A stretch of DNA of 63,853 nt, from contig CABMDO010000022.1 in NCBI GenBank assembly GCA_902384935.1, positions 1 to 63,853 on the forward strand, read 5' to 3'. Of the stretch, positions 1 to 63,853 are shown piece after piece. The position numbers and the translations under genes are program-made. Source of the DNA: Candidatus Norongarragalina meridionalis. GTDB lineage: Archaea; Micrarchaeota; Micrarchaeia; Norongarragalinales; Norongarragalinaceae. Within the stretch, counting starts at the first letter, position 1. Every line of letters begins with the position of its first letter. Under the pieces are notes generated by a model that did no database searches, had not been told where the DNA came from, and saw only the letters and a list, made by a program, of their open reading frames with translations.

Positions 1-236
1 ACGAGGGCTGCGACGTTAACTTCACCACGCCCGCGCAGCAGCAGAACCCGTACTATCCGACGATTCCCGTCACGCCCACGATTACGTGCGCCGACGGCAC
101 CGCGAACTATCAGTGTTCGAAGACGCAGCAGCCGCTGGCGTGCATAGGCGGGATCCTCATGCCGGATTGTTTCGATTGCGGCTGTCCTTCGGGTTACGCG
201 TGCTTCTACGACGCGAACTGCTATCCGGCTCAATGA
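1..236 (+). CDS. C-terminal end of a Cys-rich secreted protein (5' partial)
   Basis: An open frame enters from the left edge (codons start at base 3) and stops at TGA 234-236. The visible 77 residues include a Pro/Thr/Gln-rich linker followed by a compact cysteine module. Its spacing, ending in a CxCGCP-like turn (DCGCPSGYAC), closely matches the two cysteine modules of the protease encoded at 2218-3522. Such modules occur in extracellular proteins of DPANN archaea. The function of the missing N-terminal part cannot be judged. The stop overlaps a possible ATG (233) of the next gene, suggesting a shared transcript. Confidence 0.75.
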   Translation, partial: EGCDVNFTTPAQQQNPYYPTIPVTPTITCADGTANYQCSKTQQPLACIGGILMPDCFDCGCPSGYACFYDANCYPAQ

Positions 237-250
237 GGCGCACGCATAAA

Positions 251-937
251 ATGAAAAAGAAAACACGCCTCGGCTTGTGGATGCTGATTCCCGGCACGTC
301 TATAATAATCCTGGTTCTCGTCGCGATTCTCGCGTGCGCGGGACGGACGGATTACTGGCAGGGCTGGCTGTTTTTCTTCCTGACCATAGCGGGATACGTC
401 GGAAACTACCTTGCGATACGCGACAAACCCGACCTAGTCAGCGAGCGCCTGAAGCCCGGCAAGGGCGTGAAATGGTGGGACATGCTGTACTTCGCGCTTT
501 CAACGCCCCTGTTCCTGATAATGATAGGGGTTTCTGCGCTTGACGCGGGCAGGTTCGGCTGGACAACCGTTCCGACGTGGCTCGTTCTTTTTGGGAGCCT
601 TGTCTATCTAGCGGGATATGCGGTCTTCCTTTGGGCGAAGCATGTAAACAGCTACTTCTCCTCGTTCGTCCGCATCCAGAAGGACCGTGGGCAGACCGTT
701 TGTACGGAAGGTCCGTACAAAATCGTCAGGCATCCCGGATACGTCGGCGCCATACTGTATACCGTGGCGTCGCCGCTCGTGCTCGGCTCGTTTTGGGGGC
801 TGGTTCCTGCGCTTCTCACCCTGTTCGTTCTGATTGGGCGCACCTACATGGAAGACAATATGCTGAAAAACGAGCTTCCGGGATACGCGAAATACGCGCA
901 ACGCGTCAGATACCGCCTTGCGCCGGGCATCTGGTGA
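251..937 (+). CDS. Isoprenylcysteine carboxyl methyltransferase (ICMT)-family membrane protein
   Basis: A 228-residue polytopic membrane protein with about five hydrophobic segments. The C-terminal half carries the family signature GPYKIVRHPGY, followed by a hydrophobic hairpin and then ED..L...GY..Y..RVRYRL.P, the SAM-binding pattern of ICMT/PEMT-like methyltransferases. In bacteria and archaea these proteins methylate unknown lipids or small molecules, so the substrate cannot be assigned. The start is uncertain. ATG 251 is used here, but an in-frame ATG at 233 overlaps the preceding TGA (ATGA) and would add six residues and couple translation to the upstream gene. Neither start has a clear ribosome binding site. 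Confidence 0.8.
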   Translation: MKKKTRLGLWMLIPGTSIIILVLVAILACAGRTDYWQGWLFFFLTIAGYVGNYLAIRDKPDLVSERLKPGKGVKWWDMLYFALSTPLFLIMIGVSALDAGRFGWTTVPTWLVLFGSLVYLAGYAVFLWAKHVNSYFSSFVRIQKDRGQTVCTEGPYKIVRHPGYVGAILYTVASPLVLGSFWGLVPALLTLFVLIGRTYMEDNMLKNELPGYAKYAQRVRYRLAPGIW

Positions 938-1028
938 TGCGCGCAATCCTTAATAGCGCCGGCAGCCTCGTTTATGCGGAATGATGACCGGCAAATTAAA
1001 TCCGAGGCGCAAGCCAGTGAAGATTGAC

Positions 1029-1044
1029 GGACGGACTGACCAAC
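1029..1044 (+). repeat. Direct repeat, left copy
   Basis: GGACGGACTGACCAAC. A second copy at 1959-1974 differs at one of 16 bases, in the same orientation. Together they bracket the MBL hydrolase gene. Confidence 0.5.
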
Positions 1045-1103
1045 TTTACCATGACCGGCCAACATGGAAAGCAACCAAGAATTAACTGGAAAAATGCGGT
1101 AAC

Positions 1104-1847
1104 GTGAAAACGGAAATAACGTTCATAGGGCATGCAACACTCCTGATAAGGGACAGGGGAATCAACATACTCACAGACCCCATATTCGGCAACGGACCGA
1201 GGTTCGCGTTCTTCTTCCGGCGCTCCGTCAAGGCGGGGATGGGCATTGATGAACTGCCTAGGATTGATGTCCTATTGATATCCCATAGCCACCTCGACCA
1301 TTACCATACCCCGAGCCTGAAGAGGCTGGCCAAGCTCTATCCCGATGCCAGGGTTATTGTTCCTCCCGGTTATGGGAAAGGGGCTAGGAGAAAGGGCTTC
1401 AGGAACGTGAAGGAGCTAGACGGCAGGTCATGGGAATCCGCCGAGGTCAGCAGAGCAGGCAAGAAGCTGAAGATTACCGCAGTGAAATCCAACCACCCCC
1501 GTAATACCAACGGCTATGTTATCGAAGGCGACAGCACCCTATGGTTTCCCGGGGACACGGGCTACTTCGATGAAGTCAGAGTGCTTCCCGAAAGGTTCAG
1601 GTTGGACCTGGTCATGCTTCCACTGATGAGACACATCCCGCTCCTAAGAAGGTTCACCCCCCATATCGACGCCGTCCAGGGCGTTAGATTAGTAAAGGAG
1701 CTGAAGCCCAAATATGCGATGCCCATACATTGGGGATTCTACCCGAGAAGCGTGAACGAGAAAGACAAGTTCGTGGAACTGATGAAGAAAACAGGACTCG
1801 GGATGAAGCTGCTGGTTCTCAACAACGGCGAGTCAGCCAGAATATAA
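1104..1847 (+). CDS. MBL-fold metal-dependent hydrolase (UlaG/NAPE-PLD-like)
   Basis: A 247-residue metallo-beta-lactamase fold protein. The metal-binding motif HSHLDH lies at residues 61-66. A GDTGY motif near residue 150 supplies the bridging Asp, and a late His lies in PIHWGFYP near residue 208. The N-terminal TFIGHATLLI and TDPIF segments are typical of the UlaG / NAPE-phospholipase D-like branch of cytoplasmic hydrolases; the substrate is unknown. The start is GTG 1104; the ATG at 1094 is out of frame. The gene uses more AGG and ATA codons than its neighbours and sits alone between two near-identical 16-base direct repeats, which may mark recent acquisition. Confidence 0.85.
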   Translation: MKTEITFIGHATLLIRDRGINILTDPIFGNGPRFAFFFRRSVKAGMGIDELPRIDVLLISHSHLDHYHTPSLKRLAKLYPDARVIVPPGYGKGARRKGFRNVKELDGRSWESAEVSRAGKKLKITAVKSNHPRNTNGYVIEGDSTLWFPGDTGYFDEVRVLPERFRLDLVMLPLMRHIPLLRRFTPHIDAVQGVRLVKELKPKYAMPIHWGFYPRSVNEKDKFVELMKKTGLGMKLLVLNNGESARI

Positions 1848-1958
1848 TAGTCCCGAGTAACTTATGCTGGTATTCCGTTTAACCCCTTTTGGTTGGGCTA
1901 CAGTAGTGAAAGAAAAATTATGTGTCTTCGGGCGGTCAGGCAGAGCATTACCCCTAGC

Positions 1959-1974
1959 GGACGGTCTGACCAAC
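1959..1974 (+). repeat. Direct repeat, right copy
   Basis: GGACGGTCTGACCAAC, 15/16 identical to 1029-1044. It lies 3 bases beyond the stop codon of the VKOR-like gene on the opposite strand. Confidence 0.5.
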
Positions 1975-1977
1975 CGG

Positions 1978-2202
1978 TTACTTCTTGCCGTTGATGGCGA
2001 GAAGCGCGAGAACCGCGACTATGGCGTACATCGCGAATCCGTAGACGCACGTCGGGAGCCCGAATATCTTCGCGCTCAGCGCCGCGCACGTGGTTCCTGA
2101 CGACGCAGAGGGGAAAAACTCGCCGTAGCTCAGGTAACCCGAGAAAAGCATGCCGAACACCGCGAACAGCAGAATCGCCTTCAGATAGTCGTCCTTCTTC
2201 AC
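1978..2202 (-). CDS. Small VKOR-like membrane protein (half domain)
   Basis: 74 residues with two hydrophobic helices (about 8-26 and 53-70) and a loop containing Cys39 and Cys52. The segment CAALSAKIFGLPTCVYGFAMY resembles the C..S...GxP...G...Y stretch of vitamin K epoxide reductase homologues, which form disulfides in exported proteins. The CxxC quinone-side pair and the other helices of a full VKOR are absent, so this is either a mini VKOR-like protein or a degenerate fragment. It lies 15 bases downstream of the Cys-rich protease gene on the same strand, so a role in disulfide formation for that secreted protein is plausible but inferred. Confidence 0.55.
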   Translation of the reverse strand: MKKDDYLKAILLFAVFGMLFSGYLSYGEFFPSASSGTTCAALSAKIFGLPTCVYGFAMYAIVAVLALLAINGKK

Positions 2203-2217
2203 GGAATCATCCTCACC

Positions 2218-3522
2218 CTATTCGCAATAGCCGCCGACGTAGCCTACTGTGCCAGGCGGGCAACAATAGACCAGGCCGCCGTCCTCCTCGTAAAACGAAT
2301 AATCTATCGGGCAGCAGAAGCCCGAGCCGTCGCGGACCTGGTACGCTTCCTGGCCGACTGGGCAGTTGAAGCATACTCCGTTTTTAAGGCACCAGTAATC
2401 CGTCGGGCATCCGCAGTCCTTGCAGTCGTTGAGCAGCTGCCCGTTGGTTGAGCAGTACAAACCGACGGTTCTGCCCGAGCACGAGTCGTATGGCGTGCGG
2501 TCGGAACATTTCGGTTTCGCCGAAAACGCCCCCCAGTTTACCGGGGTGGGCAGCTTGTCTATAGACCTTGCGGAAATCGAAAAGCCCAGCCCTTCGGCGC
2601 CGTAATCCGACGCGATGACGTACGTGTTTATCCCTATCAGGTCGCCCGTGCTTTTCAAGAACAAGCCTCCGCCGCTGTTGCCGGGATTGATGGCAGCGTC
2701 GGTCTGTATCGAATAAAAGTTGTAGCCGCTCGGGGTATTGTCGTTGATGATGTTCGAAATTATGCCGTTTGACGCGCTGCCCTGGATGCCGAGCGGGGAA
2801 CCTACGGCTATGACCGCTTGGCCCTGGTATATCGGTTCCGAGACGTTGACGGTTGCGGGTTTTCCGTACGTCCCTAGCACGACTATGAGCGCCAAGTCCA
2901 TGTCGAACGGAGCGACGTAGACTGCATCCGCAGGCACGGTCTGCTGGTCCCTGGTGGTGATTTTGAGGTCCGAAACGCCGTCCGCGTCCGCTACCACGTG
3001 CCTGTTCGTCAAAATCAGGGTACGTTCGTCCGACTGGGCGATTATCACGCCGGAACCTGATGCGTAGCTGTGCTTCACGTAGACGACGCTCTGTTGCAGG
3101 TCATCGATAATCCAGCCGGTTCTTTCTTCCTCGGTCATGCATCGGTTGCCGTAGCAGACGGATGCGCCAGGGCAGCCGCAGGAACCGCAGTCAAATGCGA
3201 GGGTTCCGTTCTTTAGGCAGTAGTCTCCTTTGGTTACGTTGGAACAGTTCTTAACAGGCGTGCCGTCCTCGCACGAAGCCGTTGATGACGAATTGGTAGT
3301 ATTTCCGTTATCGGACGGCGTCGGGGACAAGATGTAGCCGGCGATTCCGAAAAGAATCAGGAACAGGACCACGTAACCGACGATTTTTGCAATGCGGCCT
3401 CCCAATCCGAAAATGGAAGAGGGGTCGATGACTATGTTGCCCGCCTTGGGCAAACGGGCGCCGCAGTTAACGCAGAATTCTCCGTTGCCGGCCTTACGGC
3501 CGCATTTCGGGCAGGCTACCAT
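2218..3522 (-). CDS. Membrane-anchored HtrA-like serine protease with zinc ribbon and Cys-rich modules
   Basis: 434 residues starting at ATG 3522. Domain order: zinc ribbon (CPKC at 4-7, C17xxC20), one transmembrane helix (about 47-65), a Cys-rich module (about 84-128), a trypsin/DegP-like protease domain (about 140-345), and further Cys-rich modules to the end. The catalytic triad is visible as His175 (TNRHVVADA), Asp209 (FDMDLALI) and Ser283 (GNSGGGLF). The zinc ribbon would be cytoplasmic and the protease extracytoplasmic. No PDZ domain is seen, and the C-terminal Cys modules may replace it for substrate or surface binding. An in-frame upstream non-ATG start at 3555 is possible but less likely. 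The VKOR-like gene follows 15 bases downstream. Confidence 0.85.
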   Translation of the reverse strand: MVACPKCGRKAGNGEFCVNCGARLPKAGNIVIDPSSIFGLGGRIAKIVGYVVLFLILFGIAGYILSPTPSDNGNTTNSSSTASCEDGTPVKNCSNVTKGDYCLKNGTLAFDCGSCGCPGASVCYGNRCMTEEERTGWIIDDLQQSVVYVKHSYASGSGVIIAQSDERTLILTNRHVVADADGVSDLKITTRDQQTVPADAVYVAPFDMDLALIVVLGTYGKPATVNVSEPIYQGQAVIAVGSPLGIQGSASNGIISNIINDNTPSGYNFYSIQTDAAINPGNSGGGLFLKSTGDLIGINTYVIASDYGAEGLGFSISARSIDKLPTPVNWGAFSAKPKCSDRTPYDSCSGRTVGLYCSTNGQLLNDCKDCGCPTDYWCLKNGVCFNCPVGQEAYQVRDGSGFCCPIDYSFYEEDGGLVYCCPPGTVGYVGGYCE

Positions 3523-3573
3523 ATACCTAGCAACGATGCGGAGTTTAAAAAGCATTACGTGGGCTGCCCGCGT

Positions 3574-4119
3574 TCATCCTATCGTTTTCTGGACGTTCGC
3601 TTCGCGGCTCTTCGGCGCCGGCCATTTCTTCGGGTAGCCGAAAATCAGCGGGCAGTACAAGTCCTGCGAATCCTTTATGCCGAGACTGCGGAGCGTTTCG
3701 CGGTCGTCCCCGAGGAATCTCGCGAACCCGATGAAGCAGCTCCCGAGCCCGAGGTCGTAGGCGCGCAGCATCATGTTCTGCGCCGCAAGCGCGCAATCAA
3801 GCGCCGCCCACTTGCCGTTTTCGGCTACGATTAGTATGAGCAGCGGCGCGCCGTAGAATATCACGTCCTCCTTCAGCTTCGCCCTTTCCGCGAGCCTCAT
3901 TCCGAAGCCGAGCAGCCCCGCTTTCTCCTTCACCTTGCCGGACAGTTCCGCCATCTTTTCGCGATTCGTGATTACGACGAAACGGCACGGCTGGCGGTCC
4001 ATGGCGGACGGCGCCATCGCGCCCGCCTTCAGTATCTTGCCGATTACCCCGTCTGGAACCGCCTTGCGTTCGTAGTCGCGCACCGCCCGCCTGCCCAGGA
4101 TTGCCTTTTCGGTTTCCAT
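3574..4119 (-). CDS. Nitroreductase family protein
   Basis: 181 residues of the FMN-dependent nitroreductase fold. The N-terminal RRAVRDY (10-16) contacts the flavin phosphate in this family, and APSAMDRQPCRFVVI matches the usual A.sa.n.QPw.fvvi segment. The later GLGSCFIGF and FGYPKK segments also fit. The family reduces nitro groups, quinones or flavins with NAD(P)H; the substrate here is unknown. The protein is full length for the short subgroup. The gene lies 19 bases downstream of the HdeD-like gene on the same strand, so the two are probably cotranscribed. Confidence 0.85.
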   Translation of the reverse strand: METEKAILGRRAVRDYERKAVPDGVIGKILKAGAMAPSAMDRQPCRFVVITNREKMAELSGKVKEKAGLLGFGMRLAERAKLKEDVIFYGAPLLILIVAENGKWAALDCALAAQNMMLRAYDLGLGSCFIGFARFLGDDRETLRSLGIKDSQDLYCPLIFGYPKKWPAPKSREANVQKTIG

Positions 4120-4138
4120 GAAACCACGACCTTCTGGT

Positions 4139-4684
4139 TCACCGTTCGATTCCTAAGTTCGTCCGCTTCATCGCGGAAGACAGGACGAGGAAGGTTATCC
4201 CGCCGAAGAACATGCTTATTCCGAGCAGGAGCCCCAACACCCACGCCGCGTCGGTAGGCCATCCGATGATGATCATCACGCCGAGCAGGATGCCCATGAA
4301 TCCGTCGAAAAGCAGCCAGCCCGCGTTGCCGAACGCTTTCAGCGCCTGCGACATCGCTATTTTCACGCAACCGCTCGCTATGAGCATCGCGGCGAGCAGT
4401 AGCGTCAGCGCGACGGCGCCTCCGAACGGATTGTACGTCAGGAAGAACGCAGCCGCAAGGTAAATCAGCGCGAGGAGGGTTATGAAGAGGAAACCGCTCC
4501 ATTTTCTCGCGGTGAACGCGAACGCGAATTGCGCCAAACCGCCGAAGAAGAAGAGAATCGCGAGGAAGAGCTCCAGCCCGGCAGTTCCAGCGACGGGGTG
4601 CAGTACCAATATCGCGCCCAAGAGCACGAAAAGCACGCCCAAGCCGAGCAGCCAACCAGACCAGTTTTCGGTTTCCATCTTCAT
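4139..4684 (-). CDS. HdeD family (DUF308) membrane protein
   Basis: 181 residues that are almost entirely hydrophobic, with about six transmembrane helices arranged as three hairpins. The glycine-rich helices (GVLFVLLGAILVLHP near the start, DGFMGILLGVMIIIGWP near residue 130) match HdeD/DUF308 proteins. Family members are linked to acid resistance in enterobacteria; no biochemical role is known for archaeal ones. The start at ATG 4684 could equally be the in-frame ATG two codons later. The nitroreductase gene follows on the same strand. The 58-base gap to the divergent YdeI-like gene holds a TATA box for that gene. Confidence 0.8.
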   Translation of the reverse strand: MKMETENWSGWLLGLGVLFVLLGAILVLHPVAGTAGLELFLAILFFFGGLAQFAFAFTARKWSGFLFITLLALIYLAAAFFLTYNPFGGAVALTLLLAAMLIASGCVKIAMSQALKAFGNAGWLLFDGFMGILLGVMIIIGWPTDAAWVLGLLLGISMFFGGITFLVLSSAMKRTNLGIER

Positions 4685-4715
4685 TGCATTACCTCGAAAT
4701 CAGTAGTCATCGACG

Positions 4716-4724
4716 ATATTTAAA
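4716..4724 (+). promoter_or_regulatory. TATA box for the YdeI-like gene
   Basis: ATATTTAAA, centred about 23 bases before ATG 4743. Archaeal transcription normally starts about 25 bases after the TATA centre, so this mRNA should be leaderless. Confidence 0.6.
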
Positions 4725-4742
4725 CTCCGCCACTGTCTTCTG

Positions 4743-5315
4743 ATGATGAAACTGGGCGAAACCCTGTACGTAGCCGACAGGAAAGCGTGGCGCGCATGGC
4801 TTTCGAAGAATCACGGCAAAAAGAGGGAGGTGTGGCTCGTCTATCCGAGAAAGCACGCGGGAAAGCCGCGCATCTCCTATGCCGATGCCGTCGAGGAGGC
4901 GCTCTGCTTCGGCTGGATAGACAGCACCGTAAAAAGGATAGACGGCGATTCCTACGCCCAGCGGTTCACGCCGAGAAAAAACACGGGCAACTGGTCGCAA
5001 CCGAACGTCGAAAGAATGCGGCGGCTCATCAAGCTCGGCGAAATGACGCCCGCGGGACTGGCGGCGTTCAAGAATCCCGAACTGCTGGCGAAAAAACAGA
5101 AATTGAAGATTGCGCCGGACGTCATCAGGGCATTGAAGCGCAATCCGCGCGTCTGGAAGAATTTCCAGCGGTTTCCCGGCGGCTACAAGCGCATCCGCAT
5201 CGCGTACATCGAGGACAGGAGGCGGTACGGCGCCGATGCTTTCGAAAAAAGCCTGCGGAACTTCGTCAAAAAAACTCGGGAAAACAAGCGGTTCGCGTTC
5301 GGGGGAGTGCAGTAG
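4743..5315 (+). CDS. YdeI/OmpD-associated-like protein
   Basis: 190 residues. The N-terminal half (WRAWLSKNHGKKREVWLV, then SYADAVEEALCFGWIDSTVKR, then RFTPRKNTGNWS) is the conserved block of the YdeI family, also called bacteriocin-protection proteins. The C-terminal part (about 120-185) resembles the OmdA-like helical extension. The biochemical role is unknown; some bacterial homologues are tied to resistance to antimicrobial peptides. No signal peptide is present, so it is cytoplasmic. A TATA box 19-27 bases upstream suggests a leaderless transcript starting at this ATG or at the next codon, also ATG. The gene stops at TAG and converges on the P-type ATPase gene 12 bases away. Confidence 0.85.
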   Translation: MMKLGETLYVADRKAWRAWLSKNHGKKREVWLVYPRKHAGKPRISYADAVEEALCFGWIDSTVKRIDGDSYAQRFTPRKNTGNWSQPNVERMRRLIKLGEMTPAGLAAFKNPELLAKKQKLKIAPDVIRALKRNPRVWKNFQRFPGGYKRIRIAYIEDRRRYGADAFEKSLRNFVKKTRENKRFAFGGVQ

Positions 5316-5327
5316 GGCGTTCCGCGT

Positions 5328-7748
5328 TCAGTAGCCGATTCCGACTTTCTGGTAAATCCAGTGCTTCGGGAAATCAACGAGAAGAACCGCCGCCGCGCAA
5401 ACCAGGAACGTCGAGATTATTTCGCGGGAGGAAAGCGCCGTCATGCCCGCGCCGTACCACGAAATCAGCGAGAATACGATTATCGCGAACCAGAGAGTCG
5501 CCGCGACGTATTTGTGCGGCCAGGACTGCCAGAAATGCCCGCGCTCGCGGACTATGTAGATGCCTAGCTGCCCCGTGTAAACGAGCGAAAGCGTCATCAG
5601 CGTCTGGATGCCGTCGAGGTTCAGGTTGAACCACTTCACGCCCATCATGAGCACGATGAACTCGATGACGAAGAACAGTATGCCCACGAACGCCGAAGCG
5701 CGCGTGATGCTTCCGAGCTCCCACAGGTTGGGCTTCTTCGAGGCGCGCGAGTTATCCACCGCAAGCGACATGGTAAGGAAGTCGTTGATTATCATGAGGA
5801 ATATGAGCCCGTTTATCGAGACGACGACGTCGTGGAACCAGAAGAGCCCTACCAGCAGTATCAGCATGAACTGTATGGAGCGCGCGACTTTCTTCACGGT
5901 CCATGTGAGCATGCGCTGGAACGTTTCGCGGCTCGTTTTGACCGCTTCGAGTATCACTTTCGTGCCCGGTTCGGTTAGAACCATGCCCGCCGCTGCCTTC
6001 GCCACGTCCGTGGCGGTGCTCACCGCGATGCCGAGCTCCGCCTGCTTCAGGGCGGGAGCGTCGTTCACGCCGTCGCCGGTCATGCCGACCATTTTTCCGC
6101 GCGACTGTATCAACTTGACGACCCAGAACTTGTCTTCGGGATAAATCTCCGCGATTCCGTCGCTTGCGAGAACCGCGTCGGCCTGCTGCTTCTCGGGCAG
6201 CGCCCTTATCTCGGATATGCGCGCGATTCGCGCGCCTATGCCCGCCTGCGCCGCTATTTCGCGCGCAACCGCGATATTGTCGCCGGTAAGCATGATGGGC
6301 TTTACGCCTGCCTCGCGCAGCGCGGCGATTGTTTCCGCTGAATCGGGGCGCAGGGGGTCGCCCAAGCCGATGACGCCTACGAGCGACAATTCGTCGAATT
6401 TGCCGTATTCCGAGCGCGCTACCGCGAGGGCGCGGCAGCCCTTTTTCGAGAGTTTTTCGACGGCATCGTTGAGCGCGTCCTTCTGCGCCTGCGTCGCGCC
6501 TTTGCAGAGCGAGGCAATCATCTGCGGCGCGCCCTTCATCGCTAGGAAGCGCTTGACTCCGCAGGAAACGGTGCCTTCGGCGCGCTTAGTTGCGGGTTCG
6601 AACGGCTTATAGGATGCCTGAACGCATCCGGGAAGTTTCGCCTTCTTTTCGGCGGCGTATCGTATTATCGCCGAATCTATCGAATCCTTGCTCCCTTCGC
6701 TGGAAGCGAGCGCCGCGAGCGCGATAAGCTCCGATTCGCTCCCCTTGCCGAGCGGAACGGCGTCGCTGACCTCGAGCTCGTTCATCGTTATCGTGCCGGT
6801 TTTGTCGAGGCAGAGCACTTCGACGGAAGCGGCGTTTTCGATGGAGTCGAGCTTGGTTACGAGGATGTTCTTTTTAGAAAGATCCGTCGCGCCTTTGGAT
6901 TGCGATATGGTGAACATCACGGGCAGCGCGGCGGGGATGCCTCCGCCTATGAAAAGCACGGCGAACGTCAACAGTATGGATTTTTTGATGTCGATGACGA
7001 ACAACGCGTACGCCAGTATGACGAGGAACAGCGCCACGCCTATGTAGGCGACGTTCTTCGAAAGCGTGAACATTATTTCTTCCGTCTTCGATTTAGGCTT
7101 CGCAATGCTGACGAGCTCGACGGTTTTCCCGAAATAGGTGTGCATGCCCGTGTTCACGACGATGCACCGTGCCTCGCCTCTTTTCACAGTTGAACCCGTG
7201 AATATGACGTCGTTCTCGTGCAGTTCGACCGGAAGCGATTCGCCGGTGAGCGCCGCCTGGTCCGCCGAAATGCCGCCGGAAAGTATCTTGGCATCCGCCG
7301 GCACGACGTCGCCCAAACCGACGATTATGACGTCGCCCGGCACGAGTTCGCGCGCCTCCAGCGTCTGCCAGTCGCCGCGAAGAACGCGCGTCTTTATCGT
7401 GAGCTTCTTCTTGAGGATTTCGAGCGCCTTCTTGGAATCGTGCTCGTTGTAGAACGCGACGATTCCATTCACCAGCACGAGGATGAACAGAACGAATGCG
7501 TCGAACCGGTCGCCCAGAAAGAAGCAGGCGATCGTGGCGATTTCCCAGATCCAGGGAATCGGTCCCCAAAAATGGGACAGGAATTCGAGCAGAACGGACT
7601 CCTTTTTTTCGGGAATCTCGTTGTATCCGAATTCCTTCGCCCTTGCCGCGGCTTCGGCTGCGCTCAACCCTTTTTCCGAGGTTCCGAGCGAGGCGAGCAC
7701 CTCCTTGGCGTCCATTTCCTTGAATTGAGAAGTTGATTTGGCTTCCAT
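5328..7748 (-). CDS. Plasma-membrane-type H+ P-type ATPase (P3A)
   Basis: 806 residues starting at ATG 7748. Visible are the N-terminal cation-ATPase domain (10-55), the actuator TGES loop (168-171), PAALP in transmembrane helix 4 (272-276), the phosphorylated Asp315 in LCLDKTGTITMNE, and later MTGDGVNDAPALKQAELGIAV in the P domain. Helix order, overall length and the absence of N-terminal metal domains fit the PMA1/P3A proton-pump family found in fungi, plants and some archaea. It would export protons at the expense of ATP. It is divergent from the DUF1624-like gene, with about 60 bases of shared upstream DNA. Confidence 0.9.
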   Translation of the reverse strand: MEAKSTSQFKEMDAKEVLASLGTSEKGLSAAEAAARAKEFGYNEIPEKKESVLLEFLSHFWGPIPWIWEIATIACFFLGDRFDAFVLFILVLVNGIVAFYNEHDSKKALEILKKKLTIKTRVLRGDWQTLEARELVPGDVIIVGLGDVVPADAKILSGGISADQAALTGESLPVELHENDVIFTGSTVKRGEARCIVVNTGMHTYFGKTVELVSIAKPKSKTEEIMFTLSKNVAYIGVALFLVILAYALFVIDIKKSILLTFAVLFIGGGIPAALPVMFTISQSKGATDLSKKNILVTKLDSIENAASVEVLCLDKTGTITMNELEVSDAVPLGKGSESELIALAALASSEGSKDSIDSAIIRYAAEKKAKLPGCVQASYKPFEPATKRAEGTVSCGVKRFLAMKGAPQMIASLCKGATQAQKDALNDAVEKLSKKGCRALAVARSEYGKFDELSLVGVIGLGDPLRPDSAETIAALREAGVKPIMLTGDNIAVAREIAAQAGIGARIARISEIRALPEKQQADAVLASDGIAEIYPEDKFWVVKLIQSRGKMVGMTGDGVNDAPALKQAELGIAVSTATDVAKAAAGMVLTEPGTKVILEAVKTSRETFQRMLTWTVKKVARSIQFMLILLVGLFWFHDVVVSINGLIFLMIINDFLTMSLAVDNSRASKKPNLWELGSITRASAFVGILFFVIEFIVLMMGVKWFNLNLDGIQTLMTLSLVYTGQLGIYIVRERGHFWQSWPHKYVAATLWFAIIVFSLISWYGAGMTALSSREIISTFLVCAAAVLLVDFPKHWIYQKVGIGY

Positions 7749-7807
7749 GTTTCCCCTTACCGAAAGCAATTCCGTCGCAATATAAAAGAATAACGCCTTC
7801 TTCTTTT

Positions 7808-8542
7808 GTGAGCCGCCTATGGAAGCTGGATTTCTGCCGCGGCGCGGCCGTAATCGCGATGCTCGCGTTCAATTGGCAGGCGGCGCTCGATTTCTTCGGC
7901 TTGCGTTCGTTCGACTATTCGCAGGGCTTCTGGTGGTGGTTCGCGCGCGCTACGGTCGCCGCATTCGTATTCATCGCGGGATTCTCGATGTGGCTGGCTG
8001 TGGAAAAGCACGGTAATGGATGGGCGATCAAGCGGGGAGTAATGCTGTTCACGTTGGGGCTGGCAATTACCCTCGCAACCTGGGTCTTTGTCCGGCAGAG
8101 CTTCGTCGTGTTCGGCGTTTTGCACCTGATAGGGCTGTCGACAATCATCACCATTCCGTTTCTGAAAATGCCGCGGAACGCCGTGTTGTTGTCGGTAATA
8201 GCGGCAATAACCGCGGGAGTAACGCTGTCGACGGTTACGGTCGGCTTCCCATGGCTGGTTTGGCTCGGTTTCATCCCCGCGGGCTTCTCTTCAATCGACT
8301 ACGAGCCGCTCCTTCCGTGGTTCGGCGTGTTTTTGGCGGGACTGTGGGTTGCGAGAGTAACGCTGGAACGGGACGGAACGAGTCGCACGCCGCGTTCCAC
8401 GCCCATTACTTCCGTTTCCGCGTCCCCTGCGCTTGCTTCCCCGCTCTGCTTCCTCGGCAGGCATTCGCTCGCGATTTATCTGATTCACCAGCCGCTTTTG
8501 GTAGCTGCGTTGGCGCTGTTCGGATTCATTCCGAAGTTCTGA
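7808..8542 (+). CDS. DUF1624-like (heparan-alpha-glucosaminide N-acetyltransferase-like) membrane protein
   Basis: 244 residues with about seven transmembrane helices. The opening RLWKLDFCRGAAVIAM resembles the R..D..RG.ai..M start of DUF1624/COG3503 acyltransferases, and the end LGRHSLAIYLIHQPLL is the typical closing motif of this membrane acyltransferase group. The likely start is GTG 7808, because earlier in-frame starts would overlap the divergent ATPase gene. A catalytic His equivalent to that of human HGSNAT is not obvious, since the usual H near residue 19 is replaced in AFNWQAAL; the enzyme may use another residue or have lost activity. The 3' end overlaps the convergent protease gene by 17 bases. 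Confidence 0.75.
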   Translation: MSRLWKLDFCRGAAVIAMLAFNWQAALDFFGLRSFDYSQGFWWWFARATVAAFVFIAGFSMWLAVEKHGNGWAIKRGVMLFTLGLAITLATWVFVRQSFVVFGVLHLIGLSTIITIPFLKMPRNAVLLSVIAAITAGVTLSTVTVGFPWLVWLGFIPAGFSSIDYEPLLPWFGVFLAGLWVARVTLERDGTSRTPRSTPITSVSASPALASPLCFLGRHSLAIYLIHQPLLVAALALFGFIPKF

Positions 8543-10004
8543 GGGTAGGGTCGCCGTAAAGCACGTATTGGATGGAGGTGAGCTCGTCCGCGGCGTTTCC
8601 GTGCTGCATTTCGCGCCTCGCTGCTTTAACGGCGTCGCCGATTCTTTCGCCCGTCGCAAGTCCCTTAAGCACGCGGTAGTGCAGCGCGGTGCTGGAGCCG
8701 AGCGCGAGTATCTCGCGCTCGTCGTCGAAATTCTGGCTGGAAACCTTGCGGTTGGCGAGCGCGCTCGTCGTGCTTCCGAGGAAAGCGGCGGCGCCGTTGC
8801 GGAGGAAGAGCATCGGAAGACTCTCGTTTTCCGCACGGTACGGGTTTCCGCCGTAGCAGGCGTCGGCAAGCACTATTTTGTTTTCGAAACTCTGGTTTTC
8901 AAGCGGCGGAAGCCCGCGCGTCATCAGGAAATACTCGTGCGAACCGTCCGAAGCCGCGAAAACCTGCGGCTGCGGCGGCATGGAACCGTGCACCGATAGG
9001 AAAAGGGCGTTTGCGGGCGATAGCGCGGCGAGCATGTAGAGCAGGCGGTTGGTTTCGTTGCCGTCGCTTGCGCCGGCTTCGGAAAGATAGTTCGGCGGCG
9101 CGTCGATGATGTTGTTGCCGAGTTGCGCGTACAATGCGTGCGTGAGATGCTCGCCGAACGAATCGCGCGAAACAAGGGAAGACATCGTCCTGAGCTGCGG
9201 CTTCGCGCGGTGCGCGCTTATGGCGGCGTCCAGAAGCGCGACGAGAATCGTCGAATTGCTTTTTTCCCCGTTGCCGTCGGGCAGGCGTCCCACCGCTACG
9301 TCGGGATAGCATTCGTTGCATTCATAGGCGGCGTCCGGGAGCACGCCGTACGCGTTGTCGCTCGGAACGCGCGGATCCTGCATCGCCACGAATCCGAGTC
9401 CCGGCGCGCCTTTTAGCGGCGTGTCGTATTCGACGAACGGTACGATCGCGGTTCCGCCCACGATCAGCAGATACGAGGGCTGCAGTTTAGCGACTGCTTC
9501 GTTCAACGACGAATAGTTCTCGCCGATGAAAACCGTTTTTGCGCGCAAACCCTCGGCGGTTCCCGCGGCGTCCGCTAGCTCGAGCATCTTTGACTTTATT
9601 TCGGCGGTTATTTCCGTTCCGTACTTTTTGTCCAGCGCGGCGGCGTCGGTTGCGATTACGAAGTCGGTTTTCGGTTCGGTTTTCGTGATTCGTTGAAGGG
9701 TTATGGTCGCCGTGTCCTTGCGTATGCCTACGCGCCCCGGAAGGAAGCCGTCGGCGGTTGCGCGCGCCGAAAGCACGGAGCCGCGCCTGACGCCAACTGA
9801 AAAGGACGCGCGGCCCGCGGTCGCGTTCTCTTCTGCAACGATTTTGTCGTCGGCGAACAATTGCACAGTTCCGTCCACCGGCGCGCCCGCCTTGTCCGCA
9901 AGGGAAATGGAAACGCTTACATGTTCGGGGAGGACGTACTGATAGGCGAGATAGCCTACGATGGCGAGCACAACCGCGCCGATGACGACATATTCGGGCT
10001 TCAA
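8526..10004 (-). CDS. Membrane-anchored gingipain-like (peptidase C25) cysteine protease
   Basis: 492 residues: an N-terminal membrane anchor (6-24), a beta-rich domain (about 28-105) like a carboxypeptidase-regulatory/Ig domain, then a caspase/gingipain-fold domain. The predicted catalytic dyad is His339 (LSVHGS) and Cys383 (LADACYGG). PDVAVGRLP (234-242) and the terminal YGDPTL (483-488) are further C25 landmarks. The protease would face the cell exterior. The gene starts with TTG 10004, directly after the TGA of the upstream secreted-protein gene, so the two are almost certainly cotranslated. Substrates are unknown; maturation of surface proteins is a reasonable guess. Confidence 0.8.
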   Translation of the reverse strand: MKPEYVVIGAVVLAIVGYLAYQYVLPEHVSVSISLADKAGAPVDGTVQLFADDKIVAEENATAGRASFSVGVRRGSVLSARATADGFLPGRVGIRKDTATITLQRITKTEPKTDFVIATDAAALDKKYGTEITAEIKSKMLELADAAGTAEGLRAKTVFIGENYSSLNEAVAKLQPSYLLIVGGTAIVPFVEYDTPLKGAPGLGFVAMQDPRVPSDNAYGVLPDAAYECNECYPDVAVGRLPDGNGEKSNSTILVALLDAAISAHRAKPQLRTMSSLVSRDSFGEHLTHALYAQLGNNIIDAPPNYLSEAGASDGNETNRLLYMLAALSPANALFLSVHGSMPPQPQVFAASDGSHEYFLMTRGLPPLENQSFENKIVLADACYGGNPYRAENESLPMLFLRNGAAAFLGSTTSALANRKVSSQNFDDEREILALGSSTALHYRVLKGLATGERIGDAVKAARREMQHGNAADELTSIQYVLYGDPTLRTSE

Positions 10005-10568
10005 TCAGGTCACTTCGACGATGCGCAGCGCGTTGCCGTCCGCGTCGACGTAAACGGTTTTGCCGGTGAAGCGCGAATATCCCGGAAGAGTGACGTTTTC
10101 GCCGCTTACGGTTACGTTTTGCGCCGCGAACTCCTTGGTTTCGTAGCCGGAAACCGCCCAGCACGCTCCGGCTGCGCGAGCGCCGTCGCAGTCGGCGCGT
10201 TCCGCCTTGACCGAGGCGTTCGGCATGTCCGAAACGAATGCGGCTGCCGCGTCAATCGCGTCCTGCGCGCCGATTATTTTCTTGGTTGCGTCGGCTTCCG
10301 AGAAAACGAACGTTGCGTTGGCGCCGCTTATCCCCGCCAGCGTTATTTTCGTCTTGCAGAACTGGACGCTTTCGTTGATTCCGAGCATCGCCGTGTTCTT
10401 GGACGGTCCCGAAAGCTCCGCCATAGCGCGCGTCGAACTCAAGTCGAGAAGTTTTAGCGCGCATTCGTCGCCGAATTCCGCCGACATTCCGATGGAAAGG
10501 GTAGTTTCGGAAAGCCCGATGCTGCCCAAAAGAAGCAGAGCCGCGGCGAGCATCAGGTATTTTTCCAC
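10005..10568 (-). CDS. Secreted protein of unknown function, partner of the C25-like protease
   Basis: 187 residues with a clear signal peptide (about 1-20, MEKYLMLAAALLLLGSIGLS). The mature part has scattered Asn-x-Ser/Thr sites and four cysteines (C36, C71 and two in the DCDGARAAGACW stretch), so two disulfides are possible. I do not recognise a domain. Its stop codon is immediately followed by the TTG start of the gingipain-like protease, which suggests a substrate, inhibitor or partner; this is inference from context. A TATA box (TTTTAT, 10590-10598, minus strand) lies about 26 bases upstream, suggesting a leaderless mRNA. Confidence 0.65.
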   Translation of the reverse strand: MEKYLMLAAALLLLGSIGLSETTLSIGMSAEFGDECALKLLDLSSTRAMAELSGPSKNTAMLGINESVQFCKTKITLAGISGANATFVFSEADATKKIIGAQDAIDAAAAFVSDMPNASVKAERADCDGARAAGACWAVSGYETKEFAAQNVTVSGENVTLPGYSRFTGKTVYVDADGNALRIVEVT

Positions 10569-10620
10569 GAACTAAGTTGCGCGGCGGGTAATAAAAGCTT
10601 CGCCGAACGGCTGCGATGCG

Positions 10621-10629
10621 ATATAAAAA
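10621..10629 (+). promoter_or_regulatory. TATA box for the Mg2+ P-type ATPase gene
   Basis: ATATAAAAA centred about 24 bases before ATG 10649. The spacing supports that ATG as a leaderless start rather than the in-frame ATG at 10616, which lies upstream of the TATA box. Confidence 0.65.
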
Positions 10630-10648
10630 ACCCCGTGCTAATGCGTTC

Positions 10649-13195
10649 ATGTTCCGCGGGTTCATCGCGCCGTCATTCGCCGAGTGGGCGGCACCCGAAA
10701 AGAAATTCATCGACGACATGCAGACCACGGAAAAGGGGCTGCGCGACGAGGAGGCGAAGTCGCGCATCGCGACGTTCGGATACAACGAGCTCGCGCCGAA
10801 GAAGAAGCGCGGCATGCTGCTGCAGTATCTCTCGTATTTCGTCAACCCGTTGATAATCGTCCTCATAGTCGTCGGGCTCGCATCGTATTTCCTGAACAAC
10901 GTGTTCAGCGCGATAATCGTGTTCTTCATGGTGCTCGTCAGCGTGTCGCTCACGTTCTACCAGGAATACACCGCGCAGGATGCCGCCGAAAAGCTCAGGA
11001 AGATGATCCGCAACACCGCGACGGTCGTCCGAAGCGGCGTGAAGCAGGAAATCGCGCTTAAGCACCTGGTGCCCGGCGATCTCGTTCTCCTTTCGGCGGG
11101 CGATTTGGTGCCCGCGGACTGCCGCATCATCACATGCAAGGACTTTTTCGTCAATCAGGCATCGCTTACCGGCGAGTCGCTTCCCGTCGAGAAGAATCCC
11201 GCGCCTTCGAAGGAAGGGGCGTCGGTTACGGAACTCGGGAACGCCGCGTTCTTCGGAAGCAGCGTAATCAGCGGCTCGGCCGAGGCGATAGTCGTCCGCA
11301 CGGGACTGTCCACGCAGTTCGGCGAGCTTTCGCGCAGGCTTTCGCGCACCGGCGCGGACACGGCATTCGATCGGGGAATACGGGATTACAGCATGCTCAT
11401 GGTGAAGTTCGTGATCGCGCTGGTGCTCGTCATCTTCGTGATAAACGCGGTTCTCAAGAACGACGTGTTCAGTTCCCTGCTTTTCGCGCTCGCCGTCGCA
11501 GTAGGGCTCACGCCCGAGATGCTTCCCGCAATCGTTACCGCGAACCTGTCGCAGGGCGCCAACGCGATGGCTAAGAAGGAGGTGATAGTCAAGCGCCTGC
11601 CTTCCATCCAGAATCTCGGCGCCATGGACGTCCTGTGCACCGACAAGACGGGCACGCTCACGGAAGACAGGATAGAGCTCGTCAAGCACGTGAACATCAA
11701 CGGCGAGGAGGACGACCGCGTCCTGGAGCTCGCATGCCTGAACAGCATGCACCAAACTGGGTTGCGCAACCCGCTCGACGGCGCGATACTCGAGCACGAC
11801 GTCGGAAGCGTGAGCAAAGAGGTGCGGGAATTCAAGAAGGTGGACGAGATTCCGTTCGACTTCCTGCGCAGGCGGATGAGCGTAGTCGTAGACTCGCCGC
11901 ACGAAAAGCGCATTCTTCTCACTAAAGGCGCGCCGGAAAGCATACTCCCGCTCTGCACCGCGCATTCCGAGGGCAAATTTTCGCAGCAGCATGCGAAGAA
12001 AGCGCAGGCGCTGTACGAACGCCTGAGTTCCGACGGCTTCCGCGTGCTCGCGCTCGCGTCCAAGCCGCTCAAAAAGGAATCGCGAACATACGTAGTCGCG
12101 GACGAGGCGGAACTGGTGTTCGAGGGATTCCTCGCGTTCCTGGACCCCCCGAAGAAGACGGCGCACACGTCGCTGCAGGAGCTCATCAAGCGCGGCATCG
12201 AAGTGAAAATCCTTTCCGGCGACAACGAACTCGTCAACGCGAAGATTGCCAAGGAAGTCGGGCTTACCGTGAAGGGCGTCATCACCGGGGACCAGATAGA
12301 GAAGGCGAGCGACGACTCGTTGCAGGTGCTCGTCGAGAAGAATACGATATTCGCGCGCGTCATGCCAATGCAGAAGGAGCGCATCATACTCGCGCTCCAG
12401 CGGAACAAGCATGTCGTCGGGTATCTCGGCGACGGGATAAACGACGCGCTCGCGCTGAAGACTTCGGACGTCGGCATATCCGTTGATTCCGCCGTGGACG
12501 TCGCCAAGGAATCGGCGGATGTGATTCTCCTGCGCAAAAGCCTGCACGTGCTTTACGAGGGAGTCGACGAAGGGCGGCGCACGTTCATGAATACCGTGAA
12601 GTACCTGAGGATGGGCTCGAGCTCCAATTTCGGGAACATGTTTTCAGTGGTGGGTGCGAGCATATTCCTGCCGTTCCTGCCCATGACGCCCGTGCAGATA
12701 CTGCTCAACAACTTCCTCTACGACATGTCGCAGCTAGGCATCCCGACGGACCGCGTCGATTCCGAGTCGCTGGCGAAGCCCGCGAAGTGGGACATGAACG
12801 GCATCAAGAATTTCATGATATACATAGGGCCCATCAGCAGCATCTTCGACTACCTGACGTTCGGCCTGCTGTTCGTCGTGCTTCAGCTGCCCGCGGAATC
12901 GTTCCACGCCGGCTGGTTCCTCGAATCCATAATCACGCAGACGCTCGTCATCCACGTCATACGCACGAACAAGATTCCGTTCCTGGAAAGCCGTTCGAGC
13001 AACCGGCTCCTGTTCCTTTCGCTCCTGATAGTCGGCATTGCGCTGGCGATAGTGCTGACGCCGCTGCACTATTACTTCGGCTTCGGGCACCTGCCCGCGA
13101 TATTCTTCCCGATTCTCGCCGTCTTCGTAATATGCTATCTGCTGCTGACGCAGTTCGTGAAGAAGAAGCTGCTCGAGCGCGGCGTCATATCCTGA
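10649..13195 (+). CDS. mgtA: Mg2+-importing P-type ATPase (MgtA family, P3B)
   Basis: 848 residues. Family signatures in order: TGESLPVE in the actuator domain, VGLTPEMLP in helix 4, LCTDKTGTLTEDRI with the phosphorylated Asp, NSMHQTGLRNPLDGAIL in the nucleotide domain, YLGDGINDALALKTSDVGISVD, and the strongly diagnostic NNFLYDMSQLGIPTDRVD near the C-terminal helices. MgtA/MgtB pumps bring Mg2+ into the cell using ATP. The start at 10649 is chosen because a TATA box lies 20-28 bases upstream. The gene stands alone but is followed by a CorA-like gene on the other strand, so two Mg2+-related transporters lie close together. Confidence 0.92.
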   Translation: MFRGFIAPSFAEWAAPEKKFIDDMQTTEKGLRDEEAKSRIATFGYNELAPKKKRGMLLQYLSYFVNPLIIVLIVVGLASYFLNNVFSAIIVFFMVLVSVSLTFYQEYTAQDAAEKLRKMIRNTATVVRSGVKQEIALKHLVPGDLVLLSAGDLVPADCRIITCKDFFVNQASLTGESLPVEKNPAPSKEGASVTELGNAAFFGSSVISGSAEAIVVRTGLSTQFGELSRRLSRTGADTAFDRGIRDYSMLMVKFVIALVLVIFVINAVLKNDVFSSLLFALAVAVGLTPEMLPAIVTANLSQGANAMAKKEVIVKRLPSIQNLGAMDVLCTDKTGTLTEDRIELVKHVNINGEEDDRVLELACLNSMHQTGLRNPLDGAILEHDVGSVSKEVREFKKVDEIPFDFLRRRMSVVVDSPHEKRILLTKGAPESILPLCTAHSEGKFSQQHAKKAQALYERLSSDGFRVLALASKPLKKESRTYVVADEAELVFEGFLAFLDPPKKTAHTSLQELIKRGIEVKILSGDNELVNAKIAKEVGLTVKGVITGDQIEKASDDSLQVLVEKNTIFARVMPMQKERIILALQRNKHVVGYLGDGINDALALKTSDVGISVDSAVDVAKESADVILLRKSLHVLYEGVDEGRRTFMNTVKYLRMGSSSNFGNMFSVVGASIFLPFLPMTPVQILLNNFLYDMSQLGIPTDRVDSESLAKPAKWDMNGIKNFMIYIGPISSIFDYLTFGLLFVVLQLPAESFHAGWFLESIITQTLVIHVIRTNKIPFLESRSSNRLLFLSLLIVGIALAIVLTPLHYYFGFGHLPAIFFPILAVFVICYLLLTQFVKKKLLERGVIS

Positions 13196-13801
13196 TTACT
13201 TCAGGATTTTCCCCGTTTTCATCCACCAGAGGTAGAAGTCGAGCTCGCCAAGCGGCATATGCAGCCGCCTTGCGATTTTGCGCAGCCGTCCCTCGATTTC
13301 AAGGTATTTTTTCGGCGTCAGCGTCTTCGGCTTTTCAATGATTCCGTATTCCGCGAGCACGTTGAGGATATGTCGGTCGATGATGGCGACGTCGAAGAAG
13401 CCGACATTGCGCAGAAAGTGCGAAGCTTCCTTGTAACCCAAGCCTTTGACGTTCTTCACCAGCCATTCGCGGCGTTCGGCGTCGTTGCGCATTTTTTTCA
13501 GCGCGGCGAGGGCGTTCTCGTGCTTCTTCGCTTCGCAGATGTATTTCGCGCGCACGTTCGGAAAGCGGTGCCCGCAACGCTTGAGCAACGCGCGTATTCG
13601 GCGCTCGTCCAGCGCGGAAAAATCCGCCGCCTTCTGGATGCACATCCCTCCCTCGGCGGTATAGTTCGCGGTAAGGATGCAAAAGCACAACTCGGAAAAC
13701 CAGTCGCGGTTGCGGCGGAGTTCCGCCATCCGCGCAGCCACGCGACCGCGAGTCTTGCGCCGTGCCGCGCGCACCGCCGCCAACAGCGCCCGTTCAGCCA
13801 T
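13196..13801 (-). CDS. ogg: N-glycosylase/DNA lyase (archaeal Ogg2-type 8-oxoguanine glycosylase)
   Basis: 201 residues, the usual size of archaeal Ogg2 enzymes, which lack the N-terminal domain of eukaryotic OGG1. The helix-hairpin-helix motif KGLGYKEASHFLRN contains the predicted Schiff-base Lys124, and FFDVAIIDRHIL contains catalytic Asp142. The WFSELCFCILTAN segment near residue 35 is also characteristic. It removes 8-oxoguanine and cuts the abasic site. The start is ATG 13801, five bases after the stop of the CorA-like gene, so the two form one transcript. Upstream in-frame codons overlap that gene in another frame and read as nonsense. Confidence 0.9.
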   Translation of the reverse strand: MAERALLAAVRAARRKTRGRVAARMAELRRNRDWFSELCFCILTANYTAEGGMCIQKAADFSALDERRIRALLKRCGHRFPNVRAKYICEAKKHENALAALKKMRNDAERREWLVKNVKGLGYKEASHFLRNVGFFDVAIIDRHILNVLAEYGIIEKPKTLTPKKYLEIEGRLRKIARRLHMPLGELDFYLWWMKTGKILK

Positions 13802-13806
13802 CGGAA

Positions 13807-14871
13807 TCAGTCTATCTGCGTTCTCTTCGGGAACCAGCCCTGGCGTCTCACCCACCACGCGGCGAAAACAGTCGAGAGTATCGTCGAGCCGACTATGAGC
13901 GCGATATACCAGCCTTCGTCGCTCGGCGTCATCGCAAACGCCGGATTGGACATCACGGTGGCGATGGTGTTCGGCACCAGCACTGCTGTTCCGAGAATCG
14001 TGAGATACGTCATTCCGAACGCCATGCGGTTGTTGAACACCTGCAGCTGGTTGTTGTATATGCTTTGGAGAACCTCGAGCCCCGACGCAAGAACCTCGCT
14101 CATGTGCTCGCTCAGCGAAATCTGCTGGTTCACGTCGCTTGAAAGCAGTTCGACGCGCCGAAGCACCGTCTGATCGTCCGAAAGGAGTTCCGCGTCGCCG
14201 TAACGCATGGAATTTATCACGTCTAGAGTTGCCCACAAGCCGTTCAGGTATACTATGAGCGAATGCTTCATCTTGTAAATTTCGGGTCCCAACTTCGAGC
14301 GCGGCGTCGTCGGGTCCATCATCCACTTGCTCATCTTGTCGCCCTGCTCCTCTATCTCGCGCAGGTGATCGAAGTTTCTGCCGTTGTTCTCGTCGAGTAT
14401 GCGGCAGAGCAGCAGCGTCATCCTGTCCTCGAGCGGCTTGTTCTTCGGGATTTTGCGCATGTAAACTTCGGCGTAGCGGCGGAAGCGGATGAATCTCTGA
14501 ACCTTTTCGCCGTGAATCGTGAGGATGATGGGTTTGCGTATGAGGACTATCACGGGACTTGTTACGACGTCCATGCCCTCGACCGACATCGCGGGCACCT
14601 TCAGCCCCATCTCGTTGTCGAAGTCCTCGTAGCCCGAACGGTAGTCCTTGAGCAGCTCGGCGACGAGTTTCCTGCTGAAGCCGAACTTCTCGGCGATTTT
14701 GTAGGCGTCGGTTTCGACGTCGTCAACCTGGTAGTCCAGCCACGCGAGCCTGCTCGCCTTTATCGTGTCCATGAACTGTTCGGGCGAGTCCGCGCATCCC
14801 TGCGTGATTTGCAGCGTCTTTGAGCGGCCGACGTAGAAAAAGCGCTTGTCCAGAATATTGCCATTCGTCAT
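13807..14871 (-). CDS. CorA-like divalent cation transporter lacking the GMN motif
   Basis: 354 residues: an N-terminal cytosolic alpha/beta domain (about 15-130), long helices (about 130-285), then two C-terminal transmembrane helices (about 290-312 and 325-345) and a basic tail. This is the CorA architecture. The signature Gly-Met-Asn at the end of the first helix, which forms the selectivity entrance, is replaced here by Ser-Asn-Pro in VPNTIATVMSNPAFAM, so Mg2+ selectivity cannot be assumed; Zn2+ transport or efflux is possible. A TATA box (14893-14900, minus strand) about 25 bases upstream suggests a leaderless mRNA. The Ogg gene follows directly. Confidence 0.75.
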   Translation of the reverse strand: MTNGNILDKRFFYVGRSKTLQITQGCADSPEQFMDTIKASRLAWLDYQVDDVETDAYKIAEKFGFSRKLVAELLKDYRSGYEDFDNEMGLKVPAMSVEGMDVVTSPVIVLIRKPIILTIHGEKVQRFIRFRRYAEVYMRKIPKNKPLEDRMTLLLCRILDENNGRNFDHLREIEEQGDKMSKWMMDPTTPRSKLGPEIYKMKHSLIVYLNGLWATLDVINSMRYGDAELLSDDQTVLRRVELLSSDVNQQISLSEHMSEVLASGLEVLQSIYNNQLQVFNNRMAFGMTYLTILGTAVLVPNTIATVMSNPAFAMTPSDEGWYIALIVGSTILSTVFAAWWVRRQGWFPKRTQID

Positions 14872-14895
14872 ACAATGCAGTAACGCACAATCTAT

Positions 14896-17022
14896 TTAAA
14901 CCGTTTCGGGCTTCCAGCGCTTCATCAGCAGGGCGTTCCCGACAACCGAAACGCTGGAGAAAGCCATCGCGGCGCCCGCAACCATCGGATCAAGCGTCAC
15001 GCCGTACGAATAAAGCGCGCCCGCCGCAACCGGAATCGCCGCCACGTTGTAGGCGAACGCCCAGAACAGGTTCTGCCTGATTTTGCGGAGCGTGTACCTG
15101 CTGAGGTCGATTGCGTTCGCGACGTCGCGCAAATCGTTGCGCACCAGCACTATGCCGCCGGTTTCCATCGCCACGTCGGTTCCGCTGCCCAAAGCGATGC
15201 CCAGCTCGGCGCGCGCAAGCGCAGGCGCGTCGTTTATCCCGTCGCCGACGAATGCCACGCGCCGCCCCTCGGACTGCAGCCGCGCCACTTCCTTTTCCTT
15301 TCCCTCTGGCAGCACTTCGGCTATAACCGCGGTTATGCCCGCCTCGTCTGCAATCGCCTGCGCGGTGCGTGCATTGTCTCCGGTAATCATCATGGTGCGG
15401 AACCCCTTACGTCCCAGGGAGGCGACGGCTTGCGCTGCGTTCTCCTTCAGCGTGTCGGCAATCGTAATCACGCCGACGCACTTTCCGCCTACGCCCACGA
15501 ATACGACGGTTTTGCCCTGCGCTTCGAGCCGTTTCGCAATGCCGTCGGTTTTCGCGTCGCATTTCACCAGTTTCCTGCTTCCGACGGTTATCTCCTTGCC
15601 GCCGTAGCGGGCCTTCACGCCTTTTCCCGCCACGTTCCTGAACGACGACGGGTTCGGCACGCGCCCGTTTTTCGCGAGAATCGCCTGAGCAAGCGGGTGT
15701 TCCGAGTTCCTTTCCGCGATTGCCGCGAACCGCAGCGCATCGTCCTTTCCGAACTTGACGACATCGGTAACCTCGGGCTTGCCCTTCGTAAGCGTGCCTG
15801 TTTTGTCGAAAATCACGGTGTCGATTTTTCCCGCAGCCTCGAGCGCGTCACCGCCCTTTATCAATATCCCGTGCTCCGCGCCCTTGCCCGTGCCAACTAG
15901 CACCGCAACCGGCATCGCCAAACCAAGAGCACACGGGCACGCCACTATCAGCACGGAAACGAAAATCGTGAGCGCGAATTCAAACGTCGAATGCGCGAGG
16001 AACAGCCAATAAGCCGATGAAGCAAGGGCGATGACTATTACTGCGGGCACGAAAACCGCCGCCACCTTGTCCGCGAGCAACTGCACCGGCGCCTTGGCGG
16101 CTTGGGCGTCCTCGACCAGTTTGACAATCTGTGCGAGCATTGTTTCGGAACCAATGCGCGTCGCACGAATACGGAGGGCACCGTTGCCGTTTACCGTCCC
16201 TCCAACCACGGAATCGCCCTTTTTCTTCTCAACTGGCATCGATTCGCCCGTAACCATGGACTCGTCGACGCTCGAATCCCCGAAAACAACCATACCGTCA
16301 GTGGCTATCCGTTCCCCCGGCCTTACTGAAAAGATGTCGCCTTTCCCTAGCGAGTCGGCAGGCACTTCCGTTTCCCTGCCGTTGCGCCACGCGCGGACGG
16401 TTTTCGGCTGCAAATCCATGAGCTTGCGCACCGCCTCGCCGGTAAGCGAGCGCGAGCGCGCCTCCAAGTACCGTCCGAGCAGGATGAACGCGATTATTAC
16501 CGTCGCACCGTCGTAATAGAGCGAACCGTTCAGGAAGCCGAACGTAACCGCCGCGCTGTAGAAGAACGCGGCGCTTGTTCCGAGCGCTACGAGAACGTCC
16601 ATATCCGCGCTCCCGCGCTTCAGCGCCGCCCAGGTGCGCTTATAGAAGAGTCTGCCTGCCCAGAACTGCACCGGCAACGAGAGCAAGAACAGGAGAATAG
16701 GAGGCGTGCTCTCGACGAAGGAAAGGACGAATACCAGAAAAGCGAGCGGCGCCGCGACGAGTAGATCATTCCTTACTTCCGCCGCGTCGTCGACGTGCCC
16801 GTGATGTGCCGTGCTTTCCTCGAACGCCGCGTATCCTTGGGTGCCGATTACCCCCGCCAGCTCGTTCGCGTGCACGTGCTCGGCGTGCTCTATGGTCGCC
16901 TTCTGCGTAGCGAAGTTCACGGACGCCGCCGTAACCCCCGGCGTCTTCTTCAGCGCCTTTTCGAGATTGACGGCGCACGACGCACAATGCATGCCCGTGA
17001 CTCGGAGCGTGGTCTTCTTCAT
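14896..17022 (-). CDS. copA: Cu+-exporting P-type ATPase
   Basis: 708 residues. One N-terminal HMA metal-binding domain (GMHCASC, Cys13 and Cys16), a His-rich stretch near 72-77, the actuator TGES (258-261), the CPC metal site in a membrane helix (362-364), phosphorylated Asp406 in DKTGTLT, and [30 protein letters not shown] in the P domain. CPC together with the class-1B layout indicates a Cu+/Ag+ efflux pump. A strong ribosome binding site (GGAGG) precedes ATG 17022. It is the last gene of a cluster with an HMA membrane protein, a TRASH-like small protein and an HTH regulator, which supports a copper role. Confidence 0.93.
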
Positions 17023-17033
17023 CTTGCGGCCTC

Positions 17034-17918
17034 CTATGCAGCAACCTCGGGCTGCTTAATAATCTTCGCGGGATACTGCCCGAACACGTCCAGCGAAAGG
17101 ATAGCCTGCGGGTTCGTTTTCGAGGGATCGTACGTCACGAAGAAATTGTTGGGCGAGCCGAACTGCACTCCCATGACGCCATCCGCTTTTTTCAGTTCGT
17201 TCGAAATAAGCGGCGCATGCCCGGCGCAGGGTATATCCACGCTTATCTGCATTGACGCGCTCAGCTGCGCGGCTGGCAGCGGCGTTGGCGACGCCAAGCC
17301 CGAAACAATCGCAGCGGTCGGCGAAACGATTCCCACAACCGCGCCGGTTACAGAGGGCTGCGCAATCGCGAAGTTGGCGAGCATCGGGAACAGCACGAAG
17401 AAGAACAGCGCGTTGACTCCTATCGTGGAGCCGTACATCGCCGCGAGGTATTTCCACCTCTTTTTCGCGCCGTCGGCGGAAAGCTGGCCGTTGCGCCTCA
17501 GATATATCGCCGCGGATACCGTCGCGAAAACCAGCGATAACGCTATGAGCCCGTAGAAGAAATAACGGTTCATCAGGAGCGGCTTGAAAAATTCCGTCAT
17601 CATGGTCACGCCGAGAACCGACGCCGCTATGAACGCGATGCACCCAGCGTGCGGCAGCAATCCGTAAAGAACGCCCTCGGTCCACTCCCGCTTCTCCTTG
17701 GCGGCGGCCACGCCGTCCGCGGAATAGCCGAGGCCGCGTATTTTCTCGCGGATGGCGCCTATTCCGATCGCCTGCGGGTCGTAATTAACGAACGCCTTGC
17801 TTCCGTCGAGGTCAACGCTCGCGCTTTCCACGCCGTGCATGGACTTCAATTCCGCCTCTATCTTGTCCGCGCACGAGCGGCACTTCATGCCGTCGATTCT
17901 TATTTCCACTTTTTCCAT
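17034..17918 (-). CDS. HMA-domain membrane protein of the copper cluster
   Basis: 294 residues. An N-terminal heavy-metal-associated domain (about 1-70) has the metal pair GMKCRSC (Cys13, Cys16). About four transmembrane helices follow (roughly 85-230). The C-terminal part (about 225-294) resembles a second HMA-like fold, with its single Cys in [14 protein letters not shown] and a closing pattern of alternating strands. It probably delivers Cu+ to CopA or moves it across the membrane. ATG 17918 has an upstream GGTGGT ribosome binding site. It overlaps the end of the 56-aa upstream gene by 19 bases and ends 11 bases before copA. Confidence 0.8.
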
Positions 17919-18070
17919 GCGCACCACCTTTTCCTGCACTCGCGGCAGCAGAACTCCTTGCTCTTGTCCGTTATTCCCATGCCGCAGAGCTTGCAGAAGC
18001 GATGGGAACGCTCGCCGTCCGCCATCTCCCTGCCGCAAATCCTGCAGCGCGGGAAAATTTCCTTTTCCAT
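17900..18070 (-). CDS. 56-aa TRASH/YHS-like metal-binding protein (putative copper chaperone)
   Basis: A short gene, MEKEIFPRCRICGREMADGE and onward, with eight cysteines in 56 residues: C9xxC12, C26xxC29, C41-C42xxC45 and C50. The segment CKLCGMGI...FCCREC resembles the CGM...FCC..C pattern of TRASH/YHS metallochaperone domains that accompany archaeal copper ATPases (the CopM type). It begins 38 bases after the regulator gene, downstream of a palindrome and an AT-rich TATA-like element, and overlaps the HMA gene by 19 bases. It is therefore the first gene of the copper export operon. A zinc-ribbon role is the alternative. Confidence 0.75.
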   Translation of the reverse strand: MEKEIFPRCRICGREMADGERSHRFCKLCGMGITDKSKEFCCRECRKRWCAWKKWK

Positions 18071-18094
18071 GCAGGACTACGCGCAGAAACAGCC

Positions 18095-18105
18095 TAATAG
18101 AATTA
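18095..18105 (-). promoter_or_regulatory. TATA-like element of the copper operon
   Basis: TAATTCTATTA on the minus strand, centred about 30 bases before ATG 18070, immediately downstream of the 14-bp palindrome. Confidence 0.45.
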
Positions 18106-18108
18106 GTA

Positions 18109-18122
18109 TGAAACTAGTTTCA
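18109..18122. promoter_or_regulatory. 14-bp perfect palindrome, candidate operator
   Basis: TGAAACTAGTTTCA is a perfect inverted repeat. It overlaps the TGA stop of the HTH regulator and abuts the TATA-like element of the copper operon, which is where an archaeal repressor or activator would bind. Confidence 0.55.
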
Positions 18123-18641
18123 GCCGAGCGGTTTAAGAACCACTACATTGCTCATGCCGCGGCGCCTGCGTTCGACGAGTCCCTTCGCCTCGAGCCTGTC
18201 GAGAATCCGCGTCACTTTCACTTTCGGAAAGCCCGTGGACTCCGCGAGCTGCGCCTGGAAAATCGTCCCCTCCGCCTCTATGATTCTTTCCAGTATGTTT
18301 TTCTCCTCGCCGCTCAGGGTAGCCATTGCCTTGGCATAATTTTCCTTGGAAACGCGCTTCGGCTCGAACTGGCGCGCAGAGGGTTTGATCGTCCTGAACT
18401 TCGTTATGATGCGTTCCTCCTCACCGAAGAAAATCAGGTAGAGCCCGATTAGCACTATAAAGAGCATTATTCCGATGCCGATGTTCGTCTGGAGCGTCAG
18501 CGTGCCCCACATCGGGCAGCTGGTGCCGTGCGTGCACGCCGTAGAAACGATGTCGGTGAGCGCCCTGTTGAAAAGATAGACTATCAGCCCGATTACCGCG
18601 GCTATGCCGATTATGAGGATTCCGACGATTCTGTTTCTCAT
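18120..18641 (-). CDS. Membrane-bound winged-helix transcriptional regulator
   Basis: 173 residues. Two N-terminal transmembrane helices (about 4-24 and 48-70) flank a short loop with a Cys pair (TACTHGTSCPMW), followed by a cytoplasmic linker and a MarR/HTH-type winged-helix domain (about 100-165) with a recognition helix in FPKVKVTRILDRLEAKGLVERRR. Membrane-tethered wHTH proteins are common in archaea. The extracytoplasmic Cys loop could sense metal or redox state. It precedes the copper operon and a palindrome sits at its stop codon. Its start overlaps the transketolase stop (ATGA), so it is translated with a metabolic gene, which is unusual for a copper regulator. Confidence 0.7.
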   Translation of the reverse strand: MRNRIVGILIIGIAAVIGLIVYLFNRALTDIVSTACTHGTSCPMWGTLTLQTNIGIGIMLFIVLIGLYLIFFGEEERIITKFRTIKPSARQFEPKRVSKENYAKAMATLSGEEKNILERIIEAEGTIFQAQLAESTGFPKVKVTRILDRLEAKGLVERRRRGMSNVVVLKPLG

Positions 18642-19627
18642 TTCTTTCGCTTCACGGTTTCCTTTACTGCGGCGATTATTCCCGCGCTCGTTAATCCGTA
18701 CTTCGCCATCAATTCGTCGGGAGTCCCGCTTTCGCCGAACTTGTCGGGCATTCCGACGCGCTTCATCGGCACTGGGCAGTTTTCGGCGAGCACTTCCGCC
18801 ACGGCTCCGCCCAATCCGCCGGTAACCTGGTGTTCTTCCGCCGTGACGACGCATCCCGTTTTCTTCGCCGCCTCGGAAATCGTCTTGGCGTCGATGGGCT
18901 TGATTGAATGGTTGTTGATTACCATGACGTCGATTCCGTCCTTTTCGAGCTCTTTCGCCGCAATGAGCGCCTCATAAACGAGCGAACCGCACGCGATAAC
19001 GCAAACGTCGTCGCCGTCGCGGAATATTTCGGCGCGCCCTATCTTGAACGGCGTCTTGTCCGTCGTCACTACCGGGACTTTCTCGCGCCCGAAACGCAGG
19101 TATATCGGCCCCGCGTGCGTGTGCGCCGCGATAGTCGCCTTCTTTGCCTCGAGCCAGTCGCACGGCGCAATTACCGTGAGATTCGGCAAACAACGCGTAA
19201 TCGCCATGTCTTCGAGCGCCTGATGCGTCGCCCCGTCGGGTCCCACGGAAATGCCTGCGTGCGCACCCGAAAGTATTACGTGGCGCTTGTCGTAGCAGAC
19301 GCTCACGCGCAGTTGGTCCCAGACGCGTCCGGGGCAGAAAACGGCATAAGTCGAAAGATAGGGAATTTTGCCCTCGATGCTCAATCCCGCCGCAATGGAC
19401 ATCATGTTCTGCTCGGCGATTCCCACTTCTATGAAGCGGTCGGGATATTTGTCCCTGAACCAGTTAGTGCGTGTGGATTCCGTCAGGTCCGCACAGAGCA
19501 CGACGACGTTCTTGTCCTTCGCTCCCAATTCTACGAGCCCGTGCCCGAACCCGTCGCGTCCCGGAACTTTCTGGACGTTCCCGTAAAGGTCCGCCGCCAG
19601 TGCAGCCCGCGGGCTGATTCCGCCCAT
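18638..19627 (-). CDS. tktB: Transketolase C-terminal subunit
   Basis: 329 residues covering the pyrimidine-binding and C-terminal domains of transketolase. ADLTESTRTNWF, the FIEVGIAEQNM motif with the catalytic Glu, GPDGATHQALEDMAITR, and the terminal EEHQVTGGLGGAVAEVL segment are all visible. Split transketolases are common in archaea and anaerobic bacteria and work as a complex with the N-terminal half. It supplies pentoses for nucleotides in organisms without the oxidative pentose phosphate pathway. The start codon overlaps the stop of the N-terminal half (TAATG), and the 3' end overlaps the wHTH regulator (ATGA). Confidence 0.92.
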   Translation of the reverse strand: MGGISPRAALAADLYGNVQKVPGRDGFGHGLVELGAKDKNVVVLCADLTESTRTNWFRDKYPDRFIEVGIAEQNMMSIAAGLSIEGKIPYLSTYAVFCPGRVWDQLRVSVCYDKRHVILSGAHAGISVGPDGATHQALEDMAITRCLPNLTVIAPCDWLEAKKATIAAHTHAGPIYLRFGREKVPVVTTDKTPFKIGRAEIFRDGDDVCVIACGSLVYEALIAAKELEKDGIDVMVINNHSIKPIDAKTISEAAKKTGCVVTAEEHQVTGGLGGAVAEVLAENCPVPMKRVGMPDKFGESGTPDELMAKYGLTSAGIIAAVKETVKRKK

Positions 19628-20469
19628 TATATCTCCTTCCTCTGCGCTTCGAGCTCGGCGAGCGCCTTGGCTTCCTCCTCCTTGTTCGGCACCCTGCCGT
19701 GCCAGCCCGCACAATCCTCCATGTAGGAAATGCACTTGCCCATCGTCGTGCGGAAAAGTATTATCGTGGGTTTGCCCTTCACCTTCTTAGCGTCGTCGAA
19801 TGCCTTGATGATTGCGGCAACGTCGTGCCCGTCCGCCTCTATAACATGCCAGCCAAAAGACTCCCATCTGGCTTTCAGCGGGTCGAGCGCCATCACTTCC
19901 TCGGTTTTGCCGTCGATTTGCAAGAAGTTGCGATCGAGGAAGCACGTAACGTTGTCGAGCTTGTACTGGGCGGCGAACATCGCCGCTTCCCATATCTGCC
20001 CTTCCTGCGCCTCGCCGTCGCCTATCGAGCAGTAAACGCGGAAATTCTTCTTGTCGTACTTTGCAGCCCACGCGATTCCGCACGCAATCGAGAGCCCCTG
20101 CCCCAACGAGCCGGACGAAGTTTCCATGCCGGGCAAATCAGCCGCATGAGGATGTCCTTGCAGCCGCGTTCCCAGTTTGCGCAGAGTCATCAATTCCTCG
20201 CGCGGGAAATAACCCGTTTCCGCCATTACCGCGTACCGCACGGGAACGACGTGCCCGTTAGACAGGATGAATCTGTCGCGCTCCGGCAATTCGGGATTTT
20301 TCGGGTCGTGGTTAAGCGCGTTGAAATACAATACCGTGAAAACGTCGGCGAGCCCGATGGTTCCGCCCGAATGCCCGGACTTCGCCTCGCAAAGCATGCG
20401 GATGAGGTCCTGCCTCACGGTGTTCGCCATGAGCCGCAGTTCTTTGACGTCGGTAATTTTTTTGAACAC
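19627..20469 (-). CDS. tktA: Transketolase N-terminal (thiamine diphosphate-binding) subunit
   Basis: 280 residues. SGHSGGTIG near the start, GSLGQGLSIACG, and the thiamine diphosphate motif GDGEAQEGQIWEA...N.....LDRN are visible, matching the pyrophosphate-binding half of split transketolases. The start is uncertain. GTG 20469 opens the part that aligns with the family; an earlier in-frame GTG at 20532 would add a hydrophobic 21-residue extension (MSPSATLLFGGAIVLFLGG) unusual for this enzyme. If real, that extension would be a membrane anchor. The rubrerythrin gene ends at 20533, next to the earlier start. Confidence 0.9.
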   Translation of the reverse strand: MFKKITDVKELRLMANTVRQDLIRMLCEAKSGHSGGTIGLADVFTVLYFNALNHDPKNPELPERDRFILSNGHVVPVRYAVMAETGYFPREELMTLRKLGTRLQGHPHAADLPGMETSSGSLGQGLSIACGIAWAAKYDKKNFRVYCSIGDGEAQEGQIWEAAMFAAQYKLDNVTCFLDRNFLQIDGKTEEVMALDPLKARWESFGWHVIEADGHDVAAIIKAFDDAKKVKGKPTIILFRTTMGKCISYMEDCAGWHGRVPNKEEEAKALAELEAQRKEI

Positions 20470-20532
20470 TCGAATCCCGCCGAGAAACAAAACAATCGCG
20501 CCACCGAATAAAAGAGTTGCGCTAGGGGACAC

Positions 20533-21057
20533 TTACAAATCCGATTCGTTTTTGGGCCAGTAATATCCCTGCTCGTGCTGGCACGACGGGCATTTTTTGG
20601 GCGCCTCGGTTCCGAAGTGGACGTAGCCGCACTTGGAGCACTTCCATTCTATGGGCTTGTCGCGCTTGTACAGCGTGCCCGCCTCGAGCCGTGCCAGAAT
20701 CTTGCGGTAGCGCTCCTCGTGGTGCGCCTCCACCTCGCCTATTTCGCGGAAAAGTCTCGCGACGTCCGCGTTGCCATCGGCTTTCGCCTGTTTGGAGAAA
20801 GAGGGGTACATGTCCGTGGTTTCGTAATGCTCGCCTTCTATCGCGGCTTTCAGGTTCGCCTTAGTGTCGCAGAGCCCGCCTGTGCGCGAGAATTCATCCT
20901 TCGCGTGCTGCATCTCGTTGAGCGCGGTTTCCTCGAACACCATGGCGATGCCGATGAATCCTTCCTTACGTGCCTGCTTCGCGAAATAATCGTACTTGTT
21001 CCGAGCCATGCTTTCGCCTGCGAAAGCGGCTTTCAGATTCTCGTCGGTAGACGCCAT
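20533..21057 (-). CDS. rbr: Rubrerythrin
   Basis: 174 residues. A ferritin-like four-helix domain has the two diiron ligand sets (FEETALNEMQHAK and IGEVEAHHEERY plus single Glu residues in helices 1 and 3). A C-terminal rubredoxin-like domain (about 138-165) has CSKCGYVH and CPSC. Rubrerythrins reduce hydrogen peroxide in anaerobes and microaerophiles. A GGGGGGAT ribosome binding site precedes ATG 21057. It is upstream of the transketolase pair on the same strand and divergent from the ZIP transporter. Confidence 0.93.
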   Translation of the reverse strand: MASTDENLKAAFAGESMARNKYDYFAKQARKEGFIGIAMVFEETALNEMQHAKDEFSRTGGLCDTKANLKAAIEGEHYETTDMYPSFSKQAKADGNADVARLFREIGEVEAHHEERYRKILARLEAGTLYKRDKPIEWKCSKCGYVHFGTEAPKKCPSCQHEQGYYWPKNESDL

Positions 21058-21090
21058 GGAAATCCCCCCGAAACGGTTACGCGCTCAGCG

Positions 21091-21099
21091 TTATAAATA
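21091..21099 (+). promoter_or_regulatory. TATA box for the ZIP transporter gene
   Basis: TTATAAATA centred about 24 bases before ATG 21119, which indicates a leaderless mRNA and fixes the start. Confidence 0.65.
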
Positions 21100-21118
21100 T
21101 TGCCGCCTAAACGGAAAC

Positions 21119-21862
21119 ATGGACGTTTTCTGGGAGGCTATCGGCGCCGTTTTCATCGTCAGCCTCATTTCATTCGTGGGAATCGCATCCGTGATGTTCA
21201 AGAAGAAGCAGCAGGACGAGCTGCTCTTCTACATGATAAGCTTCGCCGCGGGCTCCATGGTGGGCGCGGCGTTCCTTGATTTGCTGCCCGAAGCCGTGGC
21301 AAGCGCCGGGGCGGGCATCCTTTCATGGGCAATAGTCGGCATCGGCGCCTTCTTCGTGATGGAGAAGTTCCTGCATTGGTACCACTGCCACAAGGGGCAC
21401 TGCGACACGCACGCATTCACGACGCTCAGCCTCGTCGGCGACGGCGTGCACAACTTCATAGACGGCATGATCATCGCGGCGGCGTACATGACGAGCCGCG
21501 ACCTCGGAATCGTGACAACCGTCGCAATCATCGCGCACGAAATCCCGCAGGAACTCGGCGACTACAGCGTCCTCATATACGGCGGAATGAAGCGGATGAA
21601 GGCGCTTGCCTACAATTTCCTCGTCGCGCTCACCGCGGTTGCCGGCGCGCTCGTAGTTCTGCTCGGAATGAGCAACCCCGAAACGTTCTCCCCCTACCTG
21701 CTTTCATTCGGCGCCGGCGGATTCCTCTACATCTCGTGCAGCGACCTGATTCCCGAGATGCACAAGAACATCGACGCCAAGAAGTCGCTTCTCCAGCTGC
21801 TCATGTTCGCGCTTGGCGTGCTCGTCATAGTCGGTGCCGCCGCCGTCTTCGGCGAAGCTTAA
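21119..21862 (+). CDS. ZIP family metal transporter
   Basis: 247 residues with eight predicted transmembrane helices. The metal-site signatures of helices 4 and 5 are clear: DGVHNFIDGMIIAAAY and HEIPQELGDYSVL. The variable loop between helices 3 and 4 is His/Cys-rich (WYHCHKGHCDTH), as is usual for ZIP proteins. It probably imports Zn2+, Fe2+ or Mn2+. The start is set by the TATA box 20-28 bases upstream; the longer in-frame reading overlaps the divergent rubrerythrin gene. The TATA box of the next gene overlaps the stop codon of this one. Confidence 0.9.
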   Translation: MDVFWEAIGAVFIVSLISFVGIASVMFKKKQQDELLFYMISFAAGSMVGAAFLDLLPEAVASAGAGILSWAIVGIGAFFVMEKFLHWYHCHKGHCDTHAFTTLSLVGDGVHNFIDGMIIAAAYMTSRDLGIVTTVAIIAHEIPQELGDYSVLIYGGMKRMKALAYNFLVALTAVAGALVVLLGMSNPETFSPYLLSFGAGGFLYISCSDLIPEMHKNIDAKKSLLQLLMFALGVLVIVGAAAVFGEA

Positions 21863-21866
21863 AAAG
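21858..21866 (+). promoter_or_regulatory. TATA box for galT
   Basis: CTTAAAAAG centred 25 bases before ATG 21887. It overlaps the TAA of the ZIP gene, so galT probably has its own leaderless transcript. Confidence 0.5.
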
Positions 21867-21886
21867 AAGCCCCTCGTTCTTTCTGC

Positions 21887-22786
21887 ATGACGCTCGAATT
21901 CCGAAAGGACTCGATTAAGGATGGCATGGTAGTCATGGCGGACGAGCGCGCGAAACGCCCGACTTCCGCCAAGGAAAGCGGCTGTCCGTTCTGCAAGGGC
22001 AACGAAAGCATGACGCCGCCGACTGTTTATGCGCTCCCTTCGACGAAAAACTGGCGCACCCGCGTTTTCGAGAACCTGTATTCGGCGCTCAAGAGGCGCG
22101 GGAGATTCGCGTGGAAAGACGGCACGGCGCCGGCATTCGGCGATCACGAAGTAATCGTTGAGACGCCCCGCCACGCCGAGAAATTCGAGGACTATTCCGA
22201 CGAGCAGCTCATGCTTTTATGGGAGACTTATCGCGAGCGCTACGATGTGCTCCGTTCCCGAAAAGACGTAAAGTGCGTGTTCATATTCAAGAACCACGGC
22301 CCCAAAAGCGGGGCGAGCATAGCGCACGAGCATTCGCAGGTGACGTCGTGGCCCTTCGTGCCCGACATGATCGCGAAGGAGGCGGGAAAAAGCAGGAAAG
22401 GGCATTGCGCCTTCTGCAAGCTCATGAAGGAGGAGCGGAAGAACATCCTGCTTGAATGCAGGCATTTCGTCGCGCTATGCCCTTCGTTCGCCCGCTTTCC
22501 TTGCGAGACGTGGGTAATCTGCAAGGAGCACAAGCGCTCGATACGCGACTTCGACGACGCCGAAGCGCAGTCGTTCATGCTCATGCTCCAGGAATGCGTG
22601 AGGCGCATCTCGGGATTCGAGGAATCCTATAACATAGCGATTCACTCGGCGCCGCGCGGCTTGGACTTCCACGTCCACGCCGAGATTTATCCGCGCAAGC
22701 CGACGTGGGGCGCCATCGAGCTCGGCGCGGGCCCGGTGCTGAACACCACGACGGAGAAGGGCGCTCTTGCGGTGCTGCGCAAATGA
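21887..22786 (+). CDS. galT: Galactose-1-phosphate uridylyltransferase family protein
   Basis: 299 residues of the HIT-superfamily GalT fold. CPFCKGNE near the N-terminus and CAFCKLMKEE near residue 170 are zinc-site-like Cys pairs. The active-site stretch GASIAHEHSQ matches the family pattern of nucleophilic His within H-x-H-x-Q, and HVHAEIYPR is the second conserved block. It would transfer UMP between hexose 1-phosphates or act as an ADP-glucose phosphorylase-type enzyme. The middle His-Pro-His of classical GalT reads His-Glu-His here, so substrate use may differ. The stop overlaps the next gene (ATGA). Confidence 0.85.
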   Translation: MTLEFRKDSIKDGMVVMADERAKRPTSAKESGCPFCKGNESMTPPTVYALPSTKNWRTRVFENLYSALKRRGRFAWKDGTAPAFGDHEVIVETPRHAEKFEDYSDEQLMLLWETYRERYDVLRSRKDVKCVFIFKNHGPKSGASIAHEHSQVTSWPFVPDMIAKEAGKSRKGHCAFCKLMKEERKNILLECRHFVALCPSFARFPCETWVICKEHKRSIRDFDDAEAQSFMLMLQECVRRISGFEESYNIAIHSAPRGLDFHVHAEIYPRKPTWGAIELGAGPVLNTTTEKGALAVLRK

Positions 22787-23130
22787 AAATCCCGTATGTG
22801 CTCAAGAGGGGCGAATACAAGCACAGGATACTGTCGGAAGCGGTCACCGAGGCGGTTTCCAATCCTTTCCTGCGCAACGAACTCCAAGACGTCATGCGGC
22901 ACGGCGAGAATATAACGTCCAAACGCATTCTGCTTCGCATCCTCGAAGACGGCATGAACCGGGCTGAAACCAAGGCGTACGGAGCTGAAACCGTCAAGGA
23001 CGAACGCAGGTGGTGGGGACAGCACAAGACCTACCGCGACATGTACTACGCCGTTTCGCAGGCGAAGATTAAAATGCCTAAGCCGCTTTCACTTGTTGGG
23101 TTTGGAAGAAAAAGGGAGGTGAAAAAATGA
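22783..23130 (+). CDS. Small basic protein of unknown function downstream of galT
   Basis: 115 residues, rich in Lys/Arg and aromatics, without Cys pairs, signal peptide or membrane helix. Predicted mostly helical (ILSEAVTEAVSNPFLRNELQDVM, ILLRILEDGMNRAETKAYG), with a conspicuous WWGQHKTYRDMYYAVSQ segment. I do not recognise a family. ATG 22783 overlaps the galT stop, and its own stop overlaps the ATG of the 23-aa micro-ORF, so all three are translationally coupled. Confidence 0.65.
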   Translation: MKIPYVLKRGEYKHRILSEAVTEAVSNPFLRNELQDVMRHGENITSKRILLRILEDGMNRAETKAYGAETVKDERRWWGQHKTYRDMYYAVSQAKIKMPKPLSLVGFGRKREVKK

Positions 23131-23198
23131 CCTGCAGTTGCTGCGGATGCGGAAAGAAGACCGCCAAGAAGAAGACTACGAAGAAAAAGAAGAAATAG
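23127..23198 (+). CDS. 23-aa Cys/Lys-rich micro-protein
   Basis: MTCSCCGCGKKTAKKKTTKK followed by three more Lys. Four cysteines are packed into the first eight residues (CSCCGC) and the rest is almost all Lys/Thr. The ATG overlaps the upstream TGA, and a perfect ribosome binding site, GGGAGGTGA, lies 5 bases ahead, one of the strongest in the window. The composition suggests a metal- or nucleic-acid-binding peptide, possibly a thiolate metal-binding knuckle with a histone-tail-like basic arm. It could instead be a chance ORF, but the coupling and the ribosome binding site argue against that. Confidence 0.55.
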   Translation: MTCSCCGCGKKTAKKKTTKKKKK

Positions 23199-23232
23199 TC
23201 GGCTATCCGCCTTTTTCGTTAATTTTCCCTTT

Positions 23233-23574
23233 TCACTCTTTTTTGAGTTTCAGGATCGCTTCGGCGAGGTCGCCGTTCGTTTCGGCGAGCGCTTTTTCCG
23301 CCTCTTCGCGCGAGCAGCCGCACTCGCGTACGACGAGGTCTGCGTCAGTTTCCTCGTGCGCCTCCGCTCCTGCTTTCTCCTCGCGAACGGCGCCCGAAAT
23401 TTGGAAGCTTTTCTGCCCCTGCATGTCGATGGCGGTGACGGAAGCGGGCTCAACGACTATTTTCGAGCCGTCCGCCTTCTCGATTACGACGCGAGTGGCG
23501 TCGACGCTCTCGTTTCGGATGCCCATCTGGGACATCAGTTTCGCCATCTGCCTGGGATCCATTTTCGGCATCAT
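23233..23574 (-). CDS. nac: Nascent polypeptide-associated complex protein
   Basis: 113 residues. An N-terminal helix rich in Met (PKMDPRQMAKLMSQMGI) is followed by the NAC beta-barrel (VVIEKADGSKIVVEPASVTAIDMQGQKSFQISG) and a C-terminal UBA domain (about 75-112). This is the archaeal NAC homodimer, which binds ribosomes and shields new chains. The start could be either of the first two ATG codons. It is divergent from the transglycosylase-like gene and both may use the AATAAATA element near 23601-23610. Confidence 0.93.
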   Translation of the reverse strand: MMPKMDPRQMAKLMSQMGIRNESVDATRVVIEKADGSKIVVEPASVTAIDMQGQKSFQISGAVREEKAGAEAHEETDADLVVRECGCSREEAEKALAETNGDLAEAILKLKKE

Positions 23575-23632
23575 TTCAATCGAACGCTTTTCGCCAGCGC
23601 ATAATAAATAGGTTTCGCGGCATCATCTTTGC

Positions 23633-24487
23633 ATGCCGAAGCGGATGTACGAGCCACTAGGTTACGGCGCATATCGCGATTCCGTCAAGCCCAAGGCAAA
23701 GCGGAAAATCGGGAAGGCAATCGGCATAGGGGCGGGAATTCTTGCAACGCTCGCGCTCATTTCCAGCTTGAAGTTTGCGACACCCAGGATTGTTCCCGAA
23801 CAACTTCCCGCTGCCAAGAAAACCGAGGCGGTGCAGGCAGGCGCGCGGCTCGCCTATGCCCCGCCGAGCTTCGAATACAAGTACGACGTCTTCGAAAGCC
23901 ACCCTTACTCCAAGCTCATCGAAAATAGCGTTACAGCTGCCGAACTCCCTCCTGAATGGAAGCCTTTCGCGGCGGCGATGATGAAGCAGGAGCACAGCTA
24001 CCCGATTCCGAACGAGAGGATACCCAAACTGACAAAAAAGGAAATAGGGCAAGCGCTGAAGGACCCGAAGGTGCGCGGCAAATTCGCGATGCGCGGCGCC
24101 AGCGTGAACCTCAGCAACGGAAGCGTCGACCTTGGCTTCGGGCTGAATGACCGGTACCTCACGAACCGGAAGAAGGGGGAGAAGGGCGGCGTAGACTACT
24201 ACGATTGGGGCGAAAACGCGAAGGCGGCCCTGAAACGGCTGCTAATAGACGGAATAGCGAACGCGAGGCGGGGATGGGACAGGACGCGCGGCAAGGGCTC
24301 GTTCGACAAGCTCCCGGAATACCAGAAGATGGCGTTAACCGCTTACGAATACAACCAGGGGCACGTCGAATAGACGGGTTTCTTCGACAATGACGAGTGG
24401 ACGCCCTCGGGAAGACGCTACGTGGGAGAGGTCGGATCCAAAACTATCAAAATCCACTGGGGCGGCTGGACGAATAGGGGCAAGTGA
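23633..24487 (+). pseudogene. Lytic transglycosylase (SLT)-like gene interrupted by an in-frame TAG
   Basis: The first frame runs 23633-24373 (246 residues): a basic N-terminus, one membrane anchor (about 31-45), and an SLT-like domain with a candidate catalytic Glu in AAAMMKQEHSY and the typical late segment ALTAYEYNQGHVE. It then meets TAG (24371-24373). The same frame continues for 37 further codons to TGA at 24485, encoding GRRYVGEVGSK, which looks like the YV..V block that normally closes SLT domains. The full frame ends one base before the next gene. This is therefore a recent nonsense mutation, a sequencing error, or stop-codon readthrough. Other genes here use TAG as a normal stop. 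A TATA box at 23601-23610 suggests a leaderless start. Confidence 0.65.
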
Positions 24488-24488
24488 A

Positions 24489-25373
24489 ATGGACGTCGGC
24501 CGCTACTTCTGGTTTTTCATCCTTCTGGGCATAGCCCTCGGCCTGTTCCTTCCTGGCCCCGGCGCTTACGTCAAGCCGTTCGTTCTTCCGCTGCTCGCGC
24601 TCCTAATGCTGCTCAGCTCGCTTTCCATCAATCTCGGCGAATTGAAACAGTGCGCGAAGGACTGGCGAACAACCGTGTTCGTGCTTTTCGTGCAGTTCAT
24701 CCTCGTCGGCGCCACGGCGTACCTCTTCAACGGCTTCTTCCCGAGCGAGGTGTTTCTCGGACTCGTGATAATCGCAGTAGCGCCGTCGGCAATTTCGACG
24801 ACGTTCATTTCCGAATTGTTCGGAGGAAGCGCCGCCTTGGCGCTGCCCCTGACGACGCTCTCCAACCTGCTCAGCGTGGTGCTCACGCCCGCACTGGTCG
24901 CCGCGTTCGCGGGAGCCGAGGTTTCCGTGAATCCGTTCGGAATAGCGCAGACAATAGCGCTCGCCGTCGTACTTCCGTTCCTTATCGCAAAGTTGGTTAT
25001 CGTGCGCCTGCCTTCGATTGAAAAGCCGCTGCTCACCCACGGACACGGCATCAACACGGTAATAATCGCCCTGCTGATGTGGGGAACCATCGCGCCCAGC
25101 GCCTCGTTCATTTTCGCTAACATGCAGCTCATGATGTGGCTGGCGATTCCCGCTCTGATGTTCTGCGCCGTGCCGTTCGCAATCGGCTGGCTGTACGGGA
25201 AGGACCGCGAGGAAAGCATAACGCTCGGCGTCACGTCTTCCGTCAAGAACACCGCGCTCGGAATAACGCTTGCGTCGGGATTCGGCGCCGCGGCGGTTGC
25301 CGGACCCGCAATCTACACGGTATTGAGCAACGCCCTGCTCGCGGTTCTCCAGCTCGTTCTCCGCAAAAAGTGA
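24489..25373 (+). CDS. Bile acid:Na+ symporter (BASS) family transporter
   Basis: 294 residues with about ten transmembrane helices. It matches BASS proteins in having a short N-terminus, a VIIAVAPSAISTTFISELFGG stretch in helix 4 (the crossing, substrate-site helix), and a SSVKNTALGITLASGFG segment near helix 9 that provides Na+ ligands. Substrates could be organic anions; bile acids themselves are irrelevant here. The start at ATG 24489 lies one base after the end of the interrupted transglycosylase frame, so the two are likely one transcript. Confidence 0.85.
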   Translation: MDVGRYFWFFILLGIALGLFLPGPGAYVKPFVLPLLALLMLLSSLSINLGELKQCAKDWRTTVFVLFVQFILVGATAYLFNGFFPSEVFLGLVIIAVAPSAISTTFISELFGGSAALALPLTTLSNLLSVVLTPALVAAFAGAEVSVNPFGIAQTIALAVVLPFLIAKLVIVRLPSIEKPLLTHGHGINTVIIALLMWGTIAPSASFIFANMQLMMWLAIPALMFCAVPFAIGWLYGKDREESITLGVTSSVKNTALGITLASGFGAAAVAGPAIYTVLSNALLAVLQLVLRKK

Positions 25374-25430
25374 ATTCGGCATATTTTTATTCGGCGGCGG
25401 TTACGGTTTGTTTAAGCACGAGGCGATAAA

Positions 25431-25769
25431 ATGAAGACACGTACTGTTCCGAGAAAGGCCACGACGCGGAATCTTATGGAAGAAGCGATAGAGGCAGGGC
25501 GCGCGGGCCAGTGGGCGCCGATGAACTGGGAAGGCGTCGTGGATAAAATCAGGGCTTCCAGGCCGCACAGCAAGAAGTACAAGCAGTTCGTCGTAAACGC
25601 TATGGAAAACCATCCGCACGAAATCGTAAGGAGAACGGCGATGGAAATATACTTTAAACTCTACGGCGTCCGACAAATCGCGAGAGCCGCAAAACTCGAC
25701 AAACACGCCCCGAATCAGTACTTCGCGCGGCAACTGCTGAAGACCAAGCGAAGAACCGAACCCTCTTGA
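25431..25769 (+). CDS. Small basic protein of unknown function
   Basis: 112 residues, highly basic, predicted helical, without cysteines or membrane segments. The end is rich in Lys/Arg and resembles a nucleic-acid-binding tail. I do not recognise a family. The ATG follows GAGGCGATAAA, a modest ribosome binding site. It lies between the BASS transporter and archease genes on the same strand, and archease has its own TATA box, so no operon link is certain. Confidence 0.6.
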   Translation: MKTRTVPRKATTRNLMEEAIEAGRAGQWAPMNWEGVVDKIRASRPHSKKYKQFVVNAMENHPHEIVRRTAMEIYFKLYGVRQIARAAKLDKHAPNQYFARQLLKTKRRTEPS

Positions 25770-25807
25770 AACCAAAGCGAAATAAATAGCGTTTCCTAAA
25801 GCAAGTC

Positions 25808-26224
25808 ATGCTTCGCTATCTCGAGCACAAGGCGGACGTTTTGTTCGAAGCCAGCGGCGCGTCGTTCCGGGAAGCGCTGGAGGAAGCCGCACGCGCGTTG
25901 TTCGAAACGATAGCTGACGCGAAGAAAGTCAAGGCAACTAAGAAAATCGTCGTCAAACAGTCGGCGAAAAAACTCGACGAACTGCTGGTTTTCACGCTTT
26001 CGGACTTGCTGACGCAAGGCGACGTGCACGAATTGTTTTTCGCGAGATTCAAGGTGAAGAAATTCGGAAAAAAAGGCGACGTGTTTTTCGTGGAGGGAAC
26101 TGCTGAAGGCGCGCCCATGACTCCCCGCCTCGGCAGGACATCGGTCAAAGCGGTGACGCTGCACGAATCGCGCGTCGTTGAAAAGGACGGGAAATGGACT
26201 GCGCGGGTTCTGCTTGACGTATAA
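25808..26224 (+). CDS. Archease (RtcB ligase activator)
   Basis: 138 residues, the normal length. The start YLEHKADVLFEASGASFREALEEAARALFETIAD and the later LDELLVFTLSDLL and GTSVKAVTLH-like stretch are the archease pattern, and the metal-binding Asp of the HKAD start and the terminal Asp (LLDV end) are present. Archease speeds guanylylation of the tRNA ligase RtcB during tRNA splicing and repair. No RtcB gene is in the window. A TATA-like AATAAATAG (25781-25789) lies about 23 bases upstream, which suggests a leaderless mRNA. Confidence 0.92.
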   Translation: MLRYLEHKADVLFEASGASFREALEEAARALFETIADAKKVKATKKIVVKQSAKKLDELLVFTLSDLLTQGDVHELFFARFKVKKFGKKGDVFFVEGTAEGAPMTPRLGRTSVKAVTLHESRVVEKDGKWTARVLLDV

Positions 26225-26255
26225 CGCTCAAATACAAATCACTAGAGGTGACGGT

Positions 26256-27002
26256 ATGGGCATGAGATCGTTGTGGAAGGAAATGAAACGAAAAAAAGGA
26301 GGCACAGCCAATCTTTCTATCGAGCCGACGAAGGGCTGTGCCAATCTCTGCAGACAATGCTCGTTAAGCACAGACACCAACGTGCTATCCCACCTTCGCC
26401 CGAACGTACTCAACAGAAGAATCGGGAAAATCAAGGATATCGGCGTCAAATTTGGGTTTGCCCAATATACGGGACGCGGAGACCCGATTAGCAATCCGGA
26501 ATTGCATGAGCTGACCGATGTCCTGAGAAAACATTTCCCGAATATGTATGTCGCCAGTTTCTGGGGATTGACTTATGTCGGAAAAGATGAACTCGTTAAA
26601 AGAACTCGGGGATTAAACCTGCTCTGCGTTTCGGTTGACGACCATCACTTTGCGGGAGTCATGAAACAAATGGCGAAAAGCGGCGAACTTCCTAAGGAAA
26701 ACCGCAAAGAAGCGGTTCTGGAAAAAATGCGAGAAATGATACGCGCCGCATACCGTGCAGCGAATAGAAACAGATTCGATTTGCAGTTTCGATTCACCGG
26801 TATACCATCCGAAACGGAACGATGGGAGGCGTTTGTACGCTCGGTGTTGCCTTCGGAGTCGATAGTACCGGTATACTACAGTCTTCATTATTTTCGAGAT
26901 AAGCGCGGCACTACCATGGTACTCTCTCCTTATCAAATAGCGGTCTATCACGATGGGCGTATCGGTATGCCCGGCCAAATTATGCGAAGCTCAGGACTTT
27001 AG
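26256..27002 (+). CDS. Radical SAM-like protein, AT-rich gene
   Basis: 248 residues. The segment EPTKGCANLCRQCSLST contains C-x3-C-x2-C, the [4Fe-4S] motif of radical SAM enzymes, and GRGDPISNPEL resembles their SAM-binding GGEP-type motif. The rest fits a short TIM-barrel without a SPASM extension. Substrate unknown. A strong GAGGTGA ribosome binding site sets the start at ATG 26256 (a second ATG follows two codons later). The DNA is clearly AT-richer than its neighbours (25 of 60 bases are G/C in 26881-26940), which suggests acquisition from another genome. The stop TAG overlaps the convergent DP1 gene by 23 bases. Confidence 0.7.
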   Translation: MGMRSLWKEMKRKKGGTANLSIEPTKGCANLCRQCSLSTDTNVLSHLRPNVLNRRIGKIKDIGVKFGFAQYTGRGDPISNPELHELTDVLRKHFPNMYVASFWGLTYVGKDELVKRTRGLNLLCVSVDDHHFAGVMKQMAKSGELPKENRKEAVLEKMREMIRAAYRAANRNRFDLQFRFTGIPSETERWEAFVRSVLPSESIVPVYYSLHYFRDKRGTTMVLSPYQIAVYHDGRIGMPGQIMRSSGL

Positions 27003-28464
27003 TCGTGCCGCTTCTCAGGCTGTAGACCGGCAGCAGGCACGGCGACGGATGGTGCCCGAGCCTCACTTGATAGTCGGTTCGCGACTGCCATGTTCCGGAA
27101 TTAATCACGCTCGTGCCGCGATAATCGGCGTACCCGTTCTTGTGCACATGCCCGAAATGGAACACGTCGGGCGACTCCTCTATCACCATGTAGTCGCGCT
27201 TTTCGGGAACGAGAGGCTTTTCGCCGTACAAAGGCGCGAGATGGCGGTGCTTCAGCATCTCGATTCCGACTTTTTCCGGGAATTCGTAGCCCGCGCTCAG
27301 CGACGGAAGCGCGGGAATGAGCGTGTCGAGCGACGTTCCGTGGTATATGAGGAATTTCACGCCGTGAATCTCTATCCACGCGGGATTGCCGACGAAGTGC
27401 ATGTTCGGATAATCCTCCAAATCCTGCGCGAATTCCGCTGGCAGACGGGGCTGCGGCTCCGCGGTACGCACCGCATCGTGGTTTCCCGGCGAAATCACGA
27501 CTTCTATGTAGTCGGGAACCTTCTTCATCAACTCGCCGAACAGCTTGTATTGCTCGTAGATGTCCTTGGTTACAAGCTGCTTCTCCTGCGAGGGATAGAC
27601 GCCTATGCCGTCGACGACGTCGCCCGCTATTACTAGGTATTTGATGCTTCCCGCGATTTCCTTGTCGTCGGTGTCCCCGTTCAGGAAGCGGATGAAGCGT
27701 TCGAAATTCTCCTGCAGGAAATACTTGCTGCCGACGTGCAAATCGCTGAGGAGTGCGACGCACGCGTCCGTGTCAGCCGTGCGTTTCTGGCGGAACGGCA
27801 CGTCGGGCCAATGCACGTCCTTTACGATGAACAGCGAATTGTACATCTTGCCCTCGAACGAAACAACCTCGTCGAGGAGAACCTCGCGCGCCTTTTCGAA
27901 CAGCGCCTTTTCGCGGCTGCCGACGAAACAGGGCAGCGTGTCCGTCTCGTCCTCTATTTCTATCAATAAATCGCCTTTGCGCGTGCCGCGTATGTCCGCC
28001 ACCATGCCGATGGTGCGCAGTTCGCGCTCGGTAGAGGAGCGGACGCGCGCGATGGGCTGAAGCGGGATCTGCGACGCCTTTTCGTTGAAGATGCGCTTGT
28101 AGCGATTGAAGCGGTCGCGGAAGTAGTCGCGGAAATTCTCGACGGTGCCGGTGCATCTGCTCTTGTCCGTAACGTCGCGGTTTATGTCCAGCTTTATGTC
28201 GGGGTTGAGATCCGCGACGGCAGCCCTGAACGATGTGTGCTCCACAGATATTTGCACCGTTTTCTTCTCGCTCGCCCGTGCGGAGAGCAACTCGTCGACG
28301 ACGGAGTGCGTCACCATGAACGCGTTGCGCGAAACCGCAGCGGCAACCGCCGCATCCATTATTTCCGCGCCGTCTGAAAGCGACGCCAGAAGCTCGAGAG
28401 CCGCGGGCTCGACGAGCATGTCCCTTGCCGCCGCCTTGTCAAGCAGCGCCTTTTTATCAGCCAA
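26980..28464 (-). CDS. dp1: DNA polymerase D small subunit DP1
   Basis: 494 residues. An N-terminal helical region (about 1-60) and an OB-fold (about 145-220) precede a calcineurin-like phosphoesterase domain with intact motifs: DLHVGS (241-246), GDVVDG (281-286), GNHD (327-330), HGTSLD and GHVH near the C-terminus. The complete metal ligands predict active 3'-5' proofreading exonuclease. DP1 pairs with the large catalytic subunit DP2, not in this window. The start is TTG 28464, with GGTGA seven bases upstream and an in-frame stop just before it. It is divergent from the ATP synthase operon. Confidence 0.93.
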   Translation of the reverse strand: MADKKALLDKAAARDMLVEPAALELLASLSDGAEIMDAAVAAAVSRNAFMVTHSVVDELLSARASEKKTVQISVEHTSFRAAVADLNPDIKLDINRDVTDKSRCTGTVENFRDYFRDRFNRYKRIFNEKASQIPLQPIARVRSSTERELRTIGMVADIRGTRKGDLLIEIEDETDTLPCFVGSREKALFEKAREVLLDEVVSFEGKMYNSLFIVKDVHWPDVPFRQKRTADTDACVALLSDLHVGSKYFLQENFERFIRFLNGDTDDKEIAGSIKYLVIAGDVVDGIGVYPSQEKQLVTKDIYEQYKLFGELMKKVPDYIEVVISPGNHDAVRTAEPQPRLPAEFAQDLEDYPNMHFVGNPAWIEIHGVKFLIYHGTSLDTLIPALPSLSAGYEFPEKVGIEMLKHRHLAPLYGEKPLVPEKRDYMVIEESPDVFHFGHVHKNGYADYRGTSVINSGTWQSRTDYQVRLGHHPSPCLLPVYSLRSGTTKVLSFA

Positions 28465-28510
28465 TACGGTTCACCGAGCACCCCGGGGGCGCCAACCAAC
28501 GCGACAAAAC

Positions 28511-28520
28511 TATTTAAATA
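28511..28520. promoter_or_regulatory. AT-rich divergent promoter region of DP1 and the ATP synthase operon
   Basis: TATTTAAATA, almost palindromic, could serve both directions. A second candidate, TATATAGC, lies at 28530-28537. Either predicts a leader of about 60-85 bases before the ATG at 28620. AGCTT...AAGCT (28534-28552) could form a small hairpin in that leader. Confidence 0.45.
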
Positions 28521-28619
28521 TTTATTGTTATATAGCTTATTGCCAAGAAGCTAATTTTCTTTGGTAGATAACAGTGCCTATAGGAAACACAGCACACCGA
28601 GTTTTGAAGGGGTTATTCC

Positions 28620-28967
28620 ATGCATGATGATGAACATTCAGCGGACGCCAAGGACGCAGTGACGTTCAGCGGAACCATAGCGGAACTCACGAAAGAGGAG
28701 GAGGACGCGAAGAAGGCGCTCGACGATGCCGAACGCAACCGCGTGGCGGCAATAGGCAAGGCGAAGCAGGAGGCGCAGGAACTCCTCGAAGCCGCGAAAG
28801 CCGAGGCGGAAACGGAGCGCGAGGAGCTCATCGCGAAGGAGCGCGCCAAAACCGCCAAGGAGTCCGCGAGGATACTCGACGCCGCGGAGAAGGAGGCGGC
28901 GTCCGTGCGCAGGGGAAAAGACGTGAAGGGAACCGCGAAGAAGCTGCTCCCGTTGATTTTCGAGTGA
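28620..28967 (+). CDS. atpH: A-type ATP synthase subunit H (peripheral stalk)
   Basis: 115 residues, almost wholly coiled coil (about 22-100), with long runs of Ala/Glu/Lys and a short C-terminal TAKKLLPLIFE. This matches the stalk subunit H that pairs with E to hold the rotor-stator complex. The first 15 residues are acidic and His-rich (MHDDEHSADAKD), an N-terminal extension I do not know from other H subunits. It is the first gene of the operon and the mRNA has a leader, unlike many first genes in this window. Confidence 0.85.
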   Translation: MHDDEHSADAKDAVTFSGTIAELTKEEEDAKKALDDAERNRVAAIGKAKQEAQELLEAAKAEAETEREELIAKERAKTAKESARILDAAEKEAASVRRGKDVKGTAKKLLPLIFE

Positions 28968-28973
28968 ACTGAA

Positions 28974-30851
28974 ATGCTGACTATGGAACCGATGGCAAAG
29001 GTGCGCGTAGTGTGCGGCAAGCCCGCAACCGAACGCGTCATCAGCGCCCTCTACGAATTCGGCTCCGTGCAAATCACGAAATCGTCGGTTTTCGACGCGG
29101 GCAAGCCGCTCGATTCGTTCTCGCCGATTTCAAACAAGCTCATAGCACTGCGTTCGTCGGAGAAGATGCTCGGCCTCAAGGGAGGAGAGGCGCAGGCACG
29201 CGAATCGCTTCCGAGCCTCAGGGACGCGCTGTCCGAAGCGGACGGAATCGACACGCCCGAGCTCGAAGGGATAGAAAGCGAGCTCGCCGAAGTGCGGACG
29301 AAGAGGGCGGCGCTGCGCGAAAGCGCCAAGGCGCTCGCGCCTTTCAAGGCGGTGCGGATGCCGTGCTCCGCGTTCACGCGCAACCCGCGGCTGCGCTTCA
29401 CGTATTTCTCGCTCAAGGGCGACTTCCACGCGCTCAGGAAGGAGCTCGATGCCTGCCACGCCGAGGCGCTGCGCGTCGCCGACGGAAAGGACGTTTACGT
29501 CCTGGTTGCGGCACACGAAGAAACCGCGGCGAAAGCGCAGGACATCTGCGCAAAATACGCAGCGGCGTTCTACGGCATACCGGTAACGGGAAACGCGAAG
29601 ACGTTCCCCGAATGCGTCGAGCGCACCGAACGGGACGAAAAGACGGTTGCGGCGAAGGAGGCGGCGCTTCTCAAGAAAAAACAGGCGTTCGCGGGGAAAA
29701 ACGCCGCCGCCATAGTCAGGAGCAGGAAGGAGCTGGAGGAGCATGCGCGCTTGTCCTCATTGCCGGTGATGTTCGGCGGAACCCAGAACCTCGTCGCAAT
29801 CGAAGGCTGGCTGCCTGCGAAGAATATGCCGGAACTGGAACGGACGATTGACAAGGCAACGGCGGGCAAGGCGGCGATCGAACAGCTGCACGTGAAGGAG
29901 AGCCCGCCCGCGGTGCTCAAAAACCCGAAACTCTTCAAACCGTTCGAATTCCTCGTGGAATTCTTCTCCCTGCCGTCGCCTCACGAGTTCGACCCTACTT
30001 TCTTCATATCGCTCTCGTTCCCGCTGTTCTTCGGCATGATTCTCGGCGACATCGGCTACGGAATCGCGGCGCTCCTTCTTTCGTTAATAATGATGGCGAA
30101 GATCAAGAAGGGCTTTTTCAGGAACGTCGCGGGCATGATGATGCTTTCTGCGATATCGACGATAATATTCGGCTGGATTTACGGCGAGTTCTTCGGGTTC
30201 GGGAACATATTCGGCTATCAATTGCATCCGATGATACCGCGCGCCGAAAGCGAGGGGCTCTCGTTCCTCATGGCGTTCTGCATATTCATCGGCCTGATGC
30301 ACCTTGCACTCGGGTTTTTCATAGGGCTTATCACCGCGCTCCACGAAAAGCAGTGGAAGCACGCCATCGCGAAAGCGAGCTGGCTCGCGGTTGAATTCGG
30401 ATTGTTCTGCTTCCTCGCGCTTTCGATGGAATCCACTCTGTTCGAGGCGATAAAGACGGTGGCGGTGCTGCTGCCCGCGGACGCATGGGGCATCCTTACA
30501 ATAGGCGGCATCGTCGGGCTGGCGATAACCGAGGGCGTGCCCGCGCTCGTGGAGCTTCCCGGGCTGGTGAGCAACCTGTTCTCGTACCTCAGAATAATGG
30601 CGCTGGGCGTTTCCGCGGTCATCCTCGCGCTCATCATAGACAAGATTCCGCTTAACCCGAACATCGTGGACCCGATGTCCGCGATTTCGTTCTTCCTGTT
30701 CGCGGCGATGTTCACGCTGTGCCACATTGGCGCTTTCGCGCTCGGCGTGTTCGAATCGTCGGTGCAGTCGCTCCGACTTCACTACGTTGAATTCTTCTCG
30801 AAGTTCTACCACGGAGGGGGAACGCCTTTCGTTCCTTTGAGGAGGAAGTGA
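28974..30851 (+). CDS. atpI: A-type ATP synthase subunit I (a-subunit equivalent)
   Basis: 625 residues. A large cytoplasmic N-terminal domain (about 1-325, with coiled-coil arms) is followed by a membrane domain of seven to eight helices. The membrane part includes DIGYGIAALLLSL and the helix pair around LFSYLRIMALGVS, whose Arg (near residue 541) faces the rotor ring and is needed for ion passage. Length and order match archaeal AtpI/NtpI. The gene follows atpH by six bases. Confidence 0.93.
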   Translation: MLTMEPMAKVRVVCGKPATERVISALYEFGSVQITKSSVFDAGKPLDSFSPISNKLIALRSSEKMLGLKGGEAQARESLPSLRDALSEADGIDTPELEGIESELAEVRTKRAALRESAKALAPFKAVRMPCSAFTRNPRLRFTYFSLKGDFHALRKELDACHAEALRVADGKDVYVLVAAHEETAAKAQDICAKYAAAFYGIPVTGNAKTFPECVERTERDEKTVAAKEAALLKKKQAFAGKNAAAIVRSRKELEEHARLSSLPVMFGGTQNLVAIEGWLPAKNMPELERTIDKATAGKAAIEQLHVKESPPAVLKNPKLFKPFEFLVEFFSLPSPHEFDPTFFISLSFPLFFGMILGDIGYGIAALLLSLIMMAKIKKGFFRNVAGMMMLSAISTIIFGWIYGEFFGFGNIFGYQLHPMIPRAESEGLSFLMAFCIFIGLMHLALGFFIGLITALHEKQWKHAIAKASWLAVEFGLFCFLALSMESTLFEAIKTVAVLLPADAWGILTIGGIVGLAITEGVPALVELPGLVSNLFSYLRIMALGVSAVILALIIDKIPLNPNIVDPMSAISFFLFAAMFTLCHIGAFALGVFESSVQSLRLHYVEFFSKFYHGGGTPFVPLRRK

Positions 30852-30878
30852 GTGAGAAACTAGCAAGAGGTGGGATGG

Positions 30879-31109
30879 ATGGTGGAGATAGGCAGTGGCA
30901 TCGTGGCGCTCGGCGCCGCGCTTGCAATAGGCGCGGGCGCGATCGGCACCGCGATGGCGCAGAGCAACATCGGAGCCGCGGGCATGGGGCTCATGGCGGA
31001 GAAGGACGGCAAGGAAGGGCAGGTTCTGCTGTTCCTCGCAATCCCCGAAACCATGGTCATCCTCGGCTTCGTCGTGGCGTACCTCATAATCTCGACCCTC
31101 GGAGCGTGA
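30879..31109 (+). CDS. atpK: A-type ATP synthase subunit K (rotor ring proteolipid)
   Basis: 76 residues forming one helical hairpin: helix 1 IVALGAALAIGAGAIGTAMAQ, a polar loop MAEKDGKEGQ, and helix 2 with the ion-binding Glu in LAIPETMVILG. This is the single-hairpin (8 kDa) proteolipid type, so each ring subunit carries one ion site. GAGGTG six bases upstream supports ATG 30879; a GTG at 30870 is an alternative that adds three residues. Whether H+ or Na+ is carried cannot be settled from this sequence alone. Confidence 0.92.
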   Translation: MVEIGSGIVALGAALAIGAGAIGTAMAQSNIGAAGMGLMAEKDGKEGQVLLFLAIPETMVILGFVVAYLIISTLGA

Positions 31110-31116
31110 GTGCCCA

Positions 31117-31683
31117 ATGGGGCTTGACAAGCTGCGCAACGAGATACGGGAACGCACTGGCCGCCAGGCTAAGCAGATAGCCGAAAAAGCCGCCGGTGAG
31201 CGCGCCGAAATCCTAGCGCAAGCCAGGAAGGAGGCGAAGAAGCTCATCGAGGACGAGCGCGTCGCGTCGGAAGAGGCGGCGAAGGCGGCGCACATCGAGG
31301 TTTCCGCGGCGCGCTTGAAGGCGAACCGCATGGCGAGCGAGGCGCGCGAGGACGTCGTGCGCGAGGTAATCGCAGAGATGCGGAACGAACTCGAGGAGCT
31401 CGCGGATTCCAAGGCGTACGAGAAAACCTTCGCACAGCTCGTGAAAGAGGGCGCGAAGGAGGTGGGCGAGGATTTCGTCCTGCACGTGCGCGTAAAGGAC
31501 AGGGAACTGGCGAAGAAGTACGGACCCGTCGGAAAGGAACCCATAACAACAATAGGGGGCGTCATCGTCTCCACGAAGGACGGCAGGGTGCAGGCGAACA
31601 ACACGTTCGAGGCGCTGCTGGAGGAGCACGAGGAGGAGATAAAACGCGAGGTATTCGCGAAACTCTTCGGCAAGGAGCGTTAA
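31117..31683 (+). CDS. atpE: A-type ATP synthase subunit E (peripheral stalk)
   Basis: 188 residues: an N-terminal coiled-coil half (about 1-95) and a C-terminal globular half with the conserved GGVIVSTKDGRVQANNTFEALLE block that contacts the catalytic head. It pairs with subunit H in the outer stalk. It starts eight bases after atpK and ends one base before atpC. Confidence 0.93.
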   Translation: MGLDKLRNEIRERTGRQAKQIAEKAAGERAEILAQARKEAKKLIEDERVASEEAAKAAHIEVSAARLKANRMASEAREDVVREVIAEMRNELEELADSKAYEKTFAQLVKEGAKEVGEDFVLHVRVKDRELAKKYGPVGKEPITTIGGVIVSTKDGRVQANNTFEALLEEHEEEIKREVFAKLFGKER

Positions 31684-31684
31684 G

Positions 31685-32710
31685 ATGGATTTGAGCTACG
31701 CGTACGCAAACGCGCGCATAAAGGCCATGAAGAGCAAACTGCTCGACGCGAATACGGTACGCGAGATGATGGACGTCGGCACCATCGAGGAGGTAATCGA
31801 AATCCTCGAGGAAAGCCCGTACAAAAAGGCGTTCGTCGACTGCTCCACGCGCTACAAGGGGCTCACTCTCGTAGCCAAGGCGCTCCACCAGGACGGCGTC
31901 GAGATGCGGCGGACGATAATGAAGTTCATGCCGCAGGCTGGCGTGCCGATGTACCGGACGGACATGCGCGAGTGGGCGATACGCGACATCAAGCACGTGG
32001 TTTCGGAGAAGGCGATAGGCAGGGAGCCATCGCTCGATGACCTGATGCTGATAGACGACGCCGAGGCGCCGCTGCTGCGGGCGATGATAGCCGCAAACGG
32101 CGCGGAGGGCGCGATAGCGGTGCTCGAACGGAGCGGTTACGCGCCGGCAATCGCATCAGCGAAGGAGGAATACGCGAAAAGAAAAGACTTCCGCGTGCTG
32201 CTGGACGCTCTTGACAGGAGCTACTACGCAGAGATAGCGGCGCTCGCGAAAAGCACGGACGACGTTCAGGCGAAGGCGATAATAGAGTCGCGCATCGCGT
32301 CCGTGAACGTGATGACCGTGCTGCGCATGAAGCGCGACGGGCTGCAAAACGAGGCGATAAGCGCGAATCTTCTTCCCGGAGGGAACGCGTCCTTCGAACG
32401 CAGGCTTATGGACGCGAAGGATTACGCCGCCTGCGTCGCGGTGGTGCGCGAGAAGTACGGCATAGACGAGAAAATCGCGGCGAAGGCGCTCGACGGGAAG
32501 CTGTCTGCGCTGGAAGTGGAACTCGACAGGAGACGGATGGGAAAAATACTCAAGGAATCGCGCATCAGCATGCTGAGCTTCGGCGCGATTCTCGGATTCA
32601 TATACCTCAAGAACACCGAGGTTGACAACATACGCAAAATAGCGTACGGAACGGTTTTCGGGCTGAAGGACGAGATGCGCGAGATGGTGTTCGCGGTCGG
32701 TGGAAACTAA
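31685..32710 (+). CDS. atpC: A-type ATP synthase subunit C (central socket)
   Basis: 341 residues, nearly all helical, in three similar helical segments, as in the funnel-shaped C/d subunit that seats the central stalk on the rotor ring. YAYANARIKAMKSKLLD at the N-terminus and MRMREDA-like repeated features through the length fit AtpC. It follows atpE with a one-base gap and abuts atpF (TAA then ATG), so synthesis is coupled. Confidence 0.9.
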   Translation: MDLSYAYANARIKAMKSKLLDANTVREMMDVGTIEEVIEILEESPYKKAFVDCSTRYKGLTLVAKALHQDGVEMRRTIMKFMPQAGVPMYRTDMREWAIRDIKHVVSEKAIGREPSLDDLMLIDDAEAPLLRAMIAANGAEGAIAVLERSGYAPAIASAKEEYAKRKDFRVLLDALDRSYYAEIAALAKSTDDVQAKAIIESRIASVNVMTVLRMKRDGLQNEAISANLLPGGNASFERRLMDAKDYAACVAVVREKYGIDEKIAAKALDGKLSALEVELDRRRMGKILKESRISMLSFGAILGFIYLKNTEVDNIRKIAYGTVFGLKDEMREMVFAVGGN

Positions 32711-33028
32711 ATGGACAAGATAGCCGTGGTAGGCGAACGCGAGGTGCTGCTCGGATTCAAGCTGGCGGGAGTTTCGGAAACGTTCGAGTGCACAGCCGAG
32801 GACGCCGACGGAAAAATGAACGAGGCGCTCTCCGCCGAAGGCGTGGGAATACTCATCGTGTCGCAGGATTTGTACAAGTCGTTCTCCCCCAAGACGCTGA
32901 AGCGCGTCGAGGCGTCGACGAAACCGGTCGTGGTAAGCATTCCGGGCAAGACGGGCGCGACGGCGCAGGGAGAGCAGAGCATCGCGATGATGGTGAAACG
33001 CGCAATAGGCATCGAGCTTAAAGGGTGA
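32711..33028 (+). CDS. atpF: A-type ATP synthase subunit F (central stalk)
   Basis: 105 residues with the CheY-like alpha/beta fold of subunit [17 protein letters not shown] at the start, [15 protein letters not shown] in the middle, and [29 protein letters not shown] at the end. It binds the D subunit in the rotor axle. It follows atpC without a gap. Confidence 0.92.
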
Positions 33029-33033
33029 AAAAT

Positions 33034-34761
33034 ATGGGAAAACTTGCAAAAATCAGCGGTCCTCTCGTAGTCGCCGAGGAAGTAAGGGGCTCGCAGATGA
33101 ACGAAGTCGTGCGCGTCGGCGAGGAGCAGCTCATGGGCGAAATCATCTCGCTCAAGAACGACCGTGCGAGCATCCAGGTTTACGAGGACACGTCGGGATT
33201 GAAACCCGGCGATCCCGTTAAGCTGACGGGTGCGCCGCTGCAGGTCGAGCTCGGACCGGGCATGCTCGGCACTGTTTTCGACGGAATCCAGCGCCCCTTG
33301 CATGCGGTCAAGGACAAGGCGGGCAATTTCATCACGCGCGGAATCGAGGTTCCTTCGCTCGACCGCAGGAAAAAATGGGCGTTCAAACCAGTCGCGAAGA
33401 AGGGCGACATCGTCAAAGGCGGGGACATACTCGGCACGGTGAAGGAATACGGCATCGAGCACCGCGTCATGGTTCCGCCCGGGATGGAGGGCAAGGTAAC
33501 GAAGATATCCGAAGGCGAATTCACCGTCGAAGACGTAATCGCCGAGGTGGAGGAGAACCAGATTACGCTGATGCAGAAGTGGGGAGTGCGCGTCGCGCGC
33601 CCGTACAAAGACAAGAAGCGCTTCGACCATCTGCTCGTCACTGGCAAACGCATCATCGACACGTTCTTCCCGATTGCCAAGGGCGGGGCGGGCGCCATAC
33701 CCGGTCCGTTCGGCTCGGGAAAAACCGTCAACCAGCAGGACTTGGCGAAGTACGCCGATGCGGAAGTAATCGTCTACATCGGATGCGGCGAACGCGGAAA
33801 CGAGATGACCGAGGTGCTCACGGAGTTCCCGAAGCTCGTCGATCCCAAAACGAAGAAACCGCTCATGGAACGCACCGTGCTTATCGCGAACACGTCGAAC
33901 ATGCCAGTTGCGGCGCGCGAGGCAAGCATCTACACGGGAATCACAATCGCCGAGTATTACCGCGACATGGGATACAGCGTCGCGCTGATGGCTGATTCCA
34001 CGTCTCGTTGGGCGGAAGCGCTCCGTGAAATTTCCGGGCGCATGGAAGAGATGCCCGGCGAGGAAGGATATCCCGCCTATCTCGGACGCAAACTCGCCGA
34101 GTTCTACGAGCGCAGCGGACGCGTTTCATGCGTCTGCTCGCACGACCGCGAAGGTTCCGTAACAATCGTCGGCGCGGTTTCGCCGCCCGGCGGAGACATC
34201 TCGGAACCGGTATCCCAAGGAACGCTTCGTATCACGAAAACTTTCTGGGCGCTGGATGCGAACCTTTCGCGCCGCCGCCACTATCCCGCAATCAACTGGC
34301 TGAAATCATATTCGCTTTACCTGAACGACTTGCAGCCGTGGTACGACAAGAACGTCGCGCCCGACTTCATAACCGTGCGCAACCGGGCGATGGAATTGCT
34401 GCAGAAGGAGGCGGAATTGCAGAACATCGTCCAGCTCGTGGGACCCGACGCGCTTCCGGACAGGGAACGGCTCGTGCTCGAAGCGAGCAAGATGCTCCGC
34501 GAGGACTTCCTCCAGCAGAACTCCTACGACGAGGTGGACGTCTACAGCACACTGAAGAAGCAGTACATGATGGTGAGGACGATACTGCACTTCTACGACA
34601 AGGCGGTTGCCGCGCTCGAAATGGAAATGCCGCTCGAGAAAATCGTCTCCGCGAAGGAGAAGGAGGAAATCGCGAAGATGAAGCGCGTTCCCAACGACGA
34701 TGCCGAGAAGTTCTGCATCGGAATCATGAAATCAATAGACAGCACGTTTGCGAGGGGTTGA
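33034..34761 (+). CDS. atpA: A-type ATP synthase catalytic subunit A
   Basis: 575 residues. The Walker A loop reads GPFGSGKTV, the archaeal form in which the usual GACGSGKT is replaced by PFGSGKT. The family bulge (about 115-190, the non-homologous region) is present. [31 protein letters not shown] is the catalytic-interface block. ATG 33034 is preferred because GGTGA lies nine bases upstream; the in-frame GTG at 33025 overlaps the atpF stop and is an alternative. Three copies of A alternate with B in the head. Confidence 0.95.
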
Positions 34762-34763
34762 AA

Positions 34764-36164
34764 ATGATAAAGGAATACCAGACCGTCAAGGAAATCTTCG
34801 GGCCCATCGTCTTCGTCGAAGGCGTGGACGACGCCGCCTACAACGAGGTAGTCCAGATAGTCATGCCCAACGGCGAGAAGAAGAAGGGGCAGGTTCTCGA
34901 AACCACGAAAGGGCTCGTAGCGGTGCAGGTGTTCGGCACAACCGCTGGGCTCGACACGAAGAAGACGAAAATCCGCTTCACGGGCGAGACGCTCCGCATT
35001 CCCGTTTCCGACGAGGTGCTCGGGCGCGTGTTCTCCGGAGACGGAACGCCGATTGACGGCGGTCCGCCCATCGTTTCCAAGGAACGCATCGACGTAAACG
35101 GCGCCGCAATCAACCCGACGGCGCGTGCGTCGCCGCACGACTTCATCCAAACCGGCATCAGCACCATCGACGCCCTGAACACGCTCGTCCGCGGACAGAA
35201 ACTTCCCATCTTTTCGACCGCAGGATTGCCGCACAACGAAATCGCGGTGCAAATCGCACGCCAAGCGACGGTGCGCAAGGAAGGCGAGAAATCAGGCGAC
35301 TTCGTCGTCGTGTTCGCAGCCATGGGAATCACCCACGCCGAAGCGTCGTTCTTCATGCAGGACTTCGAACGCACCGGAGCGCTCGAGCGCGCCGTGATGT
35401 TCCTCAATCTCGCGAACGACCCCAGCATCGAGCGCATCATCACGCCCAGGCTCGCCCTTACCACTGCGGAATACCTGGCGTTCGAGCGCGACATGCAGGT
35501 TCTCGTGATTCTCACGGACATGACGAGTTACTGCGATTCTTTGCGCGAAATATCCGCAGCTCGGCAGGAGGTTCCCGGACGCCGCGGCTACCCCGGATAC
35601 ATGTACACCGACCTTTCGAGCATATACGAACGCGCCGGAACTATACACGGCAAGAAGGGCACGGTTACGCAGCTTCCGATACTCACCATGCCCGAAGAGG
35701 ACATCACGCACCCCATTCCCGATTTGACGGGATATATCACGGAAGGGCAGATCGTGCTCAGCCGAGAGCTGCATTACAAGAACGTCTATCCGTGCATCGA
35801 CGTGCTTCCGTCGCTTTCGCGTTTGATGAACTTGGGTATCGGACCTACGAGAACGAGAGAGGATCATGCGGGCGTTTCGTCGCAGCTTTACGCCGCCTAC
35901 GCCGAGGGACGCGACTTGCGCAACCTCGTCGCGGTTGTCGGCGAAGAGGCGCTCAGCGAGCGCGACAAAAAATTCTTGTCGTTCGCGAACGTTTTCGAGA
36001 ACCGCTTCGTGCGCCAGGGCAAGACGGAAAACAGGACCATCGAGGAATCGCTCGATTTGGGCTGGGAGCTCCTCGCGGGAATCCCCGAAAACGAGCTCAA
36101 GCGCGTCAAACCCGAACACTACGAGAAATACGGAAAGAAGTTCCGCAAGGAGCACAAGCAATGA
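34764..36164 (+). CDS. atpB: A-type ATP synthase regulatory subunit B
   Basis: 466 residues. The sequence resembles A but lacks a functional P-loop, with [15 protein letters not shown] at the place of Walker A, as expected for the non-catalytic B subunit. [35 protein letters not shown] is the conserved interface block. The start is ATG 34764, three bases after the atpA stop, with GAGGGGT upstream. The stop overlaps the start of the unknown 115-aa gene (ATGA). Confidence 0.95.
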
Positions 36165-36508
36165 AAATTGCCGACTACGAACCGGTGTACGTGAAGTGCA
36201 AACACGGTGAAGAGCACGGCAAGCTCGTCACCGGCGCATGCATCGGCATATGCCAGCATATGAATATGGTCCTGACGGACGCGCATCTCGAACGGGTGTT
36301 GAAGGAAGCGGAAAAGCTGGATCCCAAGAAATTGAAGAGCGAAGTGGACAGCACTGTCGGGATTCTGAGAGAGTTCCGGGAGATGCAGAAACGTACGAAA
36401 GGCGGATGCTACATCGCCGACGCGGAATGGCATGCGATGGAAACCAAGCTCCGCGCACTCTGGCTTGCGCGGATGGTCGAAAGGCACGCGCCCGAAAACG
36501 GGCAATAG
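36161..36508 (+). CDS. Unknown 115-aa Cys/His protein inside the ATP synthase operon
   Basis: A soluble 115-residue protein. The N-terminal region has a cluster of potential metal ligands: C13xH15..H18 and C27xxxC31xH33 ([18 protein letters not shown]), and a fourth Cys lies in [11 protein letters not shown]. The middle (about 40-75) is predicted helical with charged heptads. It is not one of the nine standard A-type subunits. It is coupled to atpB by ATGA and precedes atpD by nine bases, so it is made in step with the complex. An assembly factor, inhibitor or redox/metal sensor are possibilities; none is shown by sequence. Confidence 0.7.
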
Positions 36509-36517
36509 CGTGAAAAC

Positions 36518-37165
36518 ATGAAGGGCTCGATAAAACAGACGCGCATGGAGCTGCTCAACACGAAGCAGCGCTTAGCGCTCGCTTCGAAGGGGCACAAAAT
36601 CCTGAAGCAGAAGCGCGATGCCCTCGTCCTCGAGTTCTTCGGCATTGTCAAGAAGGCGGCGAACCTCCGCGGACAGGTTGATGCTCAGGTGAAAAAGGCG
36701 AACCGCTCGCTCGCCATCGCAACCGCGTCCCACGGCGAGGACTTCATGCAGGTTGCCGCGCTCAGCGCGAAACGCGTGCCCGAAGTGGAAGTAAGCACGA
36801 AGAACATCATGGGCGTGCGCATCCCCGTAATCAAGGGCGTCTCGATTCAGCGCTCGCTCACCGACAGGGGCTACAGCATCGCGGGAAGCAGCGCGAAGTT
36901 CGACGAAGCGGTGGCGGACTTCGAGGAAGCCGTGAATCTCATCATCAAGCTCGCCGAAACCGAAAGCGCGCTCCGCAGGCTGCTAAAGGAAATCGAGAAG
37001 ACGAACCGCCGCGTGAACGCGCTCGAATTCAACATCCAGCCCGAAATGAAGGAAATAATCCGCACCATAGGAATGCATCTGACGATGCTGGAGTCGGAAC
37101 AATTCGTGGCATTGAAGACGATGAAACGCAAGCTCCAGAAGCAGGCGGAAGTTAACGAAAAATAA
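36518..37165 (+). CDS. atpD: A-type ATP synthase subunit D (central rotor shaft)
   Basis: 215 residues, dominated by two long antiparallel helices (about 8-75 and 120-205), the coiled coil of the rotor axle. TRMELLNTKQRLALASKGHKILKQKRDAL at the N-terminus is the family signature. It completes a full A-type set (A, B, C, D, E, F, H, I, K). The C-terminal end is one base away from the convergent UPF0147 gene. Confidence 0.95.
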   Translation: MKGSIKQTRMELLNTKQRLALASKGHKILKQKRDALVLEFFGIVKKAANLRGQVDAQVKKANRSLAIATASHGEDFMQVAALSAKRVPEVEVSTKNIMGVRIPVIKGVSIQRSLTDRGYSIAGSSAKFDEAVADFEEAVNLIIKLAETESALRRLLKEIEKTNRRVNALEFNIQPEMKEIIRTIGMHLTMLESEQFVALKTMKRKLQKQAEVNEK

Positions 37166-37166
37166 G

Positions 37167-37442
37167 CTAATTCTTCTTCGCGAGTTCGGCTTCCTTCAAC
37201 GCTTCCAACTCGCTCAAAAGGTTCCAAACCATCGTGCGCGCGTGCATCGGCAGGTTGATATCGTTGCTCACCTCGTCGAGCGCATAGATGGCGCCGCTCA
37301 TGCCGGCAACGGCATCCGACTCGGTGTTAAGGCGTTCCCTAGCGGTCTGGATGATGTTTTTCACGTTGCGCGGAACCGTCGGATCGCCGCACAGTTCCTC
37401 CATGAAATCCGATACCTTCTGTAATTGCGGAGAAAGCGTCAC
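37167..37442 (-). CDS. UPF0147 family protein
   Basis: 91 residues, all helical, of the archaea-wide UPF0147 family. Motifs DPTVPRNVKN, SDAVAGMSGAIYALDEVSND and NLPMHARTMVWNLLSELE are visible. The function is unknown. The start is GTG 37442, and a TATA-like element lies about 27 bases upstream (AATAAATAC on the minus strand), so a leaderless mRNA is likely. It is divergent from scpB and convergent with atpD. Confidence 0.93.
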   Translation of the reverse strand: MTLSPQLQKVSDFMEELCGDPTVPRNVKNIIQTARERLNTESDAVAGMSGAIYALDEVSNDINLPMHARTMVWNLLSELEALKEAELAKKN

Positions 37443-37501
37443 GCAAGCTTTTAAGCGGCAACGTATTTATTCCTTTCTTCGTTTGATTAGGTAATCGGCA
37501 T

Positions 37502-37960
37502 ATGGACGAACTTCGGACAATCGAAGCGGCGCTGTTCATAGCGAACCGCTTCGTTACGTACAAGGACTTGGGAATCGCCGCGAATGTCTCCACGCAGAAG
37601 GCGAAGGAACTCGTGCGCGACCTGAAGGAGCGCTACGATGCGCAGGAAGGCGCCATCGAGGTGGTCAGCGACGAGGAAAAGGCGACGCTTCAGGTGCGTC
37701 CGCAGTATCTCAACAGCGTTTCAAAGTTCAGCAAGGAAACCGACTTGTCGAAGAAAGCCACTCGCATACTCGCACTTGTCGCGAAGAAGAGGCAGATGCT
37801 CCAGAGCGAGCTCAAGCATTACTTCCGCGGGGAGATTTACGCGTATGTAACCGAGTTGAAGGAGGCGGGCTACATAGAGGCGACGAAGCACAAGAACACC
37901 CGCCTTCTGAGGCCGACGCAGCGCTTCGCCGAGCATTTCCAGATGGGTGAAACGCAATGA
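37502..37960 (+). CDS. scpB: SMC-Scp complex subunit ScpB
   Basis: 152 residues with tandem winged helices as in ScpB/kleisin-interacting proteins. The opening DELRTIEAALFIANRFVTYKDLGIAANVS matches the family's first helix, and LSKKATRILALVAKKRQMLQSELKHYFRG is the second winged helix. The protein is shorter than bacterial ScpB, as is common in archaea. It works with SMC and ScpA in chromosome organisation; neither is in the window. The stop overlaps the start of the VIT-like gene (ATGA). Confidence 0.85.
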   Translation: MDELRTIEAALFIANRFVTYKDLGIAANVSTQKAKELVRDLKERYDAQEGAIEVVSDEEKATLQVRPQYLNSVSKFSKETDLSKKATRILALVAKKRQMLQSELKHYFRGEIYAYVTELKEAGYIEATKHKNTRLLRPTQRFAEHFQMGETQ

Positions 37961-38499
37961 AAATCAGCGAGGTATTCCAGGGCGCCGCGTTCGGCATGAT
38001 GGACGGCGTCATCCTCATCGTAGGATTGCTTATCGGCGTCAGCGAGGCGACCTCGGACGCGAAAATCGTAATCGTCAGCGGGCTCGTGGGCGGAATCGCG
38101 AACGCATTCGGCAATTCCATCGGCTTCTACACGAGCGAGTGCGCGGAGCGCGGGGAGCAGATACGCTTCCACAAGGCGAAGGGGCAGAAAATCGAGGACG
38201 GATACGTGCACACGCAGGAGGAAGTGCTCGCCAGTTCGGCGCTCAGCTTCATCGCAACTATAATCGCGCTCATATTCCCGATAATGCCGTTCTTCTTCAT
38301 CGGCGACATCGGCACGGCGATGGTGGCATGCGTCGCGATATCCGGGGTAATGCTGTTCGCGCTGGGCACGTACATCGCGAAGCTCAACGAGGAAAGCTGG
38401 TGGAAGAACGGGTTGAAATACGCGCTCCTCGGGTTCGCGGGCGCGGTAATCGCCTACTTCATCGGCGATTTCCTCGGGCATTTGATTCTCGGGGCGTGA
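37957..38499 (+). CDS. VIT1/CCC1-like Fe/Mn transporter
   Basis: 180 residues with five predicted transmembrane helices. The first helix carries the conserved Asp and Met residues (FGMMDGVILIVGLLIGV), and helix 2 the GLVGGIANAFGNSIGFYTSE pattern that includes ligands at the cytosolic metal site. The cytosolic metal-binding stretch is short (AERGEQIRFHKAKGQKIED). VIT/CCC1 proteins move Fe2+ or Mn2+ out of the cytosol by proton exchange. The start overlaps the scpB stop. Confidence 0.88.
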   Translation: MKISEVFQGAAFGMMDGVILIVGLLIGVSEATSDAKIVIVSGLVGGIANAFGNSIGFYTSECAERGEQIRFHKAKGQKIEDGYVHTQEEVLASSALSFIATIIALIFPIMPFFFIGDIGTAMVACVAISGVMLFALGTYIAKLNEESWWKNGLKYALLGFAGAVIAYFIGDFLGHLILGA

Positions 38500-38503
38500 A
38501 ATA

Positions 38504-38881
38504 ATGGGAAAAATCGCGTTTGTCCTGCTGCTTTCGGCGTTGCTTGCGTTCGGATGCGTTTCGCAGCAGTCCACTGAAGGCACGCTGAACGTAAAAGTGC
38601 TCATCAATAACGGGACTGGAGTAATGCAGTCGGTTGTTTCAGTCGCAAACGGCTCTACTGCGCTGGCCGCCTTCGAAAAGGCCGCTTCACTAAACGTGAC
38701 GCACCATCCGGTTTACGGCGCTTTCGTTTCCGGCGTCAACGGGCTTGAACAGAGCTCGGCAGCCAACAAATACTGGCAGTATTACGTCGACGGCGTGCTC
38801 GCTCCGGTTGGCGTCGACGCATATAAGCTGGAGAAGGACTGCACTCTGGAATTCAGATACGAAACGCCCGACTTCACGTAG
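38504..38881 (+). CDS. DUF4430 lipoprotein
   Basis: 125 residues. The N-terminal signal peptide ends in a lipobox-like LLAFGC (Cys18), so it is probably a lipid-anchored surface protein. The mature domain has the DUF4430 pattern (ALAAFEKAAS..., VYGAFVSGVNG..., KYWQYYVDG), which in other proteins resembles the transcobalamin C-terminal ligand-binding fold. A ligand is not known. It overlaps the convergent nuclease gene by eight bases. The start is ATG 38504, four bases after the VIT stop. Confidence 0.82.
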   Translation: MGKIAFVLLLSALLAFGCVSQQSTEGTLNVKVLINNGTGVMQSVVSVANGSTALAAFEKAASLNVTHHPVYGAFVSGVNGLEQSSAANKYWQYYVDGVLAPVGVDAYKLEKDCTLEFRYETPDFT

Positions 38882-39554
38882 ATTCGGCGCATTTCTCGTC
38901 GTATTCCGCCTCGACTACCTCGCGGATTTCCTTCGCGGTTTTCCCGCCGACTCCCTCGACGTCCTGCAGCTCCTCCTCGTCGGCCGCGAATATTGACTCT
39001 ATAGAGCCGAAGTGCCTCAGAAGCGCCTTTGCGCCCTTGGGTCCGACGTTCGGGAGCGATTCTATTATAAGCCGCTGGCGGTCCGCCATAGACGCGCACC
39101 GCTTCTCGAACTGAACCTTCTGCTCCTTCGGCGCACGCAACTGTTCGCGCTCGCCCAGCGCGTATAGGAAGTCGGCGAGTTCGGCGTCGGTATCGAAGAA
39201 AAACATGGGAATCTTGTAATCCACGGCGAGAGAAATGAACGCGCCGCGAAGCGCTTTCGGATTAAGGCGTTGAAAAGTGTCCCCGACCAACGCGACGAGG
39301 GGGGACGGAAAGTTTTCGCGCATCGCCTGCGCCTGCTGGAACAACCGCCCGTCGATGATGCTCGATTCGAAATCCGCGGAGTTCTTACGTTCTACTACGA
39401 CGCGCGGGCTGAGCACGAAATCGCCGACATCGAGCCGCTTCGGGTTAAGCAGCGCGCCCTTTTCAAAAAGCGCCTTGCACACGTCGCTCTTCAGTTCGCG
39501 GTCGTCGACGTATATCTGCACCTTGTCCGACTTCTGGAAAACGAGTTCCTGCAC
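38874..39554 (-). CDS. XPF/ERCC4-type structure-specific nuclease
   Basis: 226 residues. The nuclease domain has the family catalytic pattern: Asp in YVDDRE (15-20), GDF (44-46) and ERKNSADF (55-62, the ERKxxxD motif). The C-terminus (about 160-215) has tandem helix-hairpin-helix motifs (NVGPKGAKALLRHFG, VEGVGGKTAKEI). It cuts branched DNA near junctions in repair or fork restart. In euryarchaeal Hef this domain is fused to the helicase; here it is a separate gene whose start (GTG 39554) lies 26 bases after the helicase stop. A TATA-like CTTAAAATAG within the end of the helicase gene may give it its own promoter. Confidence 0.9.
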   Translation of the reverse strand: MQELVFQKSDKVQIYVDDRELKSDVCKALFEKGALLNPKRLDVGDFVLSPRVVVERKNSADFESSIIDGRLFQQAQAMRENFPSPLVALVGDTFQRLNPKALRGAFISLAVDYKIPMFFFDTDAELADFLYALGEREQLRAPKEQKVQFEKRCASMADRQRLIIESLPNVGPKGAKALLRHFGSIESIFAADEEELQDVEGVGGKTAKEIREVVEAEYDEKCAEST

Positions 39555-39580
39555 GCCATGCCTAACGCAGGAAAACTATT

Positions 39581-41116
39581 TTAAGATGCCGAATAGTCGC
39601 CAAGCGACTTCTGCTTCTTGCGCGAAAGCTCGCCGCGCAATCCGTGCAAAGTCTCGCGCATCTTCTTCTCGCGCGCCCGCGATATCCAAAGAAAAGCCTC
39701 GTCCTTCGTGCCTTTTGTTACGAGAATTATTACGCTCCCCGCATGCATTCTTCCGGTGCGCCCGCGGCGCTGGATGAGCCGTATTTCCGAAGGAACTGGC
39801 TCATAAAACACGACAAGGTCGACTGAAGGGATGTCGAGCCCTTCTTCAGCCACGCTCGTCGCAACCAGGACGTCGAACTCCTTTGCGCGGAACTTTTCGA
39901 GCAGCGCGTGCTGCTCCTTCTGCGACATCCCGCCGTCGCCACTCATTCCGACGAGCTGCTCCGCCCTGACGCCGTCGGCGTTCAATTGCTTCTCGATTTC
40001 GGAAACCGAATCGCGGAAATGCGCGAAAACTATCACGGATTTTCCCTCGCGAACCGCCGCTCCCGCGATTTCCCTCATCCGCTTCATCTTCGGGTGCTCG
40101 AACCCGCCCTCCTTCAGCGTCTGCGTACGCGCGAGAAGCTTCGCGTAGCGGTGATCCGCGAGAATCGCCTGCACCGCTTTCGTTTTTTCCTCGCGCTGCT
40201 TCAAACCTACCAAGAATTCGTAAAGCGACGCGACTCCCTGGCTTTCCAGCAAATCTATTGCGTGCATGTAATTCATCGTTCTCGCAAGCATGCTGAGGCT
40301 GCCGTACGATTTCGGAATGTCCTTAGCCATTATCGGGCGCAGGGCGAGCAAAGTGCGCTTGTTGACGCGGCGCAGGTCCGCGGTTTCGAGATAGCCGTCC
40401 TTTTTTATGGACTGCAGGCATTCCGACAGCTGCTCCTGCAGGATGTCGCGCAAACCGAGCAGTTCCTGCGGAAGTTCCACGAATTCCCAATCCGTTTTTA
40501 TTTTCTGCGCATATTCCCGCACGTCCTCGTCGGATTCCGTCTTGATTTCTATGCGCTCTATGCCGAGATTCTCGCAGATTTCGCGTATCTTTTCGACCTT
40601 GGAGGACGGGGAGGCGGTAAGCGCGAGAATCAACGCACCGCTTTCTTTTGCTTGTTTGCCAAGGAATGAATAAGAGTAGCCGCCTATTGCGCGGTGCGCC
40701 TCGTCGAAAACTATGAGCGAGAATTCCGAGAGCGAAAGGCGGCGCGTCAGAACGTCGTTCTCGACGCTCTGGGGAGTCCCGCAAACAATCCGCGCCGAAG
40801 AATAATTGGCTGCGCGCTTTTCGGGAGCGATTTCTCCCGTAACGACCATCACCTGTTCAGACGGCACCTCCAGAAGTTCGCGCATGCGTTTCGCCTGCTG
40901 CATCGCGAGCGGCTTCGTAGGCGTGAGGAAAAGTATCTTTTTCGGCGACTTTGCGAGAACGTGCGCCGCGACCATCGCGGCGACGAACGTCTTTCCCAGG
41001 GCGGTGGGCATGACCAGCAGAGTGCCCCCTTTCAGGGCTTCGGAAGCCGCGGCTAACTGGTAATCGCGCAATTCCGACGCGCCCTTCCTCAGAAGGGTCA
41101 AATCAAGCTCCGCCAA
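39581..41116 (-). CDS. hef: Hef/FANCM-type DEAH helicase
   Basis: 511 residues. The helicase core starts with ELRDYQLAAASEALKGG and Walker A (PTALGKT, about 37-43), then FDEAHR motif II, LTASPSS motif III, and a second RecA domain with GFEHPKMKRM, VFAHFRD, ATSVAEEGLD and QRRGRTGR (motif VI). This order, with the insert between the RecA domains, is the Hef/FANCM family, which remodels stalled forks. The nuclease half is in the neighbouring gene. The start TTG 41116 lies about 29 bases after a TATA-like GCTTAAAA; upstream in-frame starts overlap the divergent histone gene. Confidence 0.9.
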   Translation of the reverse strand: MAELDLTLLRKGASELRDYQLAAASEALKGGTLLVMPTALGKTFVAAMVAAHVLAKSPKKILFLTPTKPLAMQQAKRMRELLEVPSEQVMVVTGEIAPEKRAANYSSARIVCGTPQSVENDVLTRRLSLSEFSLIVFDEAHRAIGGYSYSFLGKQAKESGALILALTASPSSKVEKIREICENLGIERIEIKTESDEDVREYAQKIKTDWEFVELPQELLGLRDILQEQLSECLQSIKKDGYLETADLRRVNKRTLLALRPIMAKDIPKSYGSLSMLARTMNYMHAIDLLESQGVASLYEFLVGLKQREEKTKAVQAILADHRYAKLLARTQTLKEGGFEHPKMKRMREIAGAAVREGKSVIVFAHFRDSVSEIEKQLNADGVRAEQLVGMSGDGGMSQKEQHALLEKFRAKEFDVLVATSVAEEGLDIPSVDLVVFYEPVPSEIRLIQRRGRTGRMHAGSVIILVTKGTKDEAFLWISRAREKKMRETLHGLRGELSRKKQKSLGDYSAS

Positions 41117-41194
41117 AACCCGTCCACCCCAAACGAAGGTTTTTAAGCAGTATGTCTTTATTAGTAATTCCTTTTTGGGATTATGGGGATTTGA

Positions 41195-41398
41195 ATGGCT
41201 ATACTTCCCGTCGCACCGGTCGAGCGCCTGATACGCAAGGCGGGTGCCGAGCGCGTTTCGATGGACGCCGCCGAGGCGCTCGCGGACGTTCTCGAGGACG
41301 TCGGCGTGGACATCTCCCAGAAAGCGGTTCAGCTGTCGAAGCACGCTGGACGGAAGACGGTGACGGCCGAGGACGTCAAACTCGCAAGCAGAAGCTGA
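41195..41398 (+). CDS. Archaeal histone
   Basis: 67 residues with a single histone fold: helix 1 [18 protein letters not shown], helix 2 [29 protein letters not shown], and helix 3 [12 protein letters not shown]. The RKT triplet before helix 3 ([10 protein letters not shown]) that contacts DNA is present. It dimerises and wraps DNA. It precedes the L15e gene by five bases, an arrangement that may share one transcript. Confidence 0.95.
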
Positions 41399-41403
41399 TT
41401 CAC

Positions 41404-41796
41404 ATGACAAGTGCAACAAAATACATTCGCGGAAGTTTCAGGAAGTCGTACAAGAAGCGCGACATAGCGCTGAAGCAGTGGCGCGGCGAGCACACCATCG
41501 AGCGCGCCGAAAAGCCCGCCAACCCGGTGCGCGCGCGCACGCTGGGCTGGAAGGCGACCAAGGACTACATAATCGCCCGCGTCCGCGTCAAGCGCGGCAA
41601 GCGCGTCCGCCCGAAGCCGGATCAGGGGCGCAAGCCTGCGAAAAACAGGAAGCGCGAGAACCCGGGAAAGTCGTGGCAGTGGTTCGCGGAGCAGAAGGCG
41701 GAGCACAAGTTCGACAACCTCCGCGCGCTCGGCTCTTATTGGGTGGGCGAGGACTCCATCTCGCAGTGGTACGAAGTAGTGCTCAAGCGCGACTGA
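41404..41796 (+). CDS. rpl15e: 50S ribosomal protein L15e
   Basis: 130 residues. RARTLGWKATKDYIIARVRVKRGKR near residue 40 and SYWVGEDSISQWYEVVL at the end are the L15e hallmarks. It is shorter than the usual archaeal L15e (about 190 residues), as the N-terminal and a middle basic segment are trimmed, which fits genome-reduced lineages. It is a large-subunit RNA-binding protein. Its end overlaps the convergent methyltransferase gene by 14 bases. Confidence 0.88.
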   Translation: MTSATKYIRGSFRKSYKKRDIALKQWRGEHTIERAEKPANPVRARTLGWKATKDYIIARVRVKRGKRVRPKPDQGRKPAKNRKRENPGKSWQWFAEQKAEHKFDNLRALGSYWVGEDSISQWYEVVLKRD

Positions 41797-42424
41797 ATAC
41801 CGCGCAAAGATTGTGAGCGCCCTTTTTTTCCGTTTTTCTCCCGCTTAGCTCGTAGAAGACGGACTCGGCGCGCATGCCGTTCTTTTTGGCGAGCAACCGC
41901 AGTTCGGAAGCGGTATAGAAGTAGTAATGCCGCGCAATTGTGCTCCCGTCCTCCTTTTTCCACATAACTGGGAATTCTTTTTTGCTGCGCTGCTCGTGGA
42001 ATTTTTGCTGATCCTTGTTCCAGACGGTTATGAACGCCTTTCCGCCTGGGCGCAGAACCCGACGCATTTCACTGAACGCCTTTTCCCGCTGGTTCGCGTT
42101 CAGAAGGTGCAGGACTGCGAGGTAGAACGCGGCATCAATTGAAGCGGATGGAAGAGGGAGCTTCGTCACGGAGGCGCGCGTTATTTTCACGTTCTTCAAG
42201 CCGCGCAGGTTCTTTCTGGCAAAAGTCAGCATGTTGGCGCTGGAATCCAGGCAGTAAAGAAGGCGGGAGCGGGAAGCAATGATGCGCGCGTTTCTTCCAT
42301 TCCCGCAGCCTGCGTCCATCATTACTCCACCCGTAGGCACTAGGGGCAAAAACAAATCAATGGCGGGCATCGGTTCCCTACGCCGCCCGTTCCACTCTTC
42401 AGCGATGAGGTCGAAGGCGCGCAT
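41783..42424 (-). CDS. Trm9/ALKBH8-like SAM-dependent methyltransferase
   Basis: 213 residues (ATG 42424), or 215 from GTG 42430, which directly follows the secD stop. Class I methyltransferase: motif I MDAGCGNGRNA, acidic loop YCLDSSANML, a VTKLPLPSASIDAAFYLAVLHLL motif IV stretch, and FSEMRRVLRPGGKAFITVWNKD. This order resembles Trm9, which completes wobble-uridine side chains in tRNA. The late YYFYTASELRLLAKKNG matches the family's HxFxxxEL region. No Trm112 partner is visible here. Other small-molecule methyltransferases are possible. Confidence 0.75.
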   Translation of the reverse strand: MRAFDLIAEEWNGRRREPMPAIDLFLPLVPTGGVMMDAGCGNGRNARIIASRSRLLYCLDSSANMLTFARKNLRGLKNVKITRASVTKLPLPSASIDAAFYLAVLHLLNANQREKAFSEMRRVLRPGGKAFITVWNKDQQKFHEQRSKKEFPVMWKKEDGSTIARHYYFYTASELRLLAKKNGMRAESVFYELSGRKTEKKGAHNLCAVFSRA

Positions 42425-42430
42425 GCGCAC

Positions 42431-44086
42431 TCAGTCTTCCGGCTTGTAGCCGTAAAGCCGTTCCACGATGACTCCGTAGGCGGGCCTGGTTATGAACACT
42501 CCGATGAGCATTCCGAATATCGAGGAAAGCGCGAAGCCCGTGATTTCCACGATTCCGCTCAGAAGCAGCGGCAGCATGGATGCGATGGAAACTCCCGCAA
42601 CCGTGAATATGATGGTGAACGCCTTGGCGATGCGGTCCTTGGTGTCGCGCGTGTGCGCGCCTTCGGAAGACGACGCCTCTCCGGGCTTGCGGCGCGCGAG
42701 CTCATCCGTAATTATAAGCTGGTCGTCGACTCCGGTGCCTATGAGCGAGATGATTCCCGCCATGGCGCTCAGGTCGATTGTGCCGAAGGTGCCGATGAAC
42801 GCGAACAGGAGCAGGATTTCGATGCTGTTGATCAGGACTATGGGGAACACGAGATCGAACCTGCGGTAGCGCAACACTACGAGTGCGGCGACGGCGGCTA
42901 TGGCGGCTAGCGTGGCCCAAAGGCTGTACGTCAGGAACTCCCTGCCGAGCGAAGGCGCGATGTCGTAGTAGCTTCCTACGGACGTGCTCACCGGCAGCCT
43001 GCCTCCGCTGAGCACGCTCTTCAGCATCTTGAGCTCGTTAACCGCGTTCTGGTGCCCTTCTTCGGTGGTGTTGCCCGGCGCGGTGCCTGAAATCGAATAT
43101 TGCGTTATCCTGTCCTCGCGAACCGGCTCCACGCGAAGCGTCGGCGCGGACATCAAGCCTATCGCGCTCCATTCGCGGAGGCTCGTTTCTTTTGCGCCCA
43201 ACTCGGTAGTTCCCGCGAAGAAGGCCGGCGCCATCTCGGAATCGGAAACAACAACGAGCTTCTTGCCCGTACCGTTCGCGCCGAAGCCCATGTCCCTGAG
43301 CGAGGAAGCGATTTCTGGCTTGTCGCGGTTCAGCGACGCGCTTATGATTGCTACCGAGCGGTTCGCCGCAACGATTTCGTTCTTGCTTTGGTTGAAGTCC
43401 TCGGCGTAATAGAGAAGTATGTCGTCATTTTCCTTGCGCAGCGCGTCGCGGACGGTTCCCTCGTTCGCCGGAGCGCCGCCGTTTATCACGGAGCGTTCGG
43501 CGACTATCAGCGCGTCCTGAGGCCTGTCGAGGAACATGTACACGGGATAGCCGAACTTGCCAGTTGCTGCGTCGGCGAAGCGCATCTGCCCGGCGCCGGT
43601 TACCGCGAAAACTATATCCCAGCCCACGCTGCCGCCGGTCTGCTCGTAAACCTGCTCGCCCTGGGGCCCGCCGACCGCGTTCTGCATCACATCCTCGCCC
43701 GCGAGCGCCTGCCTGCCGTCGACCACGGCTTCGAAGTGCCCCTGCTCCTTCAGAATCGCCTCGACGCTCCCTATCACCGATGCGTCCGCCTTGGGTATCT
43801 CTACGATTATCTCCTTGTTTCCGAGAGGACGGACGACCGCCTGCGACAGGCCGTACTTGTTGATGCGCGTCTTGATGACGTCCACCATGGCGCTCATCGT
43901 CGTTGCGTCAACCGGCTTCTCGAGCGATATGGGTATGCGCACGCCGCCTATGAATTCTATCCCGAAGCTGGAATCGATAGTCGCTGGGTCGAAATCACGC
44001 AGGAAAATCGCGAACATGGAGAGCACTACGCAGGCGACGACCAGCCGCACCTTGTTGTCCTTCAGCAGTTCAAGCCATTGCGCCAT
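42431..44086 (-). CDS. secD: Preprotein translocase subunit SecD
   Basis: 551 residues. An N-terminal transmembrane helix is followed by a large extracytoplasmic domain containing SFGIEFIGGVRIPISL and VIKTRINKYGLSQAVVRPLGNKEIIVEIP, then five helices in the C-terminal part (GIISLIGTGVDDQLIITDELARR includes the D-rich loop of helix 4). SecD with SecF uses the ion gradient to pull proteins across the membrane. The gene overlaps secF by 17 bases and is followed directly by the methyltransferase. Confidence 0.93.
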   Translation of the reverse strand: MAQWLELLKDNKVRLVVACVVLSMFAIFLRDFDPATIDSSFGIEFIGGVRIPISLEKPVDATTMSAMVDVIKTRINKYGLSQAVVRPLGNKEIIVEIPKADASVIGSVEAILKEQGHFEAVVDGRQALAGEDVMQNAVGGPQGEQVYEQTGGSVGWDIVFAVTGAGQMRFADAATGKFGYPVYMFLDRPQDALIVAERSVINGGAPANEGTVRDALRKENDDILLYYAEDFNQSKNEIVAANRSVAIISASLNRDKPEIASSLRDMGFGANGTGKKLVVVSDSEMAPAFFAGTTELGAKETSLREWSAIGLMSAPTLRVEPVREDRITQYSISGTAPGNTTEEGHQNAVNELKMLKSVLSGGRLPVSTSVGSYYDIAPSLGREFLTYSLWATLAAIAAVAALVVLRYRRFDLVFPIVLINSIEILLLFAFIGTFGTIDLSAMAGIISLIGTGVDDQLIITDELARRKPGEASSSEGAHTRDTKDRIAKAFTIIFTVAGVSIASMLPLLLSGIVEITGFALSSIFGMLIGVFITRPAYGVIVERLYGYKPED

Positions 44087-45248
44087 GTTTAGCTTCCTTC
44101 CTTTCTACGTACCAGAGAACCATCACCGCGTTCACGCACCACGTAGCGGCGAAATCAGCGAACGCGCCTATCACGGCAACCGCGCCTATCTGGTAGTACG
44201 TCGGTATCTGCAGCATCATCGCGAGGAGCATCAGCACGCCGAACGCGGCTATGGTGCTGAGGTTCATCATGAAGCCCGTGTGCATCGCCTCGAACGCGCG
44301 TTCCGCCGGCACGCCCTCCTTCCGCGTTATCACCTTGGTGGTGAGCAGGATGTCGGTGTCGAGCGAGAAACCTATGAGCATGAGCAATGCCGCGAAGGAA
44401 GCGAGCGTCAGCGGAACGCCGAACAGCGTCATCGCGCCCGCAGTTATCGATATGTCCGCGGCAGCGCCGAACAGCACCGCGAACGACGGCACCGCGCTCC
44501 TGAACACCGCGAAAACCACTATTGCGGACAGCAGGAACGAGTAAAGTATGACGTCCATGACCTTCGTGAAGAAGAATTTGCTGAGCGACGAGCCGATTTC
44601 CTTGAACGAGTAGGATTTAACGGGCATCGCGGCGCTCACCGCGGCAATCAGCCCTTCGCGGTAACTCCCGCTCGCCTGGTTCACGGCGTTTTCGGCGATT
44701 GTAACCGCAGCGTGCGGGTCGGTTCCCACCGAAGCGCTCGAGCCCGCGAGCCTCGTTACCTCCGCTGCTTGGGCGAGAACCTCGCCTTTCAGAAGATCGA
44801 GATTCTTCTGGTTCGCTTCGGCTGCGGGGATAAGCGACGCGTTGGTTGCAATCGCGCCGGCATAATAGCCCGCGGCTATCTCCGTCTGCGTGAGGTTGTT
44901 GTCAAGGTCGTGAAGAGTCGTGAGCCCGTCCTGAGCGCTCTTCAGCCCCTCGTTGAGCGGCATCTCTATTTCGATGCCGTTGCCCGCCGGGCTGTTGAAC
45001 GGACGCACGTCCGAATCGGCGTACTTGGAAAGAGCGGACTTCACAGCCGCGGCGTCCGGCGTGGAATCCGAATACACCGTGAGCAGAAGCCCGCCCTTGA
45101 AATCGATGCCGGGCGTCATGCCGAAAATGGCGTTCGGGTTCGAGGACGCGTTCAGATACAGAATCGATACGGAAAGCAGCAGCAGCGCTATCGGCAGCGC
45201 GACGAGCCACTTGTAGTTCTTCCACAGGTAAGGATTCGGCAGTTCCAT
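44070..45248 (-). CDS. secF: Preprotein translocase subunit SecF
   Basis: 392 residues, longer than most SecF. TPGIDFKGGLLLTVY is the N-terminal signature. The six membrane helices of the RND-like core include LLMLIGFSLDTDILLTTKVI. The first extracytoplasmic domain contains an unusual insertion, roughly residues 105-190, predicted helical and Ala/Asn-rich (TEIAAGYYAGAIATNAS...). The insert may shape partner binding. SecF precedes secD in the operon with overlap. Confidence 0.92.
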   Translation of the reverse strand: MELPNPYLWKNYKWLVALPIALLLLSVSILYLNASSNPNAIFGMTPGIDFKGGLLLTVYSDSTPDAAAVKSALSKYADSDVRPFNSPAGNGIEIEMPLNEGLKSAQDGLTTLHDLDNNLTQTEIAAGYYAGAIATNASLIPAAEANQKNLDLLKGEVLAQAAEVTRLAGSSASVGTDPHAAVTIAENAVNQASGSYREGLIAAVSAAMPVKSYSFKEIGSSLSKFFFTKVMDVILYSFLLSAIVVFAVFRSAVPSFAVLFGAAADISITAGAMTLFGVPLTLASFAALLMLIGFSLDTDILLTTKVITRKEGVPAERAFEAMHTGFMMNLSTIAAFGVLMLLAMMLQIPTYYQIGAVAVIGAFADFAATWCVNAVMVLWYVERKEAKHGAMA

Positions 45249-45320
45249 CTAAACGCCCTTTAAAAGCGGAATAATTACTGCGCAGGTTGTTTAAAAAGCA
45301 TCTGCTACGCCGAAAGGAAA

Positions 45321-45330
45321 GCATTTAAGG
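45321..45330 (+). promoter_or_regulatory. TATA box for the 572-aa secreted-protein gene
   Basis: GCATTTAAGG centred about 26 bases before ATG 45352, consistent with a leaderless mRNA. Confidence 0.5.
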
Positions 45331-45351
45331 GGGCGCGGCGCTGTTTTTCTC

Positions 45352-47070
45352 ATGAAAAACTTCCTGATTGCGTTGGTTTTGTTCGGGGGGATTTGCGCGG
45401 CCGCGAGCCCATACGTGATTTGGGGCATCGCCTCCGTGGAGTTTCCGCTGAACGGCAAAGTGGTCGACCAGGGTACGGGGCAGATTGTGTCCTATACCGC
45501 GCCCATGCGGATAACCGCCATGATTGTCGGAAGGAACGGGCTGCTCGCGGGAGGAACCGCCGTAGTATACTCCGACTCCGCGTTCCTCTACAAGATGAAC
45601 GAGGTTGCCCAGGGCAGAAGCACGCTCGTTTCCGACTGCGCAAAGGAAGGCGAATGCAACATAGACGCCCAACTGTCGGAAAAGAGCACGCTCAAGGAAA
45701 CGCGGTACGTCGCGGGAAAATTCTCGGACAGCTTCCGCGTACTGCCTTTCACAACGCTCCACGCGCCAGTGAAGAGCGAACCCGCAATAACCACGACCGC
45801 TAAAAAAACAGCAGAGGGGCTCTACTCCGTTCTTGCGGAATGGAAGCGGAGCATTGACTACGTCGAATCGTTCGTGCCGCTGTACCCGCTCTCCAAGGCA
45901 AAAGAATGCTCCTCGCAGGCGCCCATTCTGGTGAGGAAGATAGAACTCGTCCAAAGGGAGCGCATAGCGGTTTCCGCGAAAACGGAGAAGGACGCCAGGA
46001 AATCGGCAGAAGCATCGATGAGACGCGACGCCGGCACCCTTGACGAGGCGATATCCGACAAATGCCCGGAACTCGGAAAGCAGTCGGATACGGGGCTTCT
46101 CACGATAGCGACGCTTTACAGGCTCGCGCCCGAGGATCCGGATCTCGGCGCAAGCGAGCGCGCATTCAAGATATTCAAGCCCGAAACGTTCTCCGCAACC
46201 GCTTCCGCCAACCAGTTGAAGGTTTCCTACGAACTGAATCCGCTCGCCGAGGAGACTTCGGTCAAGGTTTACATCGTTCCCGACAGGTATCTGAACTTCT
46301 TCGAAGGGAAGACCGGCGAGGTGTTTTCGGTGTTCCTGGGCATGACGGATAGCGAAAAAGCGTGCGCGTTATCCTCATCCGGTTTCGCGGAACTGCCCAG
46401 CCCCGAGAAGGCGAAAACCGCGTGCTTCTCCAGCCGCACGTTCGCAAAACCCTATTCGGTCAACGTCAAATCCGAGATAACCGACGCCGGGAAAATCAGG
46501 AATCAGGTGGTCAGGAAGACGTCCGGCAACTACGACCAGGAACTTTTGCTCTCGGCGCTCAAATCCGCCACCCTCCAGAAAACGGATATTTCCTGGGACA
46601 TGGACGTCGGTGCCGGCAGCGTGTTCTCGGCAACGGCGCAGACGGGCAAGGCAGGGAAACTGCTGCCCGGAGGCTATACGGTATTCGCCGAAGCCACCGA
46701 TTCCGCGGGCACTGAAACCCTGGAACAGCACGTCTACGTGGCGAACGCCGACAACAAGCGCGAAGTCGGGCAGTATCTCGTGAAGCGCAGCGGCACGAAC
46801 ACCGTGGGAACCTGCAAGTTCGATCTCAATGCCAATTCGAACGGCCGCTACTGGCCTACCGCGGCGTGCAACGGAGTAAAGCTCGACATCAGTGCCGTCT
46901 CCGCCAATCCCGCGCCTCCGAACACGGCGTTCAAGTTCGGCAGCACGGTCGCGGCGTTGACGCCGATATGCGGCGACGACATCGCGTGCCCATGCACCGT
47001 CGGACTGACGGACTGCGCTTTTCTGACGGTGTTCGATTCGTCCGTGCTGGGAACGAAGGCAACCTCTTAA
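45352..47070 (+). CDS. Large secreted protein of unknown function
   Basis: 572 residues with a signal peptide (about 1-19, MKNFLIALVLFGGICAAASP). The body has mixed beta-rich regions (PLNGKVVDQGTGQIVSYTAPMRITAMI and GGYTVFAEATDSAGTETLEQHVYVAN read like Ig/fibronectin-type strands) and a helical middle (about 150-260). Cysteines occur in pairs, including CGDDIACPCTVGLTDC near the end, so disulfides are likely. No membrane anchor is seen at the C-terminus. I do not recognise a domain family. Confidence 0.65.
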   Translation: MKNFLIALVLFGGICAAASPYVIWGIASVEFPLNGKVVDQGTGQIVSYTAPMRITAMIVGRNGLLAGGTAVVYSDSAFLYKMNEVAQGRSTLVSDCAKEGECNIDAQLSEKSTLKETRYVAGKFSDSFRVLPFTTLHAPVKSEPAITTTAKKTAEGLYSVLAEWKRSIDYVESFVPLYPLSKAKECSSQAPILVRKIELVQRERIAVSAKTEKDARKSAEASMRRDAGTLDEAISDKCPELGKQSDTGLLTIATLYRLAPEDPDLGASERAFKIFKPETFSATASANQLKVSYELNPLAEETSVKVYIVPDRYLNFFEGKTGEVFSVFLGMTDSEKACALSSSGFAELPSPEKAKTACFSSRTFAKPYSVNVKSEITDAGKIRNQVVRKTSGNYDQELLLSALKSATLQKTDISWDMDVGAGSVFSATAQTGKAGKLLPGGYTVFAEATDSAGTETLEQHVYVANADNKREVGQYLVKRSGTNTVGTCKFDLNANSNGRYWPTAACNGVKLDISAVSANPAPPNTAFKFGSTVAALTPICGDDIACPCTVGLTDCAFLTVFDSSVLGTKATS

Positions 47071-47098
47071 AAATGCGGCGGACAAAAATAATTCTCGC

Positions 47099-47183
47099 GC
47101 AGGGGTAGCAAAGCCTGGTCAAATGCGACAGGTTCAGGGCCTGTTCCTCTAGGGGTTCGAGGGTTCAAATCCCTTCCCCTGCA
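47099..47183 (+). tRNA. tRNA-Leu (anticodon CAG)
   Basis: Acceptor strands GCAGGGG and CCCCTGC pair fully. The anticodon stem ACAGG/CCTGT frames the loop TTCAGGG, giving anticodon CAG. A long variable arm (CCTC...GGGG) fits a class II tRNA, and the T arm has TTCAAAT in the loop. CCA is not encoded. A T-run directly after the tRNA (47185-47191) should end transcription. Confidence 0.93.
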
Positions 47184-47321
47184 CTTTTTTTCTTTTTGCG
47201 AAAAGAAAAAACCTGCGCTAAAAAAGAAAAAAGAGAGCTGCACTAAAAGAAAAAGCGCGAAACGTTTTCTTTGGCGGAGCCATCGCCTTTCTTTTTTTGC
47301 CGATAGCGCTCACGCTAGGAA

Positions 47322-47352
47322 AGAAAAGAAAAAATAAGAGCGCTAAAAGCGC
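47322..47352 (-). terminator. Hairpin terminator of the cold-shock gene
   Basis: On the minus strand, GCGCT-TTT-AGCGC (47340-47352) is followed by a T-rich run (47322-47336), just after the csp stop codon. Confidence 0.55.
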
Positions 47353-47354
47353 GT

Positions 47355-47546
47355 TTAGACTTTCTTTACGTTCTTCGCGCGCGGGCCGCGGTCCGCGACT
47401 TCGACTTCGTACTCGACGGAGTCGCCCACTGCGAGAGCTGCGCCGCCCTCGATGGAGGATGTGTGCACGTACACGTCCTTGCCGTCTTCGCCCGTTATGA
47501 ATCCAAAGCCGCGTTCGGCGTTGAACATCTTCACTTTTCCTTTCAT
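47355..47546 (-). CDS. csp: Cold-shock domain protein
   Basis: 63 residues, the usual length. KMFNAERGFGFITGEDGKDVYVH contains RNP1 (GFGFI) and RNP2 (DVYVH). It binds single-stranded RNA/DNA and acts as an RNA chaperone. The start is ATG 47546, preceded by AGGTGG. Extending upstream in frame would give a 21-residue lead without family similarity. CSD proteins are uneven in archaea and may have been acquired from bacteria. Confidence 0.93.
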   Translation of the reverse strand: MKGKVKMFNAERGFGFITGEDGKDVYVHTSSIEGGAALAVGDSVEYEVEVADRGPRAKNVKKV

Positions 47547-47666
47547 TAGACCACCTATCTTGTTACATGTTTTAGGAGCACGAAGTATATAAAGATAATT
47601 TGCCGCCATGCAGAAGCGGTTATTTTAGTTTTGCGCTTCCGAACGCCTCGTGCCGACTTGAAAAGC

Positions 47667-47675
47667 ATTAAAAGC
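47667..47675 (+). promoter_or_regulatory. TATA box for the mTERF-like gene
   Basis: ATTAAAAGC centred about 28 bases before ATG 47699, which sets a leaderless start and argues against the earlier in-frame TTG. Confidence 0.5.
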
Positions 47676-47698
47676 GCGAGAAGGCGTTGTTTTGTTTG

Positions 47699-48565
47699 AT
47701 GGATTCTAGCGAAGAGCTGGTCAAGGCGGGCTTCACGGAAGAGCAGGCGGCGAGGCTGTCTACGAAAGCGTTCTTCCGTTCGAAATTCAAGAACAAGACA
47801 GCCGAACAGTTCGATGCCATCGTCGAAAAAATCAGTAGCACGTACTTCTGTTCCCCCGAAAAAGCGCGCAGCATGATAGTAAGTTTTCCACCATTAGCGG
47901 CACTGAATCACGATCGCGTGATGCGCGAATTGCTTGAGGTTTACAGCGACGAAACCGCGGTTAGAAAAGCGGTGCTGGCGTTTCCCTGGTTCGCAGGACG
48001 CAACCACGCGAAACTCATTGTAAAACTGACACGAATTTACGGCGATGAAGAAGCCGTGAAAAGGGCAGTACTGAAATCGCCGTCGTTCGTTGGGCACGAC
48101 CACAAGAAACTCGTTGCCAAGCTGACGCGCATTTACGGCGATGAAGAAGCCGTGAAAAGGGCATTATTGATTTTCCACCTCTATAGCTACGACCAAGACC
48201 GCCTGTTGCAGCGACTAGGGCGCATCGGGCACTTGATAGGTTTGGATGAAGAGCAGGTAAAGCGGCTTATAATGAAGAATCCCCGTTTGGTCGGCAACTC
48301 CCCACGGCGCCTTATTGCAGCCTTAGATGTCGGCCGCGAACTCGCCAAGGAAGGCATTCCGAACGACTCCAAGATGCTGGAAGTTTGGCTCGAATTGCAT
48401 ATGAATTCGCCTTATGTTCCGGGCACGGATAGACTTAGGATTTCGAAAGCAAGACGTATGGGCGTTAGCGATGAAGAACCGCCTTTGACGAACGTACTGA
48501 GGCGGCGCCTAGGCGGAAATCAAACTCGTAATAGTTCGGTTCGCAAGCGAACCGTCGTTCGATAA
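47699..48565 (+). CDS. mTERF-like helical repeat protein
   Basis: 288 residues without signal peptide. After a UBA-like opening (SSEELVKAGFTEEQAARLST), a series of about 33-36-residue helical repeats follows: ...KARSMIVSFPPLAALNHDRVMRE..., ...VRKAVLAFPWFAGRNHAKLIVK..., ...VKRAVLKSPSFVGHDHKKLVAK..., ...VKRLIMKNPRLVGNSPRRLIAA.... The FP/SP..vG..h..l pattern is the mTERF motif of mitochondrial/plastid transcription termination factors that wrap around nucleic acid. Two repeats are nearly identical at DNA level (48030-48066 and 48129-48165), showing recent duplication. The role in archaea is unknown; nucleic-acid binding is inferred. Confidence 0.65.
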   Translation: MDSSEELVKAGFTEEQAARLSTKAFFRSKFKNKTAEQFDAIVEKISSTYFCSPEKARSMIVSFPPLAALNHDRVMRELLEVYSDETAVRKAVLAFPWFAGRNHAKLIVKLTRIYGDEEAVKRAVLKSPSFVGHDHKKLVAKLTRIYGDEEAVKRALLIFHLYSYDQDRLLQRLGRIGHLIGLDEEQVKRLIMKNPRLVGNSPRRLIAALDVGRELAKEGIPNDSKMLEVWLELHMNSPYVPGTDRLRISKARRMGVSDEEPPLTNVLRRRLGGNQTRNSSVRKRTVVR

Positions 48566-48576
48566 AACGGAAAAGG

Positions 48577-49404
48577 CTACTTTAGTTTCGCCGAGCCGAA
48601 CGCCTTCGAAGCCCGCTCGCTCCAGAACGACGGCAGTTCGTTCGAGGCGAATCCGCGGAACTTGTCGGAATAAACGTAAACGAGCCCTTTGTCGCTTCCG
48701 AGCTTCTTGAAGTCTTCCGCCGCCCCGTCGTAGATGTCCTTGATTTTTCCGCGCTCGAAATCTTTTTGCAGGAGGGAGGGGCGTTTCAGGAGGAGGTAGT
48801 CCGCCTGCCGAATCGTGTTAATCTCGATGTTCGCTGAGTTCTGGCTGATGAAAAGAATCGAGATATCCTTGTGCCTCGCTATGAAAAGCAGCTTCGACAG
48901 CAGGCGGTTGGCGTCGCTCATGGATTCGCGCGAACTGAATGAAATCCCGCCCTCGTCGGCGAGAAGAACCGCGCCGTTGGGAACGTCCTCGGGGGTTTTC
49001 GCGGTTTCAACCCAAGCAGGCAAGCCCGCGTTCTCGAAACCCATCGCAAACACGCGCCTTCCTTTCGACTTCCAGTTTTCGAGAAGCTTCAGTCCCAATC
49101 CGCTTTTTCCCGAGCCGCGCGCACCGAGTATCAAGCCGACGGTGCTCTTGGAATCGTAAAGCCAGTTCTCGAACGCATCGGGGGAGCCGTCGAAGGACTT
49201 GACATCCGTAAGCGGAGAGTAATTTGCCTTGCGCTTTTCCGTTTTTTTCGCCGCCGACGATGCGGCTTTTCCCGCAATTCCCGCAAGGAAGCCCCAAAAC
49301 GCCAGCACTAGCACTTTCAAAATCCCGAACAGTCCCCTGAACAGCCAGATAATCCCATCGGCTAATCCCGCGCCCAGTTTCCGCCAGAAGGATTTCTTAG
49401 CCAT
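48577..49404 (-). CDS. Membrane-anchored P-loop ATPase (HerA/Zot-like)
   Basis: 275 residues. A hydrophobic N-terminal hairpin (about 12-50) anchors the protein. A basic linker follows, then a P-loop with Walker A GARGSGKSG (about 93-101), Walker B VLLADEGG (about 146-153) and a late Gln-containing SQNSANIEINTIRQADYLL. The fold resembles HerA/FtsK- or Zot-like motor ATPases found in pili, secretion or phage assembly. The ATG follows immediately after the MFS transporter stop (TGA-ATG), so the two are coupled. The biological role is unknown. Confidence 0.7.
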   Translation of the reverse strand: MAKKSFWRKLGAGLADGIIWLFRGLFGILKVLVLAFWGFLAGIAGKAASSAAKKTEKRKANYSPLTDVKSFDGSPDAFENWLYDSKSTVGLILGARGSGKSGLGLKLLENWKSKGRRVFAMGFENAGLPAWVETAKTPEDVPNGAVLLADEGGISFSSRESMSDANRLLSKLLFIARHKDISILFISQNSANIEINTIRQADYLLLKRPSLLQKDFERGKIKDIYDGAAEDFKKLGSDKGLVYVYSDKFRGFASNELPSFWSERASKAFGSAKLK

Positions 49405-50553
49405 TCACTTCTCCTTCACGAAATACAGCAATATAACCGCTGCGGCGCTCAGGCCGATGGAAAGCCAGAACGGCGCCGTCATGCCGACGGAATCCCATAT
49501 AACTCCCGCCATCACGGAAGCGGGCAGCGCGCACAGCCCGATTGCCATCTGGAATACTCCGAGCCCGGTTGCGCGGTATTTCGGCGCGATGAGCTCGGAA
49601 ACGAACGTTCGCTGCACCGTATCGATGGCGCCGCGATGCAGCCCGTAAAGCACGAACGACATGATGAAGCCGAAAAGCCCGCCGAGATAGATGAAGGAAA
49701 GGCACGTCGCCGTCCAGAGCGCGAACGACAGGGCGGTGATGTTTTTCCTGCCCAGCTTGTCCGCGAATTTTCCGAACGGAAGCGACGTGAGCGAGGCAAC
49801 GGCGGTGAATATCAGATAGAGAACGGGTATGAACGTGGCGTCGAACCCGCCAGCCCTCTGCGCGTATACGAGCAGGAAGGAATAGCTGAACGCGCCGAGG
49901 CTGAACAGCGCGCTCAATCCTATGAAGAGCTTGAAGTTGCCGTCGATGTTTTTCAGCGAGAACGGTTTGGCTATCCTGCCTGCAGCGGGCTTCTGCTCCT
50001 TGATGAAGAAATAAATCAGCGCAACCGCGATTACCGAAGGCACCGCCGCCAGCAAAAAGAGATTTCGATAGCCGAGCCACCCAAGTAAAAAGATGCAGGT
50101 AAGGATGCCGAAAACCGCGCCGAGGTTGTCCATGGTGCGGAGCAAGCCGAAATTCGCCCCTCGGTCGCCGTGCGTCGAGGCGTCCGCCACCATCGCGTCG
50201 CGCGGCGCGCCCCTCATCTTTCCCGCGCGGTCCAGCACGCGGAACGGAATGAGCTGCTGCCACGTCGTCGCAACGGCATAGCCGATGCGGGACAAACCGC
50301 CGAACGCGTAGCCGAGCCAGACGAATATCTTCCGCTTCCGCCATTTGTCCGACAAATAACCGGAAATCGCCTGCGATATGGAAACAATCGCGTCGCCCAA
50401 GCCGTCGATGAGCCCGAGCACCGCCATGTCCGCGCCCATGACGCCAGTAACGAACAGGGGCCATATCGGATAAATCATGTCCGAGCCCATGTCGTTGAGG
50501 AACGACGCCGCCGCGAACGTCCGAACTCGTTGTTTGCGCTCCTTTTCGTCCAT
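49405..50553 (-). CDS. MFS transporter
   Basis: 382 residues with 12 predicted transmembrane helices. An MFS-type loop 2-3 motif (GYLSDKWRKRK) and its repeat in the second half (LPFGKFADKLGRKNI) support the major facilitator fold. The substrate cannot be assigned; drug or sugar-acid export is common for this shape. The minus-strand TATA-like GGATTTAAAAT lies about 26 bases upstream of ATG 50553. The ATPase gene follows directly. Confidence 0.88.
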   Translation of the reverse strand: MDEKERKQRVRTFAAASFLNDMGSDMIYPIWPLFVTGVMGADMAVLGLIDGLGDAIVSISQAISGYLSDKWRKRKIFVWLGYAFGGLSRIGYAVATTWQQLIPFRVLDRAGKMRGAPRDAMVADASTHGDRGANFGLLRTMDNLGAVFGILTCIFLLGWLGYRNLFLLAAVPSVIAVALIYFFIKEQKPAAGRIAKPFSLKNIDGNFKLFIGLSALFSLGAFSYSFLLVYAQRAGGFDATFIPVLYLIFTAVASLTSLPFGKFADKLGRKNITALSFALWTATCLSFIYLGGLFGFIMSFVLYGLHRGAIDTVQRTFVSELIAPKYRATGLGVFQMAIGLCALPASVMAGVIWDSVGMTAPFWLSIGLSAAAVILLYFVKEK

Positions 50554-50602
50554 ATGTAGGGATTAACGCACTGGATTTAAAATCTGCCGCCGACGGCGGA
50601 AA

Positions 50603-52072
50603 TTACTGGTAGCTTAGAAGCAAGAGCAGGTAAACCGCAGCGAGAAGCGCCGCGGCCGCGGCTACGCCCACGGGCGCAATCCACCATTTCTTCTTTTTGA
50701 CCGCGAAATAGCCGGACAAAAATCCGCCTACCGGGAACAGTCCGTACAACAGCGTGATGAGGACGGCGCCGAAAAGCAATTCCGCCGAAAACTGCACAAA
50801 CATCAGCGCCAGCACTCCGGGGAGCGCCACCGCGAAAGCAATCAGGGCGAACCCTATCTTATGGATCATGCGCGAACGTTTCTTGTTCTTTTCAGCGTAG
50901 TGGGCGGTCAGCACGCCTACGACGAGCGCCGGCACTACCGCGATTGCAAGGAAGAGGAGCAGAACGAACAGCACGCCAGGCGCTTCTCCGTAAACGTCAT
51001 ACGGGGGCGAATAGTCCACGTCGTATTTCGGGTCGTACGGTTTTTCGACGAAGAAGGAATCGCGCTTGAGTTCCGAGTTCGGACCCGCGTACTGAAGCAT
51101 CGAAACGCAACCGCCGCTCGCGAACCCGTATTTTTGCGGAATCCAGGCGTTCTGCGACGCGTATCTGAACGCAAGCAGCTGCGACGAATCGTCGAAGCAC
51201 TGCGTCCCGAAAACGTAGACGTCGGCGAGAGTGTCCCCGTAGTTTATGCTGGATATCTCCATCGGATAGAACGGCTTATCGGGCTTGAACGTAAACTGCA
51301 GCGGCGTCGCGACTCCGTTCCTGAGTTCTACGAGCGCGGTCACCGCTTCGAAGTTTGCATTTTTGCAGTCGTCGCTTTGGTTGAATTGGTCTTGGATTTG
51401 CGAGGAGATCTCGGTTTTCATCCTCTCGGCGTCCATCCCGTAATAATCCGGGTAGATACTGATGCCGTCGGCGCACGTCCTTTCGCGTTCGCCGACCGTC
51501 GCGTTGGGATACTTGGCGAGCAGGTTTATCCTGTTGGCTACGAAATAATAGTCCCCTCTCACGTAATAGTCGAGCACGTCCTTCCTGTTTTCTGGGAAAC
51601 TGAAGCCGTTGTCGTTCAGCCATCCGATAAGGGCGTCGGCGTCCGTCGCCCTTAGAATCGTCAGGTTGTAGATGTCCACCTGCCGAATTTTCACGACTTC
51701 GACGCCGCCCGGCTGCGCGGCGGCGCCCACCGCGAAGTTGGGAATTCTGTCGTAAACCCTGTTCCTCGCGAACAAATCCGCCAAATCGAAAAAGATTCCG
51801 TTGTCAGCAGGCTGCACGTCGGGAGCCGAGCTGCTCTGGATGGGCACGAGCCATGCAACGCTCGTAAGGTTGTCCGAGGTTATCTTGGTGGAAAGAATCA
51901 TCCTTTCGACGTTGCCGTCCCAGAAAATCGCCGCCTTCTGCTCGGGCGCGAGAATCCTGGCGTAGCGGTAATGATAATCGGGAACGATTCCGCCGTCGGC
52001 GGAAACGCAGACGGCAAGCGAGAGAAGCAGGCAGGCTACAGCGAGAAACGCCTTTCCGCCGAAAACCGCCAC
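50603..52072 (-). CDS. DUF2330-like membrane protein
   Basis: 489 residues: signal peptide (about 1-25), an extracytoplasmic domain (about 26-360), and a C-terminal membrane region with about four helices (365-488). The opening of the mature domain, DGGIVPDYHYRYARILAPEQKAAIFWDGNVERMIL, followed by AWLVPIQ, matches DUF2330. Cysteines in CADGISIYPDYYG and CKNANFE may form disulfides. The start is GTG 52072, about 27 bases after a TATA-like TTTTTATTGG (minus strand). The function is unknown. Confidence 0.7.
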   Translation of the reverse strand: MAVFGGKAFLAVACLLLSLAVCVSADGGIVPDYHYRYARILAPEQKAAIFWDGNVERMILSTKITSDNLTSVAWLVPIQSSSAPDVQPADNGIFFDLADLFARNRVYDRIPNFAVGAAAQPGGVEVVKIRQVDIYNLTILRATDADALIGWLNDNGFSFPENRKDVLDYYVRGDYYFVANRINLLAKYPNATVGERERTCADGISIYPDYYGMDAERMKTEISSQIQDQFNQSDDCKNANFEAVTALVELRNGVATPLQFTFKPDKPFYPMEISSINYGDTLADVYVFGTQCFDDSSQLLAFRYASQNAWIPQKYGFASGGCVSMLQYAGPNSELKRDSFFVEKPYDPKYDVDYSPPYDVYGEAPGVLFVLLLFLAIAVVPALVVGVLTAHYAEKNKKRSRMIHKIGFALIAFAVALPGVLALMFVQFSAELLFGAVLITLLYGLFPVGGFLSGYFAVKKKKWWIAPVGVAAAAALLAAVYLLLLLSYQ

Positions 52073-52153
52073 AAACGCTTATTTTCCCCGCCAATAAAAA
52101 GGTTGTTTTTTATAAACCGAAAGCATTTTTAACGCCGTCGCGTTGCGACTTCC

Positions 52154-52792
52154 GTGGCTGAGCTTCTTCAGAAAGTAATGCATCGGCGCAATCTCGTTAT
52201 CGGCGTTTTCGTTCTCCTGCTGCTGGGATTCTTCATCGGAGCCGCGGTTGACGGCGGAAGCCAGACTCTTGCAAAGAAAGACCAGGCGCGCCTGGAGAAG
52301 CAGATGCAGGACACGGTAAGCAGGCATCGCGAGGATTTGCTGCGCCAACGCGTCGAGTCCGACGCGGCGATGAAGGGCGAACTCATGAAAACTATCAGGC
52401 AGTACGTGCTCATCCTGAATTACGACATGACGCAAATCAACGCCACCAAATACGAGTACAAGCCGCAGGAAAACGTCTCCGACGCCAACTTCGCGGGCAA
52501 GGTCGCCACCGCGAGAAAGTTCGCAGTGCAGGCTAACGACTTTTACTCGCACGTAGACGGCTTCGTCGGCTTCATCACTGAGAACCAGGCGGAAATCGAG
52601 CGCCTCAGCGGCGCCAGCATGAACGTCTCCGAGGGAACCGAGGAATTCACCCAGGCCAAGGCGAGTCTCAAGGAAATCGAGAACACCGTGGCGCTCGAAC
52701 TCGAAACATTCGCGAAATCCAACAGCTACATGCAAAGCCAACGCATGGCGATACTTGGCAATACACCGGCGCTTTTGAGGGGAACCGGATGA
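52154..52792 (+). CDS. Membrane-anchored coiled-coil protein of unknown function
   Basis: 212 residues: one N-terminal transmembrane helix (about 14-31) and an extracytoplasmic, largely helical body (about 40-205) with Asn-x-Ser/Thr sites. It shares its architecture with the next gene product and the two overlap (ATGA at 52789), so a heteromeric surface complex is plausible. The start is GTG 52154, about 28 bases after a TATA-like TTTTTAAC. I do not recognise a family. Confidence 0.6.
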   Translation: MAELLQKVMHRRNLVIGVFVLLLLGFFIGAAVDGGSQTLAKKDQARLEKQMQDTVSRHREDLLRQRVESDAAMKGELMKTIRQYVLILNYDMTQINATKYEYKPQENVSDANFAGKVATARKFAVQANDFYSHVDGFVGFITENQAEIERLSGASMNVSEGTEEFTQAKASLKEIENTVALELETFAKSNSYMQSQRMAILGNTPALLRGTG

Positions 52793-53442
52793 AATACTGC
52801 CCCTCCTGCGGAAAGCAGCTTCCCTCGCCCAATCCCAAGCACTGCCCGAGCTGCGGCACGGCAATACGCGCCGCTCCGGCAGTACGCGCAGCCGCCCCCG
52901 CCGTGCGCGCGTTCCCCGCGAGAAGCGCGGAAATGCCCAAACTTACATGGATGGGGCTCTTGAAGATCTTCGGCTTCGTGGTAATCGGCATCATCTTCCT
53001 CATGGCGGTCGGGACATACGCGGGTGCGCCGTGGCAACGCGCCGACGCCGCGGGAACGCAATACTACGCGCAGATGACGCTGTTCGAAAACGACCTTGCG
53101 GACCAGCAGTCGCTCAGCAGCCAGTACGGCGAACTGAAGTTCAGCGACGCGACGTTCGCGAGGAAATCCGCTTTCGCGGGCACATACGCGCTGAAAGCGG
53201 GGCAGGCGGAAACCACGTGGGATTACTTCTATTCCTTCCTCGTGCAGAACGAGGGAAGCCTCGCCATGTGGGGAATAAACGCGACTATAACGCGAACGCA
53301 GATAACCGATTCGAAAACAATCGTGCGGAACACCGCCGGAAGGATGGCGTCGGAGCTGGAAGCCGCCTCGGCGGGAAACGCCACGAGAACAACTTACGTT
53401 TCAGGAGCAGTCGAGGCGCTCAAAGCACTGAGCAGGAATTGA
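52789..53442 (+). CDS. Zinc-ribbon membrane protein
   Basis: 217 residues: a cytoplasmic zinc ribbon (CPSCGKQ, then CPSCGTA, residues 4-25), an Ala/Pro-rich linker, one transmembrane helix (about 62-80), and an extracytoplasmic helical domain resembling that of the preceding gene product. The zinc ribbon could bind nucleic acid or protein, coupling the cell interior to the surface. It overlaps the upstream gene by four bases and precedes the Cys-rich secreted protein by nine bases. Confidence 0.65.
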   Translation: MKYCPSCGKQLPSPNPKHCPSCGTAIRAAPAVRAAAPAVRAFPARSAEMPKLTWMGLLKIFGFVVIGIIFLMAVGTYAGAPWQRADAAGTQYYAQMTLFENDLADQQSLSSQYGELKFSDATFARKSAFAGTYALKAGQAETTWDYFYSFLVQNEGSLAMWGINATITRTQITDSKTIVRNTAGRMASELEAASAGNATRTTYVSGAVEALKALSRN

Positions 53443-53451
53443 GGTAATGGA

Positions 53452-55263
53452 ATGCACTTGACGGTGAAAAAATCCGCTGCGCTGGCGTTGTTAGCGGCGA
53501 CTCTGCTCGTCGCGCCCGCCGCGGTAAACGCCCAGGATGAACAGCAGCAGTACATACAGTTCGTGTTCCAGTTCTATTTCCTTTACGGGATGAGCGTCGG
53601 CGAGTGCAATGCGAACTGCATCGGGCCGTGCCTGTCCTCTTGCTACGCCGTCTCGGCTTCGTTGGGCGTCGGAGAGTCGAACTGCGGTTCCGTCTGCCCG
53701 AATAACTGCGCGAGCCACTGCGCGGCGGCGTTTTCCAACGCTTACCAGACCGACGACGGGCTTCCCGAAGTGGCGACGCCTGAGCCTGATTGCAGCCAGC
53801 TGCAGGGAGTAACGCCCATATACGGCGTGAGAGGCGTTTCCCCGATGCCGTATTCCGCCTGTCCCGGCGACGAACGCACCATGGAAGTGGAGCCGTCCTG
53901 GCCCACGTTCCCGGACGCGGCGCCTTCAACCGAAGGGGACGGGACAACGGACGCAGGCGGGCAATACGTGGAAGGTCCGGGCGTAACAATCGAACCCGAG
54001 GTATGCCCAGGCGCTGCTCCCGACGGGCACCCGATGCGCTGGGACCCGATTTGGGGATGCTATGACATTTACTGGAAGGAGGACTACTGCTTCCCTGCAA
54101 CGGGATGCAACACCGGCGGCGCGCCGTGCACGGGAAAGCAGGGCTGCATGTGGAACGGACTTTCCTGCGTGCCGTGCAACGCGCCCACGTGCGTATATAA
54201 CTGCCCGGAAAGGCCCAGAGCCGGTGGCGGCGGAGCCGCGCCTCCTGTCGTGAACGAGGAAGCGGTGCAAAAGGAAATGCCGACTCCGAAGCCCGACGAG
54301 GGAAAGGTCGGGGGCTCGGGAGTGGCGCCTACTCCGACGCCAAGCGCCCATGCCACCGCAACGCCGACTTCTGTTCCTACTCCCGTGCCTACGCCCGCGC
54401 CAATCCAGTGCGGCGCTTACACGAGTTGCAAATCGTGCGCAAAGGCGCCCCGCGATTCCAAGGGCGAAACCCAGTGCGGATGGAGCGCGTTCCTTGACGC
54501 GTGCATTGACGGCGAAACCTGGGGTGCAGTCAACAAGACAGGATTGAAGGTCGGGTGGTTCGACACCGAGAAGGACTGCAATTTCACAATTCCCGCGGCA
54601 TACTGCTTCCAATTCACCGACTGTTTCTCATGCGCGGGCGATGGCGGCGTCCAACGCAGATGCCAGTGGAGCGGCGGACAGTGCGCGCCCTACGACCCGT
54701 CCGGCGACTTCAAAACCGCGAACAACCCGAAGGGCAAGGACATCCTGGTTCCCGCGATGTGCTCGGAGCACGACTGCTCGTCGTATTCCGAATGCGGAAC
54801 GTGCGAGAAAAACGCCGCGTGCCTGTGGTCGAGGGAGAACAATGAGTGCATCAACTTCGGCGGAAACGGCAACACCAGCTTGTATTACTTCTTCCCGGGC
54901 AACTGCCCCGCGAGCGGCGAAGCAACCCCATCGCCCATTGCCAGACCCTGCCCCGACGGATGCAAGTGCGACTCGCTTTCAAGGGTGCTCACGTGCGGCA
55001 CCGCCGCGGTTAATCCCGCGGGAATCGTGAAAACCGACAGGGCGGTTGCGAACGCCGGCGCGGGAAGCCCGATAAGGCGCGTCCTCAACATATCGTTCAG
55101 TGAGCAGGCGGGAGCAAATGCCACGTACGTGGTTCGCGGCTCGCGCGACGGCGTGATTCTCTTCTTCATTCCCGCCACGGTGGACATAACGACTACGCTG
55201 GACGCGAAAACAGGCGCGATTCAAAGCGTGGAACAGCCGTGGTGGAGCTTCCTCGTAGGCTGA
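53452..55263 (+). CDS. Secreted Cys-rich protein with PSI-like modules
   Basis: 603 residues with a signal peptide (about 1-27). A first Cys-rich region (NANCIGPCLSSCYAV..., SNCGSVCPNNCASHC) is followed by a Pro/Thr linker (near 54325-54405 in the DNA). Three similar modules then follow: CGAYTSCKSC...CGWS...C (from about 54408), CFQFTDCFSC...CQWS...C (from about 54604), and CSSYSECGTC...CLWS...C (from about 54775). The C.....C..C...CxWs...C order strongly resembles plexin-semaphorin-integrin (PSI) domains. A final Cys cluster (CPDGCKCD) and a beta-rich region (ANATYVVRG) close the protein. It is the last gene of a three-gene operon. Confidence 0.7.
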   Translation: MHLTVKKSAALALLAATLLVAPAAVNAQDEQQQYIQFVFQFYFLYGMSVGECNANCIGPCLSSCYAVSASLGVGESNCGSVCPNNCASHCAAAFSNAYQTDDGLPEVATPEPDCSQLQGVTPIYGVRGVSPMPYSACPGDERTMEVEPSWPTFPDAAPSTEGDGTTDAGGQYVEGPGVTIEPEVCPGAAPDGHPMRWDPIWGCYDIYWKEDYCFPATGCNTGGAPCTGKQGCMWNGLSCVPCNAPTCVYNCPERPRAGGGGAAPPVVNEEAVQKEMPTPKPDEGKVGGSGVAPTPTPSAHATATPTSVPTPVPTPAPIQCGAYTSCKSCAKAPRDSKGETQCGWSAFLDACIDGETWGAVNKTGLKVGWFDTEKDCNFTIPAAYCFQFTDCFSCAGDGGVQRRCQWSGGQCAPYDPSGDFKTANNPKGKDILVPAMCSEHDCSSYSECGTCEKNAACLWSRENNECINFGGNGNTSLYYFFPGNCPASGEATPSPIARPCPDGCKCDSLSRVLTCGTAAVNPAGIVKTDRAVANAGAGSPIRRVLNISFSEQAGANATYVVRGSRDGVILFFIPATVDITTTLDAKTGAIQSVEQPWWSFLVG

Positions 55264-55312
55264 ACCGCATCACCAACAGATTTAAAACTGCCCTATGCTG
55301 AATAACTAACGC

Positions 55313-55386
55313 GTCGCAGTAGCTCAGCTTGGGAGAGCGATCGGCTGAAGACCGATATGTCGGGTGTTCAAATCACCCCTGCGACA
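55313..55386 (+). tRNA. tRNA-Phe (anticodon GAA)
   Basis: Acceptor strands GTCGCAG and CTGCGAC pair fully. The anticodon stem ATCGG/CCGAT frames CTGAAGA, giving anticodon GAA. D arm AGCTCAGCTTGGGAGAGC and T arm with GTTCAAAT are standard. CCA is not encoded. A TATA-like ATTTAAAAC lies about 30 bases upstream. Confidence 0.95.
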
Positions 55387-55480
55387 CTTGCCATTTCGGC
55401 ACATTTGAGAATACTTCCACGAAAAGTGGAGAGGGCATGTTGCGAACACGAGCAACCCCGCGTGTCGACAAATCGTTAGC

Positions 55481-55489
55481 TATAAAAAG
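55481..55489 (+). promoter_or_regulatory. Orphan TATA box reading into the AAA+ gene end
   Basis: GC-TATAAAAAG is a near-consensus TATA on the plus strand with no plus-strand gene downstream. A transcript from it would start near 55508-55511 and run antisense into the 3' end of the ATPase gene. Confidence 0.4.
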
Positions 55490-55546
55490 CGGAAAGCATC
55501 ATGTTTCCAAGTGAGGGGTCAGGCCGACATGATGGTGCCGTTGTTT

Positions 55547-56848
55547 CTACGGGGCAATTAGCCCTTTCGAATCCTGGCCCTCTCCCGCACCTTTAGGAAT
55601 GATGCTTCCGCTATCCGTGTTCTTTTTAATGCGATAATAGTAGGTACGCACCTTCTTTTCTCTCTCAACTAACCCCGAATCTATTAACGCCTGTAAATGC
55701 AAATAAGTTGTAACGGTAGTGACGCCTAGTTTTTCGTGTAATGCGTCCACCGTTATTTCTCCATTTTCGCTGTTGTTGATGATTTGAAGTATTTCATTCT
55801 GCTTACGAGTCACATGAAAATACTGTGGAATTGTAACAGTTTTCGCGTTAGCCAAAACTGCAATCTCCTTCGTCACTATTGCCTGTTTCTGTTCCTTTGC
55901 CTTCAATGCCGCTTCTTTGAGTTTTAAAATAAATGACAGGGGATTTCCCCTAGCAACAGTCGCTACGTATTCAATCGCACCTTCAACAAACGGTTTAAAG
56001 TCGTCAGGCGAAGGAGCGTCGTCAAGATTACGGCCGCGGACGAGCAGCAACCGGCGGCGTATTAATTCCTTGCAGTCCGAAACACTTAGCGATCCTATCT
56101 GCAATGCAGCAGAGTATTTTAGTATCTCATCCTTTTGGTCGGACAGCACCTTTACTGTTTCAGGGTAAAGAGCAAAGACGCCAATTCCCCCGAGTTGTTT
56201 TACAATAGTTTCCTCAATTTTAGCGAAAAGCTGCCGATCCTCGGATACGAAATAAGCGTCGTCAAAAAGGAAAACAATTTCCTTCTTCGTGAGCCGCTCT
56301 TGTAATGCCTTCATAACATTCTCTTTGCATACGCCTGATTTTTTTGCAAACTCCTCGACTTCTTCAACTGTTTTAAAATTACCCCGGACTATTTTATCAG
56401 CCAGGCTTCCACATAATTCGAGATGCTTTTTATACTTCTTTGAATCTTCACGACTAGCCTCTAACTGCCCCTTTAAAACCGCGCAAAGGCGCAATATCGT
56501 GCCCAAATAAATAGCGCTAAATCCCTTCTCGTAATCTTCTACGTTGAAATAGATAGGAGTAAACGTATACTCCCCCGTAACGGCCTGAGTCGAATAGATC
56601 AGGCTCAGAAACGAGGTTTTCCCGCTTCCGCTCGGCCCGATAATGAAAATGCGATTATACGCGTGTTTCAGCGCATCCGCCAGCATATTGGCGAGAAGCT
56701 TCAATTCCTCCACCTGTCCGACGAACAGTTCTGGGTGCGCTAACACAGGATCCTCTGAAAAAACAGTTCGCCAATCGTTTATCTGCGGTCCGCTCTCCGC
56801 TAGGCGCTCCCTGACCGTTTGGAAGAACAACTCCGCGCTTTTAGTCAT
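55547..56848 (-). CDS. AAA/STAND-type ATPase with C-terminal winged helix, AT-rich gene
   Basis: 433 residues. Walker A GPSGSGKTS (71-79), Walker B IVFLFDDAYF (near 190-200), and sensor-like RRRLLLVRGRN features suggest an Orc1/Cdc6- or STAND-like ATPase. The C-terminal winged helix (about 340-410; ITVDALHEKLGVTTVTTYLHLQALIDSGLVE) is a DNA-binding domain. The DNA is conspicuously AT-rich (22 of 60 bases G/C in 55741-55800) against a GC-rich background, and the gene sits beside tRNA-Phe, a frequent integration site. It could be a regulator from a mobile element. Confidence 0.7.
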   Translation of the reverse strand: MTKSAELFFQTVRERLAESGPQINDWRTVFSEDPVLAHPELFVGQVEELKLLANMLADALKHAYNRIFIIGPSGSGKTSFLSLIYSTQAVTGEYTFTPIYFNVEDYEKGFSAIYLGTILRLCAVLKGQLEASREDSKKYKKHLELCGSLADKIVRGNFKTVEEVEEFAKKSGVCKENVMKALQERLTKKEIVFLFDDAYFVSEDRQLFAKIEETIVKQLGGIGVFALYPETVKVLSDQKDEILKYSAALQIGSLSVSDCKELIRRRLLLVRGRNLDDAPSPDDFKPFVEGAIEYVATVARGNPLSFILKLKEAALKAKEQKQAIVTKEIAVLANAKTVTIPQYFHVTRKQNEILQIINNSENGEITVDALHEKLGVTTVTTYLHLQALIDSGLVEREKKVRTYYYRIKKNTDSGSIIPKGAGEGQDSKGLIAP

Positions 56849-56874
56849 GTTCTATATTTGGAGCCTACCTATTT

Positions 56875-56897
56875 AAAAGCCTATTGTTTAGGCTTTT
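56875..56897. promoter_or_regulatory. 9-bp inverted repeat at the AAA+ ATPase promoter
   Basis: AAAAGCCTA-TTGTT-TAGGCTTTT: a perfect 9-bp inverted repeat. The ATPase's TATA-like CTTTTAAAT lies in one arm, so this may be its operator; on the plus strand the TTTTTT tail could alternatively act as a terminator. Confidence 0.5.
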
Positions 56898-57114
56898 TTC
56901 GTAGGCAGACATGGCGGGGAGTTAATCTAACCGCGATGACGCCACCAACCGAAGGCGATACACGGCGACAACGGAAACTAGCGCTTCTTATGTCGTGTTT
57001 TGCAATTTCGGGCGTGTAACCCCCGCGGCATTCTTTTTTCATGCCTATTTTCAGGAGGAACCGCGCCGTAATCGGCGAACGAAAACGTTTAAACCCGCTC
57101 AGCATAGCTTTTGC

Positions 57115-57561
57115 ATGCGCTTCCGGCTCGCATCCCTTGTTCTTCTCGGCATAGCCGCGCTCGCCAGCGCCGCGATGAACGTTTCTCCGGACACGCGCTA
57201 CACGAACCCGTGCTGGAAGTACGACGTCTGCTCGCCGCAGTGCCTGTGCTTCATCGGCTCGCAGTACTGCGCCTCTCCTGATCACAGCGCGCCGTGCTGG
57301 AAGGGCGACGCGTTGCGCTGTGCGTGCATGGCGGCTCGCTGGTCCAAGGACGCGTACAATTTCACGCTGACCCGCTCCGAAATAGTCAAAATCGAAACGC
57401 GCACCTGGAACGGGAAGCTCTTCACCTTCCCGCTTAGGCGCATGTGCCTGCCGAAGGGGACGAAAGCGCACCCCTACGGAACCAACGAGGTTTACAACCT
57501 CGGCTACAGCTATCCCGCGAACTACCGCAACAGCACGCGGTACAAGCCGTGCAAGCAGTAG
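57115..57561 (+). CDS. Small secreted protein of unknown function
   Basis: 148 residues with a signal peptide (about 1-20). The mature part is rich in Cys/Trp/Tyr (NPCWKYDVCSPQCLCFIGSQYC, APCWKGDALRCAC), with even-numbered cysteines in the N-terminal half suggesting a disulfide-linked module, then a beta-rich second half. A TATA box (GTTTAAAC, about 25 bases upstream) supports ATG 57115 over an earlier in-frame start. I do not recognise a domain. Confidence 0.65.
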   Translation: MRFRLASLVLLGIAALASAAMNVSPDTRYTNPCWKYDVCSPQCLCFIGSQYCASPDHSAPCWKGDALRCACMAARWSKDAYNFTLTRSEIVKIETRTWNGKLFTFPLRRMCLPKGTKAHPYGTNEVYNLGYSYPANYRNSTRYKPCKQ

Positions 57562-57694
57562 TGGGCGACTGCTACGGGAGTAATGGGCGGCGCGAGGCAT
57601 AACGAGGGAGCTGCGCTCCGGAAGTAATGGACTGCGGCGGGATTAGGCGTCCGTTTCCCTTCCTCGCCACGCATCATCCTTACGGTAGGACTGA

Positions 57695-57734
57695 AAAAAG
57701 AAAAAATTAGGGAAGGACTCTGCTCTCAGAGTCC
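57695..57734 (-). terminator. Hairpin terminator of the S-layer-like gene
   Basis: GGACTCTG-CTCT-CAGAGTCC (57715-57734) forms a perfect 8-bp stem that overlaps the stop codon (57726-57728). On the minus strand it is followed by T-runs through about 57695. Confidence 0.6.
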
Positions 57735-59606
57735 CTTCTTGGGCTTTGCGAAGAAGTAATACCCCGCTCCTGCGAGCACCAGTATTACCACCGCGTAGAG
57801 CAGCCAGTTCGTTCCGCCGGTTGCAGCCGCAGTCGGCGCAACGTAGCTCGGCGTTATCGTCGCAGTCGGCATCGCGGTAGTCGCGAGGCGTGCGGCTTCG
57901 CGCGCGTGCTGCACCGCGGAGTCGTAGTCGCCCTCGTCCATGAACTGCGTCGCCAAGGTCAGCTCCTGCTGAGCAGCGGCGATGTCCGCTCCTGCAGCGG
58001 GCGAGCTTATCGCGCCCTGCGCCGAGGCAATCTCGCTCTCCGCGTCGGAGGACGTCATGCCGCTAACAGGCGGCAACGGCGTTGCAGTCGGCGTCTCGCT
58101 TGCTGCGGGCGTCGCGGTAGGTATCTCGAGCGTTGTCGGCGCGGGCGTGGACTGCGCAACCGTGGGCACAGGCGTCGGCGCGGGCGTGCTGGTCGGCAAT
58201 ACCGTTCCGCCGCCACCCGTGCTTGCCGAAGTCAGCCAGAACTGACGGATTCCCGTGTAGTTCCAGTTGCCGAGCGAGTCGTTGACGTAAACCACCCAGC
58301 CTACGGTGTTGCCGAGGGTTCCGGAAATCTGCTTGGTGACGTTGCTGTAATTCGCGAAGACGACGTCCGCGGCTGCGTCGTAAAGCGGCACCCACGAGTC
58401 GTTTGCCCATGCTCCGGAAGTGCCGTTCGTGCTGAAGATGTAGCCGCTCAGGTTGCGGGCGTCGGTGAAGTACGCGCTGAATGCCACCCATTCCGATGTT
58501 TTTCCGGACGAGTTGGTTCCGATGGTGTCGTTCGTGTAGTTCACGGCACTGTCGAGCCCGAGCATTATGCTGTCGTTATAGCCAATGTTGCCCGCTACGT
58601 CCTTGCAGGTAATGTTGAGGTCCCAGTAGGCGCTGTAGGCCGAATCCGTGCTCAAAATGAACGTCTGGTTGGTGATTGCTTCAAAGACGGACGGATTCGT
58701 CACGTTCCACGTCGTGTTGAGGTAAAGCGAGCAATTCAGACGGCTGGTCGCATTGTAGGACGCGACTATCGTGTGGTTGACTGAGAAGTTGACGAGCGTA
58801 TGCGTATCCGACACCCAACTCTTGTTGCCGTTGGGCGTGGTAACTTTCACGAGAGGGTTGTAGTAGATTCCGCCGTAGTACATGGTGTCGTTCGTGCTGT
58901 TCGTGGCAACGCTCGAAGTTGCCGCCCGCGTCTGGCAGGAAACGTTCAGCCGCGAGGTGCTGTTCTCAGGTATCTGCAGATACTCTATCCTGGTAGTGCC
59001 GTTTGCCGTAAGACTCGAATTAGTGTGGTTGGTCGTGGCGTTCAGGGCAACCGAACAGTTGACGGTACTGCCCGTGCCCAATCCCGTGACGAGTATCGCG
59101 AACGTCATGTTTCCGATTTCAGCGCCGTAGGTAGTTGTCTTGTTCGCAATCGTGTTGTTAGCCGGCGACGTGATGGTGATTACCGGCTTCGAGGTGTCGA
59201 TGTTCACGGTATAGTTGGTGTAAGGGCCTGCCGAAGCGCTTCCGTTGCCCGAATAGTTCATATAAGTGCCGTTAAGCGATGTGCAGTTGATGTTCCAAAT
59301 AATGGTTCCATTCGTCGGAACCGTATATGCGATGCCTGCAATCGAACCATTGCCTACCGCGGATGCATTGGACGCTGACTGCGCCCAGGTACCGGAAGCG
59401 TTGGTATAAAGTGTACAGTTTGCCAGCGTGCCGGCGGCGTTGTATATCACCGTATACGTGAAGTTCAAGGCTGTTGCCGTGGCGTTCCAGTTATTGGTGA
59501 CTGGACCTGCCAACGAAACATTGATGTCATATGTCGGAACAGCTGCCGATGCCAGCCCTGCCATCATTGCAAAAATCAGACCGAACGCTAGATACCCAAG
59601 CTTCAT
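57726..59606 (-). CDS. S-layer/adhesin-like surface protein
   Basis: 626 residues: signal peptide (about 1-21), a Ser/Thr/Asn-rich beta-sandwich region (about 25-460) with repeated NITCxxx...-type Cys-containing Ig-like domains and many Asn-x-Ser/Thr sites, a Pro/Thr linker (TPAPTPVPTVAQSTPAPTTL), a short helical Ala/Glu-rich segment (about 545-580), and a C-terminal transmembrane helix with a basic tail (LLYAVVILVLAGAGYYFFAKPKKGL). This is the layout of archaeal S-layer and adhesin proteins. A very strong GGAGGT precedes ATG 59606, in keeping with high expression. Confidence 0.8.
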   Translation of the reverse strand: MKLGYLAFGLIFAMMAGLASAAVPTYDINVSLAGPVTNNWNATATALNFTYTVIYNAAGTLANCTLYTNASGTWAQSASNASAVGNGSIAGIAYTVPTNGTIIWNINCTSLNGTYMNYSGNGSASAGPYTNYTVNIDTSKPVITITSPANNTIANKTTTYGAEIGNMTFAILVTGLGTGSTVNCSVALNATTNHTNSSLTANGTTRIEYLQIPENSTSRLNVSCQTRAATSSVATNSTNDTMYYGGIYYNPLVKVTTPNGNKSWVSDTHTLVNFSVNHTIVASYNATSRLNCSLYLNTTWNVTNPSVFEAITNQTFILSTDSAYSAYWDLNITCKDVAGNIGYNDSIMLGLDSAVNYTNDTIGTNSSGKTSEWVAFSAYFTDARNLSGYIFSTNGTSGAWANDSWVPLYDAAADVVFANYSNVTKQISGTLGNTVGWVVYVNDSLGNWNYTGIRQFWLTSASTGGGGTVLPTSTPAPTPVPTVAQSTPAPTTLEIPTATPAASETPTATPLPPVSGMTSSDAESEIASAQGAISSPAAGADIAAAQQELTLATQFMDEGDYDSAVQHAREAARLATTAMPTATITPSYVAPTAAATGGTNWLLYAVVILVLAGAGYYFFAKPKKGL

Positions 59607-59676
59607 CCAACCTACCTCCTACCTTCACTGACTAACATTAAAAGGGGTAACGGAACGGGCTTTTTAAAGCTAGCGG
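59607..59676 (-). promoter_or_regulatory. Promoter and leader of the S-layer-like gene
   Basis: TTTAAAAAG (near 59667-59676, minus strand) predicts a start near 59645, leaving a leader of about 38 bases that ends in GGTAGGAGGTAGG before the ATG, one of the strongest ribosome binding sites seen in the window. Confidence 0.55.
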
Positions 59677-59749
59677 TTGGATATCCGCGCATATGGCGGC
59701 ATATCGTTATCCGTGGAAGCGCGCGTCGGCGGACGATGTGGCACGCTTC

Positions 59750-62700
59750 TCAGGATACCTTCGCCGCCGAGAACCACGTGTATTCGATTCCCGAAGTGCA
59801 CGTCTTGCGCGTCGTCAGCGACGTCACCGCAATCTGGACGTACGCCTCCAGATAATCGCCCGCGGCAAGCCGCACATCCTGGCATATCGGGATGCTGGAC
59901 TGGTCGTACTGTATGGACTGCGTGAAAACCGCGCCGTTCTTGTACAACCATACGTACTCCGAACGCACGGTTCCGCCGTCGCAGTAGAGTTGCATACAAA
60001 CGTGGTAGACGCCTGCGGTGCCTGCCATGAAGCGGGAGTCGCCAAACTCCGATTGCGCGTCGTAAATCTCAGTGTCGAACATCAGTTTCTGCGGGACTCC
60101 GCCGCGGAGTGTTAGCGCCGACGAGTTGTAGGCGCGGAAGCCGCTTTGGTTCGGGGCGGAGAAATTGCCTCCAACCGAGAGATCCGACACTGCCGAGAGC
60201 TTGCCGTGGACGATGACGTTCGCGTAGAACGTCGCGCCGTCGTGGAAGCCCTTGTTCCCGTAAATTTCCTCGTCGCCGTATATGTGGACTGCGGTGTCGT
60301 TCACGTTCTGGATTTCAGCCTCTTGGAGTGACGCGTTGTTTTGCAGATTGACGATGAGTCCGCTCAGGGCGGAGACGTTCAGCCAGAGCGATGTGTCGGA
60401 CTGGTTCAGCAGGTAAATCGCGTTGTTCGCCTCCTGAATAGCCGTCCAGTTGCCCGCCAGCGCAAGGAGTGTGCCTTGGATTTCGCTTTCCTGTAACGAG
60501 GCATTATTCTGCAGTCCCGCAACCAAGCCGCTCAAATCGGAAACGTTCATCCAGAGCGAGCCATTGGACTGTTCCAGCAGGTAAACGGAGTCGTTGACAG
60601 CCTGCAGGGCGGTCCAGTTGCCCGCGAGCGCCGAGAGCGCGCTCTGGATTTCGTTTTCCTGGAGCGACGCGTTGTTCTGCAACTCGGCGGCCAGTCCGTT
60701 AAGGGCGGACATGTTCAGCCAAAGCGAGTTATCGGACTGTTGAAGGATGTAAACCGACTCGTTCAGTTCCTGCAGCGCAGTCGCGTTTCCCGCCAGCGCC
60801 AGAAGCGCATCCTGGATTTCGTTCTCCTGAAGAGTCGCGTTGTTGAAAAGTGCGGCGTTATCCGCTTGCAGCGCGCTAATCTGCGTCCACGCCTCCGACA
60901 GGTTGGCGAAGAGCATCGCGTCCGACTGGTTCAGCGCGTAGATGCTGCTGTTCACGTCCGCGAAGCCCGCCTGCACGTATTGGTCGAGGACCCCGACGGT
61001 GGTGTTGAGAACGGAAATCGCGTTCGTGTTCTCCCCGACAAGGCCGAGTATGACCGTATCGTTCTCCGTCAGGTTGCCGAGGTAGGCGAAAACTATGGAA
61101 TAGTTCCCGTTCCAGTGCGGGTCCGCTTCGGTGAACGAGGGAGCGGCGCAGTATACCTGCCCCGTCGTCAAACTGTACACGAACTCGCCGTCCGAGCAGT
61201 TGCCGACGTGCCCGCGCGTGCTCTCCAGCGCGGTTACGCGCGATTCATTGTCCGCCCAGCGCGGGTCGGTCTCCGTGAATGACGGTTCGGCGCAATACAC
61301 CTGGCCGGTTGTCAGGCTTTGCACGAATTCTCCGGCTGAGCAGTTGCCGGCGTGTCCGCGCGTGTTCTCGAGCGCGGTGACGCGCGATTCGTTTGCAGTC
61401 CAGTGCGGATCCGTCTCGTCAATAGTGCCGTTGCCCGCCTGGTTCCAGTCGTTGATGCACACGCCGCCGAGGCACGACCCGTCCGTAACGTTCAGGTTAG
61501 CGATTGATGCGTCCTGGGCGGTCAGGCTGGCGAGGGATGCGAGTGGCGACACGAGCATGCCGACGAAGGAGTACGCGGACGTCAGGTTCGTTATGGAGGC
61601 GAACGGCGCGGAGATGCCGTTGGTGGCGACCAGATTTCCGACATAAGCCGCCTGCCAATAGAGCGAAGGCGAGCCGAGCGAGTATGAAAGGGCTGCGGGA
61701 ATCAAATCCGAGGATAGCGCGGTTGTGAGCACTGCGTTGAACAGGTCTGGATTGCCCTGCGTCAGGACGTAGTAAGCGTCGAGCGGCGCGTAAACCGTTG
61801 GCGACGGAGACGGCGACGGGCTGGGCGAGGGACTCGGCGAGGGCGACGGAGTCGGCTCCGCCTGAGACTCCTGCGAACCGAACGTCGTTTCAAGCGGCGC
61901 TACCATGCTCGCGTTGTTGAATACAAGGTAGTCCCAAGCACCGTTGCCCGTGCCTGCCGAGTTCGCACCGCCGAACATGACCATGTTAATGGCTATCGGC
62001 GTCGTGCAAGTGCTGCTCGTCGCGTAAACGCCGTCTACGTATGCGCGGGATGTCGTCCCGTCCCATGTCACACGATAGACGTGATACCTATCCGGATTGG
62101 GAACATCAACATAGTTGCAAGCATCGTAAGCTGCGCCGAGAATTCCCACACCCGTCTGGTTTATCACCAAACCCGACGTCTTTGTGGCATTGGAAACGTA
62201 GGTTACTGGATCTAGACCGCTATAGCTCCCGCCCTTGTAGCGGATTTCATAGGTGAAGGTGGTGGTTCCTGCGCCATACCTCCTCCATTCGAAAGCGCTG
62301 CCGCCTTGGGTGCCGAAATCGTCGAAATAGAGGTTGCTGTTCCCGTTTTCATTCAGGAGATACGCGGTAGCGCCAACTATGGGCGCGCCATAATAGAGAG
62401 TCCAGTTGTATGCCGCTTCTTCGTACTCGGGCATGACCCGACCGTTGTATTGCACGGTCCAGCCGCGCAACTGACCATAGGCGGGATCTGTTGCCGAAGG
62501 ATTGTCGTAGTACGCCCAGTAGTTGGTGGTGTTGCTTGCCACGTATGTGGAGTTGGCGGACGACGACATGTTCACGAGGAACTGCACCATGCACCACTGC
62601 GTTCCTTCTGAGGCAGTCTGCCCCGAATTGTCGATGATATTGAACGGTATCTCCGTTTCCGAGGAGTATCCCGCGGTAATGCGGAGTTCCTTGGAGCAGT

Positions 62701-63853
62701 TATTGGTCGCAAAAGTGAGTCCCGTCAGGTTGACGGTCTGCGGCTCCGTGTATCGCTCGGTGTTCTGCCCGTCGTTAAGAGTTATCGGCGTCCGCATCTG
62801 CCAGTCCGACAGCTCGGACGGCCAAGGCGACGGCGTCGGAGTCGGCGTAGGCGTCGGGGTTGGCGTGGGAGTCGGCGTCGGCGCCGCCTCATAAAACGGC
62901 ATCGCCGTGTTCGCGTAGAGTATGTAATTATTTGACGTGCCGTTGAGCCAGACGTAGTCCAATCGCTCCGATGCGCCGCTCAGGTAGGTCGGCGTAGCCG
63001 GACGTATGTTTCCGACGTTATCGTCGGTAAGCCAGCGCGTAGTGTTCCAGCCGGTGGTCTCGTCGTTCATGGAAACGAGCGCAAGGTCGTAGTTCCCGTT
63101 GTTCGCGTTGCTTTGGAACATCATGGAAGGCCTATCGCCGTAAATCGTGAGCGTCGGATAAGATGCAGTTGCCGTCGCCAGAGTGTCAAAACTCGCCGTG
63201 CTGTTCAGCGATTTCCAATTCGCCGCGTCGGAACAATTCAGGATTTCCGAACAGAAGGAAAATCGAATGTCGTGCGCGAGCGAATTTCCCCATGCGACGA
63301 ACAGCGCACCTGACGAATTGACGGCAACGGAACGGCGGTCTGTGGAAGCGTAGGTTATGTTCGTCACTATGGATGGCGCGCTCCAAATCCCGGGCGACGT
63401 CCTTTCCAGGAGGTAGCCGTTGGCGTTGTTTGTCATGAAGACGCGGTTATTGCCATCGCAGATTGCCGCCGGCGCTTCATTGGCATCGGCGTATGGGTAG
63501 GTGTCCATAGAGCTGATATTATCACTTGCGAGCCAGTTCGCGGCGACAGAACAATCTACCGACTGCGTGCGGCAGACCTTGTGGCGGATTACATGTGAAT
63601 TTATAATGCCAGCGAAGAGATGCCGCGAACCGTCGGTAAAAGCCGCAAGTGCGGGCACGTCATAAGTGGGGGAGGGAGCAGAGACAAACAAAATGAAAGT
63701 AGCCAAGCTGCTACAGCAGCACGCCCCTTTGCGTTCTAGTTTGGCGATTACTGCCCGGTCATCTATATTCTCCTGATAGGCTACCCAGATGTCGCCCGTG
63801 TTCGGCTCTTCGACTAGCGTCTGAAAGTATTCGTCGGTAAATGGTGCGCCACT
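59750..63853 (-). CDS. Giant fibre-like surface adhesin with DUF2341, coiled-coil repeats and C1q-like tip (5' partial)
   Basis: The frame is open across the right edge; 1,367 residues are visible and the true start lies beyond the window (a TTG at 63706 is internal). From the N-terminal side: beta-propeller-like repeats (about 62900-63853), a Pro/Thr hexamer-coded linker (62828-62881), a DUF2341 domain (DWQMRTPITLND), a LamG-like beta-sandwich (about 61870-62450), a Pro/Ser linker (61801-61857), two 48-residue TGQVYC-type modules, three 56-residue coiled-coil repeats (60329-60832), and a C-terminal beta-sandwich (about 59750-60160) whose order of strands and the FDTEIYD..G.....AGTAGVYHVCM..., GDYLEAYVQI pattern resembles a C1q/TNF-like domain. 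It would project from the cell and trimerise. Confidence 0.75.
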   Translation of the reverse strand, partial: SGAPFTDEYFQTLVEEPNTGDIWVAYQENIDDRAVIAKLERKGACCCSSLATFILFVSAPSPTYDVPALAAFTDGSRHLFAGIINSHVIRHKVCRTQSVDCSVAANWLASDNISSMDTYPYADANEAPAAICDGNNRVFMTNNANGYLLERTSPGIWSAPSIVTNITYASTDRRSVAVNSSGALFVAWGNSLAHDIRFSFCSEILNCSDAANWKSLNSTASFDTLATATASYPTLTIYGDRPSMMFQSNANNGNYDLALVSMNDETTGWNTTRWLTDDNVGNIRPATPTYLSGASERLDYVWLNGTSNNYILYANTAMPFYEAAPTPTPTPTPTPTPTPTPSPWPSELSDWQMRTPITLNDGQNTERYTEPQTVNLTGLTFATNNCSKELRITAGYSSETEIPFNIIDNSGQTASEGTQWCMVQFLVNMSSSANSTYVASNTTNYWAYYDNPSATDPAYGQLRGWTVQYNGRVMPEYEEAAYNWTLYYGAPIVGATAYLLNENGNSNLYFDDFGTQGGSAFEWRRYGAGTTTFTYEIRYKGGSYSGLDPVTYVSNATKTSGLVINQTGVGILGAAYDACNYVDVPNPDRYHVYRVTWDGTTSRAYVDGVYATSSTCTTPIAINMVMFGGANSAGTGNGAWDYLVFNNASMVAPLETTFGSQESQAEPTPSPSPSPSPSPSPSPSPTVYAPLDAYYVLTQGNPDLFNAVLTTALSSDLIPAALSYSLGSPSLYWQAAYVGNLVATNGISAPFASITNLTSAYSFVGMLVSPLASLASLTAQDASIANLNVTDGSCLGGVCINDWNQAGNGTIDETDPHWTANESRVTALENTRGHAGNCSAGEFVQSLTTGQVYCAEPSFTETDPRWADNESRVTALESTRGHVGNCSDGEFVYSLTTGQVYCAAPSFTEADPHWNGNYSIVFAYLGNLTENDTVILGLVGENTNAISVLNTTVGVLDQYVQAGFADVNSSIYALNQSDAMLFANLSEAWTQISALQADNAALFNNATLQENEIQDALLALAGNATALQELNESVYILQQSDNSLWLNMSALNGLAAELQNNASLQENEIQSALSALAGNWTALQAVNDSVYLLEQSNGSLWMNVSDLSGLVAGLQNNASLQESEIQGTLLALAGNWTAIQEANNAIYLLNQSDTSLWLNVSALSGLIVNLQNNASLQEAEIQNVNDTAVHIYGDEEIYGNKGFHDGATFYANVIVHGKLSAVSDLSVGGNFSAPNQSGFRAYNSSALTLRGGVPQKLMFDTEIYDAQSEFGDSRFMAGTAGVYHVCMQLYCDGGTVRSEYVWLYKNGAVFTQSIQYDQSSIPICQDVRLAAGDYLEAYVQIAVTSLTTRKTCTSGIEYTWFSAAKVS
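60329..60832 (-). repeat. Three tandem 168-bp repeats (56 aa each)
   Basis: Each unit begins LQE(N/S)EIQ and ends LQNNAS, with conserved LAGNWTALQ, QS(D/N).SLW.N(V/M)S. The repeats are coiled-coil forming and diverge at DNA level. A partial fourth unit follows downstream. Confidence 0.8.
61801..61857 (-). repeat. Pro/Ser-coding hexanucleotide repeat
   Basis: A run of GGCGAC/GGCGAG-like hexamers encodes alternating Pro-Ser, an extended linker prone to slippage. Confidence 0.6.
62828..62881 (-). repeat. Pro/Thr-coding hexanucleotide repeat
   Basis: Tandem GGCGTC/GGAGTC-like hexamers encode alternating Pro-Thr, an extended and probably glycosylated linker. Confidence 0.65.

Follow-up and report, generated by a model that had tools for sequence, protein, structure and literature searches.

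In the window analysed here (the whole stretch of 63,853 nucleotides, contig C22 of genome G000, which comprises 0.93 Mb in 23 contigs), the gene directly upstream of a predicted copper-export operon encodes a membrane-anchored one-component regulator that appears to control the operon, probably as a repressor relieved by copper. We put the probability of this reading at roughly 70%. Genome comparisons showed that, in Micrarchaeota, the regulator family co-occurs with the DNA element GAAACYRGTTTC-N19-GTTTC, which sits at the promoters of predicted copper genes.

The predicted copper operon and its probable membrane-bound regulator

The genes of the locus, all on the minus strand, follow transketolase genes and are arranged as regulator (18641–18120), small Cys-rich protein (18070–17900), HMA-TM protein (17918–17034) and CopA (17022–14896), with the following features:

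18120–18641, minus strand: regulator, 173 aa, with a transmembrane (TM) segment (residues 3–35), a short loop predicted to be extracytoplasmic, a second TM segment (43–72), a linker (79–93) and a winged helix-turn-helix (wHTH) domain (99–169; DUF7343/MarR), from Pfam and AlphaFold
18510–18536, minus strand: regulator loop C36-T-H38-G-T-S-C42-P-M44, candidate Cu(I) ligands, from the alignment of homologues
18135–18347, minus strand: winged-helix domain, the most conserved part of the regulator (GFxKVKVSRILDRLExKGLVERRRRGMTN), from alignments and the AlphaFold model
17900–18070, minus strand: small Cys-rich protein, 56 aa, first gene of the operon, of treble-clef/zinc-ribbon type (DUF2116-like, sub-threshold) and probably leaderless, from the ORF and comparison
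17924–17928, minus strand: GGTGG, Shine-Dalgarno-like, upstream of the HMA-TM start, within the small ORF near its end; shared with the sister species
17034–17918, minus strand: HMA-TM protein, with an HMA domain (residues 6–65; Pfam HMA, E = 1.9e-17), a TM region and, at the C-terminus, a soluble domain bearing an IPCxGHA motif
14896–17022, minus strand: CopA, predicted Cu(I)-exporting P1B-ATPase, with an N-terminal HMA domain and CPC/YN/MxxSS motifs (TIGR01511, 630.9 bits; cut-off 397)

The predicted products, i.e., the small Cys protein, the HMA-TM protein and CopA, mark the locus by content as a copper-export operon, and the TIGR01511 match, together with the CPC, YN and MxxSS motifs, assigns the predicted CopA to the Cu(I) type. 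The HMA-TM product is membrane copper chaperone-like, and its homologues adjoin the regulator gene at loci L048 and L050–L054. Its C-terminal soluble domain, which matched no Pfam family, contains a conserved IPCxGHAxLI motif (window 17034–17240 and homologues) and may constitute an extracytoplasmic HMA-like copper site. A second P-type ATPase (Cation_ATPase_N/C, Ca/Mg-like) is encoded on the plus strand at 10616–13195, 1.7 kb past the end of copA. The closest relative in the named collection, Candidatus Micrarchaeota archaeon CG08_land_8_20_14_0_20_59_11 (genome G007, locus L007), is referred to here as the sister species. Its TM protein has no N-terminal HMA domain, and further along its operon come genes for a CopZ-like HMA protein and for an HMA-DsbD_2-cupredoxin fusion (L007 5732–7410), CopA being absent before the contig end.

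The regulator scored over the Pfam cut-offs for both DUF7343 (42.4 bits; cut-off 27.6) and MarR_2 (38.4 bits; cut-off 27). Its AlphaFold model (pLDDT 82) shows the C-H-C-M loop connecting two long hydrophobic helices, and the linker, modelled with low confidence, is read as flexible. We found homologues in 88 of the 301 Micrarchaeota genomes. Across the sensor types distinguished here, the wHTH domain and the operator described below are constant, whereas the sensor part is variable. The type A sensor region, CxHxxxCPM, is kept in nine homologues (the window and its nearest relatives) that adjoin CopA, while type B (Cx5-7CPH) is encoded divergently from HMA/CopA, and type C (ICTQHC) lies beside a cupredoxin/COX2-like and Fer4_5 gene set. 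Type D regulators (L064, L065 and L067–L071) have a longer membrane part with four TM-like segments and no loop Cys; they have the same wHTH domain and operator, and are mostly not beside CopA, which is nearby in two of the seven. Since type D keeps the operator without a Cys loop, not every member of the family has to sense copper bound in the loop, and type D regulators may answer another signal.

Most of the regulators adjoin CopA, HMA, TM-HMA, cupredoxin, DsbD_2 or DsbA-type genes. Several operators have DsbA-like and DsbD_2 genes next to them, the regulator loop contains two Cys residues, and type C and D regulators, despite their other loops, have the operator in common; these observations are consistent with a regulator that senses the extracytoplasmic redox or disulfide state, in which case the copper genes would be induced since copper stress oxidises thiols. 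However, the neighbourhoods of the Cys-loop regulators are dominated by CopA, HMA or cupredoxin genes, and CopA lies within 4 kb in most regulator loci that are not cut by a contig end; we therefore consider redox sensing improbable, and prefer copper as the signal for the window regulator.

Several observations concern other members of the family. At L007 ~4562–4564 (G007:C54), the sister regulator gene has an in-frame TAG at the codon that is TGG in the window (W45 of the CPMWG loop). The gene may be a pseudogene, the change may be a genuine nonsense mutation, or the assembly may be in error; the operator and the following genes are intact. At L072 (G062, 6436–7675), a regulator homologue without the palindrome is found beside a GTPase whose P-loop sequence is CobW-like, which hints at a variant for zinc or another metal. 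Haloarchaeal plasmid proteins of the MarR family/DUF7343 have the winged-helix domain in common with the window regulator (34–46% identical over the matched stretch), but the three haloarchaeal loci inspected showed neither the GAAACYRGTTTC operator nor a clear copper-operon context.

The candidate operator and the geometry of the putative promoter

Between the regulator gene and the small ORF, the following elements were recognised:

18109–18122: candidate operator, full palindrome TGAAACTAGTTTCA with the core GAAACTAGTTTC at 18110–18121, overlapping the regulator stop, from scans and alignment
18094–18099, minus strand: TATA-like element TATTAG within N19, 24–29 nt before the ATG of the small gene, a putative promoter element from a 15-site consensus
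18086–18090, minus strand: third half-site GTTTC, exactly 19 nt past the palindrome, from the recurrence of N19-GTTTC

The preliminary description had placed a palindrome between the membrane-bound regulator and the TATA element of the operon. The palindrome is indeed present, with TATTAG beyond it at 18099–18094, but it reaches into the regulator gene and overlaps its TGA stop codon (18120–18122). TGAAACTAGTTTCA occurs once in the window. Perfect 14-bp palindromes number eight in the window, so that TGAAACTAGTTTCA taken as a bare palindrome is not above chance; it might be suspected of being a fortuitous inverted repeat or else a terminator for the regulator gene. Its significance comes from its conservation, not from its palindromicity. 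The stretch of 52 nt between the stop codon and the ATG of the small gene differs from that of the sister species at two positions, as compared with differences at 40% of third codon positions in the adjacent regulator gene (P ~2e-9). When 30 of the best regulator loci were inspected, GAAACYRGTTTC was found to adjoin nearly every close homologue. Furthermore, of the 27 Micrarchaeota genomes whose regulator homologue scored 56 bits or more, 22 contain TGAAACYRGTTTCA, as against 5 of the 274 others; the Fisher p-value (4e-24) is only indicative because the 56-bit line was set after the list had been seen and the genomes are related. The 27 genomes, of the 301 examined, that carry TGAAACYRGTTTCA span 19 genera, and matches to the reversed-pattern control came from no more than two genomes. 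This phylum-wide co-conservation with the regulator, which includes divergent promoters where no gene ends, and a palindrome without a GC-rich stem, make a chance repeat or a terminator scarcely credible.

Those of the five TGAAACYRGTTTCA sites without a regulator that were examined adjoin unrelated genes and not copper promoters, and the N19 half-site or composite element is absent from all five. In G000 itself, just two further one-mismatch sites were found (GAAACGAGTTTC; L041 and L044). A wider regulon in this genome was considered and rejected, with no composite site beyond the operator and no copper gene established near L041 or L044.

The palindrome belongs to a longer element. Among the palindrome-anchored sites, 19 of the 36 distinct ones are followed by N19-GTTTC, the next commonest spacing being seen in three. 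The composite GAAACNNGTTTC-N19-GTTTC was detected in 20 of the 301 genomes, 18 of which also have the regulator, and its reversed control in none. The longer form, GAAACYRGTTTC-N19-GTTTC, encloses a TATA-like box within N19 and adjoins HMA, CopA, cupredoxin or DsbA genes; the box stands at a fixed place (consensus TAATAT, columns 23–28, 15 sites). Genome G038, which is without the exact palindrome, retains GAAACTAGTTTT-N19-GTTTC, and loci L053 and L060 have spacings other than N19. The second site at L057 and L061 forms a complete palindrome, placed in the same register, suggesting that the third half-site belongs, as its right half, to a second dimer site, with the TATA element lying over the left half. 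These two loci (G016 and G017) thus carry tandem full palindromes; the L061 set encodes a cupredoxin/COX2-like protein and a Fer4_5 membrane protein, and the L057/L061 set may represent a respiratory or assembly system that depends on copper, in an archaeon that is otherwise reduced. In the window, no Shine-Dalgarno sequence is present upstream of the small-gene ATG, which, together with the distance of 24–29 nt from TATTAG, fits a leaderless start.

The same regulator and operator could also work in the opposite sense. The Pyrococcus furiosus CopR protein activates from a semi-palindrome, TTNNCAWWWTGNNAA, directly upstream of the BRE (PMC7830388), and the window palindrome is located immediately upstream of the TATA region, so that a Cu-bound regulator on it might recruit TBP/TFB. 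However, the conserved third half-site stands downstream of TATA at a fixed spacing, and a second dimer there would cover the TATA box. This half-site favours repression over activation, and we regard an activator as somewhat unlikely and a repressor as the preferred reading.

The small Cys-rich protein

The operon was previously described as opening with an unannotated 56-aa ORF with eight Cys residues that overlaps the HMA gene, and this was borne out: the Cys residues are at positions 9, 12, 26, 29, 41, 42, 45 and 50, and the overlap is 19 nt (HMA-TM start, 17918). The sister species has a homologue of 53 aa at the equivalent position, 77% identical and with seven of the eight Cys kept (dN ~0.12, dS ~0.33), indicating that the small ORF is a real coding sequence. 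Its dS is far lower than that of the adjacent regulator gene (~0.96; window versus L007, few sites), weakly hinting at an extra constraint at the nucleotide level.

The preliminary description further assigned this product to the TRASH/YHS copper chaperones, an identity that we rejected: neither species' small protein matched the Pfam models Arc_trans_TRASH and YHS, even at E ≤ 10. One could still suppose that it is a TRASH-type CopM chaperone at the core of a copTMA-like circuit, since its position and size match those of Sulfolobus metallicus CopM2, a 56-aa protein that overlaps copA2 by 11 bp in the operon copTMA and is first in copMA (PMC3595675), and since C26-x2-C29-x11-C41-x3-C45, i.e., CxxC...FCCxxC, follows the ligand order of the TRASH/FCS superfamily. 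Besides the missing profile match, the 11-residue spacer between the Cys pairs differs from the spacer of 22 in a described YHS example (Mycobacterium phlei, ligands D178/C181/C204/C208) and of 14–30 in zf-FCS (CX2CX14-30FCSX2C). The protein was also found solely in the genus of the window among the 301 Micrarchaeota genomes: a search with a two-member profile was convincing only in G000 and G007, the other matches (E 5e-4 to 9e-4) being partial. In addition, genome G010, of the same family, has the regulator, the operator, a TM-HMA protein and CopA without the small protein. We therefore rejected the small protein as the circuit core and consider a TRASH-type CopM decidedly improbable; the position and size leave room for a CopM-like working, while TRASH membership is unsupported.

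The best family common to both species' proteins was DUF2116 (PF09889), a probable treble clef, with E-values of 0.049 for the window and 0.0015 for the sister species. The HxxC-x2-CG-x10-CxxxC pattern of this family is seen in residues 22–50; the window protein, however, scored 14.1 bits, below the curated cut-off of 26.8, and has an extra N-terminal CxxC. A match to an unrelated zinc-ribbon family, which the preliminary description had named as one finding that would tell against its proposal, is thus only half borne out. The AlphaFold model is modest (pLDDT 74.5), and searches of the PDB by sequence and by fold found nothing significant, the best fold match having E 0.73 and the FCS finger 2w0t E 2.5. 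Taken together, the small protein is best explained as a lineage-specific treble-clef protein, probably a genus-specific minor extra inessential to the circuit, and is perhaps a cytosolic Cu/Zn buffer.

A model of copper control and its relation to known systems

In the model that we favour, the winged-helix domain would reach the DNA on the flexible linker from its membrane anchor and bind as a dimer to the palindrome; a second dimer, 24 bp on, would occupy a site whose left half is overlaid by the TATA element. Bound to these tandem sites, the regulator would block TBP/TFB and thereby repress the operon. Extracytoplasmic Cu(I), bound by C36, H38, C42 and M44, would release the regulator, the export genes would be transcribed, and the small protein would be co-induced with the operon. 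The compact copper circuit proposed earlier thus survives in the membrane regulator, the adjacent operator and the operon, although not with the small protein at its core. For the phylum as a whole, a membrane one-component sensor with an extracytoplasmic C-x-H-x3-C-x-M copper loop might replace the TRASH regulator, with two dimers across TATA in an invariant 24-bp register and the second half-overlapping TATA; we hold this scheme tentatively, judging its chances to be a little short of even.

Archaeal copper control has been described around soluble TRASH-domain regulators. The domain of these regulators (PF08394) exceeded its cut-off in one of 296 Micrarchaeota genomes and was absent from G000 in the profile search, while the positive controls, Sulfolobus acidocaldarius and Haloferax volcanii, responded. 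The sole Micrarchaeota domain over the cut-off (L133, G286:C1:824715–824825) is in a genome that does not have the membrane regulator, suggesting from the gene content that TRASH-type and membrane regulators may replace each other.

The locus resembles the archaeal cop cluster (copTMA/copR-copA of Sulfolobus, Pyrococcus and Thermococcus) in that a regulator stands beside a Cu chaperone and CopA, a palindromic operator is found at the TATA/BRE of the export genes, and a small Cys protein leads the operon, as copM does. CopA and an adjacent HMA chaperone are present, but a TRASH-domain CopR/CopT is not: the window regulator is membrane-anchored, of the DUF7343/MarR type and without a TRASH domain. 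The operator is GAAACYRGTTTC-N19-GTTTC here and TTNNCAWWWTGNNAA for CopR (PMC7830388), the chaperone is of the HMA type and fused to TM helices, and the small protein is not TRASH by profile. With the transmembrane transcription regulators, an established class (TTRs; e.g., archaeal ArnR/ArnR1 and bacterial ToxR/CadC), the window regulator shares a TM part and a DNA-binding domain in one chain. The known archaeal TTRs named in a survey act on motility and pili, and the text of that survey does not mention copper or metal (PMC10269533); the window regulator, in contrast, has an N-terminal two-TM unit with a C-H-C-M loop and is linked to copper genes. A search of openly available papers found neither the operator sequence in a relevant context nor the names DUF7343 and DUF2116.

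In Micrarchaeota copper export, a membrane-anchored regulator and a palindrome around the promoter thus appear, from the genome comparisons, to replace the usual archaeal copper regulator. To our knowledge, almost no transcription factor of DPANN archaea has an assigned operator. The present analysis offers, as a candidate derived from sequence, a defined regulator family for these archaea together with its operator sequence, promoter geometry and target set, and provides a rare example, at the sequence level, in which a candidate binding site can be identified for an archaeal regulator that is membrane-bound. The steps of the model are open to in vitro work with short DNA and a 75-residue domain.
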